This document shows, one piece after another, positions 1 through 64,000 of a DNA stretch of 64,000 nt. The DNA lies in the NCBI GenBank assembly GCA_905479075.1, contig CAJQLA010000006.1, positions 1 through 64,000 on the forward strand. Reading direction: 5' to 3'. The notes beneath the pieces were generated by a model. That model ran no database searches. It was not told the origin of the DNA and worked only from the letters and a program-made list of their open reading frames with translations. Numbering within the stretch: position 1 is the stretch's first letter; every line of letters begins with the position of its first letter. A program made the translations under genes and the position numbers. The stretch is from an uncultured Gammaproteobacteria bacterium. Lineage in GTDB: Bacteria > Pseudomonadota > Gammaproteobacteria > Nitrosococcales > Methylophagaceae.

Positions 1-149
1 CACCTGTTTACCATATGGTAATGAAGAAAAAATTAGCCACTTGGGACAGAGATTTTGCTACTGAGGGTGAACAAGCCTTAGCTGCTAAAATTAATGCTCA
101 AGCTGGTTATGAAATGCCAGAAGGGCACGACTCTTACGGCGTTATCTAA
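1..149 (+). CDS. C-terminal tail of probable integral-membrane monooxygenase (AlkB/XylM/desaturase-like), partial
   Basis: An open frame enters from the left edge and stops with TAA at 147-149, giving 48 visible residues. The tail is hydrophilic and contains TWDRDFAT followed by an Ala/Glu-rich helix and an AGYEMP turn. From memory, this resembles the cytoplasmic tail of di-iron membrane alkane/xylene monooxygenases, which often end in a WDR.(F/Y)A...E..LA.E.N...GW pattern. The catalytic His boxes would lie outside the window, so the call is tentative. Context supports an oxygenase: a ferredoxin, a 2Fe-2S flavin reductase and a FadL-type channel follow. A strong terminator lies directly after the stop. 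Another membrane enzyme cannot be excluded. Confidence 0.35.
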   Translation, partial: PVYHMVMKKKLATWDRDFATEGEQALAAKINAQAGYEMPEGHDSYGVI

Positions 150-161
150 AACGACCCTAGA

Positions 162-200
162 TATGGGCCTGAAGTGAAAACTTCAGGCCCATAATTTTTT
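162..200 (+). terminator. Strong intrinsic terminator after the partial monooxygenase gene
   Basis: A perfect 13-bp inverted repeat (162-174 with 181-193) encloses a 6-nt loop and is followed by a run of T residues at 195-200. It lies between the first, partial gene and the small ferredoxin gene. The downstream genes are therefore either transcribed from their own promoter or reached only by read-through. Confidence 0.9.
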
Positions 201-265
201 AAAAGGCGCTAAGACCTGAAATTGTACACGTCTAGTCTACATAACGATCTATAGAGGTATTTGAG

Positions 266-445
266 ATGGAAGTTAAATGGGATGAAAATGTATGTTCACA
301 TGCCGGTGTGTGTGTAACAACACTACCAAATGTGTTTAAAGTTGAAGATGGCAATTTTGTCATCGATCAAGAGGCTGCTTCGGAAGCCGAAATCAGAGAC
401 GTAGTCTCAAAATGCCCTTCTGGCGCTTTGTCAATTCAGGGTTAG
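266..445 (+). CDS. YjdI-like mono-cluster ferredoxin, 59 aa
   Basis: ATG at 266 follows a GAGG-type ribosome binding site at 254-257 and the frame closes at TAG 443-445. The 59-residue product has C10 and C16 near the N-terminus and a C-terminal CPSGAL motif. This is the arrangement of the divergent 4Fe-4S mono-cluster (Fer4_19/YjdI) proteins, including the VCVTTLPNVF segment. Such proteins carry one iron-sulfur cluster and probably transfer electrons. It is a soluble cytoplasmic protein with no signal peptide. It sits between an oxygenase-like tail and a GST-like protein plus flavin reductase, so a role as an electron carrier in the same oxidation system is plausible but inferred. Cluster type (3Fe or 4Fe) cannot be decided by eye. 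Confidence 0.8.
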   Translation: MEVKWDENVCSHAGVCVTTLPNVFKVEDGNFVIDQEAASEAEIRDVVSKCPSGALSIQG

Positions 446-491
446 TAACAAGTTTTTTTTAATAAATTAAATCTAAGTGGAGGAAGGTTAA

Positions 492-1172
492 ATGGCTATT
501 GGAGATCATTTATCAGATGTAAAAGTCCTTTGGGGCGTTGCAGGTTGTGCTAATACAAGTAAAGTTCTTTTAACAGCTGCAGAAAAAGGTGTCGATATCG
601 ACGGCCGTTCTGTAGATGTGAGTTCAGATGTTGAAATGAACGACATTAAAAAGTTCTCACCTTTTGGTTCTGTTCCAGTACTTAAAGATGTTGACTTCTA
701 TATCTATGGTACGGAAGCCATTATGTCATATCTAGATGACAAGGGTTTTGGGCCATCTTTAGTACCACGTAACGGTGTAATCCGTGCTGTACATTACCAA
801 TGGTCACACATTGCAACTGCGCATTTTGGTCCAGCAGTAAGCCGACTAACTGAAGGTGATGATAGTGCAATGGATTGTGTTAAAAATGGCTTAGCAGCAC
901 TTGAAGCCCAATTAAATAGCCGTAACAAACGTGGCGACTATATTGTTGGTGAATTCAGCTTGGCTGATATCCACTGGGCGCCAAGCGTTCATGCACTATG
1001 CCTACACAACCAAGAGTCTCTAATCGACTCATTGCCTGGTGTTAAAGCTTGGTGGGCAAACATGAAAGTAAGAAAAAGTATGAGCAAAGAAAACTATGTT
1101 GCATACACAGTACTTCCTTCTTTAGATGAGATTCGTAGTAATAAATTACGTTCTATTAGCATAAACGTCTAA
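492..1172 (+). CDS. Glutathione S-transferase-like protein, 226 aa
   Basis: ATG at 492 has an excellent upstream GGAGGAAGG ribosome binding site. The protein has an N-terminal thioredoxin fold (about residues 10-85) with Cys19 where GSTs place a Ser/Cys/Tyr. The cis-proline V61-P62 follows, then the glutathione-contacting T74-E75. An all-helical C-terminal domain (about 95-205) contains the SLADI N-capping box. No signal peptide is visible, so it is cytoplasmic. GST-like proteins occur beside several bacterial monooxygenase clusters, where they conjugate or isomerise reactive products. Here it may act on a product of the neighbouring oxygenase, which is inference. It is closely followed by the reductase gene (42-nt gap), suggesting one transcript. 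Substrate unknown. Confidence 0.8.
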   Translation: MAIGDHLSDVKVLWGVAGCANTSKVLLTAAEKGVDIDGRSVDVSSDVEMNDIKKFSPFGSVPVLKDVDFYIYGTEAIMSYLDDKGFGPSLVPRNGVIRAVHYQWSHIATAHFGPAVSRLTEGDDSAMDCVKNGLAALEAQLNSRNKRGDYIVGEFSLADIHWAPSVHALCLHNQESLIDSLPGVKAWWANMKVRKSMSKENYVAYTVLPSLDEIRSNKLRSISINV

Positions 1173-1213
1173 GATTTATTATTACTATCTAACTTTAAGA
1201 AAGAAATATAACT

Positions 1214-2296
1214 ATGTTTGGTTTTTTCAAAAACAAGAAACAAGATTTAATAGCTAAGGTTAACGGCTCTGAAATGTTAACAGTAAAAGCTGGAGATAAC
1301 CTTTTAAAGACAGCGCTTGAGGCCGACTTAGCATGGCCACATGACTGTCGAGTAGGTAGTTGCGGTCAATGCAAGTGTCGTTTAGTCGAGGGTAAAATTA
1401 AACCTTTGGCTGATTTCAGTTATGTGTTGGACGGAGATGATTTACAAAATGGGTATATTTTGGCCTGTCAAACACAGCTTAAGACGGAGATAGAAGTCGA
1501 AGTAGAGCTGTTATCTGAGAGTGAACGGCAGCATCATTGGGAAACAGATGCCGTCATATCACAAATTCGTGATTTGACGCATGATATCAAAGAAATTGCC
1601 GTTAAAATTGATGATCCTTCGGTTACTAATATTGATGAGCTTTTGTATAAAGCAGGTCAATATGCAGACCTTAAGATTCCAGAACTGTCAGAAGGTAGGA
1701 GCTATTCATTTGCTAGTGCACCTACATTAGGCCAAGATGAATTCTTGTTTTACATCCGGAAAGTGCCGGGTGGTGAATTTACTGAATGGTTATTTAAAGA
1801 AGATCGTACCGGACAGTCTTTAACCATGAGTGGCCCTTATGGCCACTTTGGTTTGGCTGACGATATCCAAACTATGAACTGCGTAGCAGGTGGTAGTGGT
1901 ATGAGCGCCATTATAAGTGTTATAGAAGGCGCTCTAGAAGCAGGGCAAAAACGCGACGTCAGATTTATCTTTGGTGCGCGGACACAAAAAGACTTGTACT
2001 GTAACAAAGAAATTGAAAAACTAGCTGCAGATTGGCAAGCTAAAGGCTTGGGTAACTTTGAATATGTACCTTGCTTATCAGAAGAGCCTGAAGATAGTGA
2101 TTGGCAAGGTAGCAGAGGTTTATGTACTGAGTTTATCGTTGATGAAGAATCAGGTTTAGCTGGACAAGCATATCTATGTGGTCCGCCTGGCATGATCGAT
2201 GCCGCTATCAGTGTCTTCGAACAAAATGGTATTGGCAGTGATGCAACATACTTCGATAAGTTCTTGGATAAAAGTAATACACATCCAGTTAATTAA
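1214..2296 (+). CDS. Ferredoxin-type 2Fe-2S / FAD / NAD(P)H oxidoreductase, electron-transfer component of an oxygenase (XylA/MmoC-like)
   Basis: The 360-aa protein has three domains in order. A plant-type 2Fe-2S ferredoxin (about 12-100) has cluster cysteines C45, C50, C53 and C85. An FAD-binding barrel has R162-S-Y-S164 in the GRSYSFAS motif. An NAD(P)-binding domain has a glycine loop at about 226-231 and a terminal LCGPPGM motif near residue 320. This is the arrangement of reductases that feed electrons from NAD(P)H to membrane or soluble monooxygenases, such as XylA and MmoC. It is a cytoplasmic protein. It lies 42 nt after the GST-like gene and before a small membrane protein and a FadL channel. 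The oxygenase partner is probably the gene cut by the left edge. The substrate is not evident. Confidence 0.88.
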   Translation: MFGFFKNKKQDLIAKVNGSEMLTVKAGDNLLKTALEADLAWPHDCRVGSCGQCKCRLVEGKIKPLADFSYVLDGDDLQNGYILACQTQLKTEIEVEVELLSESERQHHWETDAVISQIRDLTHDIKEIAVKIDDPSVTNIDELLYKAGQYADLKIPELSEGRSYSFASAPTLGQDEFLFYIRKVPGGEFTEWLFKEDRTGQSLTMSGPYGHFGLADDIQTMNCVAGGSGMSAIISVIEGALEAGQKRDVRFIFGARTQKDLYCNKEIEKLAADWQAKGLGNFEYVPCLSEEPEDSDWQGSRGLCTEFIVDEESGLAGQAYLCGPPGMIDAAISVFEQNGIGSDATYFDKFLDKSNTHPVN

Positions 2297-2348
2297 AAAT
2301 AATAATGGCGGAAAGCCAAGACATTTTATAATAAAATAGGGGGAAAAT

Positions 2349-2552
2349 ATGGCTTCATTTAAAGCAATAATATTAATGGTAATTTGGACAGCAATCGCAG
2401 GTTATGGCTTGTTCACAATTGGTGCTCATGAGCACTTCAGAAACCCAGTTTGGGCTTTAGGAACAGGTTTAGCATTATTAGTCACTCATATGATTAATAT
2501 GGCAATCTATTTCAAAGTTGCTGGTGAGCGTCCATTCGAATGGTTTAGATAA
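2349..2552 (+). CDS. Small two-helix membrane protein, 67 aa
   Basis: ATG at 2349 follows a GGGGG-rich ribosome binding site at about 2339-2343. The product has two hydrophobic segments, about residues 5-25 and 34-54, joined by a short loop containing HEHFRNP. The C-terminus is short, charged and aromatic (ERPFEWFR). I do not recognise the family. It lies 52 nt after the flavin reductase and is closed by a clear terminator, so it is the last gene of the putative monooxygenase transcript. A small anchor or accessory subunit for the membrane oxygenase is a reasonable guess. Length, RBS, terminator and hydrophobic pattern argue that it is a real gene. Confidence 0.7.
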   Translation: MASFKAIILMVIWTAIAGYGLFTIGAHEHFRNPVWALGTGLALLVTHMINMAIYFKVAGERPFEWFR

Positions 2553-2578
2553 ACCACTCAAAAATAAGTAAAAAATAA

Positions 2579-2607
2579 AGCAACGGCCCTCGGGTCGTTG
2601 CTTTTTT
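2579..2607 (+). terminator. Intrinsic terminator after the small membrane protein
   Basis: Arms AGCAACG (2579-2585) and CGTTGCT (2596-2602) form the base of a G/C-rich hairpin followed by six T residues. It ends the 266-2552 gene run. Confidence 0.9.
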
Positions 2608-2887
2608 ACAACAAGAAGAAAATTTTTTATGGTTTTTTGAGACAAAACCAGTAAAAACGTAGACTTAAACGACATTATCATTATATAGTCGGTCTCAACA
2701 CGATGTGTTAAAGACTAACGCTATTTTATTGATTTTAGTATGAAATAATATAGCGAAAATAATAATAAAGAAGAAGCATGATGCTTGCTTAATTAAGCTT
2801 TCTACTTGTTTCATTTAGGCAGAAAGTTTCATTAAAAGTTTCACGTTGAAAATTAAACCTTTGAAAAACAACAAATGAGGCATATAA
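2608..2887 (+). promoter_or_regulatory. AT-rich leader region of the FadL-like gene, with a small inverted repeat
   Basis: This 280-base stretch has no gene. It holds an inverted repeat of AAGCAT and ATGCTT around one central base at 2774-2786. Two copies of AGTTTCA occur shortly before the FadL start. These are possible regulatory sites upstream of the outer-membrane channel. No consensus operator was recognised. Confidence 0.35.
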
Positions 2888-4216
2888 ATGAAAAAATTTA
2901 ATCGCTTAGCCTTGTCAACTGCGCTGCTTGCAGCAACGTCGACTGGCGTAATGGCAGGGCCATACGGCTATGACCTACATAATGTTTTAGCGCCTGTTTC
3001 AGCTTCAATGGCTGGTACAAGTATCGCTAAACCATTAGATAACGTATCAGCGCTATTTGGTAACCCAGCGGGTCTTTCTGATTACCGTGGTACAGAATTT
3101 ACTTTCGGTGCAACTTGGTATAAACCAAGTGCTGTTTTAGAGCATAATGGTTCTATTACAGGTGCAGCTGGTGGCGGCGCATTCAAGCAAAGCAACCGTA
3201 ACGAAGGTTATATCGTTCCTCAAATCGCTGTAACACAAGACCTTCGTGGACTAGGTATTCCTGGTACTTTGGGTGCTGGTGTCACAGTCACTAATGGTAT
3301 CGGTGTTGAGTATCGTAAAGAAGCTAATTCATTAGGTGCGAGTGCAGAGTTAATCTATGTTGGTGCAAACTTTGGTTTGAGCTGGGACTTTACAGAGAAT
3401 CTAACTTTAGGTGCCGCGATGACGACTACCTATGCCATGTTAGATCTAGGTCTAACTTCGACATCAGCGAACACACATGACATCGGCTTTAAAGGCTCTT
3501 TAGGTCTGACTTATGACCTACCACATGCTACAACAGTCGGTTTGTTCTATCATTCTGAATTGCGTCAAGACTTTGATGATATTATTCAAACATCACTCAG
3601 TGGTGGCCCAATTTTAGCTCCAGGTGGAGCTACCGATGGTGAAATGACTAACCTTATTATTGAGCAACCTCGTACCTTAGGTATTGGTATCAGTAATGAA
3701 ATGTTAATGGATGGTAATTTATACCTTGCTGCTGACTTGATGTATAAAAACTGGGCCAATGCTGAGTTTTGGCGTGATGTCTATGTTGATCAATGGATCT
3801 TCTCAATGGGTGCACAATTAACACAAGGCCCATGGGAATTCCGTGCAGGTTATGGTTATGCCGATGATCCTACCCGTGAAAACGTCGAAGGACTTGAGCA
3901 ATTAAATAATGCTTGTGCTGGCCTACCTACCAGTTGTACTGTTATTCCAACAGGTAATAATGCTGTCGGTATCGCTGTAACAGAATACCTCCAAGCAGCG
4001 CAAACTCAAGTTATCTATCGTCACCGTGTCACAGCGGGTGTCGGTTATAAAGGCTTCTTAGCCCCATTCTTGGATTTAGATATGCATGCTGCATATCAGC
4101 TTGAAGAAGATAGAGACTACGGTTCAGGTACTCTTGGAGCTGCTACAGTTAACCATACTAATTCTGAAGTATCTTCATGGCATGCTGGTTTCGCACTAAC
4201 ATGGCACTTTGAATAA
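2888..4216 (+). CDS. FadL/TodX-family outer-membrane channel for hydrophobic compounds, 442 aa
   Basis: ATG at 2888 follows an AATGAGG ribosome binding site. The protein starts with a cleavable signal peptide ending near VMAG (about residue 23). The mature N-terminus has features of the FadL/OmpP1/TodX family: SAAMAGT-like SASMAGTS and the NPAGL motif at about 57-61, then many alternating beta strands and a terminal aromatic (final residues WHFE). FadL relatives move hydrophobic molecules such as fatty acids, toluene and xylenes across the outer membrane. Being next to a monooxygenase-type electron-transfer cluster fits uptake of that enzyme's substrate, which is inference. It has its own leader region and terminator. 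The length is typical of the family. Confidence 0.88.
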   Translation: MKKFNRLALSTALLAATSTGVMAGPYGYDLHNVLAPVSASMAGTSIAKPLDNVSALFGNPAGLSDYRGTEFTFGATWYKPSAVLEHNGSITGAAGGGAFKQSNRNEGYIVPQIAVTQDLRGLGIPGTLGAGVTVTNGIGVEYRKEANSLGASAELIYVGANFGLSWDFTENLTLGAAMTTTYAMLDLGLTSTSANTHDIGFKGSLGLTYDLPHATTVGLFYHSELRQDFDDIIQTSLSGGPILAPGGATDGEMTNLIIEQPRTLGIGISNEMLMDGNLYLAADLMYKNWANAEFWRDVYVDQWIFSMGAQLTQGPWEFRAGYGYADDPTRENVEGLEQLNNACAGLPTSCTVIPTGNNAVGIAVTEYLQAAQTQVIYRHRVTAGVGYKGFLAPFLDLDMHAAYQLEEDRDYGSGTLGAATVNHTNSEVSSWHAGFALTWHFE

Positions 4217-4280
4217 GCTTTAATGCTTACAAACAATTGTTAAGTTATTGATAATTGATAATTGTTAATGCTAGAACTTA

Positions 4281-4306
4281 AAGCCAGGGCCTATGCCCTG
4301 GCTTTT
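4281..4306 (+). terminator. Intrinsic terminator after the FadL-like gene
   Basis: Perfect 10-bp arms at 4281-4290 and 4295-4304 with a CTAT loop, ending in a T run. Confidence 0.92.
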
Positions 4307-4344
4307 CGTATCAACTATAAAACTATTTTTTTAGAGAGAATTTT

Positions 4345-4833
4345 ATGACTAAAATGCTTAAAAGCTTACTAGCTGCGACCGTTTTAATGTTTTCATTAGG
4401 TGCATCAGCATCTGAAGAAGCAACAGGCCCAAGTCTTTTTGATCGCCTAGGCGGTGAAGCTGGTGCAAGACAAATTGTTGCAGACACATACCATAACCAC
4501 ACTGTAAACCCTATCGTAAAAAACCGTTTTTCATACAGCGATGCTGAATATGTTAAACAACGTGTATACGAAATCTTTGCAATGGCGACTGGCGCACCAG
4601 AAGTCACTTATGATGGTGATTTAGCGGCTATTCACAAGCCAATGAACATCAATGAAATGGAATTTAATGCTATTGTTGATGATGTTATGGCTGCATTAGC
4701 TAAAAACAATGTCGCTCAACAAGAGCAAAATGAAGTCTTAGCGATCCTTTGGGGTGCGAGACCTGCAATTGTCAACATGAATGTGACAACGCAAACATTA
4801 ACAGTTCCAGCTGAACCAGCACCCGCTCACTAA
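4345..4833 (+). CDS. Exported group 1 truncated haemoglobin-like protein, 162 aa
   Basis: The protein begins with a typical signal peptide (residues 1 to about 22, cleavage near ASAS). It is followed by a truncated-globin domain: LFDRLGGEAG at about 31-40, ATGAP at 81-85 and IHKPMNI, with H97 as the likely proximal haem ligand. Group 1 truncated haemoglobins bind oxygen or nitric oxide, or take part in redox chemistry, and are usually cytoplasmic. Export to the periplasm is therefore noteworthy. The gene stands alone between two strong terminators, so it is probably monocistronic. A role near the oxygen-consuming enzymes of this region (oxygenase, MtoX) is only a suggestion. Confidence 0.85.
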   Translation: MTKMLKSLLAATVLMFSLGASASEEATGPSLFDRLGGEAGARQIVADTYHNHTVNPIVKNRFSYSDAEYVKQRVYEIFAMATGAPEVTYDGDLAAIHKPMNINEMEFNAIVDDVMAALAKNNVAQQEQNEVLAILWGARPAIVNMNVTTQTLTVPAEPAPAH

Positions 4834-4856
4834 ATTAGTAAGCAATAAAGCGGTTC

Positions 4857-4895
4857 AAAAAGCCCGACTTTCTGTCTAGAAAGTCGGGCTTTTTT
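4857..4895 (+). terminator. Strong, symmetric intrinsic terminator after the truncated haemoglobin gene
   Basis: Arms 4861-4873 and 4878-4890 are perfectly complementary (13 bp), with a GTCT loop. Flanking A and T runs make it usable in both directions. Confidence 0.93.
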
Positions 4896-5115
4896 ATTTG
4901 TAATCTACCTTTAGATTACTTCCCGTTTTCCTCATACATTTCTTAGTAATAGTATCCCTCCTTAGTCAAAACCTGTCTGGTAATTATTCGTTATAATCAA
5001 TAACAAAGTCACTGTAAAATCATCTATCTACAATAAGTTTTCGTTAGCACATAAATTGGCAAAAAGTGATAAAGCAGGTATAGTCACGCCTTTTAAAATT
5101 AGCGTAACAATTCAA

Positions 5116-6318
5116 ATGACTGATTTAGTATTCCACAAAGCAGAGAAATATATAGAAGAAGATTTAGAGTATTATTTCTCTGGTGAAAGAGATATCCATA
5201 GTCAAGTAAAACCAGGCCAGGATATATATAGTTTTACCCCTAATTCAACGCATTTGAATGTAGATCTTAACGATGGAAAAATCGGCAATTTATTTTTTCC
5301 TTTTGCTCAAGGATCGCTTGATCGTATTTATATCGGCATCAGCTTCCCCTTGTTCGCTAATAGTTGGGGAGCAGCATTTCTAAGTCACTTGATGACCTTG
5401 GTAAAGCCGGGGGGTTGTGTTGTATTGCCTGTCTATCCGGAGATGCAAGCATCAGAAAAAAATTATTGGTCTAGAAGTATCCTAGAAAATATTTTCATTA
5501 GCCGTAGTCGCTGGAAGGGCATGAGTAATATTTGGGCAGAAAATGATGGTGTTATGTCGATGAGAATTGGCCGTAAACCCGCCCCTCAAATTGCTAGCAA
5601 TGCACGCTATATATTTACACAAGGTAGTAAATCGGCATTCAGACAGATGATGTCAACTGAGACATCTACGAATCTTGCTGAGCAATTTCTAAGTCTCCAC
5701 CTAACACACTGGGAAAGCGCCAATATTAGCGCTATTTTGGAAAGAATAATTCAAGATCACTTCGGTAGAAAAGCGGTTGCTTCACTCGCTATTTTAGGCA
5801 GACAAACAACTAACCCATTAATCGCTATTGAGTGCTTGCTAAGTCCTTATATTAATATTTCATCAGCCATTAGTGAGACTACAATTGAGCAGACCGCTGC
5901 TAATGACTGGCAAGATGCCTCGGATATGCACAATTCACAAATTGAAAATGGCTTATCCGTAGAAAGCACTGGAGCCAGTGCTTTAATGCAAATAGACTCC
6001 GTTAATATTATCTTTATTAACACTTTGAGTACTGTTAACCACTTTGATGAACCCGCTGATGTATTAGCAAAAGCTTGGCAGAAATTAAGCCCTAATGGCC
6101 TATTAATTGTTTATGATGGAGATCAAAGCCTCGCACCGGAGCAATTACACTCTTTACTATCAAATTTTGGTTCGATTCAACATTACTCTGCCATTGCTGC
6201 ATCTGAACACAAGACAGATGTTGAAATAAGCCATTACTCTTTACTTATTGAAGAAGAATTACGCGCGGAGAATAAAGATAAGAAGGGTCTATTCTGGGTT
6301 GTCCAGAAAAAAGTGTGA
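5116..6318 (+). CDS. Unrecognised protein with two degenerate methyltransferase-like segments, about 400 aa
   Basis: The frame is open from a TTG at 5056. I prefer ATG 5116 because the protein reads naturally from MTDLVFH, but neither start has a clear ribosome binding site. Two segments look like the C-terminal half of class I SAM-dependent methyltransferases: a LDRIYIG...LVKPGGCVVLPVY stretch near residues 73-120, and a VNIIFINTLS...LSPNGLLIVYDG stretch near 305-350. The glycine-rich SAM-binding loop expected before each is not obvious, so activity is doubtful. No signal peptide or membrane helices are seen. It stands alone, with a terminator before it and a 600-base gap before soxC. I do not assign a function. 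Confidence 0.65.
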   Translation: MTDLVFHKAEKYIEEDLEYYFSGERDIHSQVKPGQDIYSFTPNSTHLNVDLNDGKIGNLFFPFAQGSLDRIYIGISFPLFANSWGAAFLSHLMTLVKPGGCVVLPVYPEMQASEKNYWSRSILENIFISRSRWKGMSNIWAENDGVMSMRIGRKPAPQIASNARYIFTQGSKSAFRQMMSTETSTNLAEQFLSLHLTHWESANISAILERIIQDHFGRKAVASLAILGRQTTNPLIAIECLLSPYINISSAISETTIEQTAANDWQDASDMHNSQIENGLSVESTGASALMQIDSVNIIFINTLSTVNHFDEPADVLAKAWQKLSPNGLLIVYDGDQSLAPEQLHSLLSNFGSIQHYSAIAASEHKTDVEISHYSLLIEEELRAENKDKKGLFWVVQKKV

Positions 6319-6917
6319 TAAATGGATTTTCAAGACTCCTATCTTAAGTCGAACTGTAAATATGCTACCAAGAAACAAATAGTTAACTTTAACGTCATAA
6401 AAGAAAAACACTATAATTTTATGCAAAATTAGCTATGTTTAGACTAAAGTTTATAAGTACATTTTATTTATTGAAATTCAACACTAAAGTCACTTGAACT
6501 ATAGTCTCTCAAAGTTCCTACTTTTTATCTGCCATCGCCACAGTCATATTAAACTATTGCTATCATACAATGGCGCGTGGTAAGGTTTACGGTACTGAGT
6601 AACTATTACCATACTAAGTTTGGCTTTAGAAACTCGCTTTAAAATCTTGCCATATTTAAGATAGACATTCTGGCAAGATAAATGAGTGAGTATTGACACT
6701 TAAAATCGTAATAAATACCCAGCTAACATATCATCGTAGATATTAAGTATGCCGAAGTACATCTTAGTATTCAGAATAATTTTGATATCGACGGTAGAGT
6801 TAGAGCTAAACAGAACAAGAAAGAGTTAAGGATTTTTACGTACTAGCAGATATAACTGAATATAGTAAAGTATACCCTCGACGATCATTTTTATTAGTAC
6901 TAATTTGCAGGTGGATA
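6319..6917 (+). promoter_or_regulatory. 599-base non-coding region upstream of the sox operon
   Basis: No gene or RNA was recognised here. It contains a 9-bp inverted repeat, ATCTTGCCA at 6644-6652 and TGGCAAGAT at 6671-6679, with an 18-nt spacer. A TTGACA-like hexamer lies a little further on at about 6693. The sox promoter is expected in this region. The length is unusual for this gene-dense window. Confidence 0.4.
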
Positions 6918-8240
6918 GTGAAAAATTTATCTGAAGAAAAAACAGCTGATTTGCTTAAAGAAATCAAAACAGAAGCAGCGGAATTACCTCAAAAGAAACG
7001 ACGGGATTTCATGCTTAACGGATTAAAACTAACAGCGGGGACAGCACTAGCAACTAGTGTAGGTAAAGTTCTAGCAGGTGAAGAAAACCTACCCCCAAAT
7101 ATTCCAACATGGCAAAAAACCCTAGGACGAGGCGTTGTCTCTGTTCCCTACGGGCAGCCATCGAAGCATGAAGCAGATCTCGTTAGACGAACTGTTGAAT
7201 GGTTGACTGCTGACGAGATCGCCTCTATCAGTATGACACCACTTCATAAGCAGAAAGGTATTATTACACCAAGCGGCTTGCACTTTGAACGCTACCATGG
7301 TGGCGTACCCGAAGTCGATCCTGACGATCATCGTCTTATCATAAACGGTTTGGTTGAGCGACCTCTGATCCTGACAATGGATGAGATCATGAGCTTCCCA
7401 TCAGAATCACATATCCATTTCCTTGAATGTCCAGCTAATGGCGGTATGGAATGGCGTGGCGCACAAATGGAAGCCCTTCAATTCACGCATGGCATGATCA
7501 GTGGCTCTGAATGGACCGGCGTTAAGCTCTCGACCATCCTACAAGAAGTCGGTGTTAAGCCTGAAGGTAAATGGGTCTTGGCCGAAGGTGCGGATGCCGC
7601 AGGTATGACACGAAGCATTCCTATGGAAAAAGCAATGGACGATGCAATGATTGTCTTCGCCCAAAATGGTGAGATGCTAAGGCCTGAACAAGGTTATCCA
7701 GTACGTCTATTTACACCAGGCTGGGAAGGCAACACCAGCGTCAAATGGCTACGCCGTTTAGAAGTTGGTGACATGCCGTGGATGCACCGTGAAGAAACCT
7801 CTAAATACACAGACCTATTGGCCGATGGTAAAGCACGTAAGCACAGTTATGTTCAGGAAGTGAACTCCGTTATTACTAGCCCATGTCCAGAAAGCCCAGC
7901 TAAGCGTAAAGGTATAATGCAGTTAGAAGGGTTTGCTTGGTCTGGCCGAGGGAAAATCACGCGCGTTGATGTCTCTCTAGACGGTGGCGTGAATTGGCAA
8001 CAAGCTAAACTGAAAGGTTTAGTGTTAACCAAATCAATGACTCGTTTTAGTATGGAAATTAACTGGCAAGGTGAACCACGGCTTCTTCAAAGTCGCGCGA
8101 TTGATGATACAGGCTATGTACAGCCGACGTATGCTCAGTTACGTGAAGCTAGAGGCACAAATTCAATCTACCATAAGAATGCTATCCATACATGGCAGTT
8201 AAATACAGATGGGACGGTAAACAATGTACAACTCGGTTAA
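6918..8240 (+). CDS. soxC: SoxC, sulfane dehydrogenase molybdenum subunit, 440 aa
   Basis: The gene starts with GTG at 6918, preceded by AGGTGG. A twin-arginine signal (K-R-R-D-F-M, arginines 28-29) is followed by a hydrophobic stretch ending near residue 53, so export is by Tat. The sulfite-oxidase-type molybdopterin domain contains HFLECPANGG with C171 as molybdenum ligand. A C-terminal Mo-co dimerisation domain follows (about 320-430). SoxC with the cytochrome SoxD oxidises the outer sulfur of SoxY-bound persulfide in the periplasm. SoxC and SoxD genes overlap by 17 bases, indicating coupled translation. Length and motifs are typical. Presence of soxCD predicts full thiosulfate oxidation to sulfate without stored sulfur globules. 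Confidence 0.95.
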   Translation: MKNLSEEKTADLLKEIKTEAAELPQKKRRDFMLNGLKLTAGTALATSVGKVLAGEENLPPNIPTWQKTLGRGVVSVPYGQPSKHEADLVRRTVEWLTADEIASISMTPLHKQKGIITPSGLHFERYHGGVPEVDPDDHRLIINGLVERPLILTMDEIMSFPSESHIHFLECPANGGMEWRGAQMEALQFTHGMISGSEWTGVKLSTILQEVGVKPEGKWVLAEGADAAGMTRSIPMEKAMDDAMIVFAQNGEMLRPEQGYPVRLFTPGWEGNTSVKWLRRLEVGDMPWMHREETSKYTDLLADGKARKHSYVQEVNSVITSPCPESPAKRKGIMQLEGFAWSGRGKITRVDVSLDGGVNWQQAKLKGLVLTKSMTRFSMEINWQGEPRLLQSRAIDDTGYVQPTYAQLREARGTNSIYHKNAIHTWQLNTDGTVNNVQLG

Positions 8241-9162
8241 GAAATATTTCAAAGTACTCGTTTTAGCTACTGCAGCTCAGGGGCTTTTTGCTTCTACAGC
8301 CTATGCACAAGATCCTGGTCATTACGGGCTTGGCCGCATTGCTACTGAAGAAGAAATTGCTGGCTGGGACATTGATGTTCGACCTGATGGCTTAGGACTA
8401 CCTGAAGGTAGTGGCTCTGTTTCAGTTGGTGAGGGTTTATATGAAGCACAATGTGCATCATGTCACGGTTTATTCGGTGAAGGTGAAGGCCGTTGGCCGA
8501 TCCTGGCCGGTGGTTACGACACACTGACAGATGATCGCCCTCAGAAAACAGTCGGCAGTTACTGGCCGTATGCTAGCACCTTATGGGATTACACCCGTCG
8601 TGCAATGCCATTTACTGCGCCACAATCTTTAACAGTTGATGAAACCTATGCAATTACAGCCTATGTTCTTTATCTAAATGAGCTTGTTGAAGATGACTTT
8701 GTTTTGACTAAAGAGAACTTTTTGACAGTTGAAATGCCAAATGCAGACGGGTTCTTTCATGATGATCGCCCTGATGTTAAGAACAAAGCTTGCATGAAAG
8801 ACTGTAAAGACCCTGCATCAATTAAAGTGATTTCAACGATTGCTGGAGTGTCACCAACAGAACACCTTGAAGAAGGTGCTGAGGAAGAGAGTGCTGGAGA
8901 AGCTGTTAATGAACATGGTAAGCAGGTTTATAAACAGTCATGTGCAGTGTGTCATGATCATGGCGTAGCTGGAGCCCCTAAAACGGGTGAAGCTGATGCT
9001 TGGACTGACAGAATCGCTACTGGAATAGATACGCTTGCAAAACGTGCTAATGAAGGTTACATGGGTGATGCAGGTATGATGCCTCCTAAAGGTGGCAATA
9101 TGAGCCTAAGTGATGAAGATGTGACAGCTGCTGTTGAATATATGGTTGAGCAGAGTCAATAA
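8224..9162 (+). CDS. soxD: SoxD, di-haem cytochrome c partner of SoxC, 312 aa
   Basis: An N-terminal Sec signal ends near the AYAQ site (about residue 29). Two c-type haem sites are present: CASCH at 77-81 and CAVCH at 240-244, the latter followed by a MMPPKGG methionine-ligand region. The segment between the domains (about 195-225) is acidic and likely a flexible linker. SoxD accepts electrons from SoxC and passes them to other periplasmic cytochromes. It overlaps soxC by 17 bases and is followed 33 bases later by soxX. An extra CMKDC pair in the first half (about 194-198) is not a haem motif and may form a disulfide. Confidence 0.94.
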   Translation: MYNSVKKYFKVLVLATAAQGLFASTAYAQDPGHYGLGRIATEEEIAGWDIDVRPDGLGLPEGSGSVSVGEGLYEAQCASCHGLFGEGEGRWPILAGGYDTLTDDRPQKTVGSYWPYASTLWDYTRRAMPFTAPQSLTVDETYAITAYVLYLNELVEDDFVLTKENFLTVEMPNADGFFHDDRPDVKNKACMKDCKDPASIKVISTIAGVSPTEHLEEGAEEESAGEAVNEHGKQVYKQSCAVCHDHGVAGAPKTGEADAWTDRIATGIDTLAKRANEGYMGDAGMMPPKGGNMSLSDEDVTAAVEYMVEQSQ

Positions 9163-9195
9163 GCTCCGCTAAAAATTAGAGGACATAATCTAAAA

Positions 9196-9540
9196 ATGAA
9201 AAAACTAATTCAACTTACCACAATGGCACTTCTATTACCTGTTGGCCTATCATCTGCTCTAGCAAATGACAGACTAGCTGAAGGTAAAGAAATTTCCTTT
9301 GATCGCAAAAAAGGTAACTGCCTAGCATGCCATGTGATGGATGATGGCCAACTTCCTGGCTACTTAGGACCTCCGCTTATGATGATGGAAGCGCGTTACC
9401 CAGATAGAGAGAAGCTAAAAGCACAAATAGCTGATCCCACTATCCGTAACCCGGCCACTTCAATGCCTCCTTATGGAAAGCACAGAATGTTAACTGAGGA
9501 CGAGCTAGACAAAGTCGTAGACTATGTCCACTCTTTGTAG
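9196..9540 (+). CDS. soxX: SoxX, mono-haem cytochrome c of the SoxAX complex, 114 aa
   Basis: A signal peptide ends near ALAND (about residue 23). The short mature protein has one haem site, CLACH at 42-46, and a C-terminal SMPPYG segment that supplies the methionine ligand. SoxX pairs with SoxA to join thiosulfate to the SoxY cysteine. At 114 aa it is at the small end for the family, which lacks an N-terminal extension here. It lies between soxD and soxY, with a downstream AAGATAACTTGGAG leader for soxY. Confidence 0.92.
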   Translation: MKKLIQLTTMALLLPVGLSSALANDRLAEGKEISFDRKKGNCLACHVMDDGQLPGYLGPPLMMMEARYPDREKLKAQIADPTIRNPATSMPPYGKHRMLTEDELDKVVDYVHSL

Positions 9541-9581
9541 CGCATAACAAAATATACAAAAGATAACTTGGAGAAAATATA

Positions 9582-10040
9582 ATGCAAGAAAAACGAAGAT
9601 TATTGCTGAAAAGCGTGCTGGGGTTCACAACAGTATTAGGAGCTGTTGCTGCAATGCCTAAGCTTGCTATGGCTAAGTGGTCAAAAGCATTTGACATTGA
9701 AAATGTTGACGGTGCTTTAGGCGAACTTTATGGCAGCAACGAAATGGCGGCAAGTGATCAAATCAAACTAAAAGTACCTGAAATTGCTGAAAATGGTGCT
9801 GTTGTTCCAGTTAGTGTTAAAACAGACCTACCAAACGTGACAAATATCAGCATACTGGCAGATAAAAACCCTCAGCCTTTAGCTGCATCATTCATCATCC
9901 CTGAAGGCACAGCCGCAGACGTTTCTATTCGTATTCGTCTAGGTGAAACGCAAGTAGTATCAGCCGTTGTTGAGTCCAATGGCAAGCTATATACAACTGA
10001 ACAAGAAGTTAAAGTTACCATCGGTGGCTGTGGCGGTTAA
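9582..10040 (+). CDS. soxY: SoxY, sulfur-carrier subunit, 152 aa
   Basis: The N-terminus is a twin-arginine signal (EKRRLLLKS) followed by a hydrophobic segment ending near AMA (about residue 30). The protein ends in the hallmark carrier motif GGCGG, with C150 as the swinging cysteine that holds the sulfur intermediates. SoxY forms a heterodimer with SoxZ, encoded 23 bases downstream, and the pair is exported together through Tat. The window also encodes TatABC. Length is typical. Confidence 0.96.
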   Translation: MQEKRRLLLKSVLGFTTVLGAVAAMPKLAMAKWSKAFDIENVDGALGELYGSNEMAASDQIKLKVPEIAENGAVVPVSVKTDLPNVTNISILADKNPQPLAASFIIPEGTAADVSIRIRLGETQVVSAVVESNGKLYTTEQEVKVTIGGCGG

Positions 10041-10063
10041 TTAAAGATATTGAGGTCAAATAA

Positions 10064-10366
10064 ATGAAAGTTAAAGCAAAAATGAAAAAAGACATGGCTG
10101 TTGTCAAACTGCTTGCCAAGCACCCAATGGAAACAGGGTTGCGCAAAGACAAGAAAACAGACAAAGTCATACCAGCAAAATATATCCAAGAGCTTATCTG
10201 CAAGCATGGTGATAAAGTGGTTTTTGAAGCTAACTTTGGTCGCGCTGTATCTAAAAACCCTTATGTTTCATTCTCATTTGCAGGCGCTAAAAAAGGTGAT
10301 GCCCTTGAGTTAAGCTGGGCTGATAATACAGGCGAAACACTTGTTGTAGATGCTGTAATAAAATAA
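10064..10366 (+). CDS. soxZ: SoxZ, partner of the sulfur carrier SoxY, 100 aa
   Basis: A 100-residue protein without its own signal peptide, as is usual for SoxZ, which travels across the membrane bound to SoxY. The immunoglobulin-like beta sandwich shows family features such as the KHPMETGLRKD stretch (residues 22-32) and the ending in a beta-rich segment with WADN.GE. It lies between soxY and soxA with 20-23 base gaps. ATG at 10064 follows a TTGAGG ribosome binding site. Confidence 0.95.
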   Translation: MKVKAKMKKDMAVVKLLAKHPMETGLRKDKKTDKVIPAKYIQELICKHGDKVVFEANFGRAVSKNPYVSFSFAGAKKGDALELSWADNTGETLVVDAVIK

Positions 10367-10386
10367 GAAGGCATAAGGATTTCTAT

Positions 10387-11223
10387 ATGAAAGCTATAAC
10401 CTATCTGTCTCTTGCATTACTTGGTGCTGGCGCATTTGCAGCACCAACTTATGCAGATCCAAAAGCCGATAACGAAGTCATGCATGAATTCTTTAAGAAG
10501 CGTTTTCCGAATGTTGAGTTCGCAGAATTCTCTAATGGAGTTTACGCTTTTGATGAAAATGCTCGTGAACAGTGGCTAGAGATTGAAGACTTTCCGCCAT
10601 ACGAAGATGCGGTCGAGCACGGACAAACTTTGTTTGAAACACCTTTTGCCAATGGTAAAAGTTATGCAGATTGCTTTGAGAACGGCGGCCTTAACATAAG
10701 ACAAGGCTATCCTAAGTTTGACGCTGATTCAGGACAAGTTGTTACACTTGAACTGGCGATAAATGAATGCCGCACTGCTAATGGTGAGGAAGCGCTTCCA
10801 TATGGCAGAGGTGACATCGCTGCCATCTCAGCCTATATGGCAACAACTTCAGCGGGTGAAATAATTAATGTTGTTGTGCCAAGCGATCCTAAAGCACTTG
10901 CAGCATATGAAGCGGGTAAAAAATTATTTTATGAGCGTCGTGGTCAACTAAACATGGCCTGTGCAACGTGTCATGTTCATAGTGCTGGGGGCCAAATTAG
11001 AGCAGATATATTGAGTCCTGCACTAGGCCATACAACGCACTTCCCTGCATATCGTTTTGCGGTGGAAGACTTAGTGACGATTCAGCATCGTTATGCAGGC
11101 TGTAACAAACAAGTAAGAGCAAAACCATTCGAATTACAAAGTGAAGAGTACCGTAATCTCGAGTACTACCATGCACATATGAGCAATGGTCTTCCTGTTA
11201 ATGGCCCTGGTTCAAGGAAATAA
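10387..11223 (+). CDS. soxA: SoxA, mono-haem type subunit of the SoxAX cytochrome, 278 aa
   Basis: A Sec signal peptide ends near TYADP (about residue 23). One c-haem motif is present, CATCH at 192-196, and the likely active-site cysteine ligand is C239 in RYAGCNKQ. The N-terminal half keeps the SoxA fold (YADCFENGG, INECR) but has no CxxCH, so this is the mono-haem form rather than the di-haem form. SoxAX starts the Sox cycle by coupling thiosulfate to SoxY. The next gene encodes a SoxAX-binding lipoprotein. Confidence 0.95.
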   Translation: MKAITYLSLALLGAGAFAAPTYADPKADNEVMHEFFKKRFPNVEFAEFSNGVYAFDENAREQWLEIEDFPPYEDAVEHGQTLFETPFANGKSYADCFENGGLNIRQGYPKFDADSGQVVTLELAINECRTANGEEALPYGRGDIAAISAYMATTSAGEIINVVVPSDPKALAAYEAGKKLFYERRGQLNMACATCHVHSAGGQIRADILSPALGHTTHFPAYRFAVEDLVTIQHRYAGCNKQVRAKPFELQSEEYRNLEYYHAHMSNGLPVNGPGSRK

Positions 11224-11227
11224 GATT

Positions 11228-11572
11228 ATGGCTAACTATAAATCTAACAAATTAATCGCGCTTCTATTTACAGCATTGTTCATCACTGCATGTAGTGAAT
11301 CAGGCAATGATGCAGCTGTATCGGCGGATCCTGAAGCAGCGTTAAAGCAACTAATGCATGAGGCTAAAGAAGCACAAGCACATGCACACCAACTTGGGTT
11401 CGAATGGAGTAATACGCAATCAATATTGGATGAAGGCCAAGCTGCACAAAAAGCTGGCGATCATGCAAAAGCACATGCTCTATACCAAGAAGCGAAACAC
11501 CAGTCTGTATTAGCCGTAGAGCAGGCTAACTATGCCAACGAACATTGGCAACTACTCGTTCCTGGCAAATGA
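11228..11572 (+). CDS. soxK: SoxK / SoxAX-binding protein (SAXB)-like lipoprotein, 114 aa
   Basis: I place the start at ATG 11228, just after the soxA stop and behind AAGGAAATAAG, because it gives a clean lipoprotein signal (ITAC, lipid-modified Cys22). The mature part is helical and rich in Ala, Gln and His. The pattern GFEW..TQ...EGQAA.KAGDHAKA...Y.EAK.QS..A is like SoxXA-binding proteins, whose typical pattern is G.EWRDT...I..AE.A.KAGD..KA. In Chlorobium and Thiomicrospira this partner stimulates SoxAX. The position between soxA and the rhodanese gene supports the call. The product is likely anchored to a membrane facing the periplasm. Confidence 0.78.
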   Translation: MANYKSNKLIALLFTALFITACSESGNDAAVSADPEAALKQLMHEAKEAQAHAHQLGFEWSNTQSILDEGQAAQKAGDHAKAHALYQEAKHQSVLAVEQANYANEHWQLLVPGK

Positions 11573-11620
11573 TTAAGTTACTTACTTGCTGAACAATCAA
11601 ATTAACCAAAGGAAATCAAC

Positions 11621-12271
11621 ATGAATAAAACAACCCTTAAAGCAGCTGCGCTGTTTTTATCGCTATTCGCAGTAGGTACCGCATCAGCTCTTGATGTACA
11701 GATTACACCTGACCTTCCATCTGTAGATGTTAATAATCATGGTGAAACTGTTACCATCATGAGAAATCAGGACACAAAAAATACTATCAACCCTGATTAT
11801 GCAAAAACCTCAAGAAAATGTCCTCCGTTCTGCATCCGCCCAATTAAGCTTGCTGAAGGCGTAGAAACATTGGGTGAGCTTGAAATCATTCATTATGTAA
11901 AAATGCATAGTGATGGTGATGATTCAATTATGATCATTGACTCTCGTACACCTGATTGGGTTGCTAAGGGCACTATCCCTGGCTCAGTCAACATTCCTTG
12001 GACACACCTAGATACAGCAAAAGGCGCTAGCCCATTTGATATTGCTGAAATTATGCAAGAAAAATTTGGTGTAGAAGAACAAGAAGGTCTTTGGAACTAC
12101 AACAATGCTAAAACATTAGTCATGTTCTGTAATGGTATGTGGTGTGGTCAATCACCAAGAAACATCCTTACGCTATTAAAGTTTGGCTACCCAGCACATA
12201 AAATCAAATGGTACCGTGGTGGTATGCAAAACTGGGAAACTTTAGGTCTGTCTACTGTTAAACCTAAATAA
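11621..12271 (+). CDS. soxL: Exported rhodanese-like protein, SoxL-like, 216 aa
   Basis: A signal peptide ends near ASA-L (about residue 23). A CPPFC motif (C67-C71) precedes a single rhodanese domain (about 85-210). The usual active loop Cys-X-X-G-X-R is replaced by C170-NGMW-C175, so a second cysteine stands where other rhodaneses have the basic residue. Rhodaneses in sox clusters are thought to pass sulfur between thiosulfate, the Sox carrier and thiols. It lies 48 bases after the soxK-like gene and is followed by a terminator, ending this transcript before soxB. The name is by synteny and could be debated. Confidence 0.75.
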   Translation: MNKTTLKAAALFLSLFAVGTASALDVQITPDLPSVDVNNHGETVTIMRNQDTKNTINPDYAKTSRKCPPFCIRPIKLAEGVETLGELEIIHYVKMHSDGDDSIMIIDSRTPDWVAKGTIPGSVNIPWTHLDTAKGASPFDIAEIMQEKFGVEEQEGLWNYNNAKTLVMFCNGMWCGQSPRNILTLLKFGYPAHKIKWYRGGMQNWETLGLSTVKPK

Positions 12272-12302
12272 AACCCCTTAAGCCACACAAGCTACAACAA
12301 TG

Positions 12303-12348
12303 ACTGCCCAGTACTATAGTTAAAAACTTTAGTTCTGGGCAGTTTTTT
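12303..12348 (+). terminator. Intrinsic terminator between the rhodanese gene and soxB
   Basis: Outer arms ACTGCCCAG (12303-12311) and CTGGGCAGT (12335-12343) form a long hairpin. An imperfect inner stem lies within it, followed by TTTTTT. It separates soxB from the soxC-to-rhodanese run, although some read-through is possible. Confidence 0.9.
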
Positions 12349-12377
12349 ATGATCTATATTAAAAGTAATGGTTAACT

Positions 12378-14135
12378 ATGAATCGTCGTGAATTTACCCA
12401 AATGCTTGCGATTGCAAGCGCAGCCAATATCTTCCCAAAAACAGCTTTTTCTGGTCAAAATTGTGAAGATAAAGAGAAAATGTATGATATCCCCACTTTT
12501 GGTAATGCACGATTGCTTCATATTACAGATAGCCATGCTCAGTTATTACCCATCTATTTTAGAGAGCCGAGTGTCAATATCGGAATCAATGAGGAAGATG
12601 GCAAACCACCACATATCGTTGGCCAGCATTTCTTAGACTTCTATGGCTTGCCATCTAGCGGCATGAAGACGCATGCTTTCACCTCTCTAGACTTTACGAG
12701 TAACGCGCATAAATTCGGTAAAGTTGGCGGCTATGCTCACCTAAGTACACTCGTAAAGCAATTACGACAAAGTTATGGCGACAATGATCGTTCGCTACTT
12801 CTCGATGGTGGTGATACATGGCAAGGTTCTGCAACAGCCTATTGGACTCGCGGTAAAGACATGGTTGAGGCCTCAAATATTCTTGGTGTTGATGTCATGA
12901 CAGGGCACTGGGAGTTTACCTATCAAGATACTGAGGTTCTTGAAAATGTGGAGGCATTCAATGGTGAATTCATCGCTCACAATGTAAAAGTTAACGAAGA
13001 TGCATTATTCGAAGGCTCGCCAGCTTATGATGAAGATACCGGCAATGCGTTTAAACCTTACACCATTAAAGAGATGGGCGGCCATCGCGTAGCTGTTATT
13101 GGACAAGCATTCCCATACACACCCATTGCAAATCCTAAGCGCTTTATTCCTGACTGGACTTTCGGAATACAAGCACAAGAGTTACAAGCCTTGATAGATG
13201 AAGTTCGCGAATCGGAACAACCTGATGCCGTAATTTTGCTATCTCATAACGGAATGGATGTTGACATCAAATTGGCTGCAACAGTGACAGGACTTGACGT
13301 CATTTTAGGCGGGCACACTCATGATGGTATACCAAAGCCCGTTCATGTAAAAAATGCTGGCGGTCAAACGCTTGTTACCAACGCTGGTTCAAATGGTAAA
13401 TTCGTCGGAGTCTTAGATCTTGAGCTTGGTAAGGGCCATGTCAAAGATTTCCGCTATACCTTATTACCTGTATTTTCTAATTTCATTGAAGCTGATAAAG
13501 AAATGGAAAGCTTTATTAATGACGTTAGAAGCCCATACCTAGACAAATTGACTGAAGAACTTGCTGTCTCGGATGAGTTGTTATATCGCCGAGGCAACTT
13601 TAACGGGACTTTTGATCAAGTTATTTGTGATGCCTTGCGTAAAGTGGGTGGCGCTGATATCTCACTATCTCCTGGCTTCAGATGGGGTACAACAGTACTG
13701 CCAGGCCAAAGCATCACGATGGAACACGTTATGGATCAAACATGCATAACCTATCCAGAAACCTATGTAAATGAAATGACCGGTTCACAGATCAAGGCTA
13801 TTCTTGAAGACGTCTGTGACAATATTTTCAATTTGGATCCATTCTATCGTCAAGGCGGCGATATGGTTCGCGTAGGGGGTATGGATTATGTCTGTGATCC
13901 TCTAGGGCAGTTTGGCCATCGAATCAGCAATATGACTTTAGATAACGGCACCGTCATTGAGGCTGATAAAACTTATAAAGTAGCGGGTTGGGCAACGGTC
14001 AACTCACAAGCTGAAGGCCCTGCGATTTGGGATGTTGTCGGTGACTATTTACGTGACAAAAAACAATTTTCAATAGAAAAAATGAATGTGCCTAAACTAA
14101 AAAACATGCAAGGAAATAAAGGTATTATTTCTTAG
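12378..14135 (+). CDS. soxB: SoxB, thiosulfohydrolase, 585 aa
   Basis: The N-terminus MNRREF plus a hydrophobic stretch is a twin-arginine signal. The calcineurin-like di-manganese domain shows DSHAQ (51-55), GGDTWQGS near 143, the SoxB-typical GHWEFTY in place of the nucleotidase GNHE, LLSHNGMD near 290 and GGHTHDGIP near 311. A 5'-nucleotidase C-terminal domain follows (about 395-560). SoxB hydrolyses the terminal sulfone of SoxY-bound sulfur to release sulfate in the periplasm. It has a terminator on each side, so it is separable from the main sox operon. Length is normal. Confidence 0.96.
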   Translation: MNRREFTQMLAIASAANIFPKTAFSGQNCEDKEKMYDIPTFGNARLLHITDSHAQLLPIYFREPSVNIGINEEDGKPPHIVGQHFLDFYGLPSSGMKTHAFTSLDFTSNAHKFGKVGGYAHLSTLVKQLRQSYGDNDRSLLLDGGDTWQGSATAYWTRGKDMVEASNILGVDVMTGHWEFTYQDTEVLENVEAFNGEFIAHNVKVNEDALFEGSPAYDEDTGNAFKPYTIKEMGGHRVAVIGQAFPYTPIANPKRFIPDWTFGIQAQELQALIDEVRESEQPDAVILLSHNGMDVDIKLAATVTGLDVILGGHTHDGIPKPVHVKNAGGQTLVTNAGSNGKFVGVLDLELGKGHVKDFRYTLLPVFSNFIEADKEMESFINDVRSPYLDKLTEELAVSDELLYRRGNFNGTFDQVICDALRKVGGADISLSPGFRWGTTVLPGQSITMEHVMDQTCITYPETYVNEMTGSQIKAILEDVCDNIFNLDPFYRQGGDMVRVGGMDYVCDPLGQFGHRISNMTLDNGTVIEADKTYKVAGWATVNSQAEGPAIWDVVGDYLRDKKQFSIEKMNVPKLKNMQGNKGIIS

Positions 14136-14151
14136 GGAGTCACTTTAAAAA

Positions 14152-14194
14152 TCAACCATAAAAAGGAGGCTCAGCCTCCTTTTTTTATGGTTGA
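14152..14194 (+). terminator. Strong intrinsic terminator after soxB
   Basis: TCAACCATA at 14152-14160 pairs with TATGGTTGA at 14186-14194, around an inner GGAGGC/GCCTCC hairpin with a TCA loop. A run of seven T residues lies within the right arm. The structure can work on both strands. Confidence 0.92.
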
Positions 14195-14225
14195 CATCTT
14201 TAGCATAGAGAGTATTATCTATTCT

Positions 14226-14243
14226 ATACCGACTGGTTGGTAT
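14226..14243 (+). promoter_or_regulatory. Palindromic operator-like site overlapping the OsmC gene promoter (TetR-family style)
   Basis: ATACCGACTGGTTGGTAT is an 18-bp imperfect palindrome (14 of 18 positions symmetric) with ACCGAC/TTGGT half-sites like those bound by many TetR/AcrR-family repressors. A TATAAT hexamer begins inside it at 14241, so binding would block the promoter. No TetR gene is in the window. Confidence 0.5.
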
Positions 14244-14339
14244 AATATGAACAGCGTACAGTACAGTAAACACTATAAGTTTAGTAGCCCAAAGGTTTAA
14301 TACCGTATGCAACTCAAATTTTAATAAGAGGGTAGAGAT

Positions 14340-14876
14340 ATGTCCGAAGTAAACATGAAAGTAAAAGAAGCTTTAATAAAGATGATTGGTAATGTCCAAG
14401 CTAATCCAGATTCATCTATTGTGCCGTACACTGCTTCTACAGAATTAGTGGAAGATGTTCGCTGTAGAGCCAAAGTCAGAAACCTTCCAGAAGTTATCAT
14501 TGACGAACCCCCTGTTCTCGCTGGACAAGATGCAGGCTTAAGCCCCGTCGAGCACATCCTAATAGCCTTAGGAACTTGCCAAGAAATCATGTTCGCAGCT
14601 TATGCCTCTGTGATGGATATTCCTCTCGATTCGGTTAAAGTAGACCTAAAAGCAAACCTAGATGTGAAAGGGCTGTTTGGCTTAGATGAATCTGTACCTG
14701 CCGGTTTTACTGATATCACTTATGAAACCACGCTTGTAAGTCCAGCTGATAACGCCACACTTATGAAGTTAGTTGAAGCTGCTGAGAGCCATTGTCCAGT
14801 TTTAGATATGTTAACTCGCGAAGTCCCTGTCAGTGGTAATGTCACTATTAATGGTCAAGATATGAATAGCATCTAA
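14340..14876 (+). CDS. OsmC-family peroxiredoxin-like protein, 178 aa
   Basis: The OsmC/Ohr fold is indicated by two conserved cysteines, C80 in LGTCQEI and C152 in SHCPVLDML, the helix-start and helix positions used for thiol peroxidase chemistry. No signal peptide is present, so it is cytoplasmic. Start ATG 14340 follows AAGAGGGTAGAG. OsmC proteins reduce organic hydroperoxides. Here, between soxB and the MtoX cluster, it could cope with peroxide or reactive sulfur, which is inference. A palindromic repressor-type site in its promoter suggests inducible expression. Confidence 0.85.
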   Translation: MSEVNMKVKEALIKMIGNVQANPDSSIVPYTASTELVEDVRCRAKVRNLPEVIIDEPPVLAGQDAGLSPVEHILIALGTCQEIMFAAYASVMDIPLDSVKVDLKANLDVKGLFGLDESVPAGFTDITYETTLVSPADNATLMKLVEAAESHCPVLDMLTREVPVSGNVTINGQDMNSI

Positions 14877-15082
14877 ATAAGGCCTATAAAAAGCTAAGCC
14901 GACACTGATTTTTAACGCATCATGCATATTTTGATCGAGGAAGATCGACGTCAGTGCTCGGAATAGCAATGAATATAATGCTAAACACTTTCTAGTAGTA
15001 AATTTCTCACTCAATCTCTAGTAAGCTGCTTTACCAAACTGTCATAACATGTGAATATTGCCCGTATTGTTCTATAAAGAAA

Positions 15083-16030
15083 ATGCCATTAATTATGATG
15101 CGACTATTAAATTTTTTCTTCCTGCTTCCTTTAGTATTTGCTTCTAACACCGTCCTAGCCGGCTATCTTGAAGTTACCTTTCTTGGTACAGGGACACCTC
15201 AACCGGATATAGACCGTTTTGGCCCAGCAACAATGGTTGAGGCGAATGGTAGGTATTTTCTTTTTGACACTGGCCGAGGCGTCACTATCCGGCTAAAACA
15301 AGCGGGTATCCCCCTATCAAAAATAGAACACGTCTTTTTAACTCATCTACACTCAGATCATGTATCAGGTTTAGCAGATTTGATGCTGACAGGCTGGATC
15401 TGGCAACGACAAAATCCTTTGACTATAACAGGGCCGAAGGGAACCCAAGCATTAGGCCATCACCTAGAACAAGCCCATCAAGCAGATATTGCATATCGAT
15501 CAGCGAATACTCGCCTTGATGCTGAGCACGCCAAAATTAAAAGTCATGAGATAAAAAAGGGGGGGGAAGTAGTCTACGATAATGATGGAATCAAAATCAC
15601 TGCCTTCCTTGTCAACCATTACCCAGTTGAACCAGCTTATGGTTATAAAATAGAAAGCGGGGAGCAATCTATCGTTATTTCTGGTGACACCAGCTATTCA
15701 GAAAACTTGATTTTACATGCAAAAGAGACCGATTTGCTCATCCATGAGATTGCTGATGCCGAACAACAATTAATTACAAACAACCCTCGCCTAAAAAGAG
15801 TGATGGCTTACCATACAACCCCGGAACAAGCAGCATCAATTTTAAACCAAGTTAACCCAAAACAAGCCATATTCACTCATGTCCTATTGTTTGGTATTGA
15901 CGAACAGCAGGTTAGCAAAAAAATTAAAAACCTTTACAGGGGTAAATTTCATATTGCTAATGATCTATTAAGAGTAGGCGTTGGAAAAGAGATAAGGCTT
16001 TATCCAGAAAACAGTCGAATTATGAGATAA
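15083..16030 (+). CDS. Exported metallo-beta-lactamase-fold hydrolase (RNase Z/AtsA-like), 315 aa
   Basis: The protein begins with a signal peptide (hydrophobic residues about 7-24, cleavage near VLAG). The MBL domain shows FLGTGTPQP, LFDTGRG, the metal motif HLHSDH at about 95-100, SGDTSYSE near 206 and a late YHTTPEQA and FTHV region. This resembles the RNase Z/arylsulfatase (AtsA) branch, but export rules out tRNA processing. Substrate unknown; a periplasmic sulfate ester or lactone is possible. A second, related exported MBL protein is encoded at 54842. The gene has no clear ribosome binding site before ATG 15083; an in-frame ATG at residue 5 or 6 would also fit. Confidence 0.8.
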   Translation: MPLIMMRLLNFFFLLPLVFASNTVLAGYLEVTFLGTGTPQPDIDRFGPATMVEANGRYFLFDTGRGVTIRLKQAGIPLSKIEHVFLTHLHSDHVSGLADLMLTGWIWQRQNPLTITGPKGTQALGHHLEQAHQADIAYRSANTRLDAEHAKIKSHEIKKGGEVVYDNDGIKITAFLVNHYPVEPAYGYKIESGEQSIVISGDTSYSENLILHAKETDLLIHEIADAEQQLITNNPRLKRVMAYHTTPEQAASILNQVNPKQAIFTHVLLFGIDEQQVSKKIKNLYRGKFHIANDLLRVGVGKEIRLYPENSRIMR

Positions 16031-16346
16031 AAGCAGGTCATAGCTCAATTCTCTATGCCTAGTTTTTCCATAAAAGTAAGCAAGACAAATATAACTGATA
16101 TATATCAATAAAACAGATTCGATACTAGTATTAATACTAGGCCTTTTTTAGACATCATTGATGTATCATCCGTGTAGGTATCTATCTATATAGGTATGAC
16201 ATTAAGTATATTGATGCCTGCATATGAACGCATCGATCATAAAGCTACGAACCTCGTTAGAGTAAAGTATCGAAATAGCGTGTGATTAAGAAACAGGTCA
16301 TAAACCTGTTTGTTAGATGATGCGAATTGTAAATTTAGGAGATGAT
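16031..16346 (+). promoter_or_regulatory. mtoX upstream region with several palindromes
   Basis: This 316-base gene-free stretch holds an FNR/CRP-like site at 16095-16108, a perfect 16-bp palindrome at 16125-16140 (followed by a short T run) and an 8-bp inverted repeat with a 5-nt spacer at 16291-16311. The last lies about 35 bases before the mtoX start. Together they suggest regulated expression of methanethiol oxidation. The palindrome plus T run may also end the upstream gene. Confidence 0.5.
16095..16108 (+). promoter_or_regulatory. FNR-like site upstream of mtoX
   Basis: CTGATATATATCAA matches the FNR consensus TTGAT-N4-ATCAA at all but the first position. An FNR-type regulator is encoded at 24656-25405. 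It lies about 240 bases before the mtoX start. Confidence 0.45.
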
Positions 16347-17723
16347 ATGAATATTAAGAAATTTATCAGTACCCCGCTAAAAGTGATGGCGCCTCTAGCC
16401 ACTGCTGCAGTTATGGCGACCAGCCCAGTAATGGCTGATGAAACATGTATGTCACCATACATGGTTAAAATCGTAGGGCAAGAAGACTTCGTTTACGTTT
16501 GGACTCTTGGTGTTGAAGGCTTAGGCGATGGTCAAGATAAAATGGTTACAGTTGATGTAAACCCTAAATCTGACCACTACGGCAAAGTTATCCACACTGA
16601 ATCTGTCGGTGGTCGTAACGAAGCACATCACTCTGGTTTTACGGATGATCGTAAATACCTTTGGGCTGGTGGTCTAGATTCAAACAAAATCTTTATCTTT
16701 GACGTTCACACTGATCCAGCTAAAGCTACTTTAGTTAAAACTATCGATGACTTCGTTAGTAAATCAGGTGGTGTTGTTGGTCCTCACACAACTTACGCTC
16801 TTCCAGGTCGTATGATTATTACAGGTCTATCTAACAACCAAGACCATGGTGGTCGTACTGCGCTAGTTGAGTACACAAACCACGGTGAATATATCGGCAC
16901 TTACTGGATGCCTACTGATGACAACCTTCAAGGTGCTGTCAAAAGTGGTCAATTCGCAGATGGTTACGGTTATGACGTTCGTGCATTACCTTCTAAAAAC
17001 GTAATGTTAACTTCTTCATTCACTGGTTGGTCTAACTACATGATGGACTTCGGTGCTATGTTAGGTGATGCAGAAGCGATGAAACGTTTCGGTAACACTA
17101 TGGTTATCTGGGACCTTCACACGCGTAAAGCAAAACAAGTCTTAGACGTACCAGGTGCACCTCTTGAAGTACGTTGTGCATGGAAACCAGAAAACCAATA
17201 CTGTTTCTCTACAACAGCTCTAACTTCACAAATCGTTCTTCTGCATGACAGTGATAACGATGGTACGTGGACAGCTGAAAATGTATCTGATATCGGTGTT
17301 CCTTCTGACATCCCATTACCTGTTGATATCTCTATCCAATATGATGACGCTCTTTTATGGGTCAACACATTCATGGATGGTAAAACACGTGCATTTGACA
17401 TCACTGATCCTCATAACCCTACACAGGTTTATGAAAAACAAATCGGTAACCAAGTGAACATGGTTTCTTCAAGCTGGGATGGTACACGTTTGTACTACAC
17501 TACTTCTTTACTAGGTAACTGGGATAAGAAAGGTGATGATAACGATCAGTTCATCAAACTATACCATTGGGATGGTAAAGAAATGACTGAACAGTTCTCT
17601 ATCGACTTCCAAGCTGAGAAGCTAGGTCGTGCACATCAAATGCGTTTTGGTGCTTATTCTCTCTATGGCAAACAAGCCAAAGTAGAAAAAGACGAAAATG
17701 CTAAAGTAGCAATGAACAAATAG
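16347..17723 (+). CDS. mtoX: Methanethiol oxidase MtoX (selenium-binding protein 56 family), 458 aa
   Basis: I choose ATG 16347 because TTAGGAGATGAT directly precedes it and the protein then begins with a clean signal peptide, with cleavage near VMADE. The mature protein is of the SBP56/SELENBP1 family: it starts with CMSPYMVK, has EAHHSGF, a beta-propeller body and ends with a conserved RAHQMRFGAYSLYG segment. In Hyphomicrobium the homologue is a periplasmic copper enzyme converting methanethiol, oxygen and water to formaldehyde, hydrogen sulfide and hydrogen peroxide. The following SCO1 and MauG genes are the known neighbours of mtoX, which strengthens the call. Some SBP56 proteins have other or unknown roles. 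Confidence 0.9.
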   Translation: MNIKKFISTPLKVMAPLATAAVMATSPVMADETCMSPYMVKIVGQEDFVYVWTLGVEGLGDGQDKMVTVDVNPKSDHYGKVIHTESVGGRNEAHHSGFTDDRKYLWAGGLDSNKIFIFDVHTDPAKATLVKTIDDFVSKSGGVVGPHTTYALPGRMIITGLSNNQDHGGRTALVEYTNHGEYIGTYWMPTDDNLQGAVKSGQFADGYGYDVRALPSKNVMLTSSFTGWSNYMMDFGAMLGDAEAMKRFGNTMVIWDLHTRKAKQVLDVPGAPLEVRCAWKPENQYCFSTTALTSQIVLLHDSDNDGTWTAENVSDIGVPSDIPLPVDISIQYDDALLWVNTFMDGKTRAFDITDPHNPTQVYEKQIGNQVNMVSSSWDGTRLYYTTSLLGNWDKKGDDNDQFIKLYHWDGKEMTEQFSIDFQAEKLGRAHQMRFGAYSLYGKQAKVEKDENAKVAMNK

Positions 17724-17771
17724 CTCATTTATTGGTCTACTAAGTTCAAGTTCCAAAAATGAGAGTTAAAA

Positions 17772-19805
17772 ATGACATTCCCAGGTATAAAAGTAGGTAT
17801 TATTTTATTGGCTTTCTGTTCGGCTCTAAGCCATGCAGAAGAGGTAGTTCCAGCAAGTGAAAGAGAAGTACAGGTTCAATTACTTGCACCTGGTTATGGC
17901 GCTCTTAATTTTCCGCTACCAAAGGCAGGGAGCTATTCGCTCCCTGCCTTTGGCGACGCGGCAGATGCTAGAGTTCTAAATGCCGATGGAGAATACGTTA
18001 ATTACCACGACATATTCAAAGGCAAATACACCCTATTAAGCTTTATCTATACTCGTTGTACTGATGTTAACGGTTGTCCGTTATCGCACTTAGTTTTTAA
18101 CCGTGTTCAGTCAGAAGGCAACAAAATTCCGGCGATCGCTGACAACTTACAGCTTATCAGCATGAGTTTCGACCCGGAAAATGATACCCCCGAGATTCTA
18201 AAAGCACTTAGTCAAGAAGACCACAGTGCGCACGAAGGCCATGATATGAGTGGTCATGAAGGCCATGATATGAGTGCTATGGCTAAGAAAAAAGAAGTTG
18301 CGCTGATGTACTTAACAGCCGACTCAGTCGAAAACTTAATGCCTATTGTTGATGATTACGATCAAACGATCCAAAACCAAATCAATGAAGATGGCACGCA
18401 ATCAGAAAATTTCTCTCATATACTTCGTGTATATTTAATTGATCCAGAACTTAAGATCCGCAATATTTATAGCGTTTCTTTCCTTCATCCAGATATTATT
18501 ATTAATGACGTCAAAACCTTGATGATGGCAGAGGGCATGATAGAGCTACCTAGCGATATAGCCGCTCTAGCCAAGACACAAGCTGAGGCAGGAGCAAAAG
18601 GTGTTCGTGTAGGTGCAAGTGATAGCAAAGAAGGCTATGGCACTGAAGGGTACGAGACTAACTCTCGTGCCATTATCGCTCGTAAAGGTGTAAAAGCAGA
18701 TTTAATTCGCGTGCTAGAAACAGCCCCCTTAGGCCTTCCTAAGGTCCCCGTTCCTGAAAATAATCCTGTAACAGAAGAAAAAGTCGACCTAGGTAAAAAG
18801 CTGTTTTTTGATCGACGCTTATCTTTGAATGACACTTTCTCTTGTGCGATGTGTCATATCGCAGAACAAGGTTATACGAGCCACGAAATGGAAAGAGCGG
18901 TCGGTGTAGAGGGTCGAGAAAATCGCCGAAATACACCAACACTCTATAACAGCGCTTATTTATCTCGCTTGTTCCATGACGGTAGAGAAATCAGCCTAGA
19001 AAACCTGGTTTGGGACCAACTTACAGGTCGCAATGAAATGGCAATGACATCTATAGGTCAAGTCATTGACAAGATCCGTGGCATTGAAGATTACCAAGGT
19101 TTGTTTGAAAAAGCATTCGACGGCCGTGAAGCAGATGTCCTCACCATCGGTCAGGCTCTTGCCAGCTATCAACGTGTATTAGTATCTGGTAATTCTTCTT
19201 TTGATCGCTGGTACTATGGCAAAGAACAAGCCGCTATTTCTGAACAAGCTGCCAGAGGTTTTGAATTATTTAAAGGTAAAGCTAATTGCATTGCTTGTCA
19301 TAGTGTTGAAGAAGACCATGCACTATTCATGGACAACAAGTTACACAATACAGGCATTGGCTTTAATGTCGCCTATGCTAAAGCACCTGAAACAGAACGA
19401 ATGAACATAGCCCCTGGTGTTTATATTGATGTTAAGAGGTCCATTGTCGACAAGTTTAAAGAAACCATTGGTGATTTGGGCTATTACGAAGTCACCCAGG
19501 ATCCGGATGATCGTTGGAAGTATCGCACCCCAACACTACGAAATATCGCTCTGACTGCACCTTATATGCACAATGGCTCCATTCCTACACTGAAAGATGT
19601 CGTTGCTATTTATAATCAAGGTGGATACCCGGACGATGGTGGCATTATGAAAAATGTCACCCAATCACCATTAATTAAACCTCTGAACTTGACGGAACAG
19701 GAAGCAGAAGACTTAGTGGCCTTTTTGAAAACTCTAACTGGCGACAATATTGAAGAAGTAATTTCTGATGCATTTTCAACACCCGTTGGCGATACTCAGC
19801 ATTAA
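17772..19805 (+). CDS. SCO1/SenC-MauG fusion protein, 677 aa
   Basis: A signal peptide (to about residue 22) is followed by a SCO1-type thioredoxin fold with cysteines C96 and C102 (five residues apart, against three in classic SCO1) and H239 as third copper ligand. A His/Met-rich insertion at about 150-170 contains a duplicated GHEGHDMS unit and could bind copper. From about residue 285 a linker leads into a MauG/di-haem peroxidase domain with haem sites CAMCH (358-362) and CIACH (506-510). In known mtoX operons SCO1 and MauG are separate genes; here they are one protein. It probably serves copper insertion and cofactor maturation of MtoX, or removes peroxide. It follows mtoX by 48 bases. 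Confidence 0.88.
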   Translation: MTFPGIKVGIILLAFCSALSHAEEVVPASEREVQVQLLAPGYGALNFPLPKAGSYSLPAFGDAADARVLNADGEYVNYHDIFKGKYTLLSFIYTRCTDVNGCPLSHLVFNRVQSEGNKIPAIADNLQLISMSFDPENDTPEILKALSQEDHSAHEGHDMSGHEGHDMSAMAKKKEVALMYLTADSVENLMPIVDDYDQTIQNQINEDGTQSENFSHILRVYLIDPELKIRNIYSVSFLHPDIIINDVKTLMMAEGMIELPSDIAALAKTQAEAGAKGVRVGASDSKEGYGTEGYETNSRAIIARKGVKADLIRVLETAPLGLPKVPVPENNPVTEEKVDLGKKLFFDRRLSLNDTFSCAMCHIAEQGYTSHEMERAVGVEGRENRRNTPTLYNSAYLSRLFHDGREISLENLVWDQLTGRNEMAMTSIGQVIDKIRGIEDYQGLFEKAFDGREADVLTIGQALASYQRVLVSGNSSFDRWYYGKEQAAISEQAARGFELFKGKANCIACHSVEEDHALFMDNKLHNTGIGFNVAYAKAPETERMNIAPGVYIDVKRSIVDKFKETIGDLGYYEVTQDPDDRWKYRTPTLRNIALTAPYMHNGSIPTLKDVVAIYNQGGYPDDGGIMKNVTQSPLIKPLNLTEQEAEDLVAFLKTLTGDNIEEVISDAFSTPVGDTQH

Positions 19806-19847
19806 ATTCTATCAATATTTCTGAATAGTCGATGTTAAGGAGGTTAT

Positions 19848-21134
19848 ATGCGTACTAGGATTTTGATATCCCTTGCTTTTGTCGCTACTACTAGCTTGTT
19901 TGCAAGTTATGCTAACGCTGATAATCATGGTGCGGATATTGTTATTCGTGTTGGTCCAGGCGACAGTAAAGTTGGATATGATACGAAAGATTATAAAACA
20001 GACTCCAGGGCTATCTCTGCCCGCGTTGGGGAGCAAACCGATTTGCTCAAGTTCGTAAAAAATCCGCCTTTAGGTTTGCCTCCAATTCCACAACCAGAGC
20101 GCAACCCAATTACCGATGAAAAAATCCAGCTTGGTAAAAAACTATTTTTTGATCGCAGACTGTCACTGAATGACACCTTCTCTTGTGCAATGTGTCATAT
20201 CCCAGAGCAAGGCTTCACCAGCCATGAAGTCGTAAAAGCAGTGGGTGTAGAAGGTCGGTCTGGCCGACGCAACTCACCAACAATATACAATGTTGCTTAC
20301 CTGACTCGCCTTTTCCATGATGGCAGGGAATCAACATTAGAAAATCAGGTCTGGTCACCATTACTAGATCACAGAGAAATGGCGATGACATCTATTGGCC
20401 ATGTCCTAGGAAAAATAAACAGCCTTAAAGAGTATGAAGGCGAATTTGAAAGAGCGTTTGATGGAAGGCCCGTAGATATAGAAACCTTAGGGCAGGCACT
20501 CGCTTCTTACCAGCGTGTGCTCGTTTCTGGTAACTCACCATTTGATCGCTGGTATTACGCTAAAGAAGAAAAAGCCATTTCTGTACAAGCAAAAAATGGT
20601 TTTAAGCTTTTTATGGGTAAAGCACACTGTGCTACCTGTCATGTTGTCCGTGAAGATCATGCTTTGTTTACGGATAACGCAATGCATAACACCGGTATCG
20701 GCTATGAAAGATCAATGGGTAAAGAGCCAGAAGCCGTGCGCATGCCTATTGCACCAGGTATTTTTGCCATGGTCAAACAATCTCATTTAGATGAGCTTGG
20801 TCACACCGGACCTATTGGGGACTTAGGCTTTTATGAGGTGACTCAGGATCCTGACGATCGATGGAAATACCGTACACCGAGCCTGCGTAATGTTGCTTTA
20901 ACAGCACCTTATATGCACGATGGTTCAATTCTTACATTAGAAGGCGTTGTTGAGTTTTATAATAAGGGCGGCATACCCAATGTCACTCAATCACCCCTTA
21001 TTCGTCCTCTTGACCTAACCTCCGAAGAAATGAACAATCTTGTCGCCTTTTTGGAAACACTAACCGGTGATAATGTTGTAGAGCTTATTTCAGATGCCTA
21101 TTCGACACCTGTTGGCGACACTGTTGTCGAATAA
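19848..21134 (+). CDS. MauG-type di-haem cytochrome c peroxidase, 428 aa
   Basis: ATG 19848 has a strong AAGGAGG ribosome binding site. A signal peptide ends near ANADN (about residue 24). Haem sites are CAMCH (113-117) and CATCH (261-265). The protein closely parallels the C-terminal 400 residues of the preceding fusion protein, including the linker start (VG..DSK.GY.T..Y.T.SRAI.AR.G), the first haem block and the C-terminal SDA.STPVGDT ending. This indicates tandem duplication. MauG makes tryptophan-derived cofactors, while related proteins reduce hydrogen peroxide. Both would suit MtoX, which yields peroxide. A division of labour between the copies is unknown. Confidence 0.9.
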   Translation: MRTRILISLAFVATTSLFASYANADNHGADIVIRVGPGDSKVGYDTKDYKTDSRAISARVGEQTDLLKFVKNPPLGLPPIPQPERNPITDEKIQLGKKLFFDRRLSLNDTFSCAMCHIPEQGFTSHEVVKAVGVEGRSGRRNSPTIYNVAYLTRLFHDGRESTLENQVWSPLLDHREMAMTSIGHVLGKINSLKEYEGEFERAFDGRPVDIETLGQALASYQRVLVSGNSPFDRWYYAKEEKAISVQAKNGFKLFMGKAHCATCHVVREDHALFTDNAMHNTGIGYERSMGKEPEAVRMPIAPGIFAMVKQSHLDELGHTGPIGDLGFYEVTQDPDDRWKYRTPSLRNVALTAPYMHDGSILTLEGVVEFYNKGGIPNVTQSPLIRPLDLTSEEMNNLVAFLETLTGDNVVELISDAYSTPVGDTVVE

Positions 21135-21176
21135 ACTTCGAGATAATAAATAGTATAAATGCGAAGGAATACAAAC

Positions 21177-21671
21177 ATGCACAAATGGTTATTAATAGGT
21201 CTAGCTATGTTTGCGACAACAAGTATAGCCAAAACCCCAGCGCCTGAAATGACGCCTATGGACCCTGTCCAAACCGCTGCTGATTTCACTTTACCAGCGA
21301 CAGATAAAACACCCTTTAGTTTATCTGACTATAAAGGTAAGTATGTCTTGGTTAACTTTTGGGCTCACTGGTGTGGGCCATGTGTCAAAGAGTTTCCTGC
21401 GATGCAAACTCTCTACGATAGCCTGAAAGATGATGATTTTGAAATCGTAGCAATTCATGCGGGTCCTGCTCAAGGCCGTGTGATCCCATTTTTAGAAAAA
21501 CATGGCATTACTTTTAAGGTGGTAGTTGATCCCGCTATGTCCGTTCATGGCTGGGACGTACCTGTTCTTCCAGTCAGTTATTTAGTTAGCCCTGAGGGCA
21601 AGCTTATCTACAAGGCGCTGGGGCCAAGAGAATGGCATGTGGACGCAATGAAGGCATTGATAACAGACTAA
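21177..21671 (+). CDS. Exported TlpA/ResA-like thioredoxin, 164 aa
   Basis: Start at ATG 21177 is preferred because GAAGGA lies just upstream and it gives a compact signal peptide (cleavage near SIAKT). The thioredoxin fold has WAHWCGPC and the AhpC/TSA-type N-terminal extension (ADFTLPATD). Periplasmic TlpA-like proteins reduce disulfides in apocytochromes and copper chaperones such as SCO1, or keep SoxY reduced in the manner of SoxW. The gene follows the MauG genes by about 40 bases and belongs to the MtoX group, so reducing the SCO domain's CxxxxxC is a sensible guess. A SoxW-like role is the main alternative. Confidence 0.85.
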   Translation: MHKWLLIGLAMFATTSIAKTPAPEMTPMDPVQTAADFTLPATDKTPFSLSDYKGKYVLVNFWAHWCGPCVKEFPAMQTLYDSLKDDDFEIVAIHAGPAQGRVIPFLEKHGITFKVVVDPAMSVHGWDVPVLPVSYLVSPEGKLIYKALGPREWHVDAMKALITD

Positions 21672-21782
21672 AGATAAAAATACTGGGGCATTCTTAACAA
21701 ATAAGAGTCAGCGCAGCAATATTTGATTAAAGGTTTATGGATTAATAGCCATACTATTTACCGCTGAAGAGAGCACAAGTTT

Positions 21783-22976
21783 ATGAATAATGACAAACAT
21801 TATGAGGTTGTGATTGTAGGAGGCGGTGCTGCTGGCATCAGCACAGCAGCAAGATTATCGAAAGAACTGCCTAGCGGTAGTATCGCAATTATTGAACCCT
21901 CTACAGAACACTACTATCAGCCGATCTGGACGTTAGTTGGCGGCGGTGTATTTCCAAAAGATGTATCTGAAAAAGATACAGCAACATTGATACCTGAAGG
22001 TTGTGACTGGATAAAAGATTCAGTAACGGGCTTTAATCCAACTGACAATAAAGTAAATACCAGAGAAAATGGTGATATTTCCTACAGTTTTTTAGTTGTT
22101 GCCGCTGGCATCCAGATTAATTGGACGGAAATTAAGGGGCTTTCTCGAAACGTCGGTAAAAAAGGTATTTGTAGCAACTATAGTTATAAAACTGTAGATT
22201 CAACTTGGGAAAATATCCGTAGCTTAGGAAAAGGCACTGCTATTTTCACCCAGCCCGGTAGCCCAATTAAATGTGGTGGCGCGCCACAGAAAATCATGTA
22301 TTTAGCTGAAGACTACTTCAGACGTGCTGGTTTGAGAAAACAAATTGATGTTAAGTTTGTCTCTGGCATGCCAGGTATATTTGCTGTTAAAAAGTACGCG
22401 GAAGAGCTCAATAAAATCTGTGATACACGAGGAATTGAACGTACATTCCGTCATGATCTTGTTGAAGTTGATGCCGACAATAAAGTGGCTATTTTTAAAA
22501 ATCTTGATACTGAAGAGCTGGTATCAATGGAATATGACATGCTACATGTCACACCTAAAATGGGACCACCTAATTTCATTAAGAAGAGTCCGCTAGCAAA
22601 CGAAGGCGGCTGGGTCGATGTCAACAAAGACACGCTGCAGCATAATGAATTTAACAATGTTTTTGCCTGTGGAGACTGTAGTAGCTTGCCGACATCAAAA
22701 ACTGCTGCTGCAATTCGTGCTCAAGTACCTGTTATGGTACGCAACCTACTTACAGCAAGAGACAACCACCCCTTAGACGATCATTACGATGGTTATACTT
22801 CATGCCCATTGGTAACGGGCTATGGCAAGTTAATTCTGGCTGAATTTGATTACGATTTGAACCCGAAAGAGACATTTCCGTTTGATCAGGGTGTAGAAAG
22901 AAAGAGTATGTATATCCTGAAAAAAGATATTCTTCCTAAATTATATTGGCACGGCATGTTGAAAGGACGTTTCTAA
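21783..22976 (+). CDS. sqr: Sulfide:quinone oxidoreductase, type II (SQOR/Hmt2-like), 397 aa
   Basis: The N-terminal FAD-binding loop is VVIVGGGAAGIS. The active-site context PIKCGGAPQKIMYLAE (C164) and FACGDCSSLPTSKTAAA (C299) matches mitochondrial-type SQOR, in which these cysteines bridge the sulfur intermediate. No signal peptide is present; type II SQRs are peripheral membrane proteins. They oxidise sulfide, reduce quinone and hand a sulfane sulfur to a thiol such as glutathione. The next gene (one base later) is a persulfide dioxygenase, the usual partner. Placement just after the MtoX cluster fits detoxification of sulfide released from methanethiol. Confidence 0.92.
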   Translation: MNNDKHYEVVIVGGGAAGISTAARLSKELPSGSIAIIEPSTEHYYQPIWTLVGGGVFPKDVSEKDTATLIPEGCDWIKDSVTGFNPTDNKVNTRENGDISYSFLVVAAGIQINWTEIKGLSRNVGKKGICSNYSYKTVDSTWENIRSLGKGTAIFTQPGSPIKCGGAPQKIMYLAEDYFRRAGLRKQIDVKFVSGMPGIFAVKKYAEELNKICDTRGIERTFRHDLVEVDADNKVAIFKNLDTEELVSMEYDMLHVTPKMGPPNFIKKSPLANEGGWVDVNKDTLQHNEFNNVFACGDCSSLPTSKTAAAIRAQVPVMVRNLLTARDNHPLDDHYDGYTSCPLVTGYGKLILAEFDYDLNPKETFPFDQGVERKSMYILKKDILPKLYWHGMLKGRF

Positions 22977-22977
22977 A

Positions 22978-23670
22978 ATGACACATTTTAAGCAATTTTT
23001 TGATGATGTCAGTTGCACTTACACCTATTTTATCGCTGATAGCGCGACTAAAAAGGCTGTTATTGTTGATCCCGTTCTGGAGCATGTCGACAGCTACATG
23101 GAGCATATTCAGTTTAACAACTTCGAGTTATTATACGTACTCGAAACTCATGTTCATGCAGATCATATTACCGGTGGTTCAGTTTTACGCAAAAAAACGG
23201 GGGCCAAGACGGCTGTTAGTCTCTTATGTGGTGCCACGTGTGCTGATCATCAGTTAAATGATGGCGATATTATAGAGTTTGGTACACAAAAAATTCGTGT
23301 GCTTTTAACGCCAGGACATACCGGTGGTAGCGTAAGCTTTATTTGGCAAGATCGTATTTTTACAGGTGATGCATTATTAATTGGTGGCTGTGGTAGAACG
23401 GACTTCCAAGCAGGTGATGCGGCAACACTCTATGACAGCATTACTCAAAAAATATTCTCACTAGCTGATGAAACACTGGTATTCCCAGGCCATGACTACA
23501 ACGGAAATTTTGTAAGCTCAATAGCTCAAGAAAAGAAAAAGAATCCTCGCCTTGCTGGTAAGAGCAAAGAAGAGTTTATTGAAATAATGGACAATTTAAA
23601 TCTGCCCGACCCTAAACAAATGGATATTGCTGTTCCAGCCAACAAACAATGCGGTACTATTCCAATATAA
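22978..23670 (+). CDS. Persulfide dioxygenase (ETHE1-like), 230 aa
   Basis: A metallo-beta-lactamase-fold protein with ETHVHADHITG at about 57-66 giving the iron ligands, TPGHTGG near 110, FTGDALLIGGCGRTDF near 130 and FPGHDYNG near 170. This set is typical of ETHE1/Blh-type persulfide dioxygenases, which oxidise glutathione persulfide to sulfite. The ATG follows the sqr stop by one base, so the two are translated together. No signal peptide: cytoplasmic. Sulfite could combine with persulfide to give thiosulfate, a substrate for the Sox system in this window. A short T-rich stretch follows but no strong terminator. Confidence 0.92.
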   Translation: MTHFKQFFDDVSCTYTYFIADSATKKAVIVDPVLEHVDSYMEHIQFNNFELLYVLETHVHADHITGGSVLRKKTGAKTAVSLLCGATCADHQLNDGDIIEFGTQKIRVLLTPGHTGGSVSFIWQDRIFTGDALLIGGCGRTDFQAGDAATLYDSITQKIFSLADETLVFPGHDYNGNFVSSIAQEKKKNPRLAGKSKEEFIEIMDNLNLPDPKQMDIAVPANKQCGTIPI

Positions 23671-23788
23671 AAGCCTTCGGCTCTTTGCTTTTTATCCAAC
23701 CCTAAATCATCCCTTCTTTCTTCCAGCGGGCTCACCGCCGGGAAATGGCCCTCTTCAGCACCACTTGTCTATTTATACAAACTATAGA

Positions 23789-23816
23789 CAAAAAAAGACC
23801 CTCTAAAAAGAGGGTC
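23789..23816 (-). terminator. Intrinsic terminator of ompW (minus strand)
   Basis: GACCCTCT (23797-23804) and AGAGGGTC (23809-23816) form an 8-bp hairpin with an AAAA loop. On the minus strand it is followed by a T run (A residues 23791-23796 on the plus strand). Confidence 0.88.
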
Positions 23817-23843
23817 AAAAGGGGGTCGATATACTTTTAACTC

Positions 23844-24530
23844 CTAAAAGCGGCGACCAATTCCTATCCCATAAACAAAGGGATCGATATCTGTGTTGAT
23901 GTTAGCCGTACTGACAGCACTAACACCTTTAAAACGTGCTTTGGTATCAATATCTAAATACTTAACATCAAAGTTAACAAACCAGTCTTCGCTAATATCT
24001 ACGTCTACACCAACCTGAGCAGCTAAACCCCAAGAACTCGCTAATTCAATTTGAGCGCCTGGCTGGTCTAAAAAGCCTGTGACTTGTTCATCAAAGAAGT
24101 AAGTGTAGTTAACACCGGCACCAACATAAGGGCGGATATTTGAATTAGGCGAAAAGTGATATTGCAATGTCAATGTAGGTGGCAGCACTTTGGTCTCAAT
24201 GACCTGTCCTAAATTAACGCCTGCAGCATATTTCGCCGGGCTTTTAGCGCTAACATCATGCTCTGAATAGCCTAGGATTAACTCTAAGCCCCAGTGAGGA
24301 GTCAACATATAAGTGATATCAAGTTCCGGAACAGTATCATCGTCAACCGTTACGCCTGGGCCCAAATTGCCAGCACCTGTATAAAGGTTGCCACTGTCAT
24401 CGTATGGGTTCACATTTATAATACGGCCACGAACTATCCAATCACCAGCTTCATAAGCCATAACAGGACTTGCTAAAAGGGGTAAACCCAATGCTGTTAA
24501 TAATGCAGCAGCACGCTTGTTAAACTTCAT
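23844..24530 (-). CDS. ompW: OmpW-family outer-membrane protein, 228 aa
   Basis: A signal peptide ends near VMAYE (about residue 25). The mature protein has the eight-strand OmpW pattern: early GDWIVRGRIINVNP, middle WGLELILGYSEHD, then P.LTLQYHF.....RPYVGAG.NYT and a terminal F in a GIGRRF ending. OmpW is a small hydrophobic-substrate channel and is commonly controlled by oxygen in gammaproteobacteria. A perfect FNR site lies upstream at the position expected for activation. The gene lies convergent with the persulfide dioxygenase gene and next to the FNR-type regulator gene. Confidence 0.93.
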   Translation of the reverse strand: MKFNKRAAALLTALGLPLLASPVMAYEAGDWIVRGRIINVNPYDDSGNLYTGAGNLGPGVTVDDDTVPELDITYMLTPHWGLELILGYSEHDVSAKSPAKYAAGVNLGQVIETKVLPPTLTLQYHFSPNSNIRPYVGAGVNYTYFFDEQVTGFLDQPGAQIELASSWGLAAQVGVDVDISEDWFVNFDVKYLDIDTKARFKGVSAVSTANINTDIDPFVYGIGIGRRF

Positions 24531-24574
24531 TCTTTTTGTTGCTCCTAAAAACTTAAATGTGTTTTAAAGAAGCA

Positions 24575-24615
24575 ATCATACGTCGCTGGTTATTTATTGC
24601 ATTGATCTATATCAA
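24575..24615 (-). promoter_or_regulatory. FNR-activated promoter of ompW: perfect FNR box plus -10 hexamer
   Basis: TTGATCTATATCAA at 24602-24615 matches the FNR consensus TTGAT-N4-ATCAA exactly. On the minus strand a TATGAT -10 element lies at 24580-24575. With a start near 24567 the box is centred at about -41.5, the class II activator position. Regulation of ompW by FNR is known in E. coli. Confidence 0.8.
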
Positions 24616-24655
24616 GTGGCGACTATATAGCCTGATATTTTTACAAAAAAGCCTG

Positions 24656-25405
24656 TTAGCCACACAGGGCCTGCATTTTTTCAACATCCGTTAATGAGAT
24701 AGTCTTGCCTTTTATTGCAATCAAGCCATTGTCTTGAAAGCGAGAAAACAAGCGACTGACGGTTTCAACAGCAAGGCCTAGGTGATTGGCTATATCGCTA
24801 CGCGACATAGTGAGCTGAAACTCTTTAGCAGAAAAACCACGATCCTTAAAACGTTTTGATAGTGATAATAAATAGGTCGCCAACTTTTCATCGGATGTTT
24901 TCTTTCCTAGTAATAACATCAAGGATTTATCCCCAGAAAGCTCCTTACTAACTCTGGTCAACAACTGCACCTGTAATCGTGGCAGTTCACTGCCTAAGTC
25001 TTGTAAGTTGTCAAAAGGGAGTTCGCATACACTGCTACTTTCAAGTGCGACAGCTTTAGACTGATAAGAGTCCATATGAATCGCATCTAGGCCTATAAAC
25101 TCTCCCGGGAAGTAAAAGCTTGTAACTTGTTCTCGACCGTCACTTGCGGAAATTGTCGTTTTAAAGGAGCCTGAGCGCACAACATATAGAGAAATAAAAT
25201 CATCTTTAAGATTAAAGAGCGTCTGGCCTTTATCATAACCCTGACTACGTTTAATGATTTTATCAAGCTGGACAAGATCGTCGCGATGTAAGCCTAATGG
25301 TAAGCATAGTCTATATAAAGAACAGTCTTGGCACTCCAACTGGTGTTCGTGCTCTAATCTCGCAATATCATCAATTAGAGGCTTTATATCTTTTGTTCCT
25401 ACCAT
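24656..25405 (-). CDS. fnr: FNR/Anr-type oxygen-sensing transcription regulator, 249 aa
   Basis: The N-terminus carries C25-X2-C28-X5-C34, and C127 lies in SSSVCELPF, which together give the four cysteines of an FNR 4Fe-4S cluster. A cyclic-nucleotide-type beta barrel (about 45-150) and dimerisation helix lead to a winged helix (about 190-240). Its recognition helix region LAVETVSRLFSRF contains the E..SR of FNR that reads TTGAT. It is a cytoplasmic global regulator switching on in low oxygen. Targets visible here include ompW and possibly mtoX. It is divergent from hisB. Confidence 0.93.
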   Translation of the reverse strand: MVGTKDIKPLIDDIARLEHEHQLECQDCSLYRLCLPLGLHRDDLVQLDKIIKRSQGYDKGQTLFNLKDDFISLYVVRSGSFKTTISASDGREQVTSFYFPGEFIGLDAIHMDSYQSKAVALESSSVCELPFDNLQDLGSELPRLQVQLLTRVSKELSGDKSLMLLLGKKTSDEKLATYLLSLSKRFKDRGFSAKEFQLTMSRSDIANHLGLAVETVSRLFSRFQDNGLIAIKGKTISLTDVEKMQALCG

Positions 25406-25504
25406 TATCCCTTCCTAGTCTCACTAATAAGTATAATACCCCTTCAAACACTTCTCTGAAACAGTTATCATTCTTAATCTTAACTGAATGTTCTAGGAAA
25501 ACTA

Positions 25505-26098
25505 ATGACTTCTCGTACCGCAACCATTGCGCGTAATACTTTGGAAACCCAAATTCAGGTCTCAATAAACCTGGATGGACAAGGCCAATTTAAGTCTCAG
25601 ACGGGTGTCGCTTTCCTTGATCACATGATGGAACAGATTGCGCGCCACGGCCTAATTGACCTTGCGATTGAAGCTAAGGGTGACTTACACATTGACGCTC
25701 ACCATACAGTTGAAGATATCGGCATTACCATTGGACAAGCTATAAAAGAAGCACTCGGCGACAAAAAGGGCATTATTCGCTATGGTCACGCTTATGTCCC
25801 CTTAGATGAGGCATTATCACGTGTCGCTCTCGATTTGTCAGGTCGTCCTGGCCTAGAATTTGATGTTGTTTTTAAGCGCGACAAAATCGGTGAATTTGAT
25901 GTTGACTTGTTCTATGAGTTTTTCCAAGGCATGGTCAACCATGCAGGTATCACTTTACACATTGATTCATTAAAAGGCCGCAATGCTCACCATATTGCTG
26001 AAACTATATTTAAGGCCTTTGGTAGAGCATTACGCATGGCTGTCAGCCGTGATTCGCGGGCAATGGAACAGCTACCTTCAACAAAAGGCAGCTTATAA
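25505..26098 (+). CDS. hisB: Imidazoleglycerol-phosphate dehydratase HisB, 197 aa
   Basis: Carries the two HHxVED-like metal sites: HHTVEDIG near residues 66-73 and the late NAHHIAET near 160. Also DHM near 39 and the closing SRDSR...LPSTKG. At 197 aa it is the single-domain dehydratase without the phosphatase domain found in enteric bifunctional HisB. It catalyses the sixth step of histidine synthesis in the cytoplasm. First gene of a hisB-H-A-F-I-E run; ATG 25505 follows AGGAAAACTA. Divergent from fnr. Confidence 0.96.
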
Positions 26099-26153
26099 AC
26101 TGTCTTAACTCTAGATACGTAAAATAAATATTTAATATTTGAAACGAGTTTTT

Positions 26154-26795
26154 ATGCGTCACGTAGCAGTTATCGATTATGGCATGGGAAATTTACGCTC
26201 TGCCTCCAAGGCTTTGGAAACAGTTGCGCAGGATGCTGTCATTGAAGTCACATCCGATCCGGAACAGATCCTAAAAGCAAGCCACGTTTTATTTCCTGGC
26301 GTGGGTGCTATTCGGGACTGCATTGCAGAACTGAAACGCCGAGGACTGGATGAAGTTATTTACGAATCCGCTAAAAGTAAGCCATTTTTAGCTATTTGTA
26401 TTGGCATGCAAGCCTTGTTAAGCCATAGTGATGAAAATGGGGGTGTCGATAGCCTCGATCTCATTTCAGGTAACGTAAAGAAATTTAATGACCACTTAGA
26501 ACGTGATCAGGCTGATTTTAAAGTCCCGCACATGGGTTGGAACCAAGTGCAACAAACTGTCTCACACCCGCTTTGGCAAAATATCGAACAAGCAAGTCAT
26601 TTTTACTTTGTTCATAGCTATTACACTGTGCCTGACGACAAATCTGTTATTGCTGCAACAGCACAATACCAGCATGATTTTACTGCTGCACTGCATAAAG
26701 ATAATATTTTTGCAGTACAATTTCACCCTGAAAAAAGCCATCATGCAGGCTTACAATTGTTAGAAAACTTTATAAACTGGGATGGCCAGTCTTAA
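26154..26795 (+). CDS. hisH: Imidazole glycerol phosphate synthase glutaminase subunit HisH, 213 aa
   Basis: I place the start at ATG 26154 ([13 protein letters not shown]), since the upstream TTG at 26139 would add only five unneeded residues. The class I glutamine amidotransferase triad is seen in AICIGMQ (nucleophile Cys near 80), QFHPEKS (His) and its Glu. GMGNLRS near the start and YFVHSYY near 140 are typical. HisH supplies ammonia to HisF. A hairpin overlaps its stop codon. Confidence 0.96.
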
Positions 26796-26802
26796 CTGGC
26801 CA
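26783..26802 (+). promoter_or_regulatory. Hairpin overlapping the hisH stop codon
   Basis: TGGCCAGT (26783-26790) and ACTGGCCA (26795-26802) form a perfect 8-bp stem with a 4-nt loop containing part of the hisH stop. There is no T run, so it is not a terminator. It may affect hisA initiation or mRNA stability. Confidence 0.55.
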
Positions 26803-26818
26803 AAATGGAGAATATGCT

Positions 26819-27571
26819 ATGTTGTTAATACCCGCCATTGATCTAAAAGACGGACAATGTGTCCGTTTAAGACAAGGTCGAATGGACGATGATACAGTCT
26901 TTTCTAATGATCCCGTTGCTGTTGCAAAGCAATGGGTTGATGCTGGCGCTAAACGCCTACATATTGTTGATTTAGATGGCGCTTTTGCAGGAAAGCCTGT
27001 CAATGCCGGTGTTATCCATCAAATCTGTGACACTTTCCCTGAACTTGATGTTCAAGTGGGTGGCGGTATTCGTGATGAAGATACCATTCAAACCTATTTG
27101 GAGGCCGGTGTACGCTATGCCATTATTGGTACAAAAGCCATTAATGCGCCGCATTTTGTTGGTGATGTTTGTGCCGTATTCCCTGGTCATATTATCGTTG
27201 GCCTCGATGCCAAAGATGGTAAGGTTGCCATTGATGGTTGGTCTAAATTATCACATCATGACGTGACTGATATAGCGAAACAATTTGAACAAGATGGTGT
27301 CGAGTCTATCGTTTACACTGATATTAGTCGTGATGGCATGATGCAAGGTGTTAATTTAGAATCAACCCGCGATTTAGCTAGAGCGATTAATATCCCCGTT
27401 ATTGCTTCTGGTGGCGTCACTGATTACGACGATGTTAAAGCACTTTGCCATTATGAAAGCGAAGGCGTTATGGGGGCTATTGTTGGCCGCGCAATTTATG
27501 AAGGCACTATCGATCTTACAAAAGCGCAGTCTCTAGCTGATAGTCTTAACCCACCACTACAGCATTATTAA
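26819..27571 (+). CDS. hisA: HisA, phosphoribosylformimino-AICAR phosphate isomerase, 250 aa
   Basis: A TIM-barrel enzyme with [14 protein letters not shown] at the start (catalytic Asp at position 8), [10 protein letters not shown] near 80 and a second catalytic Asp in YTDISRDGM near 130. [10 protein letters not shown] near 200 completes the phosphate-binding set. It isomerises ProFAR to PRFAR in histidine synthesis. ATG follows ATGGAGAATATGCT. HisF, its structural sister, follows by 14 bases. Confidence 0.96.
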
Positions 27572-27585
27572 CCGGAAGAGAAATA

Positions 27586-28359
27586 ATGACACTGGCTAAA
27601 CGTATTATTCCTTGTCTTGATGTTGATGACGGCCGTGTCGTAAAGGGTGTGCAGTTTGTCGATATCCGCGACGCCGGCGATCCAGTCGAAGTTGCTAAGC
27701 GCTATAACGAGCAAGGTGCGGATGAAATTACCTTCCTTGATATCACAGCAACCCACCATGATAGAGAGACTATCGTCCATGTTGTTGAGGCTGTTGCAAG
27801 CCAGGTCTTTATTCCTTTAACAGTCGGTGGCGGTATTCGTAAACTAGAAGATATTCGCCGAATGCTCAATGCAGGCGCGGATAAAGTTGGTATTAACTCT
27901 GCCGCTATTACAAACCCCGAATTTGTACGTGAAGCAGCCGAAAAATTTGGTTCTCAATGTATTGTCGTTGCCATTGATGCTAAACGTGTCTCAGAGGAAG
28001 GGGAAGCTGCTCGCTGGGAAATCTTTACTCATGGTGGCAGAAAAGGTACGGGTATTGATGCCGTTGAGTGGGCAAGGAAAATGGTTGATTATGGTGCAGG
28101 GGAAATCCTGTTAACCAGTATGGATAAAGATGGTACTAAGTCAGGCTTCGATCTAGAGCTCACTCGTGCCATTAGTGATTCAGTAATGGTTCCTGTTATT
28201 GCATCTGGCGGTGTTGGTAAGTTACAAGACTTAACTGATGGTATTAAATTAGGTCATGCCGATGCCGTGTTAGCTGCTAGTATTTTTCACTTTGGTGAAC
28301 ACACTGTTGGCGAAGCCAAGCAACAAATGGCTGAGCAAGGTATTGAGGTTCGCTTTTAA
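27586..28359 (+). CDS. hisF: Imidazole glycerol phosphate synthase cyclase subunit HisF, 257 aa
   Basis: The TIM barrel begins [18 protein letters not shown] with catalytic Asp near residue 11. The second catalytic Asp lies in [12 protein letters not shown] near 180. [11 protein letters not shown] and ASGGVGK are phosphate-binding loops. It forms a complex with HisH, which feeds ammonia through the barrel, and gives imidazole glycerol phosphate and AICAR. The hisI start follows by one base. Confidence 0.97.
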
Positions 28360-28360
28360 T

Positions 28361-28741
28361 ATGTCTTGGCTTGATCAAGTTAAATGGAACGAAGATGGTT
28401 TAGCACCTGTTATCACACAGGAAGTTGGCACAAACCAAGTGTTGACATTGGCTTGGATGAACAGAGCGTCTTTACAGCTCACTCTCGAAACAGGCCATGC
28501 CGTATATTGGTCTCGCTCGCGCCAGAAGCTATGGCATAAGGGTGAACAATCAGGCCACCAGCAGCTCGTTAAATCTATACGCTTAGATTGCGATAATGAT
28601 GCATTATTACTTCATGTCGAACAATTGGGGGGTATTGCTTGTCATACTGGTCGACATCATTGTTTTTATCTGCAATTAAATAATGGTGAATGGCAGGCGA
28701 CTGAGCCCGTATTGAAAGATCCTAAAGAGATGTATAAATGA
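28361..28741 (+). CDS. hisI: Phosphoribosyl-AMP cyclohydrolase HisI, 126 aa
   Basis: The start is set at ATG 28361 immediately after the hisF stop ([14 protein letters not shown]). The protein has [27 protein letters not shown] and the zinc motif [11 protein letters not shown]. This is the single-domain cyclohydrolase; the pyrophosphohydrolase function is a separate gene (hisE) overlapping by four bases. It catalyses the third step of histidine synthesis. Confidence 0.95.
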
Positions 28742-29058
28742 GCGATATATTAACCAAATTAGCCGCTGTTCTAGAATCTCGCAAACATGCGGATGCTGAT
28801 AGCTCATATGTTGCCAGCTTATATCAAGGTGGCACGGATAAGATCCTCAAAAAATTAGGTGAAGAAGCCACTGAAACAGTTATTGCAGGTAAAGGCGGTG
28901 ACAAACAAGAAATCATTTATGAGACGGCAGATCTTTGGTTTCATAGCCTGGTATTGCTAGCGCATAATGATATAGATGTGCAGAATGTCTTGAATGAGCT
29001 GGATCGTCGCTTTGGTCTCTCGGGTCATGATGAAAAAGCAGCAAGGACAAAGTCATGA
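28738..29058 (+). CDS. hisE: Phosphoribosyl-ATP pyrophosphohydrolase HisE, 106 aa
   Basis: A short all-helical MazG-like protein with [24 protein letters not shown], where the two glutamates bind magnesium, and YETADLWFH in the next helix. It performs the second step of histidine synthesis. ATGA overlaps join it to hisI upstream and the HIT gene downstream, showing translational coupling through the cluster. Confidence 0.95.
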
Positions 29059-29393
29059 GCGATTGTCTGTTTTGTAAAATAATCGCCGGTGATATTCCGT
29101 CATCAAAGGTGTTTGAAGATCAACATATTTTTGTATTTAAAGATATTAACCCCAAAGCAGCTGTTCATTTATTGGTCATTCCAAAAGTCCATATTGCACG
29201 ACTTGATGACATGACAAACGAGCACCAAATGCTCATTGCGCATATAATGTTGCAATTACCTCACTTAGCACGCTCTCAAGGTTTAGATGATGGCTTTCGT
29301 ACCATCATTAATACAGGCCCTGGCGGTGGCCAAGAAGTAGGGCATTTACATATACATTTACTAGGTGGCCAAGGCTTGCCTAGTTTTAATTAG
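29055..29393 (+). CDS. HIT-family nucleotide-binding hydrolase (HinT-like), 112 aa
   Basis: The signature histidine triad HLHIHLLGG closes the protein (about residues 98-106). Upstream are [19 protein letters not shown], and [17 protein letters not shown] near 30-46. HinT proteins hydrolyse adenosine phosphoramidates and similar adducts in the cytoplasm. Its start overlaps the hisE stop by four bases and tatA starts nine bases after its stop, so it is transcribed with his and tat genes. This order (his-hinT-tat) is common in gammaproteobacteria. Confidence 0.93.
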
Positions 29394-29402
29394 GAGAACA
29401 CG

Positions 29403-29642
29403 ATGGGACTTGGCGGTATTAGTATTTGGCAATTACTGATTGTTTTAGTGATTGTCATACTTTTATTTGGCACAAAAAAATTACGCTCTATGGGTGGTGA
29501 TTTAGGCAGTGCTATTAAAAGCTTCAAACAATCTGTTCGTGAAGGCGAAGAAGAGCAAATGAGCGACAAAAATGATGCATCCATTGATCATAATGATGAA
29601 ACACACGTTCAAAGCTCAGAAAAAGATAAACACACAAGTTAA
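29403..29642 (+). CDS. tatA: TatA, twin-arginine translocase pore-forming subunit, 79 aa
   Basis: A short N-terminal membrane helix ([20 protein letters not shown]) is followed by the [21 protein letters not shown] hinge and amphipathic helix typical of TatA, then an acidic hydrophilic tail with many Asp, Glu and His. TatA forms the variable pore for folded proteins. Substrates in this window include SoxB, SoxC and SoxY. ATG 29403 follows TTAGGAGAACACG. Confidence 0.95.
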
Positions 29643-29654
29643 GCTGAATTTATA

Positions 29655-29706
29655 AAACAAACTTTACTCACGATAGATATATGCTTCGGGAGTAAAAATT
29701 TGTTTG
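29655..29706 (+). promoter_or_regulatory. tatA-tatB intergenic hairpin
   Basis: TTTACTC (29663-29669) pairs with GAGTAAA (29690-29696), and the flanking AAACAA and TTGTTT extend the stem with a small bulge. It lies in the 85-base gap between tatA and tatB and could lower expression of tatB relative to tatA, as TatA is needed in excess. Confidence 0.5.
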
Positions 29707-29727
29707 TGATGACATTGACTACTTATT

Positions 29728-30033
29728 ATGTTTGATATCGGTTTCTGGGAAATAATGCTTATCGCAGTCGTTGCCTTGGTCGTCGTTGGGCCTGAGCGCT
29801 TGCCTAGAGTCATTCGCGTCACAGGCCTATGGATAGGACGTGCAACTGCCTCCCTGCAATCTGTGCGCAATGAAATATCGCGTGAATTACGTGCTGATGA
29901 AATTAGGCGAGCGATTAATCAGCCAGAAGATATTCCTATCGTTAGAGAAATCATCTCACCCGAAATAAAACCATCAAATACAGATACAAACAAAGAGCAA
30001 GAAAGCAAAAAGGACACTAATGGAGACGGATAG
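29728..30033 (+). CDS. tatB: TatB, twin-arginine translocase substrate-receptor subunit, 101 aa
   Basis: The protein begins MFDIGFWEIMLIAVVALVVVGPERLP, the TatB hallmark with Glu in the membrane helix and the GPERLP hinge. A long amphipathic helix and a charged, disordered tail follow. It joins TatC to form the twin-arginine receptor. It overlaps tatC by 14 bases. Confidence 0.96.
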   Translation: MFDIGFWEIMLIAVVALVVVGPERLPRVIRVTGLWIGRATASLQSVRNEISRELRADEIRRAINQPEDIPIVREIISPEIKPSNTDTNKEQESKKDTNGDG

Positions 30034-30766
30034 TCAGCAGCAGTTGATATCCCACCTGATAGAGCTCCGTGATCGTTTATTGCGAGGCATTCTTGCTGTG
30101 CTTGTTATTGCTGTTGTGTTACTGCCGTTTTCAAACGATCTATATCACTTTTTATCAGAGCCACTGTTACGGCACCTGCCAGAAAGTAGCACCATGATTG
30201 CAACTGAAGTTGCATCCCCGTTTTTAACACCTTTCAAATTAACATTAAGCACCGCCATCATGCTGGCAATTCCAGTTTTGTTATACCAATTGTGGGCTTT
30301 TGTTGCACCCGGGCTATACGATAATGAGAAGAAAATTGTATTCCCTCTATTATTTGCCAGTACTGCCTTGTTTTTCTTAGGTATTATTTTTGCCTACTTC
30401 ATAGTTTTTCCGCTCATATTTGGTTTTTTAACTCAGGCAGCACCTGAAGGGGTTGCTGTAATGACTGATATCAGTAGTTATTTAGATTTTGTACTAAAGT
30501 TGTTCTTTGCTTTTGGCTTTGCTTTTGAAGTACCCATAGCAACATTACTGCTTTTATGGACAGGTATTTCTACTGTAGAAAGTCTCTCTGAAAAAAGGCC
30601 ATATATTATCGTCGGGGCATTTGTTATTGGCATGCTACTAACGCCGCCTGATATTATCTCTCAGACTATGTTAGCCCTACCTGTCTGGTTGTTATTTGAG
30701 TTAGGTCTATTTTGTTCGCGCTGGCTACCTGCTAGAGAGAAAGCAGAAGAAGAGGAAGAGGAATAA
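30020..30766 (+). CDS. tatC: TatC, twin-arginine translocase receptor subunit, 248 aa
   Basis: Six predicted membrane helices; the N-terminus has LISHLIELRDRLLR, the segment that contacts the twin-arginine signal. The loops contain the conserved FLTPFKLT and YQLWAFVAPGLY with an EKK patch. The tail is strongly acidic (EEEEEE-type). It is the last gene of the run; a convergent minus-strand pentapeptide gene ends five bases away with no obvious terminator between. Confidence 0.96.
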   Translation: METDSQQQLISHLIELRDRLLRGILAVLVIAVVLLPFSNDLYHFLSEPLLRHLPESSTMIATEVASPFLTPFKLTLSTAIMLAIPVLLYQLWAFVAPGLYDNEKKIVFPLLFASTALFFLGIIFAYFIVFPLIFGFLTQAAPEGVAVMTDISSYLDFVLKLFFAFGFAFEVPIATLLLLWTGISTVESLSEKRPYIIVGAFVIGMLLTPPDIISQTMLALPVWLLFELGLFCSRWLPAREKAEEEEEE

Positions 30767-30770
30767 TTAG

Positions 30771-31115
30771 CTATTTACCATAACGTAGTCGTGTTCCGTG
30801 TTCTAAAGATAATAGTATCTCATTTGCACTCAACTCTTTTGGAAATAGAACACCTGAAATTTTAGCACCGTGGATGCTTGCACCATCTAATGTCGTACAA
30901 TTAGAAAAGTCGATCCCTCTTAAATCTGTCTGGCGAAAATAACAGTTTGAAAAATCTAAACCACTGGTTTCAAGCCCTTGTAAATTAAGATGGCGATAAT
31001 CACAACCAGCTACGCCTGCCGGCTCACCAGCAGCTGCTCTTTGATTAAATTCTGCCACTTTGCCATCACGTAAAAGACGGTAAAGCGGATCCTCGGAGAT
31101 AGCGGGGTTCGCCAT
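30771..31115 (-). CDS. Small pentapeptide-repeat protein, 114 aa
   Basis: Residues about 40-92 read as pentapeptide repeats of the A(D/N)LXX type: GCDYRHLNLQGLETSGLDFSN and then YFRQTDLRGIDFSN and TTLDGASIHGAKISGV. Such repeats fold as a right-handed quadrilateral beta helix. The N-terminus (RLLRDGKVAEFNQRAAAG) is helical. No signal peptide. Function unknown; similar short proteins are widespread in gammaproteobacteria. It is encoded with the following small gene on the minus strand with a 17-base gap. Confidence 0.82.
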   Translation of the reverse strand: MANPAISEDPLYRLLRDGKVAEFNQRAAAGEPAGVAGCDYRHLNLQGLETSGLDFSNCYFRQTDLRGIDFSNCTTLDGASIHGAKISGVLFPKELSANEILLSLEHGTRLRYGK

Positions 31116-31132
31116 TATTAGTATTCCTTACT

Positions 31133-31381
31133 TTAAACAGTTAAATCTATACTACCACCAGGATTGTCAGGATTAAAGCCTATTTCCTGAGTGTCATTAC
31201 TCTGGTTAACGACTTGGCTTGTATCAACACTTTGCGTACTTTGATCGTTCACATTCACCGTTTCCTTAGTTTCGCTTTGCTCAAGCGCCTGCGTCGTTTG
31301 TCCGCGTAATTCACTCTCTTTATCAAGCGGGTTGGTGAGTGTAGGTTGATTTGTAAATGATGCAATGCCTGGAATATCCAT
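31133..31381 (-). CDS. Small, low-complexity hypothetical protein, 82 aa
   Basis: The start is placed at ATG (minus strand, 31381) because AAAGGAGTGCGTT is directly upstream. The product is polar, with many Thr, Gln, Ser, Asn and Asp residues and repeated TQ/SQ pairs. It has no hydrophobic core, suggesting a disordered protein. No signal peptide or known motif. It lies upstream of the pentapeptide gene and may share its transcript. Family unknown. Confidence 0.6.
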   Translation of the reverse strand: MDIPGIASFTNQPTLTNPLDKESELRGQTTQALEQSETKETVNVNDQSTQSVDTSQVVNQSNDTQEIGFNPDNPGGSIDLTV

Positions 31382-31587
31382 AACGCACTCCTTTAAGTAA
31401 GCTTTAAACAATAATAACTAATGCCAGTTTACCTGTTTCATTTTCCCTTAATAGGCAAGTTTAATTTGGGAAAGCGCTCACACTTTAACGCATTATTAAA
31501 ATTTTAAAACAAATACCTCCCTAGCAACAAATTGCACTGCCAATACGTGTAGAATAGCCTTAACAACATTTACAAATAGAGAATTTT

Positions 31588-31821
31588 ATGACAATAAAAC
31601 AGCAATTGGTTGATGAAATCGAAGTCCTGCTACGCTATAACTTAGATACAACTTTTGAAGGCATTAAAGTGCACCATGAGGCTCGTGAAGAGCTTAAAGA
31701 TGCAACAAATAGACTATTTGAAAAAGGCTTGATCACGCAACAAGACGGCGGTTATTTAACAGATCTAGGCCATGAAGCCGCACAGCACACACAAGCTGCA
31801 TTAGGTATCCTAACCTCCTAG
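31588..31821 (+). CDS. Conserved small protein, TIGR02647-like, 77 aa
   Basis: The sequence pattern LLLRYNLDTTFEGIKVHHEA....A..RLFEKGLITQQDGGYLTDLG.EAA.H.Q matches my memory of the TIGR02647 family, found in Pseudomonas and relatives. Its fold suggests a small winged-helix-like domain. It is cytoplasmic and of unknown role. ATG 31588 follows a weak AGAGAATTTT leader. It is convergent with folA. Confidence 0.75.
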   Translation: MTIKQQLVDEIEVLLRYNLDTTFEGIKVHHEAREELKDATNRLFEKGLITQQDGGYLTDLGHEAAQHTQAALGILTS

Positions 31822-31839
31822 TAGACTTCGCTATATTGT

Positions 31840-32325
31840 TTATTTTTTCTGGTAAACAATAAAGCTGTAAGGATATTCATTTTTTTCGTCTGCCGGGTGG
31901 TCCTCGCGGCTTATTTCCGACCACGCCATACTATCCCATTCTGGAAACCAAGTATCACCTTCCAAGCTGGCATGAACCAATGTTAAATAAAGTTTATTTG
32001 CGTAAGGCAGAAAGACTTTATATAGCGATGATCCTCCCATTACCATAGCTTCTTCCGCATCCTCACAAGCTGCCAGCGCCTGTTCAACTGAATGACACAC
32101 GACACATTGATCTGCCTCTAAATATTCATTTGAGCTAATAATAATATTCTTACGGCCGGGTAGCGCTCTACCAATAGATTCATGTGTTTTCCTACCCATG
32201 ATTAAAGGTTTACCCATGGTAACGCGCTTGAAATACTGTAAGTCAGCAGATAATTTCCAAGGTAAATCATTTTCTTTCCCAATCAATCCTGACTGGTCTG
32301 TCGCTACAATAATGGCTAAGTTCAT
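31840..32325 (-). CDS. folA: Dihydrofolate reductase FolA, 161 aa
   Basis: Type I DHFR with IGKENDLPWKLSADLQYFK near the N-terminus, where Asp replaces no key residue and Trp/Leu line the folate site. MGRKTHESIGRALPGRKNIIIS is the NADPH site and VMGGSSLYKVFLP near 95 carries the conserved G-G. It reduces dihydrofolate in one-carbon metabolism. It is monocistronic on the minus strand and divergent from the phosphate transporter gene. Confidence 0.95.
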   Translation of the reverse strand: MNLAIIVATDQSGLIGKENDLPWKLSADLQYFKRVTMGKPLIMGRKTHESIGRALPGRKNIIISSNEYLEADQCVVCHSVEQALAACEDAEEAMVMGGSSLYKVFLPYANKLYLTLVHASLEGDTWFPEWDSMAWSEISREDHPADEKNEYPYSFIVYQKK

Positions 32326-32428
32326 TGTCTAAATCCAAAGGTTTGGGCCATAGAATAACAGCTTTGCATCAGAGGTTCAGGCGGGCATATAAATCAAGTA
32401 TGATTAAACTATATTGTTGGAAGTGATC

Positions 32429-34078
32429 ATGATCATGTCAATTTTTTATATGATAGGTTCAGCTATTGGAGGTATCGGCCTTTTCGTTCTCGGCATGTCA
32501 CTCATGTCTAACGGATTAAAAACCGCCTCAGGTAGCTCATTGCATCATTTTCTACGCCATTGGACAAAAACGCCCTTCCGCGGCCTATCTTTGGGGTTTG
32601 TATTAACCTCGCTAATTCAATCTTCGAGTGCGATTACTATCACCATCATAGGTTTTTGTAATGCGGGATTGCTGAGTCTTAAACGTGCAGCTTGGGTTGT
32701 TTTCGGCAGTAATGTCGGTACAACCACGACAGGTTGGATAGTGGCACTGATCGGGCTCAATATAAAAGTATCTAGTTTTGCTCTACCGCTTATCGGTATT
32801 GGAATGCTATTAAACCTATCGAAAAAGAATCAAAAAATATCGGGACTTGGTAAAGCTTTACTTGGTTTTGGCCTATTGTTTCTGGGAATCACTGTCTTAA
32901 AAGATACTTTTTCTGATTTAAGTCAGCTTATCACCTTTGACAATAGTGGTGCTGATGCAAGCTTGGCTGAATTATTGCTTTTCTTAGGAATTGGTTTTTT
33001 AATCACATTATTAATGCAGTCATCCAGTGTCACTCTGGCTATCACATTAACGGCTCTTTCTGGCGGTGTTATTTCCCTATTAGGGGCTGCTGCGGTCGTT
33101 GTTGGTGGCAACTTGGGAACCACTTCAACGGCAATGATAGCTTCATTTGGTACCAATGCTGTCGCTAAGCGTGTTGTTGCTAGCCATCTTATTTTCAATC
33201 TAGTTAGTGCTGTCGTCACGTTTATATTTTTAGCGCCTTTCGTGTCATTAATTGTCTATGGGCAACAACAACTTTTTGCTGATAATACAAGCACTACAAG
33301 CTTAGCTTTATTTCATACTTTTTTTAATATCTTGGGTGTTGTTTTAATTTGGCCATTTGTTGATGCCTTGCTTAAATGGTTATCACAACAGTTTAAGGAT
33401 GATGAAGAAGATAGCGCTAAGCCCCTTTACCTTAATAAACAATCTTTAAGCCTACCTTCTCTTGCTCTACATGCATTAAATAAAGAATTAGAACGTATCA
33501 GTCAATATGCTTTAAATATAGCAGTTGATAGTATCAAGCTTGAATCAATATCAAATACACTCAAACTCAAAGATCAAAGTATTAAAAAACTCATTACCGC
33601 TCTTGGTGATTACACCAGCAAACTATACAAACAAAATTTAAGTGATGATATTAGTAATCAACTTCCTGCCATATTAAGAATTTCGCAGTACTATAATTCG
33701 ATATCAGATTTATCAATTATATTGAGCCAGCAAAAACAGTTTTCTGAATTAGCTATCGATCCGAATATTCAACAAGAAATAAATAACTATTTACGACAAA
33801 GTGTTTCTTTGCTGAATGACCTTGGTTTACAAAAAAAACTGCGCTCTGAGAAGGAAATAGACAATCAATTGACCAAGTTGGAAATTAATTATCAAACAAT
33901 TAAAGCGCTACTTCTAAGAAGAGGTGCTGAAGGTGTTTTATCCATTGCAAAAATGGATAAAAAAATGAATTTAATTAGTCATGTACGAAGGATTAATCAA
34001 CAAGCTGTAAAAGCATATATCCACTATATTGAACTTGAATTAACGTATGATGTGAAGCTTGAAAAAGAAGCAATATAA
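32429..34078 (+). CDS. Na+/phosphate cotransporter family protein with PhoU-like C-terminus, 549 aa
   Basis: I use ATG 32429, behind GGAAGTGATC, rather than the in-frame TTG 32414. Two inverted Na/Pi-cotransporter repeats are marked by the duplicated QSSS motifs LIQSSSAITI near 56 and LMQSSSVTLA near 193, each with a GxNxGTT element. About eight to ten membrane helices span residues 5-310. The cytoplasmic C-terminal 200 residues are helical and PhoU-like. Members import phosphate with sodium. The family (NptA/YjbB-like) also includes exporters, so direction is not certain. It ends just before a cluster of DnaA-box-like sites. Confidence 0.88.
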   Translation: MIMSIFYMIGSAIGGIGLFVLGMSLMSNGLKTASGSSLHHFLRHWTKTPFRGLSLGFVLTSLIQSSSAITITIIGFCNAGLLSLKRAAWVVFGSNVGTTTTGWIVALIGLNIKVSSFALPLIGIGMLLNLSKKNQKISGLGKALLGFGLLFLGITVLKDTFSDLSQLITFDNSGADASLAELLLFLGIGFLITLLMQSSSVTLAITLTALSGGVISLLGAAAVVVGGNLGTTSTAMIASFGTNAVAKRVVASHLIFNLVSAVVTFIFLAPFVSLIVYGQQQLFADNTSTTSLALFHTFFNILGVVLIWPFVDALLKWLSQQFKDDEEDSAKPLYLNKQSLSLPSLALHALNKELERISQYALNIAVDSIKLESISNTLKLKDQSIKKLITALGDYTSKLYKQNLSDDISNQLPAILRISQYYNSISDLSIILSQQKQFSELAIDPNIQQEINNYLRQSVSLLNDLGLQKKLRSEKEIDNQLTKLEINYQTIKALLLRRGAEGVLSIAKMDKKMNLISHVRRINQQAVKAYIHYIELELTYDVKLEKEAI

Positions 34079-34114
34079 GTCCTGTATAAATACCTAATAA
34101 AACAGATCATAAGC

Positions 34115-34309
34115 TGTGGATATCTTTGCTTGTGGATAAGTAGCAATGTTATCCACAGGTATAATTAACTAATCACTTGTAGTTATCCACAATTTAAAAA
34201 ATGATAACTCATTATAAAACAGCTTAAAAATAGACTTATCAAGTTACTAACAGGAAATAATCATTAACATTATTTATCTTTTAAATACTTTATATTAATA
34301 ATTGATGAA
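34115..34309. other. Cluster of four DnaA-box-like sites beside an AT-rich stretch (candidate DnaA-binding or origin-like element)
   Basis: Nine-base sites lie at 34115-34123 (minus-strand orientation, one mismatch), 34131-34139 (minus, exact), 34149-34157 (plus, exact) and 34183-34191 (plus, exact). The consensus is TTATCCACA. The 120 bases following (34191-34310) contain only 19 G or C by hand count. DnaA boxes plus an AT-rich unwinding-like stretch is the arrangement of an origin. However, dnaA, dnaN and mnmG are not adjacent, and highly expressed genes to the left run on the plus strand, which does not support oriC here. A titration site or control of priA are alternatives. Confidence 0.6.
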
Positions 34310-36499
34310 ATGAATTTAATTATTAAAGTTGCCATTCCTGGGCCATTAAGACAATGTTTTGACTATTACAGCAAAGAATGTAATCTTAATTGGCAACAGG
34401 GCATGCGTGTGTCCGTTCCTTTTGGTTCTCGAAAATTAATAGGTTTTGTTCTCGCAATAACAAAGGTTGAAAATAATGTTGATTTAAAATCATTGAAAGC
34501 CATAGAAAAAAGACTTGATGATAAACAACTTATTCCTCAATCAATTATCGATCTCATTCTTTGGACTAGTGACTATTACCACCATCCGATCGGTGATTGT
34601 TTTCAAGTTGCTTTACCTAAATTTATTAGTAATGGTAAGCAATCACAGATCAACCAAGAAATATTTTGGGTATTGTGTTCTGACATTAATAACGAACAAA
34701 ACTTAGGTAAAAAACAACAAAGCATTATTAAGTTTTTAAAAAGCAAGCCTAGTAATAAAGCTCGTCAAACCGAATTATTCACTCATCTTGGTCAATGTCG
34801 CAGTTCCTTATTAAGTCTTGAAAAAAAAGGTTTAATAGAACAACAGCAAGGTATCAAACAGGATGATATAAATAGCCAAATATCTGATGCTATTTCATTA
34901 AATGATGAACAGCAGCAAGCTGTTGATACAGTATGGAAAGACGATCAAAAATTTTCACCTTTTTTATTACAAGGTATTACCGGTAGTGGTAAAACAGAAG
35001 TTTATATCCACCTAGCTAAAAAAGTATTAGCTGAAAATAAACAAGTTTTGATTTTAATACCAGAAATTGGCTTAACCGAACAGTTTGTACAGCGCTTTAA
35101 ACAAAAGCTATCAGCTCATATTGTTGTTTTAAATTCATCGATCTCAGATAAAGAACGAACACAAGCTTGGTTATTAGCTAATGAAGGATTAGCCCAAATA
35201 GTCATTGGAACACGTTCTGCTGTTTTTACCCCGTTGCCAAACCTTGGTTTAATCATCATCGATGAAGAACATGACAGCTCCTATAAACAGCAAGATAGCT
35301 TGAGATATCATGCAAGAACTGTTGCTTTAGTAAGAGCAAAAAAACAACAAATACCCATCGTATTAGGAAGTGCAACACCATCAATAGAAACCCTTCATCA
35401 TAGCCAGAAACAGCGTTACCAAATTCTAAAACTCAGTAAGCGAGCAACGGGTGCAAATCTGCCAAAAATTCGTTTAATTAATAGTAATGGCCCTAAAGCA
35501 GCAGATGCTCTTTCAAGTGAGTTATTCAAAGCTATTAAAGCCGAAATTACAGCCAATAACCAAGTTTTGTTGTTTATTAATCGACGTGGTTATGCACCTG
35601 TATTAATGTGTCATCAATGTAGTTGGCAAGCGAACTGTCAACATTGTGATGCTAAGATGATTGTCCATCAACATCGATATCAATTACGTTGCCACCACTG
35701 CGGTGCTGTACAAAACCTGCTCACACAATGTCCATCCTGTTCATCAGCTGACTTAACAACTTACGGTGCAGGAACGCAGCAAATCGAACAAAAATTACAA
35801 GGCTATTTTCCTGAGGCCAGGATATTAAGAATTGATAAAGACAGTACCCAAAGGGTCGGTGCATTTGAAAAAATTGTGAACGAAATACAGCAAGGGGGTG
35901 CAAAGATATTAGTAGGTACTCAAATGTTAGCAAAAGGTCACGACTTTCATGATGTCACTTTAGTCGGTGTGTTAGATGCCGATCAAGGATTATTCAGTGC
36001 GGATTTTAGAGCAACAGAGTCCTTGGCACAGTTAATCACACAAGTCACAGGTAGAGCAGGTAGAGGCAAAAAACCAGGTACGGTCTATATTCAAACTAGT
36101 CAAGTTGATCACCCATTTTGGAAAAATATGATCGAGCATGATTATGACAGTGCTGCCAAAAAGTTATTACAGGAAAGAAGTGACTTAGAAATGCCACCTT
36201 ATGGCTCGCTTTGTGTTATTCGATCCCGCGCTAAAGAACAAGAAATATCGATGCAATTTTTGATGGATGTTGCTGAGATATTAAGACAAACAGAACAGCA
36301 AGATGTGCTTATTTTAGGGCCGGTACCAGCAATAATGGAAAAACGAGCGGGCTATTTTCGATCGCAATTATTATTAACAAGCAAAAATAGAAAACGGCTA
36401 CATCAGTTACTGGATCATCATATTGATCAAATAAGTGCGTTAAAACAAATAAGAAAACTCAAATGGTCAATTGATATTGATCCAATCGATTTACTCTAG
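34310..36499 (+). CDS. priA: Primosomal replication-restart helicase PriA, 729 aa
   Basis: An N-terminal 3'-DNA-end binding domain (about 1-105) is followed by a superfamily 2 helicase core with GITGSGKTE (Walker A near 222), IIDEEHDSSYKQ (motif II near 320) and GSATPS (motif III). The zinc-binding block CHQCSWQANCQHC...CHHCG...CPSC spans about 440-480. VGTQMLAKGHDF and QVTGRAGRG are motifs V and VI. PriA reloads the replisome at stalled forks. It starts at ATG 34310, directly after the AT-rich stretch and DnaA-box cluster. Complete, normal length. Confidence 0.97.
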   Translation: MNLIIKVAIPGPLRQCFDYYSKECNLNWQQGMRVSVPFGSRKLIGFVLAITKVENNVDLKSLKAIEKRLDDKQLIPQSIIDLILWTSDYYHHPIGDCFQVALPKFISNGKQSQINQEIFWVLCSDINNEQNLGKKQQSIIKFLKSKPSNKARQTELFTHLGQCRSSLLSLEKKGLIEQQQGIKQDDINSQISDAISLNDEQQQAVDTVWKDDQKFSPFLLQGITGSGKTEVYIHLAKKVLAENKQVLILIPEIGLTEQFVQRFKQKLSAHIVVLNSSISDKERTQAWLLANEGLAQIVIGTRSAVFTPLPNLGLIIIDEEHDSSYKQQDSLRYHARTVALVRAKKQQIPIVLGSATPSIETLHHSQKQRYQILKLSKRATGANLPKIRLINSNGPKAADALSSELFKAIKAEITANNQVLLFINRRGYAPVLMCHQCSWQANCQHCDAKMIVHQHRYQLRCHHCGAVQNLLTQCPSCSSADLTTYGAGTQQIEQKLQGYFPEARILRIDKDSTQRVGAFEKIVNEIQQGGAKILVGTQMLAKGHDFHDVTLVGVLDADQGLFSADFRATESLAQLITQVTGRAGRGKKPGTVYIQTSQVDHPFWKNMIEHDYDSAAKKLLQERSDLEMPPYGSLCVIRSRAKEQEISMQFLMDVAEILRQTEQQDVLILGPVPAIMEKRAGYFRSQLLLTSKNRKRLHQLLDHHIDQISALKQIRKLKWSIDIDPIDLL

Positions 36500-36504
36500 C
36501 CTAT

Positions 36505-37794
36505 TTACTGTTTGGCAAAGTACTCTTTTGTTCCATGTGCACTAATTGCAGAGTTAATTCTTCTGAGTGCTTTCACATAAGCTGCTTCACGGAGGCTTAG
36601 CTTCTCATCTTCTGCAATCTGCCAGACATTTAAAAAGGCATCAGTCATTTTATCTTTTAACTTTTGATGCACTTCGTCAATAAGCCATATTTGACCGCTA
36701 CGGTTTTGTACCCATTCAAAATAACTAACAGAAACACCGCCAGCGTTAGCGAGAACATCAGGGACGACTCTAATGCCTTTTTCATGAATGATCTTATCGG
36801 CTTCATACAAGATGGGTCCATTGGCAATTTCAATAATAGCTTTGGCTTGAATCGCGTCTGCATTGTGACGAGTAATCACACCTTCAAGTGCTGCAGGAAT
36901 TAAAATATCCACATCTAGCGTTAATAACTGTTCATTTGAGATCGTGGTATGTTCAATCATTTCACAGATAGAGCCATCACAATAGACGCCTCTAATTTTT
37001 CGAGATTGTTGTTTTTCTTGCCATAAACTTTCTATATCAAAACCTTGTTCAGAGTAAATACCACCTAGGGAGTCACTGATAGCAATGATTTTGCAGCCAG
37101 CTTGTTGTAATAAACGGGCAACATGGTAGCCACCATTACCAAACCCTTGCACAGCAACCGTAATCTCCGTGGCTTGCCACTCCATTTTTTTGATGAGCTC
37201 GAGCGCGCATAAATAAGCCCCTCTCCCTGTAGCATCATCACGACCAACACTACCACCCAGCTCAATCGGTTTGCCGGTAATGACATCAGGAGAGTGCTCA
37301 CGTTTAACTGACTCATACTCGTCCATCATCCAACCCATAATGCGAGAGTTGGTATACACGTCAGGCGCAGGTATATCTCTGTGAGGGCCAATAAAATCAG
37401 CTAAAGATCGTACGTAAGCACGAGAAAGACGCTCTAATTCCATTGGTGATAAATCCTTGGGACTAACGGTGACACCGCCCTTACCACCGCCAAAAGGTAA
37501 TTCTGCTACTGCACATTTTATGGTCATCCATAAAGCCAGCGCTTTAACTTCATCTTGGTTGACCTGAGGGTGAAAGCGGATACCGCCTTTAGTCGGTCCT
37601 AGGATATTGTTATAACGACAACGATATCCTGTGAAATATTGTTTAGAGCCGTTATCCATACGGACAGGTAAACTAACAGACATTATTTCTTTGGGGTGCA
37701 ATAAGGCCTCAATCACCTCCGGGTTAATGTCGGTCAGATCTGTCAGTGATTTAAGGCGCAATAAAGCATCTTCAAAAGTTGAGTTATTAGCCAT
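36505..37794 (-). CDS. gdhA: Glu/Leu/Phe/Val-type dehydrogenase, probably glutamate dehydrogenase, 429 aa
   Basis: The start is placed at the minus-strand ATG 37794, behind AAGGATGAATTT, since the ten extra upstream residues look non-coding. KGGIRFHP and PFGGGKGGV (catalytic Lys) lie in the N-terminal domain near 75-125. A Rossmann domain with VQGFGNGGYHVARLL near 213 follows. PDVLANAGGVSVSYFEWVQN near 350 is characteristic of NAD-type glutamate dehydrogenases. It interconverts glutamate and 2-oxoglutarate and assimilates or releases ammonia. It lies convergent with priA and divergent from argS. Leucine dehydrogenase is less likely from length. Confidence 0.9.
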   Translation of the reverse strand: MANNSTFEDALLRLKSLTDLTDINPEVIEALLHPKEIMSVSLPVRMDNGSKQYFTGYRCRYNNILGPTKGGIRFHPQVNQDEVKALALWMTIKCAVAELPFGGGKGGVTVSPKDLSPMELERLSRAYVRSLADFIGPHRDIPAPDVYTNSRIMGWMMDEYESVKREHSPDVITGKPIELGGSVGRDDATGRGAYLCALELIKKMEWQATEITVAVQGFGNGGYHVARLLQQAGCKIIAISDSLGGIYSEQGFDIESLWQEKQQSRKIRGVYCDGSICEMIEHTTISNEQLLTLDVDILIPAALEGVITRHNADAIQAKAIIEIANGPILYEADKIIHEKGIRVVPDVLANAGGVSVSYFEWVQNRSGQIWLIDEVHQKLKDKMTDAFLNVWQIAEDEKLSLREAAYVKALRRINSAISAHGTKEYFAKQ

Positions 37795-37939
37795 AAATTC
37801 ATCCTTTTTAACTAGATATAGCAAACACTACCATAAGCATCGACATCTGTTTACTGGTAGTAACTTGAAACAATGATGTGATCACCTGAAAGGATCAGTT
37901 AAAATGCTACGATTATTTTATTATTAAGGCTACCTTGTC

Positions 37940-39700
37940 TTGAAAGACCGGCTTAAAAGCATTATTGAACATTCGTTAACAGCGTTAATCGAACAGGGGA
38001 AATTACCACCACTTGATTTACCTGAAGTAAAAGTTGAACGAACAAAAGATAAATCACATGGTGATTTCGCTTGTAATATAGCGATGGTTTTAGCCCGTTC
38101 AGCTAAAATGAATCCTCGCCAAATTGCCAGCTTATTGGTAGATAGTTTTTCTGATGTTGATTTTATAACTGCCGTTGAAATTGCTGGCCCTGGCTTTATC
38201 AATTTCACTTTATCATCCGACACAACACAGCAAATCGTCAAAGAAGTTTTGGATAAAGCCGATCAGTTCGGTCGTAGCACAATTGGCCAAGGTAAATCCG
38301 TTCAGGTTGAATTCGTTTCTGCTAATCCGACAGGCCCTTTGCATGTAGGCCACGGCCGTGGTGCAGCATTTGGCTCAGCTGTAAGTAGCTTATTAAAAGA
38401 AGCCGGGTTTAGCGTTCATCGTGAATATTATGTCAATGATGCAGGTCGTCAAATGGATATTTTGGCAACCAGTGTTTGGCTGCGTTACCTGGAAGCTTGC
38501 GGCCAACAGTTGGTTTTCCCTAGCAATGGTTATCGAGGTGCTTACGTATTCGATATTGCTGCTCAATTAAAAAATGAGTTTGGCGACAAGTTTGTTAAAT
38601 CTGTTGGTGATGTATTTACTGATATACCTGATGATGAGCCGCAAGGTGGTGACAAAGAATTACATATTGATGCTTTGATAGCTAAAGCAAACACGTTGTT
38701 GGGTGAAGCAGCGTATAGAGAAGTATTTAATGCGGGTCTAACGTCTATATTGTCGGATATTCGTGCCGACCTATCTGACTTTGGTAGTGACTATGATGAA
38801 TGGTTTTCAGAACGCTCATTAATGGAATCTGGTGTGGTTGATCAAGTGATCGAACAGTTAAAGCAAGCAGATATGCTTTATCAGGAACAAGGGGCTTGGT
38901 GGTTTAAATCGACAGAATTTGGTGATGAGAAAGATCGTGTTGTCGTCCGTGATAATGGCCAAACAACCTATTTTGCTTCTGATATTGCCTACCACCTGAA
39001 TAAATACCAACGCGGTTTTGATACTGTGATTGATGTGTGGGGATCAGACCATCATGGTTATATTCCTCGTGTTAAAGCCTCTTTAGCTGCCATGCAACAA
39101 GATACTGAACGCTTAAAGGTGTTGTTGGTACAGTTTGCTGTGCTTTACAGAGGCAGTGAAAAAGTGGCTATGTCCACCAGAAGCGGTGAGTTTGTCACTC
39201 TGCGAGAGTTACGAGAAGAGGTGGGTCGCGATGCTGCTCGCTTTTTCTATGTGTTACGAAGTGCTGATCAGCATATGGATTTTGATCTGGAATTAGCCAA
39301 ATCACAAAGCAACGATAATCCTGTTTATTATGTTCAATATGCTCATGCACGTGTCTGTAGTGTGTTCAGGCAACTAACAGAACGAGGCATGTCATGGGAT
39401 AAAGCTGCTGGTGAAGCAGAGCTAAACAAGCTGGTAGCGTCACACGAACAAGACTTATTGACGATGTTAGCTCGTTATCCAGAAGTGATTGAATCCGCGG
39501 CAACGAATTACACCCCACATCTAGTCGCGCATTATTTGATGGATTTGGCGCGTGATTTTCATACTTATTACAATGCACATCAATTTATTATTGATGATGT
39601 TGCGCTTAGCCAAGCCAGGCTGACACTGATTGCAGCGGTCAGACAAGTTATTACAAATGGCTTAACTGTTTTGGGCGTATCAGCGCCGGAGGTTATGTAA
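37940..39700 (+). CDS. argS: Arginyl-tRNA synthetase, 586 aa
   Basis: The gene appears to start with TTG at 37940 (AAGG about ten bases upstream); the resulting N-terminus [22 protein letters not shown] is that of ArgS Add1 domains, so no ATG is needed. Class I motifs are [16 protein letters not shown] (HIGH variant HVGH near 130) and VAMSTRSG near 415 (KMSKS variant). An anticodon-binding helical bundle closes the protein. Complete. It is followed without any gap by the SPOR protein gene. Confidence 0.96.
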
Positions 39701-40261
39701 TTGGCTGCAAGGAAGAATTCCAGAAACCAGCAACAGAAAACATTGCCGTGGAGCACGATGTTTATTAGCTTTGCTGTCGGTGCTTTTGTGATGTTTTTAT
39801 TTCATCTCAACGATACCGTTCCTGTAGATGAAAAAAGCAACAAGGCTGCTAAAGCGGCTGTCACAAAGAAATCGAAAGTGATAGAGCCCACGTTTGATTT
39901 TTATACCTTACTGCCAGAGATGGAGGTGGTAGTCGAAAGTCCAAAACAAACGACGCAGAAACAAATCGTGACATCACCGCCACAAACACCAGCGGCAAAC
40001 CAAACTAAAAAAGCGGCTCAAGTGAGTTATATGATTCAAGTAGGATCATTTAAAAAAGCTGACGATGCTGATGGTTTTAGAGCGCGGTTAGCCTTGCTTG
40101 GAATAGAGTCAAAAGTACAAACAGTCACCATCGATAATAAAGATACATGGCATCGCGTCCAAATAGGGCCGATCAGTGGCCGTAACAGTGCGGATAAATT
40201 GCAAAAACAGCTTAAACAAAACAGCATTGACTCATTGTTAATGCGTGCTAGGCATGGTTAG
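39701..40261 (+). CDS. SPOR-domain membrane protein (FtsN-like cell-division protein), 186 aa
   Basis: It starts with TTG at 39701, the base after the argS stop, so translation is coupled. A short basic cytoplasmic N-terminus leads to one membrane helix (about 17-37), then a Lys/Thr/Pro-rich periplasmic linker and a C-terminal SPOR domain (about 106-182; SYMIQVGSFKKADDADGFRARL...VQIGPISGR). SPOR domains bind stripped septal peptidoglycan. argS-SPOR pairs are common in gammaproteobacteria, where the second gene is often called ftsN. The essential FtsN motif was not verified. Confidence 0.85.
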   Translation: MAARKNSRNQQQKTLPWSTMFISFAVGAFVMFLFHLNDTVPVDEKSNKAAKAAVTKKSKVIEPTFDFYTLLPEMEVVVESPKQTTQKQIVTSPPQTPAANQTKKAAQVSYMIQVGSFKKADDADGFRARLALLGIESKVQTVTIDNKDTWHRVQIGPISGRNSADKLQKQLKQNSIDSLLMRARHG

Positions 40262-40402
40262 TTTTTATCGTTTACGGTATCCTCAGATACAGTCTACAGT
40301 GTCGCATATTTTCAATATGACGAAGCAGGCAAGCAAAATTTTCCTAATAAAGTTCTAGCCTGATGAATTTGATGTTGTCGAATAAAAGAGTGAGGCACAA
40401 TA

Positions 40403-41677
40403 ATGAGCGAGATGATTGAACCAGGCATTTGGCAGGAAGTTGCCAGTCCTTTTTGTGGTATCGCATCAGATGATATAACAATCAAAGTAGACGGAATGAC
40501 GGTCACCGTTTTAGAGAACGCCGACCCCATAGTCAAAGCCGGTTTTGAAACGCCAATCACAGACACTTCCCCGCGTATCAAAGGCAATAAAGCCAGTTTA
40601 GAAGAGGCCATTTCCTTTATTACCAACGCGATGAGAGAAAGTTCACAAAGCGTAATTGGTGGCATGGCGACAGATCTAAATGGTGCTCGCTCGGTCATGG
40701 CTTTAGCTGATAAAAGTAATAGTACCATCGATCATATGAATTCAGATGGTGCTTTTAGAAACCTACTAGTACTTCAAGATACAGGTTGGATGAATACCAC
40801 TTTGACGGAAGTTCGTAACCGCGTAGATTTATTGTTAGTGGTTGGTAGTGATATTGAGTCATCTTTTCCACGCTTTTTTGAGCGGATGGTATGGAATAAA
40901 GAAAGCATGTTCGGACAAGAAATTGAGTCTCGACAAGTTGTGTATTTAGGCAAAGCACCTTCAGGCAATGCATCAACCTCGCCGCAGGGCAAAAAAGCAC
41001 AAGTCATAGCGTGTGATGATAATGACTTACCCGAGGTGTTATCTGTTTTGCGAGCCTTGGTTAATGGCCGACAAATGCAAGCCGACAGTGTTGGTGGCAT
41101 TCCACTTTCTGAATTATCCACATTAGCCGAACAGCTAAAACAAGCGAGTTACTCGGTCGTCACCTGGTCTGCCAGTATGTTAGATTTTGACCATGCTGAA
41201 GCCAGTGTGCAAATGCTGTGTGAGACCGTCAAAGACTTGAATGCTGAAACACGATGTAGTGGACTTCCTTTGAGCGGAAAAGAAGGCGATACAACAGCTA
41301 ATCATGTGTCAGCATGGCAGTCAGGCTATCCAGTAAGAACAAGTTTTAACCGTGGTTACCCAGAATATGATCCTTACTTATTCAATAGTCAGCGGATGCT
41401 GGCGGACGGCGAAGTTGACACATTGGTGTGGGTTTCTAGTTTTGATATCAATCGAACACCGCCAAAAACGGATGCGACGACCATCGTTTTAGGACGGTCA
41501 GGCATGATATTTGATCAAGAGCCGGAAGTGTTTATACCTGTAGGCACCCCGGGCATCGATCATGCTGGTCGGACATTTAGAACGGATAGTGTGGTAGCCG
41601 TTCCATTGCAAAAATTACGTGATAGCGGCTTGCCGAGTACGTTTGATGTGTTGACAGCTGTAGAACAAGCGCTATAA
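40403..41677 (+). CDS. fhcB: FhcB, formyltransferase/hydrolase complex subunit B (formylmethanofuran dehydrogenase B-like), 424 aa
   Basis: The sequence follows the FwdB/FmdB molybdopterin-oxidoreductase fold, but the N-terminal cluster motif is reduced to SPFCGIASDD, with one cysteine where archaeal enzymes have three or more. The stretch that carries the metal-ligating Cys or Sec is NSDGAFR here. This fits the bacterial Fhc complex, which hydrolyses formyl-methanofuran-like compounds and does not do redox chemistry. The four fhc genes are contiguous in the order B-A-D-C. ATG 40403 follows GTGAGGCACAATA. Cytoplasmic. Confidence 0.92.
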   Translation: MSEMIEPGIWQEVASPFCGIASDDITIKVDGMTVTVLENADPIVKAGFETPITDTSPRIKGNKASLEEAISFITNAMRESSQSVIGGMATDLNGARSVMALADKSNSTIDHMNSDGAFRNLLVLQDTGWMNTTLTEVRNRVDLLLVVGSDIESSFPRFFERMVWNKESMFGQEIESRQVVYLGKAPSGNASTSPQGKKAQVIACDDNDLPEVLSVLRALVNGRQMQADSVGGIPLSELSTLAEQLKQASYSVVTWSASMLDFDHAEASVQMLCETVKDLNAETRCSGLPLSGKEGDTTANHVSAWQSGYPVRTSFNRGYPEYDPYLFNSQRMLADGEVDTLVWVSSFDINRTPPKTDATTIVLGRSGMIFDQEPEVFIPVGTPGIDHAGRTFRTDSVVAVPLQKLRDSGLPSTFDVLTAVEQAL

Positions 41678-41691
41678 GAGGTTAGAAAACG

Positions 41692-43359
41692 ATGGTAATG
41701 AAACTAACAGGTGGTAGAGTTTTCGACCCTGCACATGGCGTTAATGGCGAAGTCAGAGATATTTATGTCCATGATGGTCGTATTGTCGATCCGCCGACTG
41801 ATGGTAAGATTCGCAGCGAAATAGATCTTCGTGGCAAAGTCGTCATGGCCGGTGCAATTGATATGCATACCCATATCGGTGGCGGTAAAGTGAATATTGC
41901 TCGGACAATGTTGCCAGAAGACCACGCAGCAGATGTTGTTGCTCGAACTGAGTTAATGCGTAGTGGTTGCGGTCATGCAGCCCCAAGTACGCTGACAGCA
42001 GGTTATCGTTATGCTGAAATGGGCTATACAGCCGGTTTTGAGCCTGCCATTTTGCCAATTAATGCACGACAAGCCCATATGGAAATGCATGACACACCCA
42101 TCATAGATAAAGGTGGTTACGTCATGTTGGGTAGTGACGATTTCCTACTACGCATGATGGCTGCCAATGATGATCAAGAAGCGATTAATAACTATATTGC
42201 ATGGACTATAACCCATAGTCAGGCGATTGGCGTAAAAGTGGTTAACCCCGGCGGTATTAATGCTTTTAAGTTTAATCAAAGAAAATTAGATTTAGACGAG
42301 CAAAACAAATTTTATGGTGTCACACCAAGAGACATATTACTGCGCCTTGCCAGAGGTGTTAATGAGTTAGGTATTCCACATCCTCTGCATGTTCATGGCT
42401 GTAACTTAGGCGTACCTGGCAATATGGGTACAACCCTTGATACCATCAATGGTATTGAAGGTTTGCCGATGCATATGACTCATATCCAGTTTCATAGCTA
42501 TGGTACTGAAGGTGACTTTAAGTTTTCTTCTGGTGCAGCTGAAATTGCCGAGGCCATTAATAAAAACAAAAATATCACTGTCGATGTCGGTCAAATCCTG
42601 TTTGGCCAAACGGTAACCGCATCGGGTGACAATATGCGTCAGTATGCGGCTCACCCACATGCGCACCCAAATAAATGGGTGTGTATGGATATAGAGTGTG
42701 ATGCAGGTTGTGGCGTTTTACCATTTAAGTATAAAGATCAAAGTTATGTAAACGCCTTGCAGTGGATGATAGGTCTTGAGACCTTTTTACTGGTAGAAGA
42801 TCCTTGGCGGATCTTTTTAACAACCGATCATCCTAATGGTGCACCTTTCACTAGCTATCCTCACTTGATTCGCCTGTTAATGGATAAAACATTCCGTAAC
42901 GAAGTGCTGTCGAAATTACACCCAGAAGCACAAAAAGTCAGCCATTTAGCTTCAATTGATCGTGAATATTCGCTTTATGAAATAGCAATCATGACGCGAG
43001 CGGGTGCAGCTAAGCTCGTTGGTTTAGCTGACCGAGGACATCTTGGTGTTGGCGGTGCGGCAGATATTACAGTTTATACCGATGATGCCGATCGCGAGAA
43101 AATGTTCAGCAAGCCAGATTATGTCTTTAAAGATGGCAGAATGGTAGTTGAAAGAGGTGATTTGATTGACGTCACATGGGGTACAACCCATGTTGTTAAA
43201 CCAGAATTTGATAATAGTGTCGAAACAGCATTAAAACCTTATTTCGATCGTTATCACACACAGAAAATGGGTAACTTTAAAATCAGCGATGATGAAATCG
43301 TTGATGATGGTAGAGGCAGTCTAACGATACAGCCGTTACATAAAGGGGGCGCACTATGA
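41692..43359 (+). CDS. fhcA: FhcA, formyl-methanofuran hydrolase subunit A, 555 aa
   Basis: An amidohydrolase-superfamily protein. GAIDMHTHIGGGK near 56-68 carries the HxH metal pair. HPLHVHGCN near 227-235 and MTHIQFHSYG near 263-272 add further His ligands, and LTTDHPNGAPF near 382-392 carries the catalytic Asp. These match a working di-zinc hydrolase. In methylotrophic bacteria FhcA releases formate from formyl-methanofuran analogue during H4MPT-linked formaldehyde oxidation. It lies 14 bases after fhcB and overlaps fhcD by four bases. Confidence 0.95.
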   Translation: MVMKLTGGRVFDPAHGVNGEVRDIYVHDGRIVDPPTDGKIRSEIDLRGKVVMAGAIDMHTHIGGGKVNIARTMLPEDHAADVVARTELMRSGCGHAAPSTLTAGYRYAEMGYTAGFEPAILPINARQAHMEMHDTPIIDKGGYVMLGSDDFLLRMMAANDDQEAINNYIAWTITHSQAIGVKVVNPGGINAFKFNQRKLDLDEQNKFYGVTPRDILLRLARGVNELGIPHPLHVHGCNLGVPGNMGTTLDTINGIEGLPMHMTHIQFHSYGTEGDFKFSSGAAEIAEAINKNKNITVDVGQILFGQTVTASGDNMRQYAAHPHAHPNKWVCMDIECDAGCGVLPFKYKDQSYVNALQWMIGLETFLLVEDPWRIFLTTDHPNGAPFTSYPHLIRLLMDKTFRNEVLSKLHPEAQKVSHLASIDREYSLYEIAIMTRAGAAKLVGLADRGHLGVGGAADITVYTDDADREKMFSKPDYVFKDGRMVVERGDLIDVTWGTTHVVKPEFDNSVETALKPYFDRYHTQKMGNFKISDDEIVDDGRGSLTIQPLHKGGAL

Positions 43360-44252
43360 TCATTAATGGCGTCACCATAGACGAGACTTTTGCAGAAGCA
43401 TTTCCGATGAAAGGTACACGTCTTATTATTACTGCTCATAACGCCAAATGGGCCATGATCTCAGCACAAGCTTTCACTGGATTTGCAACCTCAGTTATTG
43501 CTTGTGGTTGTGAGGCAGGCATTGAGCGTGAACTAGATGGTAGCGAAACTCCTGATGGCCGACCCGGCGTATCTGTGTTGATTTTTGCCATGGGCGGTAA
43601 AGGCCTGGCCAAGCAAGTAGAAACTCGTGCCGGGCAGTGTGTTTTGACATCACCGACATCAGCCTTATTTTCTGGCCTAGATGAAGAGACAGAAATGGCC
43701 TTAGGTCAAAACCTACGTTTCTTTGGTGATGGTTTCCAAATTTCAAAAATGATTGATGGTAAACGTTACTGGCGCATACCCGTCATGGATGGTGAATTTT
43801 TAACCCAAGAAAAAACAGGTGTTGCGGCCTCGGTGGGTGGTGGAAACTTCCTAGTGCTAGCTGAATCACAGGCGCAAGCTCTCGCTGCGTGTGAAGCAGC
43901 CATTGAGGAAATGAAGAAGATACCGAATGTCATCATGCCTTTCCCGGGTGGTGTCGTTCGCAGTGGCTCTAAAGTGGGTTCAAAATATAAAGCGTTGAAT
44001 GCCTCAACCAATGATGCCTTTTGTCCAACTTTAAAAGGCCAAACAAAAAGCGATTTATCCCCTGAAGTTGAGTCCGTGATGGAAATCGTTATTGATGGCC
44101 TGACCAAAGAAGATATTGATAAAGCAATGCGAGTCGGCATTCAAGCGGTTTGTGATTTAGGTGCTGAAAAGGGTATTCGCCGTATTAGCGCGGGCAACTA
44201 TGGCGGTAAACTTGGCCCATTCCACTTTCATTTACAGGAGATCATGGCATGA
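43356..44252 (+). CDS. fhcD: FhcD, formylmethanofuran:tetrahydromethanopterin formyltransferase, 298 aa
   Basis: Family-typical segments are TIDETFAEAFPMKGTRLIITA at the start, GGKGLAKQVETRAGQCVLTSPTS near 74, PFPGGVVRSGSK near 196 and the terminal ISAGNYGGKLGPFHFHL. It moves the formyl group from formyl-H4MPT to the methanofuran analogue before hydrolysis by FhcA. Its ATG overlaps the fhcA stop by four bases, and fhcC overlaps it the same way, giving tight coupling. Cytoplasmic. Confidence 0.96.
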   Translation: MIINGVTIDETFAEAFPMKGTRLIITAHNAKWAMISAQAFTGFATSVIACGCEAGIERELDGSETPDGRPGVSVLIFAMGGKGLAKQVETRAGQCVLTSPTSALFSGLDEETEMALGQNLRFFGDGFQISKMIDGKRYWRIPVMDGEFLTQEKTGVAASVGGGNFLVLAESQAQALAACEAAIEEMKKIPNVIMPFPGGVVRSGSKVGSKYKALNASTNDAFCPTLKGQTKSDLSPEVESVMEIVIDGLTKEDIDKAMRVGIQAVCDLGAEKGIRRISAGNYGGKLGPFHFHLQEIMA

Positions 44253-45064
44253 GTGCATTAACATTCACACTTAAGGCTGCACCAAGCCAACGTATCGACT
44301 GTTCACCGCTCACGCCAGAGTTATTAGCTGAAAAAACGCTAGATCAAATAAAAGCGATAGAGTTGGTTTCAGGTAAACAGAAGTTAAGCGTTGAAAGCCT
44401 GTTTGATGTGGCAGGTGATGATACTAATGATATTCATGTTGCTAATAGCACTAACAAACTCGATTTTATTGGCCGTAATATGACGCACGGCAAAATCAGT
44501 GTTGATGGTGATGTTGGTGCTTACCTTGGCCTGTTTATGGAAGCGGGTGAGATTGAGGTTAACGGTAACACAGCCATTTATACGGGTTGTGAAATGAAAG
44601 GCGGCCAAATTAAAGTTAATGGCAACACGGGTGACTTTGTTGGCGGTGCGCGTCCCGGTCAGAAAAATGGTATGACAGGCGGCACCATCATTATCACTGG
44701 CAACTCCGGTGATCGCACGGGCGACCATATGCGCCGTGGTTATATTTTGATCGAAGGTAATGCAGGTGATTACTGTGCTTCGCGAATGGTCTCTGGCACG
44801 ATAGCAGTATTAGGTGATACAGGCGCACACCTTGGTTATGCGATGAAACGCGGTACCATCTTGCTCACAAAAATGCCCTCACGAGGCATTACCGCCAACT
44901 TTAATGATTGTGGCTCTCACACTTTGGCATTTTTAGCTTTGCTTTTTGCTTCATTTAAAAAGCTAGACAGCCAATTTGCCAATATAGAATCCTTCTCACG
45001 CGTCCAGCGTTATGCGGGTGATCTAGCAGGGATTGGTATGGGTGAAATACTGGTTAAAATCTGA
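44249..45064 (+). CDS. fhcC: FhcC, formyltransferase/hydrolase complex subunit C, 271 aa
   Basis: Residues about 80-210 form a repeated GxxxxxG pattern (for example GKISVDGDVGAYLG, GEIEVNGNT, GGQIKVNGNTGDFVGG, GGTIIITGNSGDRTG), the beta-helix of FwdC and of the glutamate synthase C-terminal domain. It holds the complex together rather than doing catalysis. The last gene of fhcBADC; no clear terminator follows before the NYN gene 61 bases on. Confidence 0.94.
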   Translation: MSALTFTLKAAPSQRIDCSPLTPELLAEKTLDQIKAIELVSGKQKLSVESLFDVAGDDTNDIHVANSTNKLDFIGRNMTHGKISVDGDVGAYLGLFMEAGEIEVNGNTAIYTGCEMKGGQIKVNGNTGDFVGGARPGQKNGMTGGTIIITGNSGDRTGDHMRRGYILIEGNAGDYCASRMVSGTIAVLGDTGAHLGYAMKRGTILLTKMPSRGITANFNDCGSHTLAFLALLFASFKKLDSQFANIESFSRVQRYAGDLAGIGMGEILVKI

Positions 45065-45125
45065 TGTCTATTTTGAAGTCCACGGATTTTAAAATAAATT
45101 ATTAGAGCATAATGTTATTTATTAA

Positions 45126-45599
45126 ATGAAAAAAGTCAGCCTGTTTGTCGATGTGCAAAACATTTATTACACGTCGAGAAGCACCTATAACCGAAGTTTT
45201 GATTACAATAAATTCTGGGCACAAGCGACCGAAGGCCGGGAGGTTATCAATGCCTATGCTTATGCGGTTGATCGCGGTGATGAAAAGCAGAAGCAATTTC
45301 AAAATATACTTAGGGCGATTGGCTTTGAGGTTAAGTTAAAACCTTATATCCAGCGATCGGACGGATCAGCAAAAGGTGATTGGGATGTGGGGATTACTAT
45401 CGATATCATGGAATGTGCCCATGACTCGGACATTATCATATTGGCATCAGGCGATGGCGACTTCGATATATTGGTGAATAAGGTTCGGGGTGATTACGAC
45501 ACAGAAGTCGAGGTTTATGGGGTAGAGAAACTGACGGCGGCAAGCCTTATCAATACTGCCTCAAAGTATTTCCCTATTGAGCGATCCTTACTTTTGTAA
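45126..45599 (+). CDS. NYN-domain (PIN-like) protein, LabA/DUF88 family, 157 aa
   Basis: FVDVQNIYYT at the start, GDWDVGITIDIME near 84 and ASGDGDFDILVNKVR near 107 carry the conserved Asp residues of NYN nucleases. LabA-type NYN proteins are predicted RNA nucleases. Cytoplasmic, single-domain. It lies just after fhcC; whether it shares that transcript is unclear. Function in the cell is unknown. Confidence 0.85.
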   Translation: MKKVSLFVDVQNIYYTSRSTYNRSFDYNKFWAQATEGREVINAYAYAVDRGDEKQKQFQNILRAIGFEVKLKPYIQRSDGSAKGDWDVGITIDIMECAHDSDIIILASGDGDFDILVNKVRGDYDTEVEVYGVEKLTAASLINTASKYFPIERSLLL

Positions 45600-45709
45600 A
45601 ACCATTATGTGATTTTCGGTGATTCCTTTGCTTACTTTTTATACGTTATCATAGTCTTATGGTATGAATCACACTTGGCAGGATCACCTTGCTAAGAGGA
45701 GGTGTTAGC

Positions 45710-45781
45710 GTGAAATGGTTTTGTATTTATAAAAATAGATCTTATCGTTTTGCTGTCATCAGGTGGAAAGATGGAATCTAA
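45710..45781 (+). CDS. Possible 23-residue leader peptide translationally coupled to the DUF2784 gene
   Basis: A GTG at 45710 lies seven bases after a near-perfect AGGAGG (45697-45702), better than most ribosome binding sites in this window. The 24-codon frame ends in TAA at 45779-45781, overlapping the ATG of the next gene (45771) by 11 bases. The peptide is rich in aromatic and basic residues (WFCIYKNRSYRF). It may be a genuine microprotein, a coupling leader or chance. Confidence 0.45.
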   Translation: MKWFCIYKNRSYRFAVIRWKDGI

Positions 45782-46187
45782 ATTCGCCTATTTGCTAGTT
45801 GCTGATGCACTGCTTGTCCTACATGTATTCGTTATCATCTTCGTTGTCTTTGGCTTGCTGTCTATTATTATAGGCAAGCTATTGTCTTGGCCTTGGGTTA
45901 GAAACCCATGGTTTCGTTGGTTGCATCTAGCCACTATTAGTGTGGTGGTAGTTGAATCATGGTTAGGCATGGTCTGTCCTCTTACCACATGGGAGATGGT
46001 GCTCCGAGAGAAAGCGGGAGATCAAGTTTACGCGGGCTCATTCATAACGCATTGGCTAGAAACTATTTATTTCTTTAGTGCGCCAGGCTGGGTGTTTGCC
46101 ATCAGCTATACGGCTTTTGGCTTACTGGTTTTAGTCACTTGGTTTTGGGTTCGTCCCAATCCATTCAATCGTCATGAAGGCCACTAG
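45771..46187 (+). CDS. DUF2784 membrane protein, 138 aa
   Basis: The start is placed at ATG 45771, behind CATCAGGTGGAAAG, rather than the upstream TTG. Three to four membrane helices are visible (about 8-32, 44-62 and 108-130). The motifs ADALLVLHVFVIIFV, NPWFRWLHL and MVCPLTTWE are typical of DUF2784. Function unknown; probably inner membrane. It is followed three bases later by the acetyltransferase gene. Confidence 0.83.
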   Translation: MESKFAYLLVADALLVLHVFVIIFVVFGLLSIIIGKLLSWPWVRNPWFRWLHLATISVVVVESWLGMVCPLTTWEMVLREKAGDQVYAGSFITHWLETIYFFSAPGWVFAISYTAFGLLVLVTWFWVRPNPFNRHEGH

Positions 46188-46190
46188 AAG

Positions 46191-46718
46191 ATGCAAATAA
46201 GACGAGCCACACTAGATGATGCAGAACAGATCAACAATGTGCATTTACAAGCATTTGAAAAATCAGAAGCTGAGCGAGTAGCCAAGTTAGCAGTCGGTTT
46301 ACTAAGCGAAAATAGCGATCCTGAAACACTATCTCTAGTTGCGATAGAAGATGCTCTGATCATAGGGCATATTGCTTTCAGCCCTGTTTATCTGGCGAGT
46401 TCAAAAGGCTTTATTGCTACTATTCTTGCTCCTTTAGCTGTACTGCCTGATTATCAGAAAAACAAGGTGGGCTCTTCTCTAATTAAGTTTGGGTTAAAAC
46501 TTATTTCAAATAGCGATGAATCGTTGGTTCTCGTTTATGGTGATCCGAACTATTATTCAAAGTTTGGCTTTAATATCGAGCTAGCCAAACCTTTTATGCC
46601 GCCTTATAAATTAGCGTATCCAGAAGGCTGGTTGGCATTGAGCTTAAATGATAATGCACTGCCCGTAGGCGGTAAGATCAGTTGTGTTTCATCTTTAAAC
46701 TACCCTGATTTATGGTAA
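46191..46718 (+). CDS. GNAT-family N-acetyltransferase (YhbS-like), 175 aa
   Basis: The GNAT fold is shown by the N-terminal IRRATLDDAEQINNVH, the beta-4 region ILAPLAVLPDYQKNKVGSSLIK containing the acetyl-CoA loop (Q/R-x-x-G-x-G/A variant, here QKNKVGS), and VYGDPNYYSKFGFN near 125. Its closest memory match is E. coli YhbS. It lies three bases after the DUF2784 gene. Substrate unknown; cytoplasmic. Confidence 0.85.
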   Translation: MQIRRATLDDAEQINNVHLQAFEKSEAERVAKLAVGLLSENSDPETLSLVAIEDALIIGHIAFSPVYLASSKGFIATILAPLAVLPDYQKNKVGSSLIKFGLKLISNSDESLVLVYGDPNYYSKFGFNIELAKPFMPPYKLAYPEGWLALSLNDNALPVGGKISCVSSLNYPDLW

Positions 46719-46922
46719 TTTCTTTAGCTTTAAATCAGCTGGTGGGGATGGGTGATACAAAATATGTAAGGGATATTAAGGCAAGTGAATACTGGCACAC
46801 CTAATTGTTGAGCCGTATACAGATATTTTTCTCCTTTTATCGCGAATAAAGGCTAAAGGGGGATAACTCTTTTTAAAAGATCACGTATGATTAAGTTTGA
46901 ATGAACATTTAAGGCCAGTGTT

Positions 46923-47936
46923 ATGTCAGATATCGGTAAGTCCATCATCCAGTTTTTAGTTGAAGAGCAGCGTCAATTTCCACAATCTACGGGTTCATTG
47001 ACAGGTCTAATGACCGATATCGTTAGTGCCTGTAAAAAGGTTTCCCACCTTGTCAATCGTAGTGGGATTATTGGCCTTGGTGGTGCTGCTAAGTCTGAGA
47101 ATGTCCAGGGTGAGGTGCAGAAAAAGCTGGATATTATTACCAATGATGTGATGGTTGATCACCTCAGTTGGACGGGTCACTTAGCCGCCATGGCTTCAGA
47201 AGAAATCGAAGAAATTATTCAAATTCCTGATGGCCTTCCTAAGGGCGAGTATTTGATTACTTTTGATCCCTTAGACGGTTCTTCTAATATTGATGTCAAT
47301 ATTTCTGTCGGTACTATTTTTTCTATTTTGCGTTGTCCTGAAGCTACAACAGAACCAACAGTCGAAGACTTTATGCAACCGGGTACGGAACAAGTGTGTG
47401 CTGGTTTTTGTGTTTATGGGCCAACAACGATGATGATTCTCACGACAGGGAATGGCGTAAATGGCTTTACTCTAGATCGAGATGTCGGGGAGTTTATTCT
47501 TACGCACCCGAAAATGACCATCCCAGAAGACACAGCCGAGTTTGCGATTAATATGTCGAACCAGCGTTTCTGGGAACCACCAATGCAGCGATACGTTGAT
47601 GAATGTATGAAAGGTACGGATGGTGGTCGTGAGAAGAACTTCAATATGCGTTGGGTGGCCTCAATGGTCGCTGAAGTTTATCGCGTGTTGACGCGTGGAG
47701 GTATATTTATGTATCCCTTGGATAACAAGCCATCAACCCAAGGAGGCAAGTTACGTTTGATGTATGAAGCAAGCCCGATGAGCTTTATTGTCGAGCAAGC
47801 GGGTGGGGTGAGTTCAACAGGGCGGGAACGCATTATGGACATTAAACCAGAAGGGGTACATCAACGTGTTCCGGTGATTCTAGGTTCAAAAAATGAAGTA
47901 GATCGTGTGGTGTCCTATCATCAAGATAATGGCTAA
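46923..47936 (+). CDS. fbp: Fructose-1,6-bisphosphatase class I, 337 aa
   Basis: The metal site [22 protein letters not shown] is at about 115-136, with the upstream SEEIEEI acidic residues. [20 protein letters not shown] near 241 and [19 protein letters not shown] are substrate-site segments. It makes fructose 6-phosphate, used in gluconeogenesis and, in methylotrophs, in the rearrangement part of the ribulose monophosphate cycle. It stands alone after a 204-base gap and is followed by a small DUF5062-like gene. Confidence 0.95.
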
Positions 47937-47987
47937 ATAGGGATAAAAGATTTTAGTATCGCAAACTCAATATATGAGAGATTTTCG

Positions 47988-48224
47988 ATGAAAAAATTAA
48001 AAAATGAAAAGGAACTGGTCAAAAAAGCGATTGCCGAAGGTGTGAAATACGGTGAGCAACGAGGTGTCGTAGAATTTGAGCCGACAGACTCTGCTACAGA
48101 GAAAATTGAGTATATTTATCGTTTGTTAGTTCACGACAAGGTTATACAAGCCTTACCAGAAGATCAGGTTTCTCAACAATCTATGAAACATAAACTAGCA
48201 ATCTGGGCATCAAAGTTAAAATGA
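47988..48224 (+). CDS. Small helical protein, probable DUF5062 family, 78 aa
   Basis: The product is highly charged and helical, with the segments LKNEKELVKKAIAEGVKYGEQRG, YRLLVHDKVIQALPEDQVS and KHKLAIWASKL. This resembles DUF5062 proteins of Vibrio and Shewanella from memory. Cytoplasmic. ATG 47988 follows ATGAGAGATTTTCG. Function unknown. Confidence 0.65.
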   Translation: MKKLKNEKELVKKAIAEGVKYGEQRGVVEFEPTDSATEKIEYIYRLLVHDKVIQALPEDQVSQQSMKHKLAIWASKLK

Positions 48225-48331
48225 CTTGGTTGTACCCATGCTAAACTAGCCTGCTGAAAAATAAGATTAAGTCTAAAAATGTTATCAAATAGCATGAATG
48301 GCTCTGTGGATAAAGGAAAAGTAATCAAGTC

Positions 48332-50848
48332 ATGAAAAAGTCATTACTACCATTTTACGATAGACAGGTTCTAGGTCGGCCTGTAGTAATTTTGTTACTC
48401 GTTGTCTTGGTAACCAGCTTTTTTGCTTGGTATATACAAAACTTTAAACTTGATGTTTCTTCTGACTCCCTAGTGTTGGAGGGCGATGAAGATTTACGCT
48501 ATTACCGTTCGATTAATGCTCGTTATGGTGCTGATGATTATTTAATCGTTACCTATACACCGAAACAAGAGTTATTTGCGGCAGAAACCGTAGATGATAT
48601 TGAAAAGCTAAGTAATAGTCTGGCTAAAATTGAACGGGTAGAGTCCGTTATCAGCATCCTCAATGTGCCGCTGATTTCCAGCCCACCAATGAGCCTGCAA
48701 GATATACAACAAAATATCCGGACATTAAGAGATCCTGAGACAGATCTAGACCTCGCAAAACATGAATTAAGTACCAGCTCCTTGTATGTAAACAGACTAG
48801 TAGGTGAAGATGCCGATACCACTGCACTGCAAGTCAATTTCAAGCGAGATCCGGTTTATATTCAGCTTCGTGATCAGCGTGATGCCTTGCGTGAAAAACA
48901 GTTGGCACAAGAACTAAGCTCATCAGAATTAGCCGATTTGCAGCACTTAACCTCTGAGTTTAAACGGCATACAGAAGCGTTGATGGCCCAAGAGGCGACA
49001 GATATAGCGGATATTAGAATTATCCTCGATCAGCACCGAGATAAGGCCGAAGTGCACCTGGGTGGTGTGCCAATGATTGTTGCCGACATGATGGAATTTG
49101 TACGCCATGATTTAGAAGTATTCAGTATTGCAGTTATCGGTATTCTAGTGACTATTCTGGCGGTGATATTTGGCCAACTTCGTTGGATCATTTTGCCCTT
49201 GCTCACAGCCACGGTTGCCAGTGTTATCACAATTGGCTTTTTGGGATTGGTTGAGTGGCGAATCACCGTTGTATCGTCCAACTTTATCGCCTTGTTACTG
49301 ATCTTTGCGTTGTCACTGACGATCCACCTGATTGTTCGTTACCGCGAATTACGGATGGAACGGCCTGAGGATGATCAACGGACATTGCTTCGCGAGACGG
49401 TGCGAAGCAAAGTGCTTCCCTGCTTTTATACAGTCATAACGACCATGGTTGCCTTCGGCTCACTCGTTGTCAGCGAGATAAGACCGGTTATTGATTTCGG
49501 CTGGATCATGGTGATTGGTTTGGCGGTTGCTTTTGTACTTACTTTCACCTTATTCCCTGCCATTCTGTCATTAATGCAACCAAGTGAAGTCAGACAGAAG
49601 GGCGATATAACGAGTGTGATTACGGGCCACTTAGCTAGCTTAAATGACCGTTTTGGCGGAGTTATTTTAGGTCTAGCTTTTTTAGCTGTGGCAGCAAGTG
49701 TTCTTGGCATTAGTAAGCTGACAGTTGAAAATCGCTTTATTGATTATTTCAAAGAATCGACCGAGATCTTCCAAGGAATGTATCTAATTGATCAAAAGTT
49801 GGGAGGGACGACACCGCTTGATGTCATTATCAATGCGCCTGTTGAAGAGGAAACCGAAGACGAAGAAGACATTGCTGATTTAGGCGATGAAGATGACTTT
49901 TTTGATTTTGAACTTGAAGGAGAAGAAGGGTTCACGGCAACCAGTCATTGGTTTAATAGTAATGGCTTTGAGACCATTAACAGAGTGCATAACTATTTAG
50001 ATGATATTGATGAAACAGGTAAGGTTTTATCGCTGACCAATAGTATGGATGCATTAATCACCTTGAATGATGGTGAGGAAATGGATGATTTCTTCTTAGC
50101 ATTGCTCTATAAAAGAGCGCCTGAAGACATCAAAGAAGGCATGATTTACCCTTATATTTCAGAAGACGGTAATCAACTGCGTTTTTCGGTGCGCGTGTTT
50201 GAGTCTGATGCAGCATTACAGCGTGATGCTTTGTTAACCAAAATTCAAAAGGGCCTAACGGAAGAGTTGGGGCTTGCTGAAGAACAGGTAAAATTAACAG
50301 GCATGCTGGTCTTGTTTAATAATATGCTACAGAGCTTGTACAAGTCTCAAATTCAAACGCTTGGTGTTGTCTTTTTTGTTATTTTCTTGATGTTTATTGT
50401 CCTGTTCCGTTCTGTCAAACTAGCTGTTATTGCCATTACACCTAACCTTATTGCGGGTGGTGCGGTATTGGGTTTAATGGGCGGGGCTGGTATTCCACTG
50501 GATATCATGACCATTACTATCACCTCAATTAGTGTCGGTATCGCTGTAGATAATGCTATTCACTATATGGCGCGTTTTAAAGATGAGATAGTCAAAGACT
50601 GGGATTATGATGCTGCAATGCATCGGTCACATAGCAGTATTGGCCGTGCGATGTACTACACGACGGTGACAGTGATCATTGGCTTCTCGGTATTAGCATT
50701 ATCTGATTTCACACCAACGGTTTATTTTGGTCTGCTGACGGCTTTTGCGATGTTCGCAGCATTATTGGCTAACTTAACGGTGCTGCCATTGATGCTCGGT
50801 AAGTTAAAACCTTATGGTGTAGGTGTAGGTGATGGCGTTAAGGCTTAA
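48332..50848 (+). CDS. RND-superfamily MMPL-type exporter, 838 aa
   Basis: Two repeated halves each start with one helix and a large periplasmic loop, then five grouped helices, giving about 12 membrane segments. The first half contains a sterol-sensing-type block (about 250-415) and the second a similar block (about 665-830) with ISVGIAVDNAIHYMARF. A strikingly acidic insertion (about residues 507-533: many Asp and Glu) lies in the second periplasmic loop. Such exporters move lipids or hydrophobic molecules. No membrane-fusion or outer-membrane partner gene is nearby, so it may act alone. Substrate unknown. Confidence 0.87.
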   Translation: MKKSLLPFYDRQVLGRPVVILLLVVLVTSFFAWYIQNFKLDVSSDSLVLEGDEDLRYYRSINARYGADDYLIVTYTPKQELFAAETVDDIEKLSNSLAKIERVESVISILNVPLISSPPMSLQDIQQNIRTLRDPETDLDLAKHELSTSSLYVNRLVGEDADTTALQVNFKRDPVYIQLRDQRDALREKQLAQELSSSELADLQHLTSEFKRHTEALMAQEATDIADIRIILDQHRDKAEVHLGGVPMIVADMMEFVRHDLEVFSIAVIGILVTILAVIFGQLRWIILPLLTATVASVITIGFLGLVEWRITVVSSNFIALLLIFALSLTIHLIVRYRELRMERPEDDQRTLLRETVRSKVLPCFYTVITTMVAFGSLVVSEIRPVIDFGWIMVIGLAVAFVLTFTLFPAILSLMQPSEVRQKGDITSVITGHLASLNDRFGGVILGLAFLAVAASVLGISKLTVENRFIDYFKESTEIFQGMYLIDQKLGGTTPLDVIINAPVEEETEDEEDIADLGDEDDFFDFELEGEEGFTATSHWFNSNGFETINRVHNYLDDIDETGKVLSLTNSMDALITLNDGEEMDDFFLALLYKRAPEDIKEGMIYPYISEDGNQLRFSVRVFESDAALQRDALLTKIQKGLTEELGLAEEQVKLTGMLVLFNNMLQSLYKSQIQTLGVVFFVIFLMFIVLFRSVKLAVIAITPNLIAGGAVLGLMGGAGIPLDIMTITITSISVGIAVDNAIHYMARFKDEIVKDWDYDAAMHRSHSSIGRAMYYTTVTVIIGFSVLALSDFTPTVYFGLLTAFAMFAALLANLTVLPLMLGKLKPYGVGVGDGVKA

Positions 50849-50869
50849 ACGCCTAAATGCATGAGAAGA

Positions 50870-51976
50870 CTATGACTTAATACGGTCTGCTGCAGTTTTG
50901 GCAGCAGTGAGCGCACCTTCAAGATAACCACCATCGTTATTGGCTGTCTCTGTGCCAGCAAATAATAAGCTTCCTTGCCACAAGTCTTGAGCCGATGATG
51001 GCAAACCATAAACGGGGTGGCTTGCAGCACCAATATGATCTTGCTGGGTGGCGGTTAAGCTTTCATCTGACCAATCAATGAGAAACACTTCTAGTGGTTT
51101 TGCTGCCTTTTCGCCGAATATATGGGCTAATTGATCAACAGACACTTGAATTAAAGTGTCACGACCAGCAGTTTTGCGTGCAGCGGCATTAGGACCAACA
51201 AAGCCAAATAAGGCGGCTTTCCCTTCAATGGCAGAAGCATCATGTACTTCAACAAGTGGACCTGTTTGGCTGCTCGCAGAACCGGATAAGCCATCTTCTC
51301 GCCAGAAGGCCTCCGGATAAACGGCAACTAGCTTGGCGTGCGCGGCCATCCATGTCATTGTATTGGCAAAATGCTGTTTAAGTTTGCTTGGCAAAGCGGG
51401 TGTAAATTCAATTGAAGAAGCGATTAACCTTGGTGGCATTGCCAAAATAACATGGCTAGCCTGTAGCGTTTCAGTCAGCTCTTTTTCATTTTTCGTCAAA
51501 ATGCTAATACGCTTGTCACCATTATGTTTAATGTGTGTGACGACGGTATTAAGTTGGATAGTCTCCGGTTTTATCGCGTTTGATAGTTTTTCAACTAAGC
51601 TTTGCATGCCACCAGCTAAACGCATAGATTGTGGGCTGCTTGTCATGCCCAAATCATAACGTTGGGGCGGAACATTTCGACCTCGATCAAAAACGTGAGC
51701 ACCGGTTTGATACTGTGGAAAAGCTTCTAAATCAAAGTGCTCAATAAGTTGCGTTATAACAGGATGCATTTCCGGCCAGAACCAAGAAGGCCCTAGATCA
51801 TATCGCTGATATTTTGATTGATCATCCTTACTGTCAGAAAGGGGCATCGAAATAATACGACCGCCCACGCGATCACGCGCTTCAATGACGGTTGCTTTGA
51901 TGCCTTTTTGTTCTAATAAATAAGCGCTGTATAAACCGCTGAGGCCAGCGCCAATAATGACTACGTGTGTTTGCAT
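50870..51976 (-). CDS. Flavin-containing amine oxidase-family protein, 368 aa
   Basis: N-terminal VVIIGAGLSGLYSAYLLEQKG (FAD-binding loop) then EARDRVGGRI near 36, and a C-terminal LLFAGTETANNDGGYLEGAL near 335-354 that closes the FAD site. The spacing fits monoamine oxidase/amino-acid oxidase-type flavoproteins, at the short end of the family. It shares orientation with an SDR gene upstream (46-base gap). Substrate unknown, as is the electron acceptor. Confidence 0.85.
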   Translation of the reverse strand: MQTHVVIIGAGLSGLYSAYLLEQKGIKATVIEARDRVGGRIISMPLSDSKDDQSKYQRYDLGPSWFWPEMHPVITQLIEHFDLEAFPQYQTGAHVFDRGRNVPPQRYDLGMTSSPQSMRLAGGMQSLVEKLSNAIKPETIQLNTVVTHIKHNGDKRISILTKNEKELTETLQASHVILAMPPRLIASSIEFTPALPSKLKQHFANTMTWMAAHAKLVAVYPEAFWREDGLSGSASSQTGPLVEVHDASAIEGKAALFGFVGPNAAARKTAGRDTLIQVSVDQLAHIFGEKAAKPLEVFLIDWSDESLTATQQDHIGAASHPVYGLPSSAQDLWQGSLLFAGTETANNDGGYLEGALTAAKTAADRIKS

Positions 51977-52022
51977 GGTGATCTACATTTGATAAAAACT
52001 AACAGTGAAGACTGATAGCGGT

Positions 52023-52679
52023 TTAAAAGGATTCAGACTGTGGACGAATATCGAGCTCGTGGGTCCATGCTGATGGTTTTTGATGAGCAAGATCATAATA
52101 AGTATCAGCAATATCCTCGGGCTGTAAACAGTTTTTCTGTTCAATAGACGGAAAACGGTCGCGGCTAAGTTCAGACCAAATAATCCCATCCAAAATAGTG
52201 TGAATTACATGCAAACCTTGAGGTTGAAACTCTCGGGCCAGAGACTGGGCTAAACCGCGAAGGGCAAATTTGGCCGAGCTGAAAGGAGCAAAACCTTTGC
52301 TGCCACGCGTGCTTGCCGTTGCGCCTGTTAATATTAAGCAGCCAGATTGTTGCTCTACCATGCTAGGGATAGCCGTATGACCCACATTGATCGCTGACAA
52401 GACAATACTTTTCCACGCTCGTTCAAAATCATTGGCTGTAAGCTCTGTAAAAGAGCCGCGAGCGAGCTCAGTAACATTATGAATGACAACATCAGGCGTG
52501 CCGTATTGTTTGGTAATTTGTTCAAAAGCTGCTTGTGTTTGGGAAGCATCGGTTAAATCAGCTGCTATGTCACTGCGTCGAGAAAGGCCAATGACTTGAT
52601 AATTATCTTTTTCAAAACGTTGTTTAAGCGCTTCACCTAAACCGGGTCCATACCCTGTGATAACCAGAAGTTTTTTCAT
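52023..52679 (-). CDS. SDR-family oxidoreductase-like protein lacking the catalytic Tyr, 218 aa
   Basis: A Rossmann fold with TGYGPGLGEAL (the TGxxxGxG loop) and NVTELARGSFTEL near 65 (NAG position). The active-site region reads FAPFSSAKFALRGL near 130, so the YxxxK tyrosine is a phenylalanine while lysine is kept. It may be an inactive or unusual SDR. It lies 23 bases upstream on the minus strand of the amine oxidase gene cluster, between it and a protease-like gene. Cytoplasmic. Confidence 0.85.
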   Translation of the reverse strand: MKKLLVITGYGPGLGEALKQRFEKDNYQVIGLSRRSDIAADLTDASQTQAAFEQITKQYGTPDVVIHNVTELARGSFTELTANDFERAWKSIVLSAINVGHTAIPSMVEQQSGCLILTGATASTRGSKGFAPFSSAKFALRGLAQSLAREFQPQGLHVIHTILDGIIWSELSRDRFPSIEQKNCLQPEDIADTYYDLAHQKPSAWTHELDIRPQSESF

Positions 52680-52702
52680 CGTTTTTCCTATTTCTCTAAA
52701 CC

Positions 52703-53236
52703 TTATAAATTGTCTTGCTTAGGCAGGCTTAGGGTGAGTAATTTTCCCTGCTGAGTCAGTTTTAGGTGTTTTAAAAAAGACATGCCGAGCAATATTTCAT
52801 CAAACTTCATGCCTGAACTAATACTGGCAGGCACATTATGCATAACGATATCACCTAAGGAAATGCTGGCAAGTGTCGTTTGAAATGACTTGCTTGTTCC
52901 GTTGGCAGTCATTGTTTGATGTGCAGCCCCTTTTTTTAAGTTGAGCTTGTTAGCGATGTGTTCAGGAATTGCAACATTTGTGGCGCCAGTATCCAATAGA
53001 AACTCGACCTTTTGGCCATTGATCGTGCCATTAGCGACATAATGACCATATCGGTTTTGCTTGAGCACAACTTCAGGATTGCCATTGGCATTGACGCTGA
53101 TTTCAAGCTTTTGGTTGGGATTGTTGAACCTATCTAGGACGCTATTAAATAATAGGGTCGTGCCTGCCAACAGGACTATCCATATGATAGCTGTACTAAA
53201 AAAGCTAAATGTCGGTGGTCCTGATTGCTCAGTCAT
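52703..53236 (-). CDS. TIGR02281-like membrane-anchored retropepsin-family aspartic protease, 177 aa
   Basis: One membrane helix (about 12-30) anchors a domain with FLLDTGATNVAIP near 80-92, the DTGA active-site signature of clan AA aspartic proteases. Only one copy is present, so it would act as a dimer. LLGMSFLKHL near 155 gives the second conserved part. The domain is expected to face the periplasm. Function unknown. Confidence 0.83.
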   Translation of the reverse strand: MTEQSGPPTFSFFSTAIIWIVLLAGTTLLFNSVLDRFNNPNQKLEISVNANGNPEVVLKQNRYGHYVANGTINGQKVEFLLDTGATNVAIPEHIANKLNLKKGAAHQTMTANGTSKSFQTTLASISLGDIVMHNVPASISSGMKFDEILLGMSFLKHLKLTQQGKLLTLSLPKQDNL

Positions 53237-53373
53237 ACTTTATTCATTATGTCCGATAGGTGAAGTGACTTAATAATACCGTATTGCTGTTGGTGTTATA
53301 TAGATAAGCTACCGCCGATTTAGTTGCAATCTTATTTATTCAGGCAGACCGACCGATAATTTGAAGATTAGTT

Positions 53374-54669
53374 TTAATTATTGCCACGTCGTTTGTTTCT
53401 ACTGTTAGCCCTACGTCCTACTTTATGACCTTGAGCAACATCGCCTGAGCGCTGACCATCTTTGTGGCCAACTTTAGGTTTTTTAGGCTTTTTCGCTTTA
53501 GGTGGGCGACGATCTAGGCTAGATTCAGGAAGATTGTGAACAGGCTCAAAGCCAGATATTAACTCTCTCGGTAGTAATTTTCCGATTAGATGTTCAATAT
53601 CAGCGAGGTACGGAAACTCATCTGCACAGACTAATGAAATGGCATGGCCTGACTCACTAGCACGACCTGTGCGTCCAATTCGGTGAACATAATCTTCAGG
53701 AATATTGGGTAAATCATAGTTGATAACGTAAGGGAGTTTATCGATATCGATACCGCGTGCAGCAATGTCGGTAGCAACGAGCACTTGGACTTTACCTGCT
53801 TTGAAGTTGGCTAAGGCCTTAGTTCTTGCTGCTTGGCTTTTATTACCATGAATAGCAGCAGCATTAAGGCCAACAGCTTCCAGTTGTCTTACGAGTTTAT
53901 TGGCGCCGTGTTTTGTGCGAGAGAACACTAAAACTTGATGCCATTGATTGTCATTAATCAGGTGGCAAAGTAAAGCTGACTTCTTATTTTTATCCACAGG
54001 GTGAATTCGCTGATCAACAGATTCAACCGTCGAATTGGGCGGGCTAACAGAAATTTCAACAGGTTGATGAACCAAGCCTTTGGCAAGCGTACGGATCTCT
54101 TTAGAGAAGGTGGCTGAAAAAAGCAGGTTTTGACGTTGTTTGGGTAAAAAAGAGATGATTTTTTTAATATCGCGGATAAAGCCCATATCTAACATTCGAT
54201 CGGCTTCATCTAACACGAGTACTTCAAGTTGGTTGAATCTGACGGCATTTTGATTATAAAGATCGAGTAGACGGCCAGGCGTCGCGACTAAAATATCGTT
54301 ACCACGGCGTAACTTCATCATCTGAGGATTAATTTTGACACCACCAAAGACAACCGTAGAGCGGAGCGATAAATTAGAACCATATTTTGTCACACTGTCA
54401 GCTACTTGAGCGGCCAATTCACGTGTTGGTGTGAGCACAAGCGCGCGAACTTGGTTAGCTTTTGCGGGTGTGCCGCTAGAGAGGCGATGTAATAATGGTA
54501 AGGTGAAACCTGCTGTTTTACCTGTTCCTGTTTGTGCGGCAGCCATTACGTCTTTTCCAGAAAGGATCGCAGGAATGGCTTGAAGCTGGATAGGAGAAGG
54601 CGTTTGATAACCTTGATCTGACACAGCTTTAAGAATAGGTTCTGATAAACCTAGGGAGGCAAAGCTCAT
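53374..54669 (-). CDS. rhlE: DEAD-box ATP-dependent RNA helicase RhlE-like, 431 aa
   Basis: I set the start at the minus-strand ATG 54669 ([16 protein letters not shown], the Q-motif start), as the 32 upstream codons look non-coding. Motifs in order are [15 protein letters not shown] (I), PTRELAAQV (Ia), ATPGRLLDL (Ib), [12 protein letters not shown] (II), FSATF (III), [13 protein letters not shown] (V) and HRIGRTGRA (VI). A basic, low-complexity tail (Arg, Lys, Gly rich; about 375-431) likely binds RNA. It unwinds RNA in ribosome assembly or cold response. Confidence 0.93.
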
Positions 54670-54841
54670 ATAGAAGGGTACTCTGAGTGATGTTGATGGG
54701 GTGGTAAGAGGGCGTGTAGCATACAGTGTATTAGCTCTCAGCGCCATTAAAATGCAAACAAACACCTGAAATAGATACAGTTTTGAAAAAATAAAGTTAT
54801 TATTAGGCTAGTTATAATCAACCCAGTGGAGACAGCCGACG

Positions 54842-55771
54842 GTGTTTAAAAAAATAATTTCAATCATGGTTTTGGCTTGTAGTGTTATTGCGCCGAGTTA
54901 TGCAAGCTCGCTCTGTGGAGATAAAGAAGTCACATTACAAGTTTTGGGTTCAGGTGGCCCTGAGATTGATGATGGTCGAGCATCAACGAGTTATTTAATT
55001 TGGGTTGACGGTAAATCCAAAGTGCTCGTTGATATGGGGCCAGGATCAAGCGTCAATTTTGGTAAAGCAGGTGGTCAGTTCGAGCAGTTAGCAGCCATCA
55101 TTTTTACCCATCTCCACGTCGATCATAGTGCTGATTTTCCTGCATTTGTAAAAGGTTCTTTTTTTGGTAATAGGCGGAAAGATCTGTTTGTTTTTGGGCC
55201 AGCTGCCAATACATTAATGCCTGCTACCAGTAGCTTTGTTAAAGCACTGTTTTCTGAACAAGGTGCTTTTCCATACTTGAAAGGTTACATAAGTCAAAAA
55301 AATGCTAGTGAGTACAAACTTATTACTAAAGATGTCGCTTTGAAACCGCACGATCAGACTGATTACCGAGTGAATGACGCTATTCATTTAAAGGCTGTTC
55401 CTGTCCATCATGGCCCGGTGGCGGCAGTTGCCTGGCGATTTGATATTTTGGATTGTTCGATTACTTTTTCAGGTGATATGAATAATAATTATCAAACTTT
55501 AGCAAGTTTGGCGAAAAACACCGACTTATTAGTTATGCACAATGCTGTACCAGAATCCGCAGCAGGCGTGGCTGCTAATTTACATATGAAACCGTCACAA
55601 ATAGGTGAGATAGCACGCGAGTCTGATGCTAAAAAAGTGATTATTTCCCATCGTATGAGACGAACGGTAGGGAAAGAGGCCGAAACTGTACGTAAAATTA
55701 GACGACATTATTACGGACCGTTGATTTTCGCTAATGATCTTGATGTTTTTGCTGTATCTTCGCCCAAATAA
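54842..55771 (+). CDS. Exported metallo-beta-lactamase-fold hydrolase, 309 aa
   Basis: The gene starts with GTG 54842 (GGAG ten bases upstream) and encodes a signal peptide (cleavage near YASS, about residue 21). The MBL domain shows QVLGSGGPEIDD, LVDMGPGSS, THLHVDHSADF (metal motif near 94-104) and FSGDMNNN near 210. A late VISHRM region closes it. It is of the same broad group as the protein at 15083 but diverged. Probably periplasmic; substrate unknown. Confidence 0.78.
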   Translation: MFKKIISIMVLACSVIAPSYASSLCGDKEVTLQVLGSGGPEIDDGRASTSYLIWVDGKSKVLVDMGPGSSVNFGKAGGQFEQLAAIIFTHLHVDHSADFPAFVKGSFFGNRRKDLFVFGPAANTLMPATSSFVKALFSEQGAFPYLKGYISQKNASEYKLITKDVALKPHDQTDYRVNDAIHLKAVPVHHGPVAAVAWRFDILDCSITFSGDMNNNYQTLASLAKNTDLLVMHNAVPESAAGVAANLHMKPSQIGEIARESDAKKVIISHRMRRTVGKEAETVRKIRRHYYGPLIFANDLDVFAVSSPK

Positions 55772-55808
55772 CAATAAATATAGGGAAATTTGCCGTTAAA
55801 ATCGCTAA

Positions 55809-56384
55809 TTATGCTTTTTTAAGAAATTTGCTGAGCAGGACGATACGTGTGCTGTTCACCTTGCCCTCAATTTGTTCAGGGTTGTCTGTGAGGCTGATAT
55901 TTTTAACTGTCGTACCACGCTTGGCTGTGAAGTTGGCACCTTTGACAGCCAGATCTTTAATTAAGGTGACGGTATCGCCAGCGGATAAAATAGTGCCATT
56001 GCTGTCCTTGCACACAAGGTCATTATCATCGCCATTAGCTAGACCTTGTTGCGCCCAAGCTAAGGTGTCGTCTTCTAGGTAGAGCATATCTAAAAGATCA
56101 GATGCCCAGGCAGTATTTGATAAGGCGTGAAGCTGGCGGTAGGCGAGCACTTGTAGGGCTGGTACCGCACTCCACATGCTGTCATTCAGACAACGCCAGT
56201 GGTTTTCATCAAGATCAGCGCTTCCATCGAGTTGCTGTTGGCATGTGGCACACAGCAAAGCAGATCGATCTTTTGCATTTACTTCTTCTGCACCAGAGAT
56301 ATCATGGACGCTTAAATCAGTTGTGTCACCACACAGTTCGCATTTGCCTTCGCTACGAGTGATGAGCGTTTGTTCTATGTCCAT
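55809..56384 (-). CDS. PhnA/YjdM-family zinc-ribbon protein, 191 aa
   Basis: N-terminal zinc ribbon (CELCGDTTDL near 16-25 and CATCQQQL near 45-52) followed by the PhnA domain, with DSNGTILSAGDTVTLIKDLAVKGANFTAKRGTTVKNI near 127-163. The name PhnA in E. coli proved misleading; a link to phosphonate degradation should not be assumed. Cytoplasmic. It stands alone on the minus strand between two plus-strand genes. Confidence 0.85.
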   Translation of the reverse strand: MDIEQTLITRSEGKCELCGDTTDLSVHDISGAEEVNAKDRSALLCATCQQQLDGSADLDENHWRCLNDSMWSAVPALQVLAYRQLHALSNTAWASDLLDMLYLEDDTLAWAQQGLANGDDNDLVCKDSNGTILSAGDTVTLIKDLAVKGANFTAKRGTTVKNISLTDNPEQIEGKVNSTRIVLLSKFLKKA

Positions 56385-56482
56385 TTATCTCTATGCCTAT
56401 CGTGTTTTGAGGCGTCATTGTCTCATAGTTAAGCAGGTCAGCCAGTGCTATGATGAGCGATTGTTTTATAGGTAGTAGTTTG

Positions 56483-58225
56483 ATGGTTGAAAAGACACTT
56501 ATTAAAGGGAAAGATAAGGATTTAGAGTCGAGTATTGCATTTATGCAGGGGCAGTTGGCGGCTTTGGGTTTTGATATCGAAGAAGTGTCTTGGCTGAATC
56601 CTGTAGAAGGTGTGTACTCGGTTCACATCCGAGATAAAAACTGTTATGCCTTATTTACCAATGGCAAAGGCAGCTCCAAGAAAGCCTGTTTGGCAAGTGC
56701 GCTTGGAGAGTTTTTTGAGCGTTTAAGCTGTAATTATTTTTTTGCCGATTATTATTTGGGTCAGGCAATTTCAAAGCAAGACTTTGTACATTATCCAAAT
56801 GAAGGTTGGTTTGAAGCGGAAGCAAACGGGCGTCCTAAAAGCTTAATGAATGATAGCTTATGGGCCTATTTTGATCCGGAAGATAACTTAGACTCAGCTA
56901 GATTATTTGATATCAATTCAGGCGCGGGTGAACGTGGTCTTTGCGCTTTGCCTTTTGAGCAATTGTCGACGCAAAAAACGGTGTATATCCCTGTCAATAT
57001 CATCGGTAATATATTTGTGAGCAATGGCATGTCAGCGGGTAATACCTTTGATGAAGCAAAGGTGCAGGCCTTATCAGAAATTTGCGAGCGCTATGTGAAA
57101 CATCGAGTGATTTCAGAGGGCATTTGCTTGCCGGATATTCCGCAAGCAGTGATTGAACGTTTTCCTGCTATAGCAAAGTCTATCAAAGCGATTGAGGATT
57201 ATGGTTATCACCTTAAAGTAGCTGATGCGTCCCTGGGTGGTTTTTATCCGGTGATGAGCGTCACCTTAATTAATCCTAAGGATGGTTCTGTCTTTGCCTC
57301 ATTTGGTGCTCATCCTTGTTTTGAAGTGGCATTAGAGCGAACGGTGACCGAACTATTACAGGGCCGAGGTTTAAACCAGATGGATGTATTTCATCCGCCT
57401 ATCTTTGATTTGGAAGAAGTGGCAGCGCCACAGAATATCGAAATGCACTTTATTGATTCTAGTGGTTACATTTCGAATGATTTTTTCCGATCTAAGTCAG
57501 ACTATGATTTTGTTGATTGGAATACAGATACGACCACAGCGAAGGAATATCAATACTTAACTGACCTAATCCATCAGCAAGGCTATGAAATCTATGTGAC
57601 AGAATATGATCACCTTGGTGTGTCTGCTTGTCGAATTCTAGTACCTGGCATGTCAGATATTTACCCCGTGGATGAGTTGGTTTGGGAAAATAATAATGAA
57701 GGTGCTGTATTCAGAGAAACCTTATTAAACCTTAATCAAGCAAATCCTTCCGAGTGGCAATCTTTATTAGAGGCGCTTGAAGAGGGCAGCTATAACGATC
57801 AAACATTAGTGGCTCAATTTATTGGCCTGTTATCAGATGCCGATAGTTTATGGGCGAGTATCCGCCTTGGTGAAGTTAAGGCTATGCTAAGTTTAGCCTT
57901 ACAAGATGAAGTCGCGCTGGATTGGGTTAGCTGGTGTCTGACACTAGAAGGATTAACGGAGCAGAGACTTAAACATTATAGCTGTGTGAAGGCATTGTTA
58001 GAGATAAAGTGGCATGATGCGCGAGATTATGATGATTATCTTGATGGCTTAGCTTTACTGTATGGACAACAGGCAACAGAAAAAGCCTTGGCCGCAGTAA
58101 AAGGTGAACAATTATTCTTTGGGCTAACAAGTCCAGGCCTTGAGTTGAGAGGTTTAAAGCAGCATGGTCGATTATTGGATGCTTACGAGAAACTACATCA
58201 AATTAAAGTGAGTGCCCGATCTTAA
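56483..58225 (+). CDS. ycaO: YcaO-family protein (RimO-associated type), 580 aa
   Basis: I use ATG 56483 because the residues after it (VEKTLIKGKDKDLESSI) line up with the N-terminus of E. coli YcaO from memory. The central YcaO domain has NGKGSSKKACLASALGEFFERLS near 60-83 and ALSEICERYVKHRVI near 195-210, giving the ATP/Mg-binding glutamates. E. coli YcaO is linked to methylthiolation of ribosomal protein S12. No azoline precursor, dehydrogenase or leader gene lies near, so this is not a thiazole/oxazole peptide cluster. The C-terminal third is helical and acidic. Confidence 0.9.
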   Translation: MVEKTLIKGKDKDLESSIAFMQGQLAALGFDIEEVSWLNPVEGVYSVHIRDKNCYALFTNGKGSSKKACLASALGEFFERLSCNYFFADYYLGQAISKQDFVHYPNEGWFEAEANGRPKSLMNDSLWAYFDPEDNLDSARLFDINSGAGERGLCALPFEQLSTQKTVYIPVNIIGNIFVSNGMSAGNTFDEAKVQALSEICERYVKHRVISEGICLPDIPQAVIERFPAIAKSIKAIEDYGYHLKVADASLGGFYPVMSVTLINPKDGSVFASFGAHPCFEVALERTVTELLQGRGLNQMDVFHPPIFDLEEVAAPQNIEMHFIDSSGYISNDFFRSKSDYDFVDWNTDTTTAKEYQYLTDLIHQQGYEIYVTEYDHLGVSACRILVPGMSDIYPVDELVWENNNEGAVFRETLLNLNQANPSEWQSLLEALEEGSYNDQTLVAQFIGLLSDADSLWASIRLGEVKAMLSLALQDEVALDWVSWCLTLEGLTEQRLKHYSCVKALLEIKWHDARDYDDYLDGLALLYGQQATEKALAAVKGEQLFFGLTSPGLELRGLKQHGRLLDAYEKLHQIKVSARS

Positions 58226-58271
58226 ACTGTCATTGATTATTCACTAACAAACTGGGATTATTGAGACACTA

Positions 58272-58327
58272 GTGATAAAAGAATAGCCCAGTGGTGTATG
58301 AGCCTGTTGGGCTGGTAGTTTTATCAC
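58272..58327. other. Two-tier inverted repeat before the discoidin-like gene
   Basis: GTGATAAAA (58272-58280) pairs with TTTTATCAC (58319-58327); inside it, AGCCCA (58285-58290) pairs with TGGGCT (58308-58313). The structure lies between ycaO and the next gene, 30 bases before that start. It could be a structured leader or a terminator lacking a strong T run. Confidence 0.55.
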
Positions 58328-58356
58328 CACTGCTTGTTTAAATAGAAGGTACCCTA

Positions 58357-58827
58357 ATGCGGAAAAGAGTTATTGATATAGACAAGAAACAAAGTAGTTA
58401 TCCTGACCGGAACTGGTTGGATCTTGAGAAGCTTGCTGTCGTTGAAGTGTCCTCAGAAAATGAGTCGTTCCCAATAGAATCTGCATTGCTACCGGGCAAA
58501 GAGTCGGGATGGCGTGCTTCCGAGTCAGGAAAACAGGTTATTAGGCTTATCTTCGATAATCCTCAGAAACTAGAATGGATCAGGTTGAATTTCGAAGAGG
58601 CAGAAACTGAACGGACACAAGAATATGTATTGCGTTGGTCAGGCGGAGACCAGTCGGGCCAAGATATTATAAGGCAGCAATGGAATTTTAGCCCTGAAGG
58701 CACAACCAGTGAAATCGAAGATCATCAAGTAAACCTACCAGCAGTTACGGTGTTAGAGTTGAGCATTAACCCAGACATAAATGAAAGAAATGCTTTGGCT
58801 TCTATAGAGGCGATGCGGCTCGCTTAA
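58357..58827 (+). CDS. Discoidin/galactose-binding-like domain protein, 156 aa
   Basis: The stretch LLPGKESGWRASESGKQVIRLIFDNPQKLEWIRLNF (about 45-80, spacing of a jelly-roll fold with W.A...G.Q.I.L.F..P..I..I.L) resembles F5/8-type (discoidin) carbohydrate-binding domains; a WNFSPEGTTSE segment follows. No signal peptide, so it seems cytoplasmic, which is unusual for a carbohydrate binder. Function unknown. The upstream gap contains a two-tier hairpin. Confidence 0.7.
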   Translation: MRKRVIDIDKKQSSYPDRNWLDLEKLAVVEVSSENESFPIESALLPGKESGWRASESGKQVIRLIFDNPQKLEWIRLNFEEAETERTQEYVLRWSGGDQSGQDIIRQQWNFSPEGTTSEIEDHQVNLPAVTVLELSINPDINERNALASIEAMRLA

Positions 58828-58910
58828 CCAAACCCTCTAACGAGAATGGGTCAAACGATATGTTGGTTAATGACAGCGGTTGAATAGTGAGATAAATAGA
58901 GGAATTATAG

Positions 58911-59543
58911 ATGGATGTAGAACAAGATAATTCCTTCAAGTCTGTGCTCCATAAAGTAATCATAGCGATTACCTTGCTATGGCTAATCAAAACGACCGAA
59001 CTTGTGATGGGATGGGATTTCAGTGGCTATAGTGTTTTCCCGCGAGACTTTTCAGGCCTAACGGGGCTTATGTTTGGCCCAATGTTACATAGCTCGTTTG
59101 AGCATTTGTTCTATAACACTTCAGCCTTATTAGTTTTAGCTACCGCGTTATTTTACGAATATCCTAGATCGGCAAAACAGGTGTTTTTGATTATCTACTT
59201 CGGTTCGGGGCTCGGCGTGTGGTTATTTGCCAGAGAGTCACACCATCTAGGGGCTAGTGGACTGACGCATGGCATGATGTTTTTTCTATTCATTGTTGGT
59301 GTTATACGCCGAGATAAACCGGCTATGGCAATTTCAATGATCGTATTTTTCCTTTACGGAAGTATGATTTGGACGGTATTGCCAACAGAGGAGCATATTT
59401 CATTCGAATCTCATTTATTTGGTGCCTTGGCTGGAGCGATCTGTGCCGTTGTGTATCGTCATAAAGATCCTAAACCACCGGAAAAGAAATATAGCTGGGA
59501 ATTAGAGGATGAAGAGCATATCGATGGTGAAGGGAGAACATGA
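58911..59543 (+). CDS. Rhomboid-family intramembrane serine protease, 210 aa
   Basis: Six membrane helices; catalytic serine in LGASGLTHG (about 113-121) and histidine in FESHLFGALAG (about 168-178). HSSFEHLFYNTSAL (about 55-68) is the conserved HxxxxHxxxN-like helix region (H...HL..N). It cleaves membrane proteins within the bilayer. ATG 58911 follows a GAGGAATTATAG leader. Complete. Confidence 0.9.
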   Translation: MDVEQDNSFKSVLHKVIIAITLLWLIKTTELVMGWDFSGYSVFPRDFSGLTGLMFGPMLHSSFEHLFYNTSALLVLATALFYEYPRSAKQVFLIIYFGSGLGVWLFARESHHLGASGLTHGMMFFLFIVGVIRRDKPAMAISMIVFFLYGSMIWTVLPTEEHISFESHLFGALAGAICAVVYRHKDPKPPEKKYSWELEDEEHIDGEGRT

Positions 59544-59924
59544 TAAAACACATAGATCTACCGCCACCTGAAACATTACACTGCCATTAAACGAATGACG
59601 GCTTTCGACCCAAAGCAGATATTCTATTCCAATCTATTGGACTTAGGCTAAGTACTATGTAGAAGAAAGGCCATAGAAATTTAAGTCGAAACCTCAGCTA
59701 ATTTCCTAGACTCAATATATAACCATTGATTCTGAATTCATATGCAGCTGATAGTCAGTCAGACTTAATAAATAGCTTTTGAACATAAATATCAGTAAAT
59801 CCATTCCTTGGTATCACTGCCTCTGTCTTTGCCTGATGGAACTGTTTGTTACGTGACTATACTACTTGGCTAATGTGTCCCTGAATTCCACCAGCCGGGC
59901 CATTGGCAGGCCACTTTGAATGCA
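59544..59924. other. 381-base non-coding gap
   Basis: No gene, RNA or strong terminator is seen. It separates AT-rich genes on the left from the higher-G+C minus-strand operon on the right and could include one junction of an acquired block. Nothing like an integrase site or a direct repeat was recognised. Confidence 0.4.
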
Positions 59925-60557
59925 TCAGGATCCGCTTCTGTCTCGCCAAGCGTGGTAGACAGACGTAACATCTACACGCCAGGTTGGGGAGATGATGGTG
60001 ATAAGAATGGCTTCCAGATTGGTTATGATGACGGCACCACCAGCGATGCGCAACGGCCAGATCGACCAGTCAATAAATAAGCTTATCACGCCAGTTGCAG
60101 TGAGCAACCACGCGGTCTTAGCAGCACGGGTGTGATAACTGGGCCAGCGTCGATATTTCCAAAACCCCGCTGTAGTGGAAATTAGGTAAGTAGCTAGAGC
60201 GGCAATGATCCAAACCAGCTCCTGCTTAAGAGTCTCGCCGTACATTGTTACTAATCCGAACAACAAGGCAGCGTATAGAGCAGCGTCAGCCCAGCTATCG
60301 AGACGAGCGCCGAATACCGAGCGCTGGTTAAGAAGGATGGCTAACTTGCCATCAAGCCAGTCTGTCATGGCGAGAAATAAAAACAGCCAGAGGAATACCT
60401 CGTTCTGATTCCGCCAAGCGATTGGGATAAGCACGAATGATCCGAGCAGCCGGAGTACACAAAGGAGGTTAGGAATGGTCAGCAGCCGATTAGAGATATA
60501 AGGCTGAACTTCTGCGGTATCCCCAGTCTGTTGTTTATTAGTTTTCATCCCATCCAC
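59925..60557 (-). CDS. CDP-alcohol phosphatidyltransferase-family protein (YnbA-like), 210 aa
   Basis: The family signature is DWLDGKLAI-(8)-GARLDSWAD at about 72-94. It fits D-x2-D-G-x2-A-R-x8-G-x3-D-x3-D, except that the arginine after Ala is Ile. About six hydrophobic helices. Members transfer phosphatidyl groups from CDP-diacylglycerol to an alcohol; the altered residue may change activity. It overlaps the cdsA-like gene by 13 bases and ends the minus-strand operon. E. coli ynbA-ynbB is the closest arrangement I know. Confidence 0.82.
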   Translation of the reverse strand: MDGMKTNKQQTGDTAEVQPYISNRLLTIPNLLCVLRLLGSFVLIPIAWRNQNEVFLWLFLFLAMTDWLDGKLAILLNQRSVFGARLDSWADAALYAALLFGLVTMYGETLKQELVWIIAALATYLISTTAGFWKYRRWPSYHTRAAKTAWLLTATGVISLFIDWSIWPLRIAGGAVIITNLEAILITIISPTWRVDVTSVYHAWRDRSGS

Positions 60558-61534
60558 CAGATTAAAAAATAGACAAAGACAGGCCCAGTCATGGAGAGAC
60601 TATCAACACGATCGATTACACCACCCATACCCGGTAATAATTTGCTGCTGTCTTTGACGCCAGCATCACGCTTGATAGCAGACATGTTGATATCACCGAA
60701 GAAGCCGGCGAATGAGATCAGAATTGCCGCTAAGATTGGAGTAACCCATGGTTGCAGCGATTCTGAAAGAGAAAACGGGCCTGCTTGCTGGCCTAGAGTT
60801 GTCAGCCACGGTGCTATGATCGGGGCGAGTATCACTATGACTAACATTCCCCCGAAGAAACCTTCCCAGGTTTTATTAGGCGATATCACAGGTGTTATAG
60901 GGTGCCGTTTGTGAGAGCCAAACAGTCGACCGATGATGGCCTGGAAAATGTCATCAGTCTCCGTAAGAATGACCAGAAAAAGGAACCAACCGACAGGGCC
61001 TAAGGGACCGTAAGAAGAGCTCGGAAGTATGAGTAGGGCGGCAGCATGAGATACTCCGTAACCAAGAAACATGATTCCCCAAAGCAGACCCCCTGCGGAC
61101 TGGATATAGCCCTTCGACTCATCTTTTATCAGCAGACAAACAGCCAGAAAGAAGAGTGAGCTGAGCGGCAGAAATACCACAAAGAGTGAAAACGAGCCAA
61201 ACATGATCAACAGGTAATTGATAACAATGAGTCCGTAGCCAGCACGAATGGCGAGCTTATCCTCGGCTCGAGGGCCAAACATCCTAGTGATCTCGAACCA
61301 GGCGATGCAGCTGGCTATAGTAAGCAAGAGGCAGATCCCAGGTCGTCCAGCAAGTAGCCCAGCGCTCACGGCAATAGCGAGCATCCACCAAGTGCGTAGA
61401 CTGGCAAATCGTTTACGCCTCAATGTCTCCTCAGCATGCCGAAGAGACATAGAGCGTGCTATCGATCCGATCACAAGGCTGGCGAAAATTATAGCGAGGG
61501 CCCAGTAAAGTGCGGGAACAGGTGCTGTGATCAT
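60545..61534 (-). CDS. Phosphatidate cytidylyltransferase-like protein (YnbB/CdsA-like), 329 aa
   Basis: Many membrane helices; C-terminal CDP-DAG synthase signature SAIKRDAGVKDSSKLLPGMGGVIDRVDS near 293-320, where the usual HGG histidine is Met. NKTWEGFFGG near 230 is a conserved central motif. It makes CDP-diacylglycerol from CTP and phosphatidic acid. It probably supplies the phosphatidyltransferase encoded immediately downstream. Its start overlaps the VTT protein stop by four bases. A housekeeping cdsA should exist elsewhere in the genome. Confidence 0.88.
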   Translation of the reverse strand: MITAPVPALYWALAIIFASLVIGSIARSMSLRHAEETLRRKRFASLRTWWMLAIAVSAGLLAGRPGICLLLTIASCIAWFEITRMFGPRAEDKLAIRAGYGLIVINYLLIMFGSFSLFVVFLPLSSLFFLAVCLLIKDESKGYIQSAGGLLWGIMFLGYGVSHAAALLILPSSSYGPLGPVGWFLFLVILTETDDIFQAIIGRLFGSHKRHPITPVISPNKTWEGFFGGMLVIVILAPIIAPWLTTLGQQAGPFSLSESLQPWVTPILAAILISFAGFFGDINMSAIKRDAGVKDSSKLLPGMGGVIDRVDSLSMTGPVFVYFLIWWMG

Positions 61535-62289
61535 AAATCATCCTTTTGAGATTCATGTAGCGTAGCGTGGTGAACTTCATTTTCAGAGCTAGGAATTCCA
61601 AAGTAGCTTACTAACCAGCGAATTAGCAATGGCAGTATGGCGCAGGCCACCAAAGCTCCAATTAGTGGCAAGTCGATTAAAGCCCCTGGACCGCTGTTTG
61701 CCAGCTCACGCAATGAGGGCAGGCGAATTCCCACATAGACCCAGACAGCATTGATTGGGAACATGCCTACCACCGTAGTCCACAAAAATGTCCAGATGCG
61801 GACACGGCTGGCCCCACTGACCGGATTGACAATCGAGAATGGGACGTGGGCCATGCGGAGTATCAAAAGGTAAAATGCACCTTCCTTTTCTATGTGCTTG
61901 TTCATAAGGGAGACAAAGCTGGTATAGCGCTGTTCGATACTTGCCTGAAATAGATAACGACTGAGGGAGAAGATTATCATCGCGGTTAAGGTGAGACCGA
62001 CGGTGACGATGGTCACGGCCTGCCAGAACCCGAATAGCCAACCATAGACGATAGCTTTGCCCCCAGTTCCTGGTATCAACGACAGTACGGTATAAATTCC
62101 GAAGCCCACAAGGAAGGAGCGCAATGGATCAAGGGCAATGACTGAGCGGATGTGGTCTTCCTGATATACAAGTTCCTTTAGTGATACGTATTGACTTATA
62201 TACCATGCCAGAACGGTTAGAAGAACAACTGTTATCGCAAACACAAAAGACTTTTGTCTGCTTTTCCTTGTCGTCATTTGTGTGTTCAT
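61531..62289 (-). CDS. TVP38/TMEM64 (VTT/DedA-like) membrane protein, 252 aa
   Basis: Five or so membrane helices with the VTT-domain features SLIPGTGGKAIVYGWLFGFWQ near 65-85 and RMAHVPFSIVNPVSG near 145-160. VTT proteins help move or scramble lipids across membranes. Its position between a CDP-DAG synthase-like protein and a phosphoesterase suggests a lipid role. It overlaps both neighbours by four bases. The C-terminal tail is hydrophilic with His residues. Confidence 0.86.
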   Translation of the reverse strand: MNTQMTTRKSRQKSFVFAITVVLLTVLAWYISQYVSLKELVYQEDHIRSVIALDPLRSFLVGFGIYTVLSLIPGTGGKAIVYGWLFGFWQAVTIVTVGLTLTAMIIFSLSRYLFQASIEQRYTSFVSLMNKHIEKEGAFYLLILRMAHVPFSIVNPVSGASRVRIWTFLWTTVVGMFPINAVWVYVGIRLPSLRELANSGPGALIDLPLIGALVACAILPLLIRWLVSYFGIPSSENEVHHATLHESQKDDL

Positions 62290-63152
62290 GATGGCGTCGT
62301 TCCAGAAGATGAATCTTGGCTGTCAAAAGGTTGCCCTGAACGATTAAACATGTGTTTACTGATGGGGGCGAACTTGTGCGTCTCCTCAAAATACAGATAA
62401 TGGCTTACGGTGAGGGTCTGTGCCCCAGCCTCAATTAGGTTGAAGGTGTTCTCGTCTCGTTCCCGTCCTTTACCTCGACTGGAAGTTGTTGTGCCGCATT
62501 GGACTATGATGACGCCACGGTCCCGATGATGCCCGGGGAAAAAGTCCAATGAGTTCCCGATATAAGCTCGGTGTAAGTGTCCGCCTAGAATCATTTCGAC
62601 TTTTTGCTCGACAAAGCAGTCGATCGCACGGCGTGCTTTAGGCATTGCAACATCGAAGACACGATCGTGTCCAGGTGCGAAGTGATGGTGGGCAACAACG
62701 ATTCGAACCATGTCATCTGGCACAGTAGCAAAAGCCTCCGCGCAATGTTGAAGTTGATCGCGATCAATTCGGCCGTTAGAAATACTGCGCCTTGGAGCGG
62801 TAGAATCAAGACCGACTAGCACGACATTGCCGACTTTGAGGATGGGGTTGAGATTGGGTGAGATGATTTCACAGTAGAGATCATGAGGCCTAAAGAAGCG
62901 CTCAAAAACCCGCCATAACGCCACGTCATGGTTGCCGGGAATTACCAGCATTGGAATGTTTGGCATGCGGTCAAAGAACTGCCTGGCTTCCTCGAATTGG
63001 TGACGCTTGGCTCGCTGGGTCAGATCGCCGCTCACCACAATGGCGTCAAGGTCAAGCGACGGGATGGTTTGCAGCAAGACTTCAGCAACCTCAGACACGA
63101 ATGGAGGCCCGAAATGTAAGTCGGATATGTGGAGGATTTTGGTTGGCACCAC
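62286..63152 (-). CDS. Calcineurin-like metallophosphoesterase, 288 aa
   Basis: The gene starts with GTG (minus strand, 63152), eight bases after a near-perfect GAGGAGG. Motifs are ISDLHFG (9-15), VSGDLTQR near 40-47, IPGNHDVA near 71-78, VAHHHF near 170 and GGHLHRAY near 208, giving a complete di-metal site. No signal peptide is seen, so it is probably cytoplasmic. It is the first gene of the phospholipid-type operon. It may hydrolyse a lipid precursor or nucleotide (cAMP phosphodiesterase or UDP-diacylglucosamine hydrolase-like). Substrate uncertain. Confidence 0.88.
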   Translation of the reverse strand: MVPTKILHISDLHFGPPFVSEVAEVLLQTIPSLDLDAIVVSGDLTQRAKRHQFEEARQFFDRMPNIPMLVIPGNHDVALWRVFERFFRPHDLYCEIISPNLNPILKVGNVVLVGLDSTAPRRSISNGRIDRDQLQHCAEAFATVPDDMVRIVVAHHHFAPGHDRVFDVAMPKARRAIDCFVEQKVEMILGGHLHRAYIGNSLDFFPGHHRDRGVIIVQCGTTTSSRGKGRERDENTFNLIEAGAQTLTVSHYLYFEETHKFAPISKHMFNRSGQPFDSQDSSSGTTPS

Positions 63153-63655
63153 TATAGGAACCTCCTCATTGAAGCTACTCGTTCAACTAATGTCATAATA
63201 TCAGAAAACTCCTTTGATTCTATGTTCTAATTGAAGTTGTATACGAATTGCCCATATTTTACGTAACTTAAGAGGTGACTTTTACCCTATCAGCTTCCTT
63301 TTATTCAATGCTTCCAGTGGTTATTCTCAATAGTGATAAATAAAGCATGATATAGCCCTCCATTAGGGGTAGGCTATTAGTATGAGATATTGGAGTTGGT
63401 TACTATTCGATCCTAAGCTGACAGCCCTTTACTACATAACTCTTAAGTAATAGTTGTTTGATTTAAGGCAGACGGTACTTTATTCACTATTATCTGAATT
63501 GTACTGACTGTTAAAAGCATCATTAATAAATACTTTGCACAATCACCGTAGAAACTATCTATTGAGTGATCTGACTCAGACAGGAAGTTTGCTCATTAAA
63601 TTTTAAAGGCGTAGCATGAAATCTACCTGATACAGGTTTATTGGAGACATTAATA
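63153..63655. other. 503-base gap upstream of the lipid operon and the last gene
   Basis: It should contain the minus-strand promoter of the phosphoesterase operon and the plus-strand promoter of the last gene. A hairpin with ATAGCC (63352-63357) and GGCTAT (63372-63377) arms is present. No gene or RNA was recognised. Confidence 0.4.
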
Positions 63656-64000
63656 ATGGAACTAATAGTAGTATCAATACTCGTCATTGGTCTTGCGATA
63701 TGGTGGAGAATGGATAGAAAAGCGCCATCTAAAGCCATCTCTGAAAAGATTAAGCAACACCATCCTTATGCAGCAGTCCAACTCCTTCCTTGTGTTAATG
63801 CCTGTGATTCAGCCCACAGGGTTTCAAAAAACACTTATCTAACAACTGAATTTCAGCATCTGCCAATAGATGATTGCGATAGAATTGAAGATTGCGACTG
63901 TAAATTTAAACATTTAGATGATAGAAGGCTTCAAGAAGATAGACGTTCATTTAATTATTTTATGCAAGATATATTTCACGCTGAAGAGCATAGAAATATG
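63656..64000 (+). CDS. Cys-rich conserved membrane-anchored protein, N-terminal part, at least 115 aa
   Basis: ATG 63656 has TTGGAGACATTAATA upstream, and the frame stays open to the window edge. One N-terminal membrane helix (about 2-17) is followed by a hydrophilic domain. It contains C48, C52, C78, C84 and C86, the last in DCDCKFKHLDDRR, and then an EDRRSF stretch. C.C...H.DRR followed by DRR is a pattern I recall in short uncharacterised gammaproteobacterial proteins. Possibly a metal-binding membrane-tethered protein. The rest lies off the window. Confidence 0.65.
   Translation, partial: MELIVVSILVIGLAIWWRMDRKAPSKAISEKIKQHHPYAAVQLLPCVNACDSAHRVSKNTYLTTEFQHLPIDDCDRIEDCDCKFKHLDDRRLQEDRRSFNYFMQDIFHAEEHRNM

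Follow-up and report, generated by a model that had tools for sequence, protein, structure and literature searches.

The gene that directly follows mtoX in the analysed stretch of DNA (64,000 nucleotides, referred to here as the window) encodes an SCO domain and a MauG-type di-haem domain in a single chain, and this protein is probably a periplasmic maturation factor dedicated to the methanethiol oxidase MtoX, which would insert copper into the enzyme and oxidise one or more of its aromatic residues. The fusion architecture is real, ordinary for mto clusters and already published: the SCO1-MauG fusion of M. thiooxydans was shown by Eyice et al. in 2018 (Figure 2, PMC5739008), and a 2019 Methylophaga paper describes mtoX, the SCO1/MauG fusion, tlpA, pdo, sqrB and sulP in both mto clusters of that species, the fusion being induced on DMS (PMC6548844). 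These two papers overtake the sequence-only reading, which was aware of no characterised protein of such architecture; experiments on the purified fusion protein are absent from the papers found. What is added here to the literature found, in which these points are not stated (the search was incomplete), is the C-x5-C signature of the SCO domain, its confinement to genomes with mtoX, and the MbnH-like character of the haem domain with its axial-type tyrosine.

The fused reading frame and its surroundings

The fusion frame opens with an ATG 48 bp behind the end of mtoX and encodes 677 residues with no internal stop (Table 1). Pfam places SCO1-SenC at residues 69-173 (E 8.9e-13), CCP_MauG at residues 335-485 (E 2.9e-45) and Cytochrom_C at residues 493-655, all above the curated cut-offs, and the ORF call, the domain search and the fold thus bear out that SCO and MauG share one frame, as had been read from the sequence; the placement directly after mtoX, the haem motifs and the cysteines C96 and C102 were also located correctly there. 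The N-terminal residues 1-23 look signal-like by inspection, with a predicted helix at residues 6-19. In-frame SCO-MauG fusions are found in dozens of other genomes, 15 of which were aligned to the window protein and are 46-71% identical to it. Because the identical in-frame architecture recurs so widely, a sequencing error that deleted a stop between the two domains, which had been named as a possible refutation, is ruled out, and the fusion is genuine. A first predicted structure of the protein was poor (pLDDT 59.7); a second one reached a pLDDT of 69.5, with residues 352-427 and 563-598 below 50, and since these stretches surround the first haem and the segment preceding Y614, the placing of the domains relative to each other in the model is not interpretable.

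Table 1. Features of the mtoX cluster and of the fusion protein in the window
Feature	Position	Strand	Basis
mtoX, methanethiol oxidase (SBP56 family)	16317..17723	+	NF052453, 746.5 bits (cut-off 650)
SCO-MauG fusion gene	17772..19805	+	ORF call, Pfam; homologous fusions in other genomes
SCO domain, thioredoxin-like fold	17934..18530	+	residues about 55-253; Pfam SCO1-SenC; predicted fold
C96-TDVNG-C102, C-x5-C motif	18057..18077	+	conservation among mtoX-type SCO domains, HMMER alignment
His/Met-rich insert, residues 149-175	18216..18296	+	C-to-H spacing, His+Met counts
H216, SCO copper-ligand histidine (by alignment)	18417..18419	+	HMMER alignment to BsSco His, conservation
Di-haem MbnH/MauG-type domain	18750..19751	+	residues 327-660; TIGR04039, TIGR03791, PDB matches
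First haem c motif CAMCH, residues 358-362	18843..18857	+	domain alignment
Second haem c motif CIACH, residues 506-510	19287..19301	+	domain alignment
Y614, MauG Tyr294 equivalent	19611..19613	+	alignment register
Second MauG-type protein, haem-only, 428 aa	19848..21134	+	profile search, haem tree
TlpA-like thioredoxin (WCGPC)	21159..21671	+	profile search
Sulfide:quinone reductase-like flavoprotein	21783..22976	+	profile search
Persulfide dioxygenase-like metallo-hydrolase	22978..23670	+	profile search

The window agrees with mto clusters 1 and 2 of M. thiooxydans in having the two domains in one gene directly after mtoX and in its companion genes (tlpA-like, persulfide dioxygenase and sulfide:quinone reductase), and differs from them in the extra haem-only MauG gene between the fusion and tlpA and in the sox cluster directly upstream. 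The latter comprises SoxC, SoxY, SoxA, a SoxAX-binding-like protein, a rhodanese and SoxB; the sox genes (6918-14135) share the strand of the mtoX cluster and run straight up to it, which suggests that the two clusters form a single methanethiol-to-sulfate unit. One genome of the same family carries two mtoX clusters, which together with the gene content points to a probable kinship of the window organism with Methylophaga.

The SCO domain

By fold and by profile the first domain is SCO-like, with a SCO1-SenC score of 48.8 bits (cut-off 22.8) and a predicted fold that resembles Arabidopsis SCO1 with bound copper (6n5u; TM-score, normalised by target length, 0.84). It shares with the Sco/SenC chaperones the thioredoxin-like fold and the combination of two cysteines and a distal histidine, but it lacks the canonical CxxxC copper motif of SCO1/SenC and has C-x5-C in its place, which in the HMMER alignment against BsSco appears as a gap of two residues. 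This longer motif belongs to a signature, CxDxxGCP, that is common to the fused and the split forms, with C96, G101, C102 and P103 present in all 64 mtoX-type SCO domains and D98 in 63 of them. Among the next-best SCO matches of the class and phylum samples, all 10 in which the motif was read show CxxxC, and the other Sco of the window genome (L099) is likewise canonical. No literature on a CX5C Sco was found.

The copper-ligand histidine had been assigned to H239 in the sequence-only reading. This residue was dropped in favour of H216, which aligns with the histidine of BsSco (HMMER) and is kept in 63 of 64 homologues, as compared with 55 of 64 for H239. A further departure from the Sco/SenC chaperones is the His/Met-rich insert, which is confined to the window's bacterial family: the measured members of this family have a C-to-H spacing of 115-129 residues with 8-14 His and Met residues, whereas the others that were measured have 93-100 residues with 0-2. 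Extra copper binding by the insert is possible.

The haem domain and its haem-only paralogues

The second domain is nearer to MbnH than to MauG. It scores 248.5 bits on the MbnH model TIGR04039 (cut-off 362.85) and 201.1 bits on the MauG model TIGR03791 (cut-off 443.85), thus remaining below the cut-off of both, and its best PDB match by sequence as well as by fold is MbnH (6e1c), with a sequence E-value of 2.6e-50 as against 1e-19 for MauG. With MbnH, a MauG-like protein associated with copper homeostasis, it has in common the two haems and the aligned axial tyrosine, although the identity in the Foldseek alignment is only about 30% and MbnH has no SCO domain. MbnH turns a tryptophan of its partner into kynurenine, a reaction for which no paper turned up in the literature searched. 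With MauG, which acts in TTQ biogenesis, the domain shares the two CxxCH motifs and the tyrosine at the Tyr294 position, the match being the weaker one.

Both haem motifs are strongly conserved. The first is kept in 45 of 45 fused and in 25 of 26 single haem domains (the exception has a gap there), and for the second C509 and H510 are present in all 71 domains and C506 in 70, with an X in the remaining one. A third landmark is Y614, which by alignment register falls opposite Tyr294 of MauG and Met275 of the P. aeruginosa cytochrome c peroxidase CCP (PDB 1nml), the axial haem ligands of those two proteins. The register is given by MauG residue 256 falling on query position 66 and by 1nml residue 275 standing opposite query position 104. 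All 71 haem domains, fused or single, have tyrosine at this position.

The MauG-type protein directly behind the fusion shares 67% identity with the fusion's haem domain, and three more of the sampled lineages (G055, G246 and G334) also combine a fusion with an extra MauG gene. Since the haem-only paralogues of the window's genus are nested within the fusion clade in the haem-domain tree (support 100/99), and those adjacent to mtoX retain a similar signal-like N-terminus, they most likely arose from fusions through loss of the SCO domain, as judged from these sequences. Another haem-only paralogue of the same fusion clade is located away from mtoX in the window genome (contig C2, L220:3407-4747).

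Fused and split forms of the gene pair

The fusion is the commonest form of the gene pair in the sampled Gammaproteobacteria. In this class sample the pair at mtoX is fused in 24 genomes (23 and the window) and encoded by separate genes in 8; in one genome (G270) mtoX is accompanied by a haem-only gene, the fusion being located elsewhere, and in another mtoX is cut by a contig end. The 23 fused genomes other than the window include three with an extra MauG gene and one (G028) in which the haem part is frameshifted (L174), be it a real frameshift or an assembly error. Outside the class, all three clusters of the phylum sample are split. The survey of split versus fused forms that had been proposed from the sequence alone thus did find both, but the expectation that mtoX operons carry separate genes does not hold for this class, where the fused form prevails 24 to 8. 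Separate SCO1/senC and mauG genes at mtoX, with the same two functions, are described for Hyphomicrobium sp. VS and Ruegeria pomeroyi (PMC5739008), the comparison being with the published description; the split SCO domains that were sampled carry the Cx5C motif like the fusion.

Fused and split states have interchanged repeatedly. The haem-domain tree, which leaves out two long-branch rows, requires at least 10 changes between them, 6 of which are forced by well-supported branches, and the MtoX tree requires at least 8. The position of the fusion is also variable: in at least seven genomes of the window's genus it lies away from mtoX, beside persulfide dioxygenase/sulfide:quinone reductase genes, and in five of these a haem-only MauG of 465-468 aa directly follows mtoX. 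In the sister species the fusion stands apart from mtoX, which is adjoined by an SCO-less MauG.

Association with mtoX

The relationship to mtoX was assessed with the SCO domain as query, a match of more than 60 bits being counted as strong. Strong matches occur in 34 of the 369 genomes of the class sample, all of them among the 35 that have mtoX, and in none of the other 334 (Fisher p 2.6e-47, a value that ignores shared ancestry); in the sole mtoX genome without one, mtoX is cut off at a contig end. In the window's family, all 13 genomes that match mtoX (two of them with fragments only) carry a strong SCO match, which is absent from all other genomes of the family; the strong matches of the phylum sample are limited to the window and four genomes whose mtoX scores over the cut-off. 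An mtoX-type SCO was therefore found in no genome without an mtoX match in the class, family or phylum samples, which favours the dedicated role with MtoX proposed earlier.

Adjacency to mtoX is broken in the nearest relatives, within the window's genus, and co-occurrence within the genome is intact. Because co-occurrence survives where adjacency is lost, the link between the fusion and MtoX holds, and the suspicion that the fusion might be unrelated to mtoX in other genomes is answered in favour of the link.

MtoX as the candidate substrate

MtoX, which would be the substrate of the fusion, has a signal-like N-terminus from about Met11 in the window. Its putative copper ligands, H104, H105, H157 and H440, are conserved in MtoX and in 25 SBP56 proteins scoring below the mtoX cut-off, with one exception at H105. 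W402 is present in 23 of these 25, and W265 is also conserved there; as the copper histidines, W265 and W402 are kept in SBP56 proteins from genomes that lack the SCO/MauG pair, they do not by themselves demand MauG chemistry. W348 and W387, on the other hand, are found in 57 of 57 MtoX sequences and in neither the 25 SBP56 proteins nor six intermediate homologues without the pair. Their covariation with the pair is a lead only, MtoX also being one clade.

Several other residues were considered and set aside. W238 appeared conserved in all SBP56 proteins in a first alignment, and in a second one, to which the intermediate homologues had been added, its position held Pro with a Trp a few residues away, so that its conservation beyond MtoX is alignment-dependent and was not used as evidence. 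W62, W116 and Y160 at first seemed to go with the pair, but W62 and Y160 are also present in two intermediate SBP56 proteins without it (L222 and L223), and W116 is present in one of the two. Y160 (16794-16796) is Tyr in 53 of 57 MtoX sequences and His in all 25 of the other SBP56 proteins, and it aligns with H140 of the HxxH motif needed for the activity of human SELENBP1; the MtoX copper site may thus differ from that of other SBP56 proteins at this position. A second, divergent mtoX without adjoining SCO/MauG (L192, G314 contig C83) has Q at the H105 position.

Proposed mechanism and alternative models

MTO contains copper and its operon is conserved (PMC5739008). In the model proposed here, the SCO domain would bind copper via C96, C102 and H216 and pass it on to the site formed by the four histidines of MtoX, the direction of transfer being presumed, while the downstream TlpA-like protein would keep the SCO cysteine pair reduced. 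Many mto clusters, whether fused or split, are followed by a TlpA-like gene, and a TlpA-ScoI mixed-disulfide complex appears among the fold-search matches in the PDB (4txo); the cluster TlpA is therefore, by analogy, a natural candidate reductant of the SCO cysteines. The haem domain, with a predicted His/Tyr-ligated haem, would draw on peroxide or O2 for the oxidation of at least one aromatic residue in MtoX, the product being perhaps TTQ, as proposed for MTO in 2018, with other Trp or Tyr products equally open. It is possible, though doubtful, that the system is a distinct and MtoX-only one, with a copper site at C-x5-C that is unlike that of Sco and with the oxidised target being another MtoX-specific aromatic residue, such as W348 or W387, and not the proposed TTQ pair W238/W402. 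It has to be noted that human SELENBP1 produced in E. coli, for which no SCO/MauG partner is reported, needs only copper (PMC10362175), and that Rhodobacteraceae MTOs break down methanethiol when purified from E. coli (PMC10936201); since these enzymes are active from E. coli, maturation by the fusion may be inessential.

The fusion may conceivably couple the copper and the oxidation steps physically. The sequence-only reading went further and took the fusion to imply strongly that MtoX receives its copper and undergoes MauG action jointly, a conclusion that is not supported in view of the persistence of split pairs in many lineages, the 8-10 or more changes between the states and the sister species whose fusion is distant from mtoX. 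An even stronger form, in which the single chain is essential because copper and oxidation are channelled on one MtoX molecule, accords with the prevalence of the fused form and with the domains staying joined even where the gene has left mtoX, but it is quite improbable given the split pairs in at least eight class genomes and in three phylum clusters outside the class, the same repeated switching, and the haem-only paralogues at mtoX in five relatives.

A different model would have the haem domain act as a peroxidase that clears the H2O2 made by MtoX, with the SCO domain as its thiol-disulfide partner, so that the fusion protects the enzyme and does not mature it. MTO does yield H2O2, DMS induces catalase and peroxiredoxin (PMC6548844), and the haem fold is of the di-haem peroxidase type; the axial position, however, is held throughout by Tyr, as in MauG, and not by the Met of classical peroxidases, the nearest solved relative is MbnH, and the SCO copper ligands are kept, which makes protection unlikely. 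The location of the fusion beside pdo/sqr genes in at least seven same-genus genomes could alternatively indicate that it matures another copper protein, e.g. a terminal oxidase, its adjacency to mtoX being incidental. Those genomes nevertheless all possess mtoX (in one case a fragment only), every sampled genome without an mtoX match lacks the mtoX-type SCO, and the window genome has its separate CxxxC Sco for other duties, so that a target other than MtoX appears very improbable.

Implications

Marine organic sulfur cycling depends at a key step on methanethiol oxidase, whose cofactor has been unsettled since the TTQ proposal of 2018. Because mtoX is exclusively paired with a C-x5-C SCO domain and a haem domain bearing the axial-type tyrosine, the present results suggest that a dedicated maturation system sets MtoX apart from other SBP56 proteins. 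The forms that occur naturally (fused, split and SCO-lost), together with the MtoX-specific aromatic residues, offer concrete targets that can be probed by mass spectrometry and by gene deletion.

Follow-up and report, generated by a model that had tools for sequence, protein, structure and literature searches.

The chromosomal origin of Escherichia coli, oriC, lies between gidA and mioC rather than adjacent to dnaA, and combines DnaA boxes in both orientations with a one-sided AT-rich unwinding region that carries 13-mer-like elements. The site described here, immediately upstream of priA in an uncultured, methylotrophic gammaproteobacterium of the family Methylophagaceae, shares these features and is likewise not adjacent to dnaA, but differs from E. 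coli oriC in its neighbor, in the order and spacing of its boxes, in having a triplet tract and ATCTTTTAAAT in place of the GATCT 13-mers, and in that no convincing IHF site was found, an IHF consensus scan returning 1-mismatch matches only. The basal unwinding module of bacterial origins has been defined as a box, a spacer and trios, with 3'-GAT-5' as the trio consensus and a central adenine as the general pattern (PMC8287927), and origin predictors take dnaA as their default landmark (PMC10225481). In the literature searched, DoriC lying outside it, we found no origin described for Methylophaga and none linked to priA. From the composition and conservation of the sequence, the region upstream of priA is very probably the chromosomal oriC of the source bacterium and of its family.

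The window, a 64 kb (64,000-nucleotide) stretch of DNA, is part of contig C6 of the source genome (1.92 Mb, 23 contigs). The proposed oriC comprises the whole intergenic region between a Na/Pi transporter gene and priA (34079-34309, + strand), a delimitation drawn from the boxes, the AT-rich stretch, conservation in the family and the third-codon-position (GC3) switch of relatives. The priA gene itself, encoding the replication restart helicase or primosomal protein N' (34310-36499, + strand, with an ATG start), matches TIGR00595 (606 bits) and NF004067 above cut-off. Four DnaA boxes, three exact and one a near match, stand within 77 bp (34115-34191), exactly where the sequence-only reading had placed them: box 1 (34115-34123, - strand) is the near match, ATATCCACA, one mismatch from the TTATCCACA of most relatives, and boxes 2 (34131-34139, - strand), 3 (34149-34157, + strand) and 4 (34183-34191, + strand) are exact TTATCCACA, the last often TTATCAACA in aligned relatives. 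Boxes 1 to 3 form a 43-bp module, TGTGGATAA-N7-TGTGGATAA-N9-TTATCCACA, that box 3 closes and that occurs once in the source genome. To their left is a flank of spaced ATAA motifs (GTATAA...ATAAAA...GATCATAAG; 34079-34113, + strand) with a putative function suggested by the family alignment, in which the columns ATAA.....GTATAA......ATAAa....ATcATAA are kept. To the right, an AT-rich stretch (34192-34309, 83% AT) reaches the priA start and is by its composition a candidate DNA unwinding element and likely priA promoter region. It has 20 G/C in its 118 bases, and the lowest-G+C 120-base windows of the whole 64 kb (19-20 G/C) fall on it, bearing out the earlier count of 19 in 120. Inside it the family alignment places a degenerate tandem box 5/6 (TTATCAAGT / TTACTAACA, three mismatches each; 34236-34252, + strand), which reads TTATCCACATATCCACAGGCA or near it in many relatives, then a triplet tract, AATCATTAACATTATTT (34259-34275, + strand; ATCATCAACATCA is kept in relatives), beside the tandem boxes in a DnaA-trio-like position, and the 13-mer-like AT element ATCTTTTAAAT (34276-34286, + strand). 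Folded as a single strand, the region shows nothing out of the ordinary (z -1.4).

It is the clustering of the boxes, not their count, that constitutes the signal, since the window holds 22 box sites with 0-1 mismatch when 19.6 are expected. Exact TTATCCACA occurs 34 times in the source genome, and the cluster upstream of priA is the sole place where three exact boxes lie within 61 bp. About 2e-5 such triples are expected in the source genome by chance, so that the earlier suspicion of a density beyond chance was well founded.

The arrangement is a property of the family. Among the genomes compared, which are mostly drafts, the three-box module (allowing up to 3 mismatches) occurs once or twice in each of 32 of 36 family genomes and in none of six order-mates, which we take to be Nitrosococcaceae; a reversed control pattern gave zero matches. 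Upstream sequence is complete for 29 family priA loci, and in every one of them two minus-strand boxes are followed by two plus-strand boxes, as a rule about 190, 174, 156 and 122 bp ahead of the priA start. The family alignment shows further conserved blocks: the ATAA motifs on the left, TTATCCACATATCCACAGGCA as a tandem box near -60, then ATCATCAACATCA and, immediately ahead of priA, ATCTTTTAAAT. The source keeps the triplets and ATCTTTTAAAT, with a degraded tandem box. One family member, G029 (1.1 Mb, listed as 100% complete), lacks the origin module and also any PriA scoring above cut-off.

We hypothesize that DnaA would bind boxes 1-4 and the weaker tandem boxes 5/6, from which it could spread to the triplet tract and melt the AT-rich stretch containing that tract and the ATCTTTTAAAT element; DnaB would then be loaded at the opened stretch and two forks would leave. 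Judged by a trio criterion of 3'-GAT-5' (or, in general, at least three NAN) within 16 bp of a box, the family triplet tract is rightly placed and agrees with NAN over three steps, though its own triplet is 3'-TAG-5'.

In six relatives there is a complete second element downstream of priA (G001, locus L020; G006, L014; G007, L029; G009, L021; G020, L040; G028, L025), situated between priA and argS, 74-246 bp past the priA stop codon and in the same orientation. These second copies share the boxes, the tandem box, the triplets and a ATCTTTTAAA-like element, with the sequence between motifs diverged, and thereby reveal which motifs selection has kept: boxes, triplet tract and ATCTTTTAAAT. In G033 an extra copy lies immediately upstream of the first, and the source genome has no second copy. 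The arrangement in the six relatives resembles the bipartite origins of Helicobacter and Bacillus subtilis, where box regions also flank a replication gene, but here the flanked gene is priA and not dnaA, and both copies look complete in boxes, triplets and AT element. A full copy kept downstream of priA is also hard to reconcile with conservation of a priA operator alone.

Strand composition was followed by strand-aware GC3 skew, taken from sequence stretches and not from whole chromosomes. By binomial-likelihood change-point analysis, in which likelihood differences overstate precision because the test takes genes as homogeneous, the switch falls on the priA-upstream intergenic region in both G018 (528545-528847, LLR 490, with no rival position within 5 lnL) and G034 (362642-362928, LLR 149). 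On both contigs, sparsely sampled, the skew has opposite signs across hundreds of kb on either side. In G018, none of the genes examined in the 18 kb left of the site has a positive third-position skew (all are zero or negative), and to its right 11 of 12 are positive and one is zero. Plain skew also changes sign at the priA-upstream site in G033 and G007.

Synteny with G018 places contigs C8 and C6 of the source genome head to head; read on a common strand, the skew is negative in C8 and positive in the right part of C6. The switch zone spans 28-47 kb of C6 with the cluster inside it, and the best change-point, in a part where genes vary widely, is at 45-47 kb, some 11 kb further right than the cluster. 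Skew, whose whole-genome form had been suggested as a check on the origin, here places the best change-point exactly at the priA-upstream site in G018 and G034 and about 11 kb away from it in the source. It could be that the origin of this species lies at 45-47 kb and that the priA cluster is a relic, a reading to which the weaker box 1 and boxes 5/6 of the source, degraded relative to those of relatives, also lend something. We consider this extremely improbable: there is no DnaA-box cluster at 44-50 kb of the source contig, G018 has no switch at the syntenic position, and three exact boxes are retained at priA. With the same overstatement of precision, the cluster fits 13.9 lnL worse than the best point, and a switch at dnaA 443 lnL worse (200 vs 643).

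Gene direction had been raised as an objection to an origin here, and 26 of the 29 genes to the left of the cluster (window positions 1-34078), the his cluster included, are indeed on the + strand, against a leftward fork. The objection does not hold, as these genes still have the third-codon skew expected for that arm. Plus-strand genes of the source contig alone flip sign, from -0.16 left of the cluster to +0.08 to +0.21 right of it, so that the change is not caused by gene direction, and G018 keeps the same left-side arrangement (23 of 25 genes against the leftward fork). Raw GC skew of the window alone was discarded as a misleading guide: with almost every gene left of the cluster on the + strand, it comes out weakly positive on that side.

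The location of dnaA, another check that had been suggested, points the same way. Where examined in the family, dnaA is far from the cluster and lacks both boxes and a skew switch: there is no DnaA-box cluster in the dnaA region of the source genome or of G018, the dnaA-dnaN region shows no switch, and dnaA and the module are 73-211 kb apart where dnaA and priA share a contig, with recF and gyrB on the opposite arm from dnaA-dnaN. A dnaA-linked oriC for the family, whether at dnaA-dnaN or at rpmH-dnaA, was accordingly rejected. Partitioning sites give a further landmark, parS in the origin region being usual and not obligatory. In the four genomes searched at up to one mismatch (the source, G018, G034 and G035) there are one or two parS-like sites each, all 12-75 kb from the module. 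The sole two of the source genome (G000:C8:13007-13022 and C6:108853-108868) lie 47 kb from it, across the C8-C6 join with the gap ignored, and 75 kb from it; those of G018 are 40-41 kb away, on both sides; and those of G034 and G035 are 12-13 kb from the module as against 150-226 kb from dnaA. The exact parS-like site of the source genome immediately precedes gyrB, on the arm opposite to dnaA.

Boxes before priA are not peculiar to this family. In a set of 80 named PriA loci, some 20 from other lineages have DnaA boxes before priA in another layout (including L104-L112, L116, L131, L134, L135, L137, L147, L149, L160, L172, L174 and L177), in which TTATGCACA or a similar box usually precedes a TTATCCACA-N5-TGTGGRTAA pair by about 165-190 bp, and these boxes probably form a DnaA-responsive priA element. 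Cycloclasticus, Methylomonas, Methylobacter and others resemble the family in having boxes about 90-190 bp before priA, and differ from it in the layout TTATGCACA ... TTATCCACA-N5-TGTGGRTAA. The boxes of the family might then be mere DnaA-responsive control of priA, or a DnaA titration site, with the origin elsewhere. The skew of Cycloclasticus (G407) indeed changes over at dnaA, at about 30 kb, rather than at its priA boxes, at 364 kb, and in G166 skew is unchanged across the priA boxes, so that such boxes alone do not mean an origin; the skew of G324 is too weak to inform. Within the family, in contrast, it is the boxes rather than dnaA that coincide with the skew switch, parS sites are near the boxes, and six species have the complete second copy downstream of priA, for which reasons we regard an origin elsewhere as very improbable. 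The betaproteobacterium Pseudogulbenkiania also has boxes upstream of priA, in a partial form.

Of 369 gammaproteobacterial genomes, 173 carry the inverted pair TTATCCACA-N5-TGTGGRTAA (reversed controls: zero), but the pair precedes several different genes, priA in some, and is thus not an origin marker by itself. It has 0 matches in the source genome, where the layout of the putative DnaA-regulated priA promoters found elsewhere was accordingly not seen. A strict two-box pattern run against the same number of gammaproteobacterial genomes (369) matched one family member, a lone match because few family members are in the sample and no mismatch was allowed.

Of the three functions that the sequence-only reading had left open, oriC is thus the one strongly supported, because of the skew switch of relatives, a family-wide module unique in the genome, nearby parS and the lack of any such signal at dnaA. 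Computationally, the site unites an intergenic box cluster, an adjoining AT-rich region, a composition switch that is exact in two relatives, and parS nearby. A titration locus of the datA type, with boxes away from the origin, was rejected, as the boxes coincide with the skew switch of relatives. Control of priA by DnaA may coexist with origin function: the AT-rich stretch, which probably contains the priA promoter, ends at the priA start codon, and many members of the class have DnaA boxes ahead of priA. A promoter scan of the region, by contrast, found weak matches and no good sigma-70 match on the priA strand. That priA transcription is in addition governed, through oriC, by DnaA and initiation timing is a real possibility to which we give somewhat less than an even chance, and one compatible with the oriC reading rather than a replacement for it.

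If the region upstream of priA is oriC, the origin of the family apparently moved there from the dnaA region, its location in order-mates. The dnaA-dnaN origins of the order-mates G036, G040 and G041 share a DnaA-box cluster with the family site but differ from it in being 3' of dnaA and in having many boxes at 11-12 bp spacing; in G040 the skew switches at this dnaA-linked cluster, and none of the order-mates examined has a box cluster at priA. The move may perhaps have been onto a locus already bound by DnaA. It is tempting to speculate that an ancestral DnaA-binding control element of priA became the origin, that the dnaA-linked origin was lost, and that the new origin was later copied across priA in several species, with two modules maybe acting together, though this history is tentative and rather doubtful: the layouts differ and order-mates have no boxes at priA, so that descent of the family layout from the other gammaproteobacterial layout is not shown. 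Order-mates with the origin at dnaA, distant gammaproteobacteria with non-origin boxes at priA, and a family whose origin is very probably at priA together make natural material on how origins move, and the likely origin can be located across the family with a precision of about 200 bp, at a distance from dnaA.

The C6 sequence from about 58 to 84 kb is without counterpart in the otherwise collinear chromosome of G018, bar a match at 65.6-66.1 kb, and may be an insertion. At 60-62 kb of C6 the G+C is locally higher, at 0.50.
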